From a virus: a stretch of DNA of 20,462 nt. The notes below the pieces were generated by a model. The model searched no databases. It saw only the letters and a program-made list of their open reading frames with translations, and was not told where the DNA came from. Where the stretch lies: positions 1-20,462 of the IMG/VR virus record IMGVR_UViG_3300047564_002444; one strand, given 5' to 3'. Positions 1-20,462 of the stretch are shown here, one piece after another (position 1 is the stretch's first letter; the number at the start of each line of letters is the position of its first letter). Both the position numbers and the translations under genes were made by a program.

Positions 1-2
1 GA

Positions 3-488
3 AGAAGAACTCATGAACCTCATGTCTTTCCAGGAACAAAAGAAAAGTTTGAACAACTTTTAGGAAAAAAGATTACTCGTTGGACAGAAACTTATGGTAT
101 GTGTGGTAGATTTCAATACTGCACTGCAGAGGATGCAATTGTTTATCACGGAGATGCTCAGCAATGGGCAGCAGTTATATATCTAACTCCAGATGCTCCA
201 CATGAAGCGGGAACATCTTTATTAAGGCATAAAAGAACAGGAGCTAGACATTGTAGCGATCCTAATATTTGGGAAGCGTGGAAAGATACTGCACCTACAG
301 GTTTATACTTAGATGGAACTCCTTGGGATGAGATTGATAAAGTTGGAAATGTCTTTAACAGATTAATAATTTGGGATGGTCATTGTCCACATGCTGCATC
401 AAAATATTTTGGATTCACTAAAGAAACATCAAGACTCTTTCATATTTTCTTCTTTGATACTGATGATACTCCTTCGTGGGTTAGATAA
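3..488 (+). CDS. 2OG-Fe(II) oxygenase-like protein (DUF6445-like), 5' partial
   Basis: The frame is open from the left edge (first full codon at 3) to TAA at 486-488, so the true start lies outside the window and the internal ATG at 99 is probably not the start. The protein has an H-x-D pair in VYHGDAQ, followed by the strand-like AAVIYLTPDAP. A distal histidine lies in GHCPHAASKYFG and a downstream arginine in SRLFHIFFF. This H-x-D...H...R order is the usual iron and 2-oxoglutarate binding layout of the dioxygenase fold. Similar proteins recur in cyanomyoviruses, often labelled DUF6445 or hypothetical. The substrate is unknown; peptide or small-molecule hydroxylation is inference. The presence of a real gene is near certain, the enzyme class fairly likely. 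Confidence 0.75.
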   Translation, partial: RRTHEPHVFPGTKEKFEQLLGKKITRWTETYGMCGRFQYCTAEDAIVYHGDAQQWAAVIYLTPDAPHEAGTSLLRHKRTGARHCSDPNIWEAWKDTAPTGLYLDGTPWDEIDKVGNVFNRLIIWDGHCPHAASKYFGFTKETSRLFHIFFFDTDDTPSWVR

Positions 489-537
489 TGGTATTTTTTT
501 AAAGCATGTAAGTATAATCATTAATTTAATCAAATCA

Positions 538-544
538 CTAAATA
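538..544 (+). promoter_or_regulatory. CTAAATA late-promoter-like box before the glutaredoxin gene
   Basis: CTAAATA resembles the T4-type late -10 element (TATAAATA; CTAAATA/ATAAATA variants are used in cyanophages). It lies 39 nt before the glutaredoxin ATG in an AT-rich gap that also holds TATAAATT at 562-569. The match is short and the background is AT-rich, so this is a candidate only. Confidence 0.35.
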
Positions 545-582
545 TCATTTTATAAAAACTTTATAAATTATAATAAACAATT

Positions 583-819
583 ATGAATTTTACTGTATAT
601 TCAAAAAACGACTGTCCTTATTGCTATAAAATTAAACAAGTATTAGAGTTGACAGGAAATAGCTTTGTCGTTTATAATCTTGGAGAACATTTTACCAAAG
701 ATGAATTTTATGCGGAATTTGGTAAAGGATCTACATTCCCTCAAGTAATTTGTAATGATAAAAAACTTGGTGGTTGTAATGATACTGTTAAATTCTTAAA
801 AGAAAATCAAATTGTCTAA
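583..819 (+). CDS. nrdC: glutaredoxin (NrdC-like)
   Basis: This is a 78-aa thiol-disulfide oxidoreductase with the CPYC active site at residues 11-14. The cis-proline segment TFPQV is at 51-55 and the glutathione-binding type GGCND turn at 63-67, all in glutaredoxin order and at the family's minimal length. In T4-like phages such a protein reduces ribonucleotide reductase and so supports dNTP supply, which fits the thyX gene further downstream. No clear Shine-Dalgarno sequence precedes the ATG; the leader is nearly pure A/T. The start is set by the first ATG in the open frame, three codons before the first beta strand. Confidence 0.92.
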   Translation: MNFTVYSKNDCPYCYKIKQVLELTGNSFVVYNLGEHFTKDEFYAEFGKGSTFPQVICNDKKLGGCNDTVKFLKENQIV

Positions 820-825
820 TACAAT

Positions 826-833
826 CATAAATA
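826..833 (+). promoter_or_regulatory. CATAAATA late-promoter-like box
   Basis: CATAAATA differs from the T4 late consensus TATAAATA by one base. It lies 7 nt after the glutaredoxin stop, about 40 nt before the possible small gene at 866 and upstream of the membrane protein gene at 1011. Position and match make it a reasonable late or late-like promoter candidate. Confidence 0.4.
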
Positions 834-865
834 ATTCAAACCACAAAAATCGTGGAGTTGAACTT

Positions 866-991
866 ATTCTTAATGGAGGTAAAAGAAAGCAAACTTATCC
901 TTTCCATATCATCTTCGAAAAGATGGTTTGCTTTCTAAAACGGGAAGTAACCATTTATTTTGAATTTTCCTTTAAAATTAGGAAAAAATAG
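866..991 (+). CDS. possible small protein with non-AUG (ATT) start
   Basis: The frame is open from within nrdC to TAG at 989-991 and lacks any ATG until 923. A GGAG ribosome site at 854-857 stands 8 nt before ATT at 866, the place where a start codon would be expected. The predicted 41-aa product begins ILNGGKRKQTYPFHIIFEK and ends in a basic tail (FSFKIRKK), with alternating hydrophobic and basic residues. It reads like a real small protein, but the same DNA folds into a strong hairpin (884-936). It could therefore be a gene with a rare start, a decayed gene that lost its ATG, or an RNA element with a fortuitous frame. No function is known. Confidence 0.3.
   Translation: MLNGGKRKQTYPFHIIFEKMVCFLKREVTIYFEFSFKIRKK
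884..936 (+). other. strong bulged RNA hairpin (11 bp + 6 bp stem)
   Basis: AGAAAGCAAAC (884-894) is perfectly complementary to GTTTGCTTTCT (926-936). Inside it CATCTT (910-915) pairs with AAGATG (920-925) around a CGAA loop, directly stacked on the outer stem on its 3' side. A 15-nt bulge (895-909) remains on the 5' side. No U-run follows, so it is not a simple intrinsic terminator. A second small stem, TTTTCCT/AGGAAAA (965-971/980-986), lies just downstream. It may be a processing, stability or translation-control element. Confidence 0.55.
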
Positions 992-1010
992 TAGTTTCCC
1001 GGAGAAAAAA

Positions 1011-1241
1011 ATGTTAGCAGTTAGTCTAGTATTCGGTTCATTTTTAACCGTTTTGTTTCTTATAGTGGGGATTATAGGTGGATGGGTTGCTAGAGAATAT
1101 ATGATGAACTATCGGGAAATTCCAAGACCTCATCCCGAAATGTTTGACAATCAAGGAAATTTAATTCCAGATGAGGTAATTGCATTTAATTTTGAGAACT
1201 ATCATGACTACGACGACACAGAAGAAGACGACGAAATCTAA
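1011..1241 (+). CDS. small one-pass membrane protein, unknown function
   Basis: The gene encodes 76 aa. I chose the ATG at 1011 rather than the upstream TTG at 960 because GGAG (1001-1004) sits 6 nt before it and the N-terminus then becomes a clean hydrophobic helix (about residues 2-25, MLAVSLVFGSFLTVLFLIVG). After the helix comes a conserved-looking stretch, YREIPRPHPEMFDNQGN, then a strongly acidic tail (DYDDTEEDDEI). The layout suggests an inner-membrane anchor with a short soluble domain. Small proteins of this type are common hypothetical genes in cyanomyoviruses. The last 38 bp also encode the start of the next gene in another frame. Function is unknown. Confidence 0.75.
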   Translation: MLAVSLVFGSFLTVLFLIVGIIGGWVAREYMMNYREIPRPHPEMFDNQGNLIPDEVIAFNFENYHDYDDTEEDDEI

Positions 1242-1803
1242 AGTTATAACAACTAAATCAACAGAAACAAGTATTGAACTACCTTCAAATCCTTTTATTT
1301 TTGAAATTCTTCAACTTGCTTCAAAACAAAGATCAAATTCAAAAAAAGTGGAAGTTCTAAAAAAGTATGAACATCCATCTTTGAAAGTAATTTTTGTTTG
1401 GAATTTTGATGAAAGTGTAATTTCTAATCTTCCAGAGGGGGAAGTCCCATATTCTGGATTAAACGAACAAAATTCTTTCTCAGGAACTCTAAGCGGAAAA
1501 ATTACAGATGCTGTTTCTAAGATGGAGGAGATTAATACTAATTCTCTTGGTTCTCAAGATCAAGGAAGATCTTCTATTAGAAAAGAGTATACTAAATTCT
1601 TTAATTTTGTAAAGGGTGGTAATGATGGATTAAGTTCAATGCGAAGGGAAACAATGTTTATTAATGTCTTAGAAGGACTTCATCCTTTAGAAGCAGAAAT
1701 TATATGTCTTTGTAAGGATAAAAAACTTGAAACAAAATATAAGATTACGAAAGAGATTGTTTCACAGGCGTATCCTGATATTCATTGGGGAGGACGTTCG
1801 TGA
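1204..1803 (+). CDS. DUF6433-like conserved phage protein
   Basis: The gene encodes 199 aa from the ATG at 1204; the frame also opens at a TTG at 1180, but that start has no support. The first 20 residues are a Thr/Lys-rich tail (MTTTTQKKTTKSK). The core then reads like the DUF6433 family found in T4-like cyanophages: FIFEILQLASKQRS, a VEVLKKYEHPSLKVIF segment, LPEGEVPY, FFNFVKGGNDGLSSMRRE and a C-terminal LHPLEAEIICLCKDKKL followed by ITKEIVSQAYPDI. The family has no established function. It overlaps the membrane protein gene by 38 bp and ends in a 4-bp overlap with the next gene, so the three are probably co-translated. Confidence 0.8.
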   Translation: MTTTTQKKTTKSKVITTKSTETSIELPSNPFIFEILQLASKQRSNSKKVEVLKKYEHPSLKVIFVWNFDESVISNLPEGEVPYSGLNEQNSFSGTLSGKITDAVSKMEEINTNSLGSQDQGRSSIRKEYTKFFNFVKGGNDGLSSMRRETMFINVLEGLHPLEAEIICLCKDKKLETKYKITKEIVSQAYPDIHWGGRS

Positions 1804-2153
1804 GTAAACTTCGTGATGTAATTGAAAGAGCACAACACACCGAAAAGCATATGGATTCCTGGACACCAGCAGAAAAAGAAACCTGTAAATCAAAATATGG
1901 TTGTGAGATTCTGATTCAAGATGGATCTTATGCTGAAGTATGTACTAAAGATTCTCCTAATGATGCTTATATTGTTAAATATATGACTAATGATAAGATT
2001 TGTTTTGATCTTACTCGTGGTGGGAGAATTAAGTTATTTGATATGTATTGGGATAAGTTTCGTGAGAATCTAAAGAGTATTGACTTTGGATATGGTAGAA
2101 TTAATCCAAAACTTTGGGGATATAAGTCACCCGAAAAGAAAAAGCGAAAGTGA
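1800..2153 (+). CDS. hypothetical protein, GTG start
   Basis: The gene encodes 117 aa starting at GTG 1800, which overlaps the preceding TGA (GTGA). The Shine-Dalgarno GGGGAGGA at 1787-1794 ends 5 nt before this GTG and decides the start over the TTG at 1785. The protein is soluble and mixed in charge, with four Cys (residues 28, 34, 48, 67), an aromatic-rich segment (LFDMYWDKFREN) and a basic C-terminus (SPEKKKRK). I do not recognise the family. It is the last gene before a strong terminator, closing the unit that starts at or before 1011. Confidence 0.7.
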   Translation: MSKLRDVIERAQHTEKHMDSWTPAEKETCKSKYGCEILIQDGSYAEVCTKDSPNDAYIVKYMTNDKICFDLTRGGRIKLFDMYWDKFRENLKSIDFGYGRINPKLWGYKSPEKKKRK

Positions 2154-2163
2154 ATTCACAGAT

Positions 2164-2192
2164 GCCGGGAAAAAAATCCCGGCAATTTTTTT
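2164..2192 (+). terminator. intrinsic terminator
   Basis: GCCGGGA (2164-2170) and TCCCGGC (2177-2183) form a perfect 7-bp GC-rich stem with an A6 loop, followed by AATTTTTTT. It ends the unit 11 nt after the stop at 2153 and insulates the cassette that follows. Confidence 0.9.
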
Positions 2193-2214
2193 GCCTCTTA
2201 AGATTTTTAAAAAT

Positions 2215-2230
2215 TGTAACAAAAGTTACA
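2215..2230 (+). promoter_or_regulatory. NtcA-type palindrome (GTA-N8-TAC)
   Basis: TGTAAC-AAAA-GTTACA is a perfect 6-bp palindrome that contains GTA-N8-TAC, the consensus of the cyanobacterial nitrogen regulator NtcA (CRP family). Its centre is about 50 bp before the inferred transcription start near 2273, and 31 bp separate it from the -10 box. The classical NtcA-activated promoter has about 22. Binding is inferred from the pattern alone. Confidence 0.5.
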
Positions 2231-2237
2231 TTCAGAC

Positions 2238-2266
2238 TTGCTAAATATTAATACAGGGTCTATAAT
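2238..2266 (+). promoter_or_regulatory. sigma70-type promoter of the riboswitch/microprotein operon
   Basis: TTGCTA (2238-2243) and a perfect TATAAT (2261-2266) are 17 bp apart, the optimal spacing. Transcription would start near 2273, exactly where the conserved RNA leader begins. A CTAAATA late-like box (2241-2247) overlaps the -35 region. A host-type promoter points to early expression by cyanobacterial RNA polymerase. Confidence 0.75.
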
Positions 2267-2273
2267 GACCTTA

Positions 2274-2362
2274 CGTTCATCAGAGGAAACTCTGACGCAA
2301 GTAGGACGGCGGAACGGATCGTTCATCCCAATGGGACGCAAACCGCCTGAAGGAACGGGGCC
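2274..2362 (+). promoter_or_regulatory. glutamine-riboswitch-like leader (glnA / Downstream-peptide type)
   Basis: The leader shows, in order, CGTTCATC (2274-2281), a CAGAG-GAAA-CTCTG hairpin (2281-2294) and GACGCAAGTAGG (2294-2305). A GGCGG/CCGCC stem (2308-2312 with 2343-2347) follows, then GAAGGAACG (2349-2357), whose GAACG pairs with the first CGTTC. As I know the glnA and Downstream-peptide RNA classes of cyanobacteria and cyanophages, which bind L-glutamine, these are their conserved core segments and three-way junction. The GGCGG stem encloses a 30-nt insert holding a second CGTTCATC...GACGCAA core (2320-2341). The leader starts at the predicted transcription start and ends about 28 nt before a tiny gene, as expected for the Downstream-peptide class. 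The ligand response (on or off) cannot be read from the sequence. Confidence 0.8.
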
Positions 2363-2390
2363 TAAAAATCTCATTTCTTTGGAGCAAAAA

Positions 2391-2528
2391 ATGGCAAAGG
2401 TAGTTTATCGTGGAATCGAATATGATACTCAAAAGCGTCTTGAGTATCAGCAACAAATGATGCAACAACCTCAACAGTACAACGAAACCTATCGTGGTGT
2501 TAAGTTTACTAAGGAGGGTCACAAGTGA
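2391..2528 (+). CDS. DUF4278-like microprotein (45 aa)
   Basis: I chose the ATG at 2391, with GGAG at 2382-2385 six nt upstream. The same frame continues upstream to 2238, but that stretch is the promoter and riboswitch. The 45-aa product has two copies of the Y-R-G signature typical of DUF4278: VYRGIEYD at residues 5-12 and TYRGVKFT at 33-40. A Gln/Met-rich linker (QQQMMQQPQQ) separates them. DUF4278 proteins are small and largely restricted to cyanobacteria and their phages. The glutamine-riboswitch-like leader suggests a role tied to host nitrogen status, possibly by binding a host enzyme or regulator. That role is inference; the family has no firm biochemical function that I can state. 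Confidence 0.8.
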   Translation: MAKVVYRGIEYDTQKRLEYQQQMMQQPQQYNETYRGVKFTKEGHK

Positions 2529-2626
2529 TGAAGAAACTCAATGTACTTCAACTCATTAAAGAGAAGAAGCAAAAAGAAGATCGTCGTCACCAAGCACAAT
2601 TAGCACAATTAATTGGTGCAAAATGA
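2528..2626 (+). CDS. basic microprotein (32 aa)
   Basis: This short gene starts at ATG 2528, sharing one base with the preceding TGA. A strong AAGGAGG ribosome site at 2511-2517 lies inside the end of the DUF4278 gene. The product, MKKLNVLQLIKEKKQKEDRR followed by HQAQLAQLIGAK, is a probable single amphipathic helix rich in Lys, Arg and Gln. No family is recognised. The strong ribosome site, tight coupling and position in the riboswitch unit support expression. Confidence 0.65.
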   Translation: MKKLNVLQLIKEKKQKEDRRHQAQLAQLIGAK

Positions 2627-2712
2627 TGGCACAACTACTCATTTCTACCACTGCTGGAATTGCATTAACAACTATTCTGTTATCTGCATATATTCAGTGG
2701 TTGTATAAGTAA
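2623..2712 (+). CDS. membrane microprotein (29 aa)
   Basis: ATG 2623 (or the next codon, ATG 2626) overlaps the TGA of the previous gene (ATGATGA). The 29-aa product is one hydrophobic helix, LLISTTAGIALTTILLSAYI, ending in QWLYK, which is a typical single transmembrane segment with an interfacial Trp/Tyr end. There is no clear ribosome site, so translation probably depends on coupling to the upstream gene. Length and composition resemble photosystem or transporter small subunits and phage membrane toxins, but I cannot assign it. Confidence 0.6.
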   Translation: MMAQLLISTTAGIALTTILLSAYIQWLYK

Positions 2713-2879
2713 TGGATTATCATTACCATTGGGATGATGTAGACAAAGACAACAGACCACCTGCTTGCTACCAACTAACATATAGAGGGTGTAAATATTG
2801 GTCTTGTTATCGAATACATCTCCGAGAGTGGTTTGATCAGGTTTTAAATATAGAACCAATATTTAACAGGAAGGGTTGA
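2712..2879 (+). CDS. small protein with YRG motif (55 aa)
   Basis: The gene starts at ATG 2712, sharing one base with the preceding TAA, and ends at TGA 2877-2879 inside the terminator stem. The 55-aa product begins with a His/Asp/Tyr-rich stretch (MDYHYHWDDVDKDN). A central YQLTYRGCKYWSCYR segment repeats the L-T-Y-R-G signature of DUF4278, with three Cys nearby. The tail (HLREWFDQVLNIEPIF) is probably helical. Sharing YRG with the first gene of the operon suggests a divergent DUF4278 relative, though this could be chance. Function is unknown. Confidence 0.65.
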   Translation: MDYHYHWDDVDKDNRPPACYQLTYRGCKYWSCYRIHLREWFDQVLNIEPIFNRKG

Positions 2880-2897
2880 TCCCTTCCTTTTTTTATG
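2868..2897 (+). terminator. intrinsic terminator of the microprotein operon
   Basis: AGGAAGGG (2868-2875) pairs perfectly with CCCTTCCT (2881-2888) across a 5-nt loop, and a run of T follows. The stop codon of the 55-aa gene lies in the loop. It closes the four-gene riboswitch unit. Confidence 0.9.
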
Positions 2898-2904
2898 CTA
2901 AAAT
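2876..2904 (+). promoter_or_regulatory. candidate sigma70 promoter before the next small genes
   Basis: TTGATC (2876-2881) and TAAAAT (2899-2904) are 17 bp apart and would start transcription about 15 nt before the ATG at 2926. The -35 overlaps the terminator stem. The gene order requires a fresh start after the terminator, which supports it, but the boxes are imperfect. Confidence 0.45.
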
Positions 2905-2925
2905 TCTGAGAGAGAATGGTATCTT

Positions 2926-3099
2926 ATGGACAAAGAAAAACTAAAACTCATCGTCCGTAATCTTGAACTGTTGGTTGATTCTCTGAAAGCAGAAGTATAT
3001 TCTGATGTTTCTGCTTACAAACATATAGAATCAGATGTGAGAAAAAGACCACTTTTAGATTACGACGAAATATTTGAGGATTCTGATTTAGATGACTGA
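2926..3099 (+). CDS. small acidic protein (57 aa), unknown
   Basis: ATG 2926 to TGA 3097-3099. The product starts with a probable helix (MDKEKLKLIVRNLELLVDSL), continues with AEVYSDVSAYKHIESDVRKR and ends in a very acidic tail (DYDEIFEDSDLDD). No family is recognised. It is the first gene after the terminator and overlaps the next gene by 8 bp, so it probably begins the short unit that leads into thyX. Confidence 0.7.
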   Translation: MDKEKLKLIVRNLELLVDSLKAEVYSDVSAYKHIESDVRKRPLLDYDEIFEDSDLDD

Positions 3100-3265
3100 A
3101 ACATCAAGAGCAAAGAAACTTGTAAAACTTCTTGAAAGGTTAATTAAACAAGACCATCTTTATAATGATGACAAAATTCAGGAAATGAAAGCACAACTTC
3201 GTGCTGTAAAAGAACAAATCAAAGAGTTAGAAGCACAAACATCAAAAGGATTTGGAAAGAAATGA
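3092..3265 (+). CDS. small helical protein (57 aa), unknown
   Basis: ATG 3092 to TGA 3263-3265, overlapping the previous gene by 8 bp and thyX by 4 bp (ATGA). The product is Lys/Glu-rich and nearly all predicted helix. The stretch from about residue 28 to 50 (KIQEMKAQLRAVKEQIKELE) shows a heptad-like pattern, so a short coiled coil is likely. The C-terminus (SKGFGKK) is basic. No known family is recognised; translation is probably coupled to thyX. Confidence 0.7.
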   Translation: MTETSRAKKLVKLLERLIKQDHLYNDDKIQEMKAQLRAVKEQIKELEAQTSKGFGKK

Positions 3266-3897
3266 CAGTAAAACTCATCAGTGTTACTCCCGATGCAGAA
3301 AAGACAATGGCATATGTTGCTAGAGTTAGCAATCCTGCGAATCAAGACAACGAAAACTATTCCAAGTTGCTTGCTTATTGTATTAAGCATAATCATTGGT
3401 CTGTTTTTGAGCAGGCATTTATGACATTGGAAATTGAAACAAATCGTGGTATCGCGGCTCAGATTTTACGTCACCGTTCGTTTACATATCAGGAATTTTC
3501 ACAACGGTATGCAGATTCTTCTTTGTTAGCAGATTATATTCCTGTTCCAGATCTTCGTCGCCAGGACAATAAAAATCGTCAGAATTCTATTGATGATATT
3601 GGTGAATACGAAAAACTAACCCTCCAAAGTAAAATTCAAGAGCATTTTGCGGAGGGTATGCGCCTCTATAAGGAACTTCTTGCTCATGATGTGGCAAAGG
3701 AGTGTGCAAGGTTTGTGCTGCCCCTGGCAACGCCCACACGCATCTATATGAGTGGCTCTTGCAGGTCATGGATACATTATATCAATCTGCGATCTGCAAA
3801 TGGAACTCAGAAAGAGCATATGGATATTGCTCTAGAATGTAAGAGAGTGTTTTCTGAACAATTCCCAACCGTAGCAGAAGCACTGGAGTGGATCTAA
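3262..3897 (+). CDS. thyX: FAD-dependent thymidylate synthase ThyX
   Basis: This 211-aa enzyme methylates dUMP to dTMP using methylenetetrahydrofolate, NADPH and FAD. The ThyX signature RHR-x7-S is present at residues 70-80 (RHRSFTYQEFS, then QRY). The usual N-terminal start (VKLISVTPDAEKTMAYVAR), the SGSCRSWIHYINLR substrate-binding segment and the AQKEH-type helix (here TQKEHMDIA) follow in order. Length is normal for the family (about 210-230 aa). In cyanophages it supplies dTMP for phage replication and can complement or bypass the host enzyme. Start at ATG 3262 overlaps the upstream stop (ATGA). It appears intact. Confidence 0.97.
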   Translation: MTVKLISVTPDAEKTMAYVARVSNPANQDNENYSKLLAYCIKHNHWSVFEQAFMTLEIETNRGIAAQILRHRSFTYQEFSQRYADSSLLADYIPVPDLRRQDNKNRQNSIDDIGEYEKLTLQSKIQEHFAEGMRLYKELLAHDVAKECARFVLPLATPTRIYMSGSCRSWIHYINLRSANGTQKEHMDIALECKRVFSEQFPTVAEALEWI

Positions 3898-3900
3898 ATA
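3894..3900 (+). promoter_or_regulatory. CTAAATA late-like box at the end of thyX
   Basis: CTAAATA overlaps the thyX stop codon and lies 23 nt before the ATG at 3924, a normal distance for a late promoter. The short motif and overlap with a stop codon keep confidence low. Confidence 0.3.
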
Positions 3901-3923
3901 AATTATCTTGAATTTGTAACTTT

Positions 3924-4172
3924 ATGGCAACATATCCGATTATTCATAAACAAACTGGTGAACAGAAAGAAGTGGAAATGAGTATCCACGACTGGGATCA
4001 GTGGAAAAAAGACAATCCCGAATGGATCCGCGACTGGTCTGATCCTTCTACTTGCCCATCTCCAGGAGAGGTGGGAGAATGGAGGGATAAACTGATTAAT
4101 CGCAATCCTGGATGGAATGAAGTTTTAGATCGTGCAAGTAAAGCACCAAAGTCAACTGTAAAGAAACTCTAA
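3924..4172 (+). CDS. conserved cyanophage hypothetical protein upstream of phoH
   Basis: The 82-aa protein starts MATYPIIHKQTGEQKEVEMS, resembling the N-terminal beta hairpin of FmdB-like phage proteins (PTYxFxxxxTGE). It then has HDWDQWKKDNPEW and a Trp/Pro-rich middle (WIRDWSDPSTCPSPGEVGEW). Only one Cys is present, so the zinc ribbon of true FmdB proteins is missing. The C-terminus is basic (SKAPKSTVKKL). It ends 1 nt before the phoH start. Function is unknown; the FmdB relation is a weak impression. Confidence 0.75.
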   Translation: MATYPIIHKQTGEQKEVEMSIHDWDQWKKDNPEWIRDWSDPSTCPSPGEVGEWRDKLINRNPGWNEVLDRASKAPKSTVKKL

Positions 4173-4173
4173 T

Positions 4174-4926
4174 ATGGCAAGAAGAAAAAGAGCAGAGCAA
4201 CCAATCGGGGTTGGTCTTACTACTCGTCAAATGAAGCGCAAAAAACCACTGAGTTCAGAATATCTTGTAGATATTGAACCTCTTACAGACAACCAAAGAA
4301 AGTTATTTGATTCTTACAAAGAGCAAAAGCACTTGGTTGCCTATGGTTGTGCTGGAACTGGTAAGACTTTTATCACACTCTTTAATGCCATTAAAGATGT
4401 ATTAGATGAAAGAAGTCCATACGAAAGAGTTTATATTGTCCGCTCACTAGTTGCTACTCGTGAAATTGGATTTTTGCCTGGAAGTCACGATGATAAGGCA
4501 GACATTTACCAAATTCCTTATAAGAATATGGTAAAGTATATGTTTCAGATGCCTTCTGATGCAGACTTTGAAATGCTTTATGGAAATCTAAAGTCACAAG
4601 AAACAATCAAGTTTTGGTCCACATCATTCCTTCGTGGCACAACTCTTGATAATGCTATTATTATTGTTGATGAATTCCAGAACGCAAATTTCCACGAGTT
4701 ATGTTCTATAATTACTCGTGTTGGTGAAAACTGTAAAATTATGTTTTGTGGAGATGCAACTCAAAGTGATCTTATAAAAACAAATGAAAAAAATGGTGTA
4801 ATTGATTTTATGAAAATTTTACGCACTATGCCTTCTTTTGATATAATTGAGTTTGGTATAGATGATATTGTTAGATCTGGTTTAGTTCGAGAGTTCATTA
4901 TTGCAAAAATGGATGCAGGTTTTTGA
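4174..4926 (+). CDS. phoH: PhoH-family ATPase
   Basis: This 250-aa P-loop ATPase is of the PhoH type. Walker A is GCAGTGKT at residues 58-65, Walker B is IIIVDEFQN at 162-170, and a sensor-like CGDATQSD segment lies at about 192-199. These are preceded by the PhoH-typical PLTDNQRKLFDSYKEQK. The family fold is the helicase-like core. In bacteria some members belong to the phosphate-starvation regulon, and phoH is a common cyanophage auxiliary gene. Its true activity (RNA helicase or RNA metabolism) is not settled. The N-terminus is basic (MARRKRAEQ). It overlaps the next ATG by one base. No PHO box is obvious just upstream, where the preceding gene is only 1 nt away. Confidence 0.93.
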   Translation: MARRKRAEQPIGVGLTTRQMKRKKPLSSEYLVDIEPLTDNQRKLFDSYKEQKHLVAYGCAGTGKTFITLFNAIKDVLDERSPYERVYIVRSLVATREIGFLPGSHDDKADIYQIPYKNMVKYMFQMPSDADFEMLYGNLKSQETIKFWSTSFLRGTTLDNAIIIVDEFQNANFHELCSIITRVGENCKIMFCGDATQSDLIKTNEKNGVIDFMKILRTMPSFDIIEFGIDDIVRSGLVREFIIAKMDAGF

Positions 4927-5606
4927 TGTTTAATCACGTTGATTTGAATTTACCCCAACTTGAGAGAGAAACGATTGATGGGGTAAGATACTATAAAGTT
5001 CCTGATAATGATGAATTAATCAAACTTGTTTCTATTACCTCTGTCACCAGTCATAAAAATCGCCAGATATTTGTCAACTGGCGAAAAAAGATTGGTGAAG
5101 AAGAAGCAGATAAGATTACTCGTCAATCGACAAGTCGTGGCACTGATATGCACACACTTGTTGAAAACTATTTGTACAATAGAGATCTTCCAGAAGTTCA
5201 ACCTTTGTCTGATTTCTTATTCAAGATTTCTAAGTCAACTCTCAATCGTATAAATAATATTCACGCTCTTGAAGGGTCACTTTACAGTAAGCAACTAGGC
5301 ATTGCTGGCACTGTTGACTGTATCGCAGAGTTTGATGGCGAATTGTCAATCATAGACTTTAAGACTTCTAAAAAACCAAAACCACGAGAGTGGATCGAAC
5401 ACTATTTCGTTCAATGTATGGCATATGGTTGTATGCTTTACGAACTGACTGGTATTCCAGTTAAAAAACTTGTAATCATTATGGCTTGCGAAAATGGAGA
5501 ATGCGTCGTCTATGAAGAAAGAGACAAAACAAAATACATCAAACTACTCACCGAATACATTAGAGAGTTTGTTAGAGATAAACTGGAACAGTATGGAAAA
5601 GAATAA
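4926..5606 (+). CDS. PD-(D/E)XK exonuclease (RecB/Cas4/MGME1-like)
   Basis: The 226-aa protein starts at ATG 4926; the TTG one codon earlier is less likely. It has the order of a PD-(D/E)XK nuclease of the RecB/Cas4/MGME1 type. RGTDMHTLVENYL (H76) is followed by E116 in HALEGSLYS. The metal site lies in GTVDCIAEF (D131) and IIDFKTS (D144, K146), and the Q-x3-Y helix motif in FVQCMAYG (Q163, Y167). Such enzymes degrade single-stranded ends, and in cyanomyoviruses this gene sits next to recombination and replication genes as here. The N-terminal SVTSHKNRQIFVNWRKK segment is also typical. The catalytic residues are all present, so it is probably active. Confidence 0.88.
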   Translation: MFNHVDLNLPQLERETIDGVRYYKVPDNDELIKLVSITSVTSHKNRQIFVNWRKKIGEEEADKITRQSTSRGTDMHTLVENYLYNRDLPEVQPLSDFLFKISKSTLNRINNIHALEGSLYSKQLGIAGTVDCIAEFDGELSIIDFKTSKKPKPREWIEHYFVQCMAYGCMLYELTGIPVKKLVIIMACENGECVVYEERDKTKYIKLLTEYIREFVRDKLEQYGKE

Positions 5607-5853
5607 AGAACTAGAACAAGTTATAGAGAATAAGTTTCTTACACCCTCCAAGTTTGCTCTAGAAATAGAGCACATTGTAGCAAGTGAAAATATAAATTAT
5701 ATTGATGCTATTTGTCACTATTGTGATATCAATAATCTTGAAGTCGACTCAGTAACGAAACTTATTTCAAAACCTCTTAAAGAAAGACTGAAATGGGACG
5801 CCATTCGTCTTAATTTTATGAAGAAAACATCAAGCGCAAAACTGCCTTTATGA
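5593..5853 (+). CDS. 33: late-transcription coactivator, gp33-like
   Basis: The 86-aa protein starts at ATG 5593, overlapping the nuclease gene by 14 bp; the upstream ATG at 5494 in the same frame lies deep in the nuclease gene. It reads FLTPSKFALEIEHIVASENI, then YIDAICHYCDINNLEVDSV, LISKPLKERLKWDAIRLNF and a short hydrophobic C-terminus (AKLPL). The T4 gp33 coactivator links RNA polymerase to the sliding clamp through a C-terminal hydrophobic tail, which this matches in position. Cyanophage gp33 homologues have the same pattern and length. The gene lies directly before gp59, as in T4. It would activate the TATAAATA-type late promoters seen downstream. Confidence 0.78.
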   Translation: MEKNKELEQVIENKFLTPSKFALEIEHIVASENINYIDAICHYCDINNLEVDSVTKLISKPLKERLKWDAIRLNFMKKTSSAKLPL

Positions 5854-6446
5854 TTGTGACTCCTTTTGAAACTTATCAACATTATTTGTCACTTAAAAAT
5901 CATTTCACAAACCCAAAATACGACTTCTTTAAATACGGTGCGAAGACCCGTGCTAGTATAACTTCTTTCAACAAAAGGAAGGACAAATACTGGTTCGAGA
6001 AAACAAGTCGTAAGTATAATGACAAAGAAGTTGTGGATTTTCTTGTATCAAACTTTGTAGCAGCAGATTCTCCGAGTAATTTATGGATTGGATCAATTAT
6101 AAATTCTGGCGAAAGAACTTACGCAGAATGGATGCGAAGGCAACAGAGTTTGACTTACTTATTCAAAGAGCAAAGCAACGAATTGTTCTCGGAGACAAAA
6201 TTGCAGGATGCCTTGAATTGTTCCAAAGGGCATCCACCAGTCCTCAAAAAGTTTCTAAGCGGGCAATTATCGCTAGAAACATTAGTCATCTACGACAAAA
6301 TATTTGGTTTCTCAAAAAGTTTTGATAAGAAACTTAACGACCCTGTATGGGAAACCGTAAGTTTAAAAATTAAAAAATACACCCCATTCATAAATACTGA
6401 CATATTCCAGTTCAAACGCATTTTACGGGACATTATAGATGAGTAA
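5850..6446 (+). CDS. 59: helicase loader, gp59-like
   Basis: The 198-aa protein is homologous in pattern to T4 gp59 (217 aa), which loads the gp41 helicase onto gp32-coated ssDNA at forks and recombination intermediates. Seen features are the N-terminal TPFETYQHYLSLKNHF and YDFFKYGAKTRASITSFNKR, then KDKYWFEKTSRKYNDKE. A middle YAEWMRRQQSLTYLFKEQ follows, and the C-terminal WETVSLKIKKYTPF resembles the conserved helicase-binding end. The protein is basic overall, as expected for branched-DNA binding. ATGA overlaps join it to gp33 before and it overlaps the next gene by 8 bp. The gene order 33-59-(x)-32 follows T4. Confidence 0.88.
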   Translation: MIVTPFETYQHYLSLKNHFTNPKYDFFKYGAKTRASITSFNKRKDKYWFEKTSRKYNDKEVVDFLVSNFVAADSPSNLWIGSIINSGERTYAEWMRRQQSLTYLFKEQSNELFSETKLQDALNCSKGHPPVLKKFLSGQLSLETLVIYDKIFGFSKSFDKKLNDPVWETVSLKIKKYTPFINTDIFQFKRILRDIIDE

Positions 6447-6771
6447 CTTTTTTGACTCCGATATTATTCAAGAAGAACTGAAAGAAATCAATCAGTTACA
6501 GGAAAGCATTTACGGAAGTATTCTGTCTTTCGGTATGATGGACCGTGAGACCAAACTGGAGCACGTTGAAAAACTTGAAACTTTGCTAGAAAAGCAAAGA
6601 GTGATGTATACTAGGTTATCTCTTTCTGACGACCCCAAAGCGGTTGAGATGAAAGAGAACCTTCGCAAATCAGTTGCCCTGATGGGTTTCCCACCAGAGA
6701 CTGATATGAATATACTATTCAGTAGTATGACTAAGACCATTCAATCTCTCAAACAATATATTGACGGTTGA
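6439..6771 (+). CDS. DUF1825-like protein
   Basis: The 110-aa protein matches the DUF1825 pattern known from cyanobacteria and cyanophages: FFDSDIIQEELKEINQLQ at the N-terminus, HVEKLETLLEKQRVMYTRLS in the middle and LSDDPKAVEMKENLRKSVAL with MGFPPETDMN after it. It is predicted to be mostly helical, probably a helical bundle or dimer. No biochemical role is established. It separates gp59 from gp32, two genes that are neighbours in T4, and its frame ends inside the -35 region of the gp32 promoter. A host origin is plausible since cyanobacteria carry DUF1825. Confidence 0.8.
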   Translation: MSNFFDSDIIQEELKEINQLQESIYGSILSFGMMDRETKLEHVEKLETLLEKQRVMYTRLSLSDDPKAVEMKENLRKSVALMGFPPETDMNILFSSMTKTIQSLKQYIDG

Positions 6772-6789
6772 GGGAATCCCTGTTATACT
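6761..6789 (+). promoter_or_regulatory. sigma70-type promoter of gene 32
   Basis: TTGACG (6761-6766) and TATACT (6784-6789) are exactly 17 bp apart, predicting a start near 6796 and a 36-nt leader. An AGGGA-A-TCCCT inverted repeat (6771-6781) fills the spacer and could be an operator. Ribosome site GAGGT (6821-6825) stands 6 nt before the gp32 ATG. Confidence 0.75.
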
Positions 6790-6831
6790 ATCCAAGTAAT
6801 CCAACAAATCTAATTTATCCGAGGTATCAAA

Positions 6832-7764
6832 ATGGGTTTTTCCGACCTTAAAAAGCAATCTAAACTTGGTTCTCTCACCGCAAAACTGGTGAAAGAAGTA
6901 GAAAAAATGAATACTGGTGGGTCAGGTTCCTCCGATGATAGGGTTTGGCGTTTAGATTGTGACAAAAGTGGCAATGGTTATGCAGTAATTCGTTTCCTGC
7001 CTGCCCCTGATGGTGAAGATCTTCCTTTTGTGAAAGTTTATAGTCACGCATTCCAAGGTCCTGGTGGTTGGTTGATCGACACTTGCCTAACAACTGTAAA
7101 TCAAAAGTGTCCTGTGTGTGAGCACAACTCTGGTCTGTGGAATAATGGCACCGATGCTGGCAAAGAAGTTGCCCGTAAGCAGAAGCGTAAACTAACTTAT
7201 ATGTCTAACATCTATGTGGTAAAAGATCCTGCCAATCCTGAGAATGAAGGTAAAGTTTTTCTCTTCAAGTATGGTAAGAAAATCTTTGATAAACTCACTG
7301 CAGCAATGCAACCTGAGTTTGAAGATGAGGAAGCAATTGATCCGTTTGACTTCTGGCAAGGTGCTAACTTCAAACTAAAGGCAAAGAATGTTGCTGGTTA
7401 TCGCAACTATGATTCTAGTGAGTTTGCCCGTCCTGAGGCACTTTTAGATGATGATGATGCTCTGGAAGCAATCTGGAAAAAGCAATATTCTCTTGCCGAG
7501 TTTGTTTCTCCTGACCAATTCAAGACTTATGAAGAATTGAAAGCACGCCTTCATTCTGTGCTTGGATCTAAAGCATCTGTGCGCCTTGATGCTGAAGAGG
7601 GTGAAGAGGAAGAATACACCCGTGGTTCTACTCGTGAGTTGACTGACGACCTTCGTGAGGAAATCAGCAATCTTCAACCCATTCGCCGTGCTGCTGCTCC
7701 TGCGTCAGAAGAAGATGAAGAGGATGATGCCCTCAGTTATTTTGCAAAACTTGCTGAAGATTAA
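6832..7764 (+). CDS. 32: single-stranded DNA-binding protein, gp32-like
   Basis: The 310-aa protein has the three-part layout of T4 gp32 (301 aa). The N-terminus is basic and cooperative-binding-like (MGFSDLKKQSKLGSLTAKLV, with KLGSLTAK resembling the LAST motif). The OB core carries a zinc site, and the C-terminal tail is acidic (EEDEEDDALSYFAKLAED). The zinc ligands are H72, C85, C93 and C96, spaced H-x12-C-x7-C-x2-C; T4 has nearly the same H-C-C-C set. It coats ssDNA and organises replication, recombination and repair, and recruits gp59 through its tail. It has its own promoter and terminator, so it is a single-gene unit with probable readthrough from upstream. Confidence 0.95.
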   Translation: MGFSDLKKQSKLGSLTAKLVKEVEKMNTGGSGSSDDRVWRLDCDKSGNGYAVIRFLPAPDGEDLPFVKVYSHAFQGPGGWLIDTCLTTVNQKCPVCEHNSGLWNNGTDAGKEVARKQKRKLTYMSNIYVVKDPANPENEGKVFLFKYGKKIFDKLTAAMQPEFEDEEAIDPFDFWQGANFKLKAKNVAGYRNYDSSEFARPEALLDDDDALEAIWKKQYSLAEFVSPDQFKTYEELKARLHSVLGSKASVRLDAEEGEEEEYTRGSTRELTDDLREEISNLQPIRRAAAPASEEDEEDDALSYFAKLAED

Positions 7765-7781
7765 TTTAATGCTATAATTAG

Positions 7782-7811
7782 GGGGAGGGGTAAGGGACCT
7801 CCCCTTTTTTT
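7782..7811 (+). terminator. intrinsic terminator of gene 32
   Basis: GGGGAGG (7782-7788) pairs with CCTCCCC (7798-7804) over a 9-nt loop, followed by seven T. It lies 17 nt after the gp32 stop. Confidence 0.92.
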
Positions 7812-7843
7812 ATGAAATTTGGTTGTTACCCTTACTGTATCAC

Positions 7844-7869
7844 AAAAAAACCACCATTTGGTGGTTTTT
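7844..7869 (-). terminator. terminator of the minus-strand baseplate unit (bidirectional)
   Basis: CCACC (7851-7855) and GGTGG (7860-7864) form a stem with a 4-nt loop, flanked by A7 on the left and T5 on the right. On the minus strand the stem is followed by seven U, 19 nt after the gp53 stop. On the plus strand it can act as a second barrier after gp32. Confidence 0.82.
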
Positions 7870-7887
7870 GATAAGAGTTTAGAACTC

Positions 7888-8535
7888 TCATGGAAGAGTG
7901 ACTCTAGTATTCTCAGTTCGAATTAATTTCCGATCAACATATTGTGAAGAGCGTTCATAAATCATCGCTTTTCTTGTATCATTAATAAATTGTTGTAAGT
8001 ATCTTGGATTTAAAATATAAATTCCTCTTTTTTCATCATTTTTACGTGTTTCATACTCATAATTACTAATTCCAACTACAGGATTTAAAGTTGCCAATGG
8101 ATTTGATGGATTGCGAATTGTAAAATTAGAGTCAACTACTTTACCTGCAGGAAGAATGATTCTTTTATTTGAGTCCTTTACTTCCGTTGTTTCGTAATGA
8201 TGAATGGAATTTAGTTCATTACCATAAATTTCTAATGCATAATTATAGAGGTCTTTATCAGATAATGGCCATTGGTCTCTAACTCTTGTAATTCCAGCAG
8301 AAATTAGAACAACCCAATCATAACTAGTGCTTCCGTAAACTTCTTGTGCAACAGTTTCTGGACGAGAGTCTCCAAAAATTTGATACTTTTTAAATAGAGT
8401 AAAAACATTTAGTAAATCATCACGAATTTTTATTCTACGAAATAAATTTTTAACTCTTACATATTCATCCGAAGAAACTCTATGAGATTCTAAAGATTGA
8501 TATTCTAAGTCTGGTAGTTCTCTAAAATAAGTCAT
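7888..8535 (-). CDS. 53: baseplate wedge protein, gp53-like
   Basis: The 215-aa protein (T4 gp53 is 196 aa) has the pattern of cyanophage gp53. It starts MTYFRELPDLEYQSL, followed by RVKNLFRRIKIRDDLLNVFT, FGDSRPETVAQEVYGSTSYD and WVVLISAGITRVRDQWPLSD. YETTEVKDSNKRIILPAG then leads to a C-terminal IYILNPRYLQQFINDTRKAM. In T4 gp53 clamps neighbouring wedges together around the hub. The ATG shares one base with the gp48 stop (TAATG on the minus strand), so the two are coupled. A bidirectional terminator follows. Confidence 0.9.
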   Translation of the reverse strand: MTYFRELPDLEYQSLESHRVSSDEYVRVKNLFRRIKIRDDLLNVFTLFKKYQIFGDSRPETVAQEVYGSTSYDWVVLISAGITRVRDQWPLSDKDLYNYALEIYGNELNSIHHYETTEVKDSNKRIILPAGKVVDSNFTIRNPSNPLATLNPVVGISNYEYETRKNDEKRGIYILNPRYLQQFINDTRKAMIYERSSQYVDRKLIRTENTRVTLP

Positions 8536-9542
8536 TAGTATCCAACCGTAGTGTCTGTGTCTTGATAATCTTCGAAGAAGATTGGGGTAAGTTCTTGGAA
8601 TTGTAATGATAAAATAATATGAACTGGTGTCGCATCAGAATATGTTGCATATGTTCCAGATCCTGTATAATTTACTGCCATAGCTGGAAGAGCACATATT
8701 TTAAATTTGTTTAAAAATGGGTGTGGATTACTTCCACTCATATATCTAATTCTAAAAACGTGAGGTGCTTTTAAGAATAATCCTGCAGCTCCTCCTATAT
8801 CATTTCCTTTTCTTACAGCACTGTACTTTTTAAATGCTTTGATAATATTTTTAATTTCTATCGCTTCTTTTTGAGAACGTGGAACCATATCATATCCAAA
8901 TCCAAATGATTGCCTGAGTTTTAGACCTGAAAACAATAACTCAACATTTTGATTAAATGTAATTCCAGCACCTCTTTCAAGGTATTTTTGCCCAGCTCGA
9001 TCTCCAAGAACTGCCTTTATTGCAGCAGATGCAAGTCCTTTTTGAATAGCAGATTGACCAGTTGCTGTTCCTAACGCATCTGCTATTTTTTTCAATTCTC
9101 CCTTTCCAGACTCTAAAAATTTTGATGGATTTTCGATTGTTTTTAGGGCAACAGAAGCTGCAGCAGCCTCAATCGGACCCATTGATCCTTCACCCCAATC
9201 TGCTGCATTATTATCACCAATTGTATCAGGAATTGGAAGAATAATAGAACCTATAATTTTTGTTGTTTGTCCATAGGTTTGGTCTGATGTATTTAAAGCA
9301 AATGATCCTGGTTGAGTCGTTAATCCTGGGGGAATATACTCAAGGATTTCAACCATTAAGTAATCATCAGAAGATTCTATTTTTTTATATGGATACCTAT
9401 ACAAAAAAGGTGGATTTGTTGTTTGATTTACATTTCCACCAGTTGCAGAAACTTCATTTTTAGCACCACCGACAATTCGCATTGTCCCATTTTCATTTGT
9501 GACTAATACATCATTTCCGTCAATCGTGCGGGTTACTGACAT
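8535..9542 (-). CDS. 48: baseplate tail-tube cap, gp48-like
   Basis: The 335-aa protein is close to T4 gp48 (364 aa). It has an N-terminal PPFLYRYPYKKIESSDDYLM segment, an IIGSIILPIPDTIGD motif, then an Ala-rich helical region (about residues 120-190). The tube-like core follows with FNQNVELLFSGLKLRQSFGF, YDMVPRSQKEAIEIKNIIKA and a C-terminal VHIILSLQFQELTPIFFEDY. This core has the tail-tube fold signature seen in gp19/gp48/gp54. gp48 sits on the hub and starts tube polymerisation. Located directly before gp53 with coupled translation, and preceded by an AATAAATA late box. Confidence 0.82.
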   Translation of the reverse strand: MSVTRTIDGNDVLVTNENGTMRIVGGAKNEVSATGGNVNQTTNPPFLYRYPYKKIESSDDYLMVEILEYIPPGLTTQPGSFALNTSDQTYGQTTKIIGSIILPIPDTIGDNNAADWGEGSMGPIEAAAASVALKTIENPSKFLESGKGELKKIADALGTATGQSAIQKGLASAAIKAVLGDRAGQKYLERGAGITFNQNVELLFSGLKLRQSFGFGYDMVPRSQKEAIEIKNIIKAFKKYSAVRKGNDIGGAAGLFLKAPHVFRIRYMSGSNPHPFLNKFKICALPAMAVNYTGSGTYATYSDATPVHIILSLQFQELTPIFFEDYQDTDTTVGY

Positions 9543-9559
9543 TTAAATAATTTTTTTAA

Positions 9560-9949
9560 TTATTTATTGCGAATATTACCAAAAGACAACTTTCGCACAT
9601 CAGAAACTTCTGTAGAATATATTTCATAAAGACCTCTAATTCCATTTGTGATTTCTTCCCAAGTATATTGTCTTTCTTCACCCCAATGATAATTTAATCC
9701 AGTAAATCCCCAGTTATATACTTTTTTAACATAAACAAAGGGATTTTCATCATATCTTATATCTAGAGTTTTAGCATTATAATTAAAAATATAATATTTT
9801 CCAGGAATAGGTGGAGTATTTGAAGATGTTAAGACCTCAATCAATTTTCTCATTATATCTATAGGTTTTTCTGTTCCAATGAAACTTTTAACAATTGGAG
9901 CAACTCTATTTCTTTTTGATTTTTGTTGTTCAAGTGTTTTTCTTGGCAT
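9560..9949 (-). CDS. conserved hypothetical protein between gp4 and gp48
   Basis: The 129-aa protein starts with a very basic tail (MPRKTLEQQKSKRNRVAPIV). A helix follows (FIGTEKPIDIMRKLIEVL), then an aromatic-rich region (GKYYIFNYNAKTLDIRYDEN and WGFTGLNYHWGEERQYTWEE) and a C-terminal VRKLSFGNIRNK. I do not recognise a named T4 homologue, though similar proteins occur beside gp4/gp48 in cyanomyoviruses. Lying within the late minus-strand unit suggests a virion or assembly role; this is inference. Confidence 0.72.
   Translation of the reverse strand: MPRKTLEQQKSKRNRVAPIVKSFIGTEKPIDIMRKLIEVLTSSNTPPIPGKYYIFNYNAKTLDIRYDENPFVYVKKVYNWGFTGLNYHWGEERQYTWEEITNGIRGLYEIYSTEVSDVRKLSFGNIRNK
9561..9568 (-). 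promoter_or_regulatory. late promoter AATAAATA before gene 48
   Basis: On the minus strand AATAAATA (one base off TATAAATA) lies about 19 nt before the gp48 ATG and overlaps the stop codon of the preceding gene. A 9-bp inverted repeat (TAAATAATT, 9544-9552, with AATTATTTA, 9558-9566) partly covers it. Confidence 0.55.
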
Positions 9950-9985
9950 TATTTTATTTTATTAATAAATTTTTTACATTTATAA

Positions 9986-10417
9986 TTAAAATAGTTCATT
10001 CTCTGTAATTACTTTAAACTCATAACCCCTATCAGCACACCATTCTCTTGCAGCTTCCCATTTTGATTGATTTTTAGCATACTCATAAACTTCACTAATA
10101 TATTTTTTAGTTTGCCTTTGTGGTTTGATTGGAGGAACAGTTTGTTTTTTTGGTTTTATTTCAATTACATATTTTTTTATAGAACCGTTTGATTCTTTAA
10201 CTTTGATAATAAAATCTGGATAATATCTATGTATTTTATTGTCTAATGGTGAGCGATATGGAATACATTTTTCTTCTGATTGCCATTCAATTATACTTTC
10301 ATTCAGATCACAATACACCATAAATTTTCTTTCCCACAAAGAACGATAAACAATATTTGTAGGATCTCCATTATATTTTTCTGGAAAAGATGGTTTATAT
10401 TTTCCTTTATATGACAT
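9986..10417 (-). CDS. 4: head completion protein, gp4-like
   Basis: The 143-aa protein is close to T4 gp4 (about 150 aa), needed to finish the DNA-filled head before tail joining. It shows the start YKPSFPEKYNGDPTNIVYRS, SLWERKFMVYCDLNES, then YYPDFIIKV and YVIEIKPKK. E29, D68 and E86-x-K88 form a TnsA/PD-(D/E)XK-type nuclease pattern, so DNA trimming at the portal is a plausible role. The C-terminus (WEAAREWCADRGYEFKVITE) is the usual end helix and strand of this group. It is first in the minus-strand late unit. Confidence 0.88.
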   Translation of the reverse strand: MSYKGKYKPSFPEKYNGDPTNIVYRSLWERKFMVYCDLNESIIEWQSEEKCIPYRSPLDNKIHRYYPDFIIKVKESNGSIKKYVIEIKPKKQTVPPIKPQRQTKKYISEVYEYAKNQSKWEAAREWCADRGYEFKVITENELF

Positions 10418-10425
10418 CTAAATAT

Positions 10426-10433
10426 TATAAATA
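10426..10433 (+). promoter_or_regulatory. late promoter TATAAATA before the tail-tube-like gene
   Basis: A perfect T4 late -10 box, TATAAATA, lies 22 nt before the GTG start at 10455. Transcription would begin near 10440. Confidence 0.82.
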
Positions 10434-10446
10434 CGACTCATAAAGG

Positions 10447-10453
10447 TATTTAG
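10447..10453 (-). promoter_or_regulatory. late promoter CTAAATA for the gp4 unit (minus strand)
   Basis: The reverse complement reads CTAAATA, 30 nt before the gp4 ATG. It faces the plus-strand TATAAATA box 13 nt away, so both starts map near 10440. Confidence 0.6.
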
Positions 10454-10454
10454 A

Positions 10455-11219
10455 GTGGCTAAAAAGTTTAGAATAGCAGATATAAAACCAATAGTTACTA
10501 ACCTTGCACAGACTTCTCATTACCAAGTTATATTTGGTGGGTTATCAGGAGAACTTTTACAATATCTATCAGTTAGAGGAGTAACTCAATCATTTATTGT
10601 GGAGAATGCTGGTTTATTGTGCTACTCCGCTGTTCTTCCAACAACTTCTCTTGGAACTAAAATGGTTGATGGAAATTACACAGGTATTACTGAAAATTTT
10701 GCATACAATCGAATTTATCCAGATATTACATTAGAATTTTATGTTGATAGTAATTATCGAACATTAAAGTTTCTTGAGAGTTGGATGGAATTTACTGCGA
10801 GTGGTTCTCATAATAATATAAATTCTGTTTCTCCGGCAGTGAGGCAAAATAGGGATGGATATTTTATTAGAATGCAATACCCAGATTATTACAAATCAAA
10901 TTCCACAAAAATTATAAAATTTGATAGAGACTATAAAGAAGAAATAGAATACCATTTTTATGGTCTTTTTCCATATGATTTGTCTCCACCGACAGTTAGT
11001 TACTCCCAGTCCGATACGTTAAAAATTTCTGCAAGTTTTAAATATGATAGATATGTTGCAGGTAGAGCATTAAGTATTAATTATTATAATGGAAGTGCAA
11101 ATAATATTGAACCAAACATAACAAATAATCCAATAAGACCAACAACAAGAGGAACAACAGTATATCAAACTGCACAAGCAGGTCAAACAGAAGGAGTTAG
11201 TGAAAGAATTCGCAGATAA
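10455..11219 (+). CDS. tail-tube-fold baseplate/tail protein (gp19/gp54-like)
   Basis: The 254-aa protein starts at GTG 10455, with AAGG at 10443-10446 eight nt upstream. Core segments are AQTSHYQVIFGGLSGELLQY, CYSAVLPTTSLGTKMVDGNY, AYNRIYPDITLEFYVDSNYR, LKFLESWMEF, YFIRMQYPDYY and a C-terminal EIEYHFYGLFPYDLSPPTVS then LKISASFKYDRYV. This is the order of the phage tail-tube fold (gp19 and its baseplate relatives gp48 and gp54). In cyanomyoviruses a protein of this type lies here as a baseplate or tube component. Whether it is the gp54 tube initiator or another tube-like protein is open. The last 45 residues are Asn/Thr/Gln-rich and probably disordered. Confidence 0.75.
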   Translation: MAKKFRIADIKPIVTNLAQTSHYQVIFGGLSGELLQYLSVRGVTQSFIVENAGLLCYSAVLPTTSLGTKMVDGNYTGITENFAYNRIYPDITLEFYVDSNYRTLKFLESWMEFTASGSHNNINSVSPAVRQNRDGYFIRMQYPDYYKSNSTKIIKFDRDYKEEIEYHFYGLFPYDLSPPTVSYSQSDTLKISASFKYDRYVAGRALSINYYNGSANNIEPNITNNPIRPTTRGTTVYQTAQAGQTEGVSERIRR

Positions 11220-11222
11220 ATA
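11215..11222 (+). promoter_or_regulatory. late promoter GATAAATA before gene 26
   Basis: GATAAATA (one base off TATAAATA) overlaps the stop codon of the preceding gene and lies 28 nt before the gp26 ATG. Ribosome site AGGA is at 11242-11245. Confidence 0.6.
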
Positions 11223-11249
11223 ATTTAACTGAAGTTCTTATAGGACATT

Positions 11250-11972
11250 ATGCCTTTACCACAAATTGCAACTCCAACATATGATTTGGAAATTCCTTCC
11301 TTAAAGAAATCTATCAAATTTCGCCCCTTTCTTGTTAGAGAAGAGAAGATTTTAATTATTGCGATGGAAAGTGAGGATCCAAAACAAATTGCAGAGTCAG
11401 TTAAAAATGTAATTTCAAACTGTATTATTACAAAGGGTGTTAAAATAGACAAACTTTCTACTTTTGATATTGAATATTTGTTTTTAAATATTCGTGGAAA
11501 GTCGGTTGGTGAAGAAGTTGACGTATTAATTACTTGTCCTGATGATGGAACAACTCAAGTTCCTGTGAGTATTAATTTAGATGAAATAACTGTTAAAACT
11601 CACCCAGAGCATAAAAGAGATATTAAATTGGATGATCAATTAACTTTAAGAATGAAATATCCATCGATGGATGAATTCATTAAAAATAATTTTGCAAACG
11701 ATGGACAACAATTTTCTGTGAATGATACCTTTGATATGATTTGTTCTTGTATTGAGCAAGTATATAGTGAAGAGGAATCTTGGACTGCATCTGATTTGAC
11801 GAAAAAAGAACTTGAAGAATTCTTAGAACAACTTACATCAAGTCAGTTTAAGGAAATTGAGAAGTTCTTTGAAACAATGCCAAAACTTTCACATACATTG
11901 ATCGTTAAAAATCCAAATACTGATGTTGAAAATGAAATTGTTTTAGAAGGTCTAACAAGTTTTTTCGGATAG
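11250..11972 (+). CDS. 26: baseplate hub/tail assembly protein, gp26-like
   Basis: The 240-aa protein resembles T4 gp26 (208 aa; T4 baseplate family). It has PTYDLEIPSLKKSIKFRPFL, VREEKILIIAMESEDPKQI, FDIEYLFLNIRGKSVGEEVD, VLITCPDDGT and a C-terminal FKEIEKFFETMPKLSHTLIV, ending EGLTSFFG. These are the standard landmarks. The last codons form the slippery heptamer T TTT TTC (11960-11966) just before TAG. A fraction of ribosomes may shift -1 here and continue into gp51, giving a 299-aa fusion. The place just before the tail genes parallels lambda G, a tape-measure chaperone, so a chaperone role is plausible. It has its own late promoter. Confidence 0.86.
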   Translation: MPLPQIATPTYDLEIPSLKKSIKFRPFLVREEKILIIAMESEDPKQIAESVKNVISNCIITKGVKIDKLSTFDIEYLFLNIRGKSVGEEVDVLITCPDDGTTQVPVSINLDEITVKTHPEHKRDIKLDDQLTLRMKYPSMDEFIKNNFANDGQQFSVNDTFDMICSCIEQVYSEEESWTASDLTKKELEEFLEQLTSSQFKEIEKFFETMPKLSHTLIVKNPNTDVENEIVLEGLTSFFG

Positions 11973-11999
11973 GGATGGCGCACGAAGACCTTGCGTCAT
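11960..11999 (+). promoter_or_regulatory. programmed -1 frameshift signal (gp26 to gp51)
   Basis: The heptamer T-TTT-TTC (11960-11966) is in the gp26 frame as X-XXY-YYZ. After an 8-nt spacer comes an 8-bp hairpin: ATGGCGCA (11975-11982) pairs with TGCGTCAT (11992-11999), seven Watson-Crick pairs and one G-U, around a 9-nt loop. A -1 shift reads Phe-Phe-Arg-Ile-Gly and then the gp51 Met in frame. The hairpin also buries the gp51 start codon, which has only a poorly spaced ribosome site. All three elements match known phage tail-chaperone frameshift sites; use in vivo is inferred. Confidence 0.75.
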
Positions 12000-12148
12000 A
12001 CTATAAAACAAATTTTTCTCTCATTCAGCATCATAAATATTCTTTGACAGAACTCGAAAATATGTTCCCTTGGGAAAGGGAAATTTATGTTGGTTTACTT
12101 CAACAGTACATCGAGGAAGAAAATATGAAGACTGCTGCGAATGGCTAG
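11975..12148 (+). CDS. 51: baseplate hub assembly protein, gp51-like (57 aa; also -1 frameshift extension of gp26)
   Basis: The short protein MAHEDLASYYKTNFSLIQHH continues with KYSLTELENMFPWEREIYVG and LLQQYIEEEN. The ENMFPWEREIY element (hydrophobic, Pro-Trp/Tyr-Glu-Arg-Glu) is typical of the small proteins that follow gp26 in cyanomyoviruses and of the T-part in tail chaperones. Cyanophage annotation calls it gp51, although T4 gp51 is much longer. The ATG is only 2 nt after the gp26 stop and lies in a hairpin, so it is probably translated by frameshifting or coupling. It overlaps the next gene by 8 bp. The fusion name is functional inference. Confidence 0.78.
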   Translation: MAHEDLASYYKTNFSLIQHHKYSLTELENMFPWEREIYVGLLQQYIEEENMKTAANG

Positions 12149-13538
12149 ATACGTTTCAACACTCTCATCATTTAATGAAGGAGATAATCAATCTCTCCAG
12201 AGTACTGTGGTAACTCAGCAACAAAGTATAATTGGTCTCCAAACACAAATTGATAATATTCAAACTGAAGTTACTGGTTTAAATGTAGGATTGAAAAATA
12301 TTGGTGGTTTAATACAAAGAGATAGTATACTTGAACGGAATAGATTAATAGAAGAGCAGAATAAAGAAAAACTTCTAGCGGAAAGAAATATTAGGATTGG
12401 AAAAGAAAATGAAATTGAGCAGAGAGTAACATCTTCTCTTGTTACACCCCTTCAAAGATTAGAACCTAGATTAAACTCAGTCTTATCGGGAATTACTGGC
12501 GCTTTACAAACATTACTGTTTGGATTTCTTGGAAGAGGAGTCATTCAATCAATTTCAGGTCTTGCTAAATTTAGTATAAAAGGATTAACGAGTGCTAGAG
12601 ATCTTGTAACTAAAGTTTTATCCAATGTAGGAAATGTTATCTCTTCTCTTAAGGGTGGATTTAATATAGTTATTAATAGTCTAGGAAGTATTACTAGAAA
12701 AGTAGCAGGAATCGCTTTAAATCTTGCAAAATCTCCAATTAAATTTATTGCAGATTTGTTTAGTAAAGTTCCCGGTCTACTTAAAGGCGGAGTAAAAAAT
12801 GTTGCATCGGGAATAGGAGGGTTGGTTGGATCTACTCTTGATGATTTTTTAAGAATGGGGGCTAAAGTAGCACCACCAGTGATTGCTGGAGGTGCTTTAA
12901 CTGCATTAGATGTTTCAAAGGGAGAAAGTATCGGTAGGGCTTCTTTTGGTGTTGGTACAGGAATGTTAGGTTCTGCAGCAGCATTTACTGCTGGTTCTCT
13001 TTTACCTATTCCTGGTAGTGGTCTTCTTACAGGTGCCTTAGCATATAAACCTTCAGAAGAATTTGGAAAAAAAGTTTACGATTACACCAGTACCACTTTT
13101 AATCCACAAACATTTTTTTCAAATATAAAAAATAATTTCAATTTAAATTTAGATACAAGTAAATTTTTGGGAGATTTATCTCAAGGTGCTAAATCTACAA
13201 TGAATAATCTCAGTATAGGTATAGGAAATTTAACTGGTAAAGGACCTACATCATCAGCGATACAAGGAACTGTTGAAAATAATATAGAAGAAAAAACTCA
13301 AACACTCAAACCTACTTATTCTCCGATTACACCAGCACCAAAAAATCTTCCTTCTGTTGGCAATTTATCAGAACCAAAACCTGATGTAATTGTCGCATCG
13401 TCTCTCTCTCAAAATCAATCTGTCAGACAAAATGTTGTTCAAGATAAACCTATTACAGATGTTCCGTTAATTTCGTCTGCAAATGTGGATAATTTTTATA
13501 CATTATATTCACAAACCCAGTATAATGTGGTAATGTAA
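12141..13538 (+). CDS. virion structural protein with N-terminal coiled coil (tape-measure-region protein)
   Basis: The 465-aa protein has a long Gln/Asn/Glu-rich N-terminal coiled-coil region (about residues 15-110). It then has a hydrophobic helical segment (about 117-137, GITGALQTLLFGFLGRGVI) and alternating amphipathic and Gly-rich hydrophobic helices to about residue 305. A low-complexity Ser/Thr/Pro/Asn tail follows. The middle (APPVIAGGALTALDVSKGES, then ASFGVGTGMLGSAAAFTAGS) looks membrane-active or channel-lining. Its place right after the gp26/gp51 pair is where a tape-measure gene usually lies, but the helical part is short for a T4-size tail. No named family is recognised. It may be a hub core component. 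Confidence 0.7.
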   Translation: MARYVSTLSSFNEGDNQSLQSTVVTQQQSIIGLQTQIDNIQTEVTGLNVGLKNIGGLIQRDSILERNRLIEEQNKEKLLAERNIRIGKENEIEQRVTSSLVTPLQRLEPRLNSVLSGITGALQTLLFGFLGRGVIQSISGLAKFSIKGLTSARDLVTKVLSNVGNVISSLKGGFNIVINSLGSITRKVAGIALNLAKSPIKFIADLFSKVPGLLKGGVKNVASGIGGLVGSTLDDFLRMGAKVAPPVIAGGALTALDVSKGESIGRASFGVGTGMLGSAAAFTAGSLLPIPGSGLLTGALAYKPSEEFGKKVYDYTSTTFNPQTFFSNIKNNFNLNLDTSKFLGDLSQGAKSTMNNLSIGIGNLTGKGPTSSAIQGTVENNIEEKTQTLKPTYSPITPAPKNLPSVGNLSEPKPDVIVASSLSQNQSVRQNVVQDKPITDVPLISSANVDNFYTLYSQTQYNVVM

Positions 13539-13539
13539 T

Positions 13540-15627
13540 ATGACAATTTTATCTTTAGGTAAGGCAAGTAAATCCCTATACACTACAAGGAAAAAAACTT
13601 CTTTAGCATCAAACACGATTAAGAGTATTTCAAATATTCTTACAGATAGATCATTAAAAAGAAAAAATTTAACAACTAATATTTTAAATTATAAAAATAA
13701 GAGAATACAGAGAGAAAAAAGAGAAAAAATTCAAGAAGCAATTAGAGCACCCATTCAAATTACTAAGTTTAGAGGTCCTATATCTTTATCTTTAGCACAA
13801 ACAGGAAAAAGTTTTACAGAAAGAATTCTTGGATTTGTTGGGTTTATTTCTACTGGTTGGTTGTTATCAAATATGCCAACTTGGACTGCTGCAGGAAATC
13901 AGTTAATTGATAGAATACGTACCATTTCTCCAATTTTATCTGGATTTACTGATAGTATTGGTCAACTTATGACTGATATTGGAAGTCTTACTAATGGATT
14001 TTATCAAAATATGAAGATATTTGATTTTTCAGATAGTAATAATCTAGTTCGTGGTGCAATGTCTGACTTATCATTAACTTTACAAACAATGGGTGATAAA
14101 ATTACTGAAGCATTTGATGTATTAACGGCACCTTTTATTGGTGTTCCCCCTCTTGGTTCAAAGGGAGAACCTGGTGCATATCCAGATACAACTCCCCCTC
14201 CTCAAATTCCACAATCACCTCCACCTTCTTCTGGTAGTGGACCTTCAGGAACTACATATGGTGTTAATTTAAAAGCTCTTGCTGATGCAACTTCATCTGC
14301 GGAAGGAACTTATAATTCTATCGGACCATTTACATATTACCCAATGGGGCATGGATTGGGAAGATATCAATTTATGGTGGGGAGAGAAGATGTTCAAGCG
14401 ATTATTTTAAAAAATGCAGGAAATGATCGTGCAAAAGCATTACAATTAATTGAAAGAGCGAAAAGTGGTGATAAAAAAGCAGCTAGAGAATTATTAAACA
14501 AATATTTTAAACCTAGCGATCAAGATTCTTTATTTTCTCAACACGCAACAAATACTTTAACTCAAATAAAAAGAAAATATCCAAATGCAGGAGAAGAATT
14601 TTTAGTTCAAAAGTTTGGGGTTTATCATTTAACTGGAGGAGACTATCCAAATAGTAGAGATACTCTTGGAACTAGTGGCAAATCTCATGGTGACAAAATT
14701 TTATCCGCTTATAAACGCTTAAAAGGAAAATCATCACCATCACAACCACAGATAACATCAGCACCTTCAAATATTTTAGGAACATTTACATCTCCTTCTC
14801 AACAAATTATTGATTTTTTCACAGGAAAAAAACCATCAGCGATCCCAGCAGGACAAAGATCATTAGTAAAAGGTGATGTGTTTACAAAATCATTAGGTAA
14901 AGGAGTTGATTATGTAGAAATTGGAGATCTATATGGTTCTAGAGGTGGAGCACATCGTGGGATAGATATTTTAATTCCTCATGGGACATATATTGCATTA
15001 AGGACTGAGTGTGAAGTTGTTGTTCAAGGTGAGTATGGTAATTATGGATTATTAATGGACGTTTGGGTTCCTTCTTATGGTGTTCAATTAAGAATGGCTC
15101 ATTTGAGTTCAGTTTTAATTAAATCTGGAAAAATACCTGCAGGAACTTCTTTTGCTAGAGTTGGTTCAAGTGGAAATGCCTCTGGTCCTCACATTCACTT
15201 TGAATATGACACTGTGAAGGGAGAAAGTAGAGGAGGTGGGGCAGGAAATCCAGAAGCATATGTTCGTCTATTACTCTTAACCAAATCTCCAAATAAATCA
15301 CAGTTTTCTGCGCCACCAAGTTCAATTCCAGGAAAACCATCTATACCATCTACACCTTTAACTCCACAGTTACCCTCAACATCAATTCAAACTCCGGGGG
15401 GTGAAGTGCAAATTGAATCTAATTCTCCATCAGTATTGGATGAATTTTTGATTCAAATAACACCAGAGAGAAAAGGAAGGCAGATTATTTTTATAAATGA
15501 TGTAAAATCATCTGGAGAAAAAGTTGTAATGAGTGCTGGTGGTTCACAAACTATTTCAGTCAATGAGACTGATATGGTAAATAACTTTATCAAAAATAAA
15601 CTTCTTTTAGATTTGAATTACCTATAA
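13540..15627 (+). CDS. tail hub protein with muramidase/transglycosylase-like and M23 peptidase domains
   Basis: The 695-aa protein has four parts. Residues 1-200 are basic coiled-coil and amphipathic helices (FTERILGFVGFISTGWLLSN). A Pro-rich linker covers about 203-236. Residues 242-395 form a muramidase or lytic-transglycosylase-like domain with a candidate catalytic Glu at 255 (SSAEGTY) and the GRYQF motif at 274-278. A second linker leads to an M23 zinc peptidase (about 440-575) with H472 and D476 (HRGID), H521 (MAHLSS) and H551/H553 (GPHIHFE), all metal and catalytic positions present. The tail is Pro/Ser-rich with a small C-terminal domain. It probably cuts both glycan and peptide bonds during infection, standing in for the lysozyme that gp5 lacks here. 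One nt separates it from the gene before; it overlaps gp27 by one base. Confidence 0.85.
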   Translation: MTILSLGKASKSLYTTRKKTSLASNTIKSISNILTDRSLKRKNLTTNILNYKNKRIQREKREKIQEAIRAPIQITKFRGPISLSLAQTGKSFTERILGFVGFISTGWLLSNMPTWTAAGNQLIDRIRTISPILSGFTDSIGQLMTDIGSLTNGFYQNMKIFDFSDSNNLVRGAMSDLSLTLQTMGDKITEAFDVLTAPFIGVPPLGSKGEPGAYPDTTPPPQIPQSPPPSSGSGPSGTTYGVNLKALADATSSAEGTYNSIGPFTYYPMGHGLGRYQFMVGREDVQAIILKNAGNDRAKALQLIERAKSGDKKAARELLNKYFKPSDQDSLFSQHATNTLTQIKRKYPNAGEEFLVQKFGVYHLTGGDYPNSRDTLGTSGKSHGDKILSAYKRLKGKSSPSQPQITSAPSNILGTFTSPSQQIIDFFTGKKPSAIPAGQRSLVKGDVFTKSLGKGVDYVEIGDLYGSRGGAHRGIDILIPHGTYIALRTECEVVVQGEYGNYGLLMDVWVPSYGVQLRMAHLSSVLIKSGKIPAGTSFARVGSSGNASGPHIHFEYDTVKGESRGGGAGNPEAYVRLLLLTKSPNKSQFSAPPSSIPGKPSIPSTPLTPQLPSTSIQTPGGEVQIESNSPSVLDEFLIQITPERKGRQIIFINDVKSSGEKVVMSAGGSQTISVNETDMVNNFIKNKLLLDLNYL

Positions 15628-16937
15628 TGTCAATAAAAAAATCCATATACGAACAATTAATTTTAGAGTCTAATGATCAATCAAAGACTGTTGACATTTC
15701 TGGTGGAACAGTCGCTGTGGAGTATTATGAAGATGTTTTTTCCCCAGTAATTACAGCAAAAATAAAAGTAGTAAATGTTGGCAATTCCGTCAAGAATGAA
15801 CAATCTGGAGAACTTCAATCAATTTATAATGGATTACCTCTTCGTGGTGGAGAAAGAATTTCATTAAAGATTGCAGGTAATTCTTCAACTAATCCTGGAT
15901 TAGACTTTTCTTCTTCTCCAAATGATTACTTATATGTTTCTAGTATTACTGATGTAATTTCAGAGACAAATAGGGAAAGTTTTACTTTGAACTTGGTTTC
16001 AAGAGAAGCGATTACGAATGAAACTGTAAGAGTACCAATTAAATTTAAACCAAGTTTAAAAATTAGTGAGTCAATTAAAAAAATTATTAAAGATTATTTG
16101 AAATCTGATAGAGTTGGAATAATAGATGAAACATCTAATCGTTATGGTTTTATCGGTAATATGAGAAAACCATTTACTATTCTAATTTGGTTAGCATCTA
16201 AAGGAGTTCCAGTTTCATCAAAAGATGCTACAGCAGGATTTTTCTTTTATCAAACAAAAGATGGATTTCAATTTAGATCTATAGACTCTTTAGTTAGTCA
16301 ACCTAAGAAAGCAACATATATTTATAGTCAAGCAACAGTAAATTATGATAATGACCAAAACAAAATAAACAATGACTTTAGGATTTTAAATTATATCACA
16401 ACCAAAAATCAGAATTTAATTGAAAAATTAAGATTGGGAACATATGCAAGTCAAAGAATGTTTTTTAATCCATTAGACTTTAAATTTTCCGATTATTTAA
16501 AAGGTAAATTTACTTTAACAGATTATAAAGGTAAATCAAGTAATCTTGGTGATGATGTAAAATTACCACTTAATTTAGGTGAAGCACCAACAAGAATGAT
16601 TACTGCTATTCTAGATATTGGAACAATGGATAAAGGAGTGTCCGAAGAAATTAATTCTAATCCAGAATTATATCAATCACAGTCCTTAATGAGATACAAT
16701 GTATTATTCACTCAAACTTTAAATGTGATGATTCCATCTAACACTAACCTAAGAGCTGGTGATGTAATTGAATGTTTATTTCCAAGAATATCTGAAACAA
16801 GTAATAACGAAAATGATCCAGACCAGAGCGGTCTATATATGATAAAAGAATTATGTCATCATTTTGATGTTGAGAATTCATATACATCTCTTAAATTAAT
16901 TAGAGACACTTACGGTTTAAAGGAAAATAAGCAATGA
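15627..16937 (+). CDS. 27: baseplate hub protein, gp27-like
   Basis: The 436-aa protein (T4 gp27 is 391 aa) begins with a beta-rich tube-like domain: VDISGGTVAVEYYEDVFSPV, ITAKIKVVNVGN, LPLRGGERISLKIAG. SREAITNETVRVPIKFKPSL and a helical SESIKKIIKDYL segment follow. The core RKPFTILIWLASKGVP, FFFYQTKDGFQFRSIDSLV and late RAGDVIECLFPRISET with SGLYMIKELCHHFD are the landmarks of the gp27/Gp44 hub fold. It forms the trimeric hub that joins tube and spike. It is coupled to the next gene by an ATGA overlap, in the same 27-5 order expected for a hub module. Confidence 0.82.
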   Translation: MSIKKSIYEQLILESNDQSKTVDISGGTVAVEYYEDVFSPVITAKIKVVNVGNSVKNEQSGELQSIYNGLPLRGGERISLKIAGNSSTNPGLDFSSSPNDYLYVSSITDVISETNRESFTLNLVSREAITNETVRVPIKFKPSLKISESIKKIIKDYLKSDRVGIIDETSNRYGFIGNMRKPFTILIWLASKGVPVSSKDATAGFFFYQTKDGFQFRSIDSLVSQPKKATYIYSQATVNYDNDQNKINNDFRILNYITTKNQNLIEKLRLGTYASQRMFFNPLDFKFSDYLKGKFTLTDYKGKSSNLGDDVKLPLNLGEAPTRMITAILDIGTMDKGVSEEINSNPELYQSQSLMRYNVLFTQTLNVMIPSNTNLRAGDVIECLFPRISETSNNENDPDQSGLYMIKELCHHFDVENSYTSLKLIRDTYGLKENKQ

Positions 16938-18943
16938 TAGAAGAGTCTTTACTTAAAAGTAATTTTATAGGGAGAGATGGTTTTCGTTGGTGGATAGGAC
17001 AAATACCACCTATAGATGCTTGGAATAGACAAGCAAATGGTGGTGGATGGGGAAATAGATATAAAGTTCGTATTTTAGGATATCATCCTTATAATGAAAG
17101 TGAATTATCAAATGAAGATCTTCCTTGGGCAGGTGTTTTGTTACCGTCAACTGCAGGAAGTGGTGGCGCAGAATATGCACAAAATCCTAAGTTTAGACCT
17201 GGAGATGTTGTTGTAGGATTTTTTCTGGACGGTGATAATGGTCAAATACCAATGATTATGGGAACATTTGGGAGAACTGACCAAGTATTGACGACAGAAT
17301 ATTCTTCACCTTTTATACCATTTACTGGTTATACTGATAGAATTAAAAATGATGAAACATATTTTGTTGCTAGAGAAAGTAATGAAGATAAAACTAATTC
17401 TGTAAAATCACCAAGGTCTTTATCTGAGCAACAAGTTTCTCAACTCAATCAGGAAAAAGAAGATAAAGGACAAGAACCAGATGAAAGATCTGCACATCAA
17501 GCAATCGGTCAGACTGTTACTTTTGCAGATACTTGTGATGATAATTTTATTGGAGAAGTGACTGGACTTCTTGATAATCTGTTAAATGTAGTTGGTGAGA
17601 CGACAGATTTTCTTCAAGATGTTCAAAGCACAGTAAGAAAAATACAAAATTTAGCAAATAATTTAGTTGGAAATTTATTTAATTCTCTTTATAATGAACT
17701 TATACCTCTTTTACAAAAGGGATTAAATTTATTATATGAAGATGTTGTTACTAAGACTGGACAACATTTATTAGGAGTTGCTGCTCAAAAAGCAATGGTA
17801 ATTCCGATAAAAGAATTGCAAGATGCAATGACTTGTATTGCTTCAAAAATTGTTGAAGGTCTTGCAAACACAATTAAAGACCTTGTAGAATCAACAATTA
17901 TGGAAGTTGTTAATTTTGGAGTTTGTGCTGCTGAACAATTTGTTTCAGCACTTACAAATGATATTATTGACAAAATTGTTTCTGGACTAGATCCTTTTTT
18001 ATCTGCTATTGATAATATTTTGCAGTTTGTATCTTTTAATGTTGCAGATTTTCTTCGTAGTTCTATTAATACAATTAAATCAATTGGTGGTTTATTTGAT
18101 TGCAATCAAAATAATACTAAATGTAAAAAACTTATTAAAAAATGGACAATTGGTTATGGTGCCGAAGGTTCTTTTGATTTGGATAAAACCTATGAAAATG
18201 TTCTAAAAAATATGAACATTTCGTCAAAAATTGCAGGTATTACTTCAGAAACTTCACCATATACAAAACCAGATTGTGCTAAACCATCAAGTTGTGGATC
18301 TCCAACAGTGTCTTTCTTTGGTGGTGATGGGTTTAATGCAAAAGGTAAAGCAATTCTTGGAAATTTTGTTTCAAATATAGAGGGATTATCTGATGTAACT
18401 GCAAATATTGTACAAACTGCAAGTATTATTGGTGTAGAAATAGAAGACCCTGGAGAAGGATATTATAATGCACCACCTTTAGTTCAATTTTCAGATTCTT
18501 GTAATTTAGGTTATGGTGCTATTGGTAGAGCAGTTATAGATTATGATGAAAAATCTAAAAATTATGGAAAACTCATTGCAGTTTATATGATTTCTGAAGG
18601 TGAAAATTATCCTGTAGGAAATCAAACAATCGAATCTGGGTCAGATGTTGCTGTAGATAATCCACCAACCGTTCCATATGGTGTTACTAGTACAATTGTT
18701 GTTTTACCTGGAATGGATTATAGTATTGGTGATATTGCAACTGATGATGAAGGAAATACTTATGATTTGACAATTGATAATGGAAGAATCATATCTGCTA
18801 AACCAATAAATAAAGTTAAAACTACAATTTTACCAACTATTAGCATAGAATCGCAAACAGGTAGAGGTGCAGTGATTAAACCATTAATTGGAAAATTACC
18901 TACACAAGAAAAAGTCGAACAAGTTATTGATTGTATAACATAA
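16934..18943 (+). CDS. 5: baseplate hub/spike protein gp5-like, OB fold, without lysozyme domain
   Basis: The 669-aa protein starts like T4 gp5: residues 15-115 hold GFRWWIGQIPP, NRYKVRILGYHPYNESEL, LPWAGVLLPSTAGSGGAEYA, PGDVVVGFFLDG and QIPMIMGTFG, the OB fold that sits on gp27. T4 gp5 then carries a lysozyme domain; here no such motif is seen. Instead residues about 190-390 form long hydrophobic helices (DNLLNVVGETTDFLQDVQST and similar). The C-terminal third has two beta-rich units with VEIEDPGEGYYNAPPLVQFS and STIVVLPGMDYSIGD. Nine Cys are scattered from about residue 198 on (such as FDCNQNNTKCKK), unusual for a spike. The needle is a separate gene. Confidence 0.85.
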   Translation: MIEESLLKSNFIGRDGFRWWIGQIPPIDAWNRQANGGGWGNRYKVRILGYHPYNESELSNEDLPWAGVLLPSTAGSGGAEYAQNPKFRPGDVVVGFFLDGDNGQIPMIMGTFGRTDQVLTTEYSSPFIPFTGYTDRIKNDETYFVARESNEDKTNSVKSPRSLSEQQVSQLNQEKEDKGQEPDERSAHQAIGQTVTFADTCDDNFIGEVTGLLDNLLNVVGETTDFLQDVQSTVRKIQNLANNLVGNLFNSLYNELIPLLQKGLNLLYEDVVTKTGQHLLGVAAQKAMVIPIKELQDAMTCIASKIVEGLANTIKDLVESTIMEVVNFGVCAAEQFVSALTNDIIDKIVSGLDPFLSAIDNILQFVSFNVADFLRSSINTIKSIGGLFDCNQNNTKCKKLIKKWTIGYGAEGSFDLDKTYENVLKNMNISSKIAGITSETSPYTKPDCAKPSSCGSPTVSFFGGDGFNAKGKAILGNFVSNIEGLSDVTANIVQTASIIGVEIEDPGEGYYNAPPLVQFSDSCNLGYGAIGRAVIDYDEKSKNYGKLIAVYMISEGENYPVGNQTIESGSDVAVDNPPTVPYGVTSTIVVLPGMDYSIGDIATDDEGNTYDLTIDNGRIISAKPINKVKTTILPTISIESQTGRGAVIKPLIGKLPTQEKVEQVIDCIT

Positions 18944-18944
18944 A

Positions 18945-19538
18945 ATGGCAGAAAGACCAAAACAAAATTGGGAAGGTAGAGATTATTTTAGTTTAGGTCC
19001 TAAATTTAGGATTGATCTTAATAATCCTCAAATGGGTGGAAATGGAACTAACGTATACTCATTTTATGGAGTTACTGCTAATAAGGATGTCTGCCTTTCA
19101 GAATTAAGTGAAGGTGGAACTTATAGGATTCTCAATGATAACTCTATAGAATTACATGCTGGCGAAAAGAATGTAGAAGGTGGGATTGATATTGTCATTT
19201 CAGCAAAAAATGGTGATATAACAATCACTGCAATGAAAAATGGTCAAGTGAGAATTAAAGGTGCTAATGTAATGATACAAGCAGATGAAGATATTGATTT
19301 AAAAGCTGGTAGAAATATTACATTAAAATCCGGATCTGGAAGAATTCTTCTTGATGGAAATAAAGCAGATGTAAATGCACTTGCTGGAAATTTAATTGAA
19401 AGCACTACAGGTTCTTTTGTTATGAGAGTTTTTGAAGGAAGTTTTGTTGGAATTGACTTTTTAAAATCTGAGGGGGTTCTCACTGGAATTGGTGATGTTG
19501 TAAATGTTGTAGGAAACGTAGCAGGATTGCTTTTCTAA
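18945..19538 (+). CDS. spike needle protein with beta-helix repeats (gp5 C-terminal-like)
   Basis: The 197-aa protein follows gp5 after 1 nt. After an N-terminal region (GRDYFSLGPKFRIDLNNPQM) it holds short alternating strands about eight residues apart: SIELHAGEKN, IDIVISAKNG, DITITAMKNG, VRIKGANVMI, DIDLKAGRNI and TLKSGSGRILLDGNK. This is the triple-stranded beta-helix pattern of the gp5 C-terminal needle and of VgrG tails. The hydrophobic Gly/Val C-terminus (GIGDVVNVVGNVAGLLF) probably forms the distal end. It most likely trimerises below gp5 and punctures the outer membrane. In T4 this needle is part of gp5, so the gene is split here. Confidence 0.8.
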   Translation: MAERPKQNWEGRDYFSLGPKFRIDLNNPQMGGNGTNVYSFYGVTANKDVCLSELSEGGTYRILNDNSIELHAGEKNVEGGIDIVISAKNGDITITAMKNGQVRIKGANVMIQADEDIDLKAGRNITLKSGSGRILLDGNKADVNALAGNLIESTTGSFVMRVFEGSFVGIDFLKSEGVLTGIGDVVNVVGNVAGLLF

Positions 19539-19539
19539 A

Positions 19540-20462
19540 ATGTCAAATATAACAGTTACAGGTAATCAGGCATATTTTAATGAAGACGCTAAGTTTTTCA
19601 AGGATGTTTACATCTATGGAACTCTTTACTATGAATTTGAATCTAATCCATTAGAAATATTTAATGATGTAAAGATAAATGGAGATTTAGAAGTTTTAGG
19701 AACTTCTAAATTTTATGGACCCTCTAATTTTTATGAAAATGTTTATTTTGATAAAGATATAAGTGCAGGTATAATAACTGCTAGAAAAAGATTAGATGTT
19801 GGTGTAGGTGGAACAACACTAAGAGCAAATGCAGATAATGGTAAAGTTGGAATTGGAATAACATTTCCAAGAGAATCTTTAGATGTTATTGGAACTTTAT
19901 TAGTTAGCGATAATATTGGAATAGGAACTACACAACCAGAACAAAAAGTTGATATTGCTGGTAGTATAAAAATTGATGAATTCATTTACGACTCGGTAAA
20001 TTATTCGGGAGCAAATGGTTCATATTTAAGTATGGATGAAGATGGTATTCGATGGGTGGCTCTCGAACCATCGTTTACTGAAGGAATATTTGTTCAAGAT
20101 GAAGGTGTTTACATTCCTATTGCAGGAGCAGCACAATCATTTACAGCGTTAAATTTTAAACAAATTAATAGTCTTGGTTTAGGAACAGATACAATCATCC
20201 CTATACCAAATCCTTCTAGTCCTACATTTATTGCTGATATTCAATCTCAAGATTTATGGGGATTTAATCAGTCTGAAAACATTTATAGAATGACGAGGGT
20301 AGGTATTCAGAATAATGACCCACAATATGACTTAGATGTTACTGGAACTTTACACGTTACTGGAGCAGTTGAATTTGACTCTACTTTAGATGTTGATGGA
20401 GATGTTACTTTAAACAGTACAACACCATCAACCGATAAAGACACTGGAGCATTAGTTGTTGA
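19540..20462 (+). CDS. long repetitive virion structural protein (VrlC/tail-fibre-like), 3' partial
   Basis: The ATG at 19540 opens a frame with no stop to the window end (307 codons seen). The N-terminus has short strands (YFNEDAKFFKDVYIYGTLYY, VKINGDLEVLGTS). Three copies of a 20-residue unit follow: VGIGITFPRESLDVIGTLLV (103-122), IGIGTTQPEQKVDIAGSIKI (126-145) and VGIQNNDPQYDLDVTGTLHV (254-273). Such V-G-I-G-x-x-x-P-x-x-x-L-D-V-x-G units are common in phage fibres and in the large repetitive VrlC-type cyanophage proteins. The last visible part (TLDVDGDVTLNS) continues the beta-solenoid-like theme. Its place after the needle fits a baseplate-attached structural protein; the exact identity is open. 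Confidence 0.72.
   Translation, partial: MSNITVTGNQAYFNEDAKFFKDVYIYGTLYYEFESNPLEIFNDVKINGDLEVLGTSKFYGPSNFYENVYFDKDISAGIITARKRLDVGVGGTTLRANADNGKVGIGITFPRESLDVIGTLLVSDNIGIGTTQPEQKVDIAGSIKIDEFIYDSVNYSGANGSYLSMDEDGIRWVALEPSFTEGIFVQDEGVYIPIAGAAQSFTALNFKQINSLGLGTDTIIPIPNPSSPTFIADIQSQDLWGFNQSENIYRMTRVGIQNNDPQYDLDVTGTLHVTGAVEFDSTLDVDGDVTLNSTTPSTDKDTGALVV

Follow-up and report, generated by a model that had tools for sequence, protein, structure and literature searches.

Does gp51 begin at a start codon of its own, or is it the far end of gp26, read by ribosomes that change frame just ahead of the gp26 stop? The locus that raises this question lies in a virus record of 20,462 bases, analyzed over its whole length and here called the window; among named phages its nearest relatives belong to the Kyanoviridae, a group of cyanophages (e.g., S-SRM01, S-SKS1, and P-SSM2).

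The gp26–gp51 Junction

The final codons of gp26 in the window read AGT TTT TTC GGA TAG, and the elements around them are arranged as follows (counts refer to the representatives described in the next section).

11250–11972, + strand: gp26 open reading frame, short form (TAC-N-like), 240 aa (PF12322, E 2.2e-74; phrog_150, E 3.3e-80)
11946–11950, + strand: SD-like element GAAGG (GAGGG in most relatives), 9 nt 5' of the heptamer, from the anti-SD pairing peak
11960–11966, + strand: slippery heptamer T_TTT_TTC, in phase with gp26, from the sequence and its relatives
11966–12148, + strand: −1 frame extension "gp51", 60 codons and a stop, putative C-terminal part of a 299-aa long form (phrog_634, E 1.3e-26)
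11967–11974, + strand: spacer of 8 nt between heptamer and hairpin
11970–11972, + strand: gp26 stop TAG, one codon past the heptamer (same spacing in 85/90 representatives, no spacing in 5/90)
11975–11982, + strand: 5' arm of the predicted stimulatory hairpin, over the gp51 ATG at 11975–11977 (folding)
11992–11999, + strand: 3' arm of the predicted stimulatory hairpin (folding and pair statistics)

The gp51 frame, with its stop at 12146–12148, is −1 with respect to gp26 and open from the heptamer onward, so that a slip would join 239 and 60 residues into a product of 299 aa with the junction ...SFF-RIGM.... The hairpin, of 8 bp, starts 8 nt past the heptamer, inside the range of 5–9 nt expected for a stimulatory structure. 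The 48 nt that follow the heptamer have a minimum free energy of −12.9 kcal/mol, which corresponds to z −4.4 when the −1 frame is shuffled synonymously. An earlier note on this DNA had given the same positions for the heptamer, the same phase, spacer, and hairpin, and the same fusion length, and all of these were correct; its remarks that the gp51 ATG lies inside the hairpin and that the ribosome site of this ATG is poorly placed also held, the ATG falling in the 5' arm and the window having no well-placed SD sequence for it. It should be noted that the window is AT-rich and holds 57 in-frame heptamers of the form X_XXY_YYZ in 5772 codons, and its sequence alone is therefore weak evidence; an argument from this single sequence was dropped as insufficient.

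Conservation of the Heptamer across Relatives

The comparison covered 80 IMG/VR loci, further loci found through the gp26 proteins of HTVC008M, P-HM1, Va3, Cr30, and ACP17 (single-protein IMG/VR scans with the Va3-, Cr30-, and ACP17-type gp26 contributed few), and named phages, 193 junctions in all, which were reduced to a non-redundant set of 90 representatives with less than 90% identity. The loci of T4, the K362 type, KNP5, XG4, and GXN1 were handled apart and stand outside this count.

In 187 of the 193 junctions and in all 90 representatives (TTTTTTC in 80, TTTTTTA in six, and TTTTTTT in four), a motif T_TTT_TT[C/A/T] is separated from the gp26 stop by zero to one codon, and it is retained across proteins down to about 23–30% identity. 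The six junctions without it are four loci that end before the end of gp26, one with an internal gp26 stop (L108), and one in-frame gp26–gp51 fusion (L005), the latter being the only exception among the 80 IMG/VR loci. The L108 contig is short and otherwise 99% identical to HTVC008M, and its premature stop is probably a sequencing error. The fusion in L005 (positions 2001–2894) encodes 297 aa, its junction being 2 nt shorter at the T run, and is either real or an assembly error.

Ahead of the two Phe residues stands Ser, Asp, Asn, Ala, or Thr, and the codon for this residue ends in T in every case, as against 34–81% in gene bodies; the second Phe is encoded by TTC in 80/84 cases, compared with 29% in gene bodies, and where it is replaced by Leu the codon is TTA, which is still slippery. 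The expectation from codon usage for a T-ending codon followed by TTT over the 90 representatives is about 1e-32, a value that assumes independence and is overstated given the kinship of the sequences.

Predicted Stimulatory Elements: Hairpins and an SD-like Sequence

Hairpins were assessed in the 90 representatives by folding the 48 nt after the heptamer and comparing them with shuffles that preserve the −1 frame protein. The mean z was −2.92, and 91% of the representatives fell below −1; a few had no hairpin by folding (e.g., L092, L189, L193, and L198). The predicted stems are clade-specific and lie at about one position: ATGGCGCA/TGCGTCAT in the window's clade, GCCCTC/GAGGGC in the P-HM1 clade, and a long stem in S-PM2. 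Within the window's clade, one pair of the stem varies between G-C (28/40 representatives) and T-A (12/40), and the remaining pairs are nearly always kept.

A third part of the signal, absent from the earlier note, lies upstream. Most relatives carry an SD-like GAGGG 8–9 nt 5' of the heptamer, where the window has the weaker GAAGG. Over the 90 representatives, predicted pairing with the 16S tail is strongest, at −7.1 kcal/mol, where the 8-mer stops 7 nt short of the heptamer; further upstream the values range from about −2.5 to +2.5. The Glu codon at this site is GAG in 51/76 cases versus 30% in gene bodies (P 4e-11, kinship ignored).

The gp51 Extension and Alternative Readings of the Junction

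The −1 frame is open for 55–66 codons in 90/90 representatives, and an alignment of 13 diverse extensions indicates that it is conserved as protein. In 26/90 representatives, this frame has no ATG, GTG, or TTG in its first 18 or more codons and the peptide is conserved nonetheless (e.g., RIALFQEGLARFYQTNFALVQHH); without a start codon over this length, gp51 would be reachable in these phages by shifting only. Several records, those of S-CAM4, Aeromonas 65, AsFcp_2, and DSL-LC03, do not annotate the extension as such. As judged from these sequences, gp51 generally appears not to be an independent gene and to form the C-terminal end of a gp26 frameshift product.

The best of the alternatives is that gp26 and gp51 are separate genes coupled by stop and start, with ribosomes that finish gp26 at the TAG re-initiating at the gp51 ATG to give a free gp51 of 57 aa. 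The ATG lies 2 nt past the stop in the window (11975) and in its clade, an ATG stands at this place in 40/90 representatives, and gp51 is annotated as a gene of its own in records, all of which speak for such coupling. However, it leaves the invariant heptamer, the T-ending codon, and the SD-like bias unexplained, and the start codon is missing at this place in P-HM1-, S-CAM4-, HTVC008M-, and Aeromonas 65-type phages although conservation of the peptide starts at the heptamer; the codon is TTG in two representatives and CTG in DSL-LC03, and the window's own ATG is buried in the predicted hairpin and lacks a well-placed SD sequence. We therefore consider coupling improbable. Slippage of RNA polymerase rather than of the ribosome on the run of six T residues would be suggested by the homopolymer itself, but a run of six T that ends in C is short by the standards of such slippage, and the way the run is set in codon phase, with hairpins 3' and an SD-like element 5' of it, is characteristic of a shifting ribosome, which makes a transcriptional origin very improbable indeed. 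That the heptamer merely mirrors Phe-Phe coding in an AT-rich genome and goes unused may seem plausible from the 57 heptamers of the window and from the share of TTT among Phe codons (71%), but has next to no probability, since the comparative record of these sequences excludes a chance heptamer through its full retention in 90 representatives, the excess of TTC at the second Phe, the open −1 frame, and the hairpins.

Distribution of the Signal and the Contrast with T4

The signal extends beyond the cyanophages to KVP40 and to phages of Aeromonas, Stenotrophomonas, Acidovorax, Caulobacter, and Pelagibacter. The heptamer is found in Schizotequatrovirus (Va3, and KVP40, our locus L105), Ishigurovirus, Angelvirus, Cinqassovirus, Menderavirus, and Busanvirus, as well as in Caulobacter phage Cr30, Pelagibacter phage HTVC008M, and Methylophilales phage Melnitz-1. 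The alignment of junctions that the earlier note had proposed thus came out in its favor: The heptamer, the −1 phase, and mostly a hairpin at a similar position are kept over the greater part of the T4 superfamily once the T4-proper lineages are set aside. Loss of the heptamer with both frames kept, which it had set against a frameshift, was found only in Ackermannviridae-type phages, which retain the −1 phase and have degenerate T-rich sites.

In these Ackermannviridae-type loci (L090, L202, L203, L204, and L205, including SP1, K362, 1.244.A, and Kuja), the gp51-like frame is still −1 at the gp26 end, and the sites read A_CTT_TTC, G_ATT_TTC, A_CTT_TTT, or C_CTT_TTT. In K362 and 1.244.A an ATG overlaps the stop, and Kuttervirus SP1 has no obvious start.

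T4 itself is organized differently. Gene 26 is on one strand and gene 51 on the other, and the end of T4 gp26 carries neither the heptamer nor any slip site. T4 gp51 matches PF12322 (residues 1–201, E 3.9e-52) and phrog_634 (residues 147–246, E 1.2e-23), and because of these two matches it has the make-up of a frameshift fusion. A short PF12322 protein and a long one, PF12322 plus extension, are thus the layout common to the window locus and T4, with T4 gp26 corresponding to the short form and T4 gp51 to the same family plus the extension; T4 encodes the two as separate genes, whereas the window locus could make both by frameshift. The KVP40 record notes for a small gene a resemblance to 40 residues in the C-terminal end of T4 gp51. 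We lean somewhat toward the view that frameshifting is ancestral for the gp26/gp51 pair in the T4 superfamily, and that the T4-proper lineages swapped it for a duplication, with a short 26 and a pre-fused long 51; if so, the textbook model T4 would be the exception.

Gene Neighborhood and Predicted Fold

The genes on either side of the pair are listed below.

10455–11219, + strand: upstream neighbor, tail tube family protein (PF23849, E 1.2e-12; phrog_45, E 1.7e-37)
12141–13538, + strand: downstream neighbor, sharing 8 nt with gp51, of weak likeness to tape measure proteins (E 0.0019–0.026 to tail lysin/tape measure PHROGs)

The gene order is tail tube family, gp26, gp51, and a tape-measure-like gene, the last resting on weak matches in the window and on annotation in HTVC008M and Cr30, whose records place a tail tape measure gene two genes 3' of the extension. 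Further downstream in the window (13540–15627) lies a 695-aa open reading frame; it carries an M23 peptidase domain (E 2e-11) and may encode a cell wall hydrolase of the tail tip.

The structure of the fusion was predicted from the natural in-frame fusion of L005 with alignment rows for gp26 only; a mixed alignment including separate gp51 pieces was dropped, the gp51 pieces being misaligned against gp26. The predicted model has a pLDDT of 87. The HK97 tail assembly chaperone 2ob9 is the most probable among the 50 PDB matches listed, but at E 2.8 (prob 0.38, TMt 0.50) this match lacks significance; a sequence search of the PDB with the gp26 profile gave chance matches only.

Proposed Mechanism

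The −1 frameshift reading is favored by the heptamer, the T-ending codon, the conserved −1 frame, the missing start codons, the hairpins, the SD-like bias, the gene order with its weakly tape-measure-like member, and the make-up of T4 gp51, in which the long form exists as one protein; the in-frame fusion L005 also counts for it. Against it we count the ATG near the stop in the window's clade, the lack of a significant structural match to the HK97 chaperone, the Ackermannviridae-type sites, the representatives without hairpins, and the inflation of the codon statistics by kinship. The proposal of the earlier note, a −1 shift from gp26 into gp51, thus finds support in the comparison across relatives. 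As far as conservation of sequence can tell, the comparison shows the heptamer site, the phase, the stimulators, and the extension to be under selection.

Slippage itself, its efficiency, and the ratio of short to long forms are what we infer from this signal. Most ribosomes would stop at the TAG at 11970 and release the 240-aa short form. A minority would pause at T_TTT_TTC, where the downstream hairpin would hold them, joined in most relatives by SD-like pairing 8–9 nt upstream; the two tRNA-Phe would slip back by one base, and reading would continue in the gp51 frame to give the 299-aa long form. Short and long forms would then act together as a tail assembly chaperone pair by the logic of lambda G/GT, the common part binding the tape measure protein and the extension recruiting tail tube subunits. 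A chaperone role of the two forms is suggested by their position and design, by T4 genetics, and by the identification of Vladimirov et al. as cited by others. Taken together, we regard it as highly likely that a dnaX-like −1 frameshift yields a short/long tail assembly chaperone pair at this locus, as in lambda G/GT.

Relation to Known Frameshift Systems

The E. coli dnaX signal consists of an SD-like sequence about 10 nt upstream, the heptamer, and a downstream hairpin. The gp26/gp51 signal has the same three-part layout, with a U-run in place of the A_AAA_AAG of dnaX, in a different gene and for a different purpose. Lambda G/GT and tail assembly chaperones of other long-tailed phages are made through a −1 frameshift (Xu, Hendrix and Duda 2004, reviewed in PMC5009743), a G-T shift described as widely conserved except in T4, and a short-plus-extended product, as proposed here, is the hallmark of G/GT chaperones (PMC5009743). 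The gp26 of this locus is a PF12322 protein, and its shift site is T_TTT_TTC with an SD-like element and a hairpin. A −1 shift at GTTTTT has been predicted for the tail chaperone of the Vandenendeviridae/Andersonviridae, where a T-rich site would likewise lead to TAC-N and TAC-NC and the downstream frame is misannotated as a separate gene (PMC12846349); the phage lineages and the shift motif differ from ours.

In T4, gp26 and gp51 count as chaperones of hub assembly, and gp51 is an essential protein that the mature particle does not contain (PMC3004832). The earlier note had held that T4-type gp26/gp51 is not generally described as a frameshift pair; this stands for T4 itself, with its separate genes, and needs limiting for other T4-like phages. 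The tail assembly chaperones of T4-like phages were identified by Vladimirov, Gautam and Davidson 2022, a work whose title favors another mechanism and which PMC12846349 (2025) cites for shift signals of the polyT kind in the TAC-N genes of T4-like phages. According to the PRFect paper, some T4-like phages encode the short form and the fused long form in separate genes. A literature search found no report of a gp26/gp51 shift in cyanophages, which is no proof of absence. Frameshifted tail chaperones are of a known kind, and the literature may thus already contain part of the gp26/gp51 finding. The present analysis contributes the signal with its three parts, how far it extends, the absence of start codons, and the way in which T4 differs.

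If the frameshift reading is true, the annotation of gp51 would be corrected in hundreds of T4-like records (549 records match the extension), gp51 there being the C-terminal part of a frameshift product, unannotated in several records, and not a "hub assembly catalyst" in its own right. Much of the T4 superfamily, common cyanophages among it, would then fall under the general rule of long-tailed phages, and frameshift versus gene duplication would offer a natural comparison of ways to set the ratio of short to long chaperone.

Another kind of shift site may be present in Streptococcus phage vB_SagM-GXN1 (L103), where the frame after a gp26-like protein (PF12322, E 4e-25) is +1 and encodes a gp51-like peptide (3239–3253 and downstream): A CCC_CGA near the end of the gp26-like frame could be a +1 rather than a −1 shift site.
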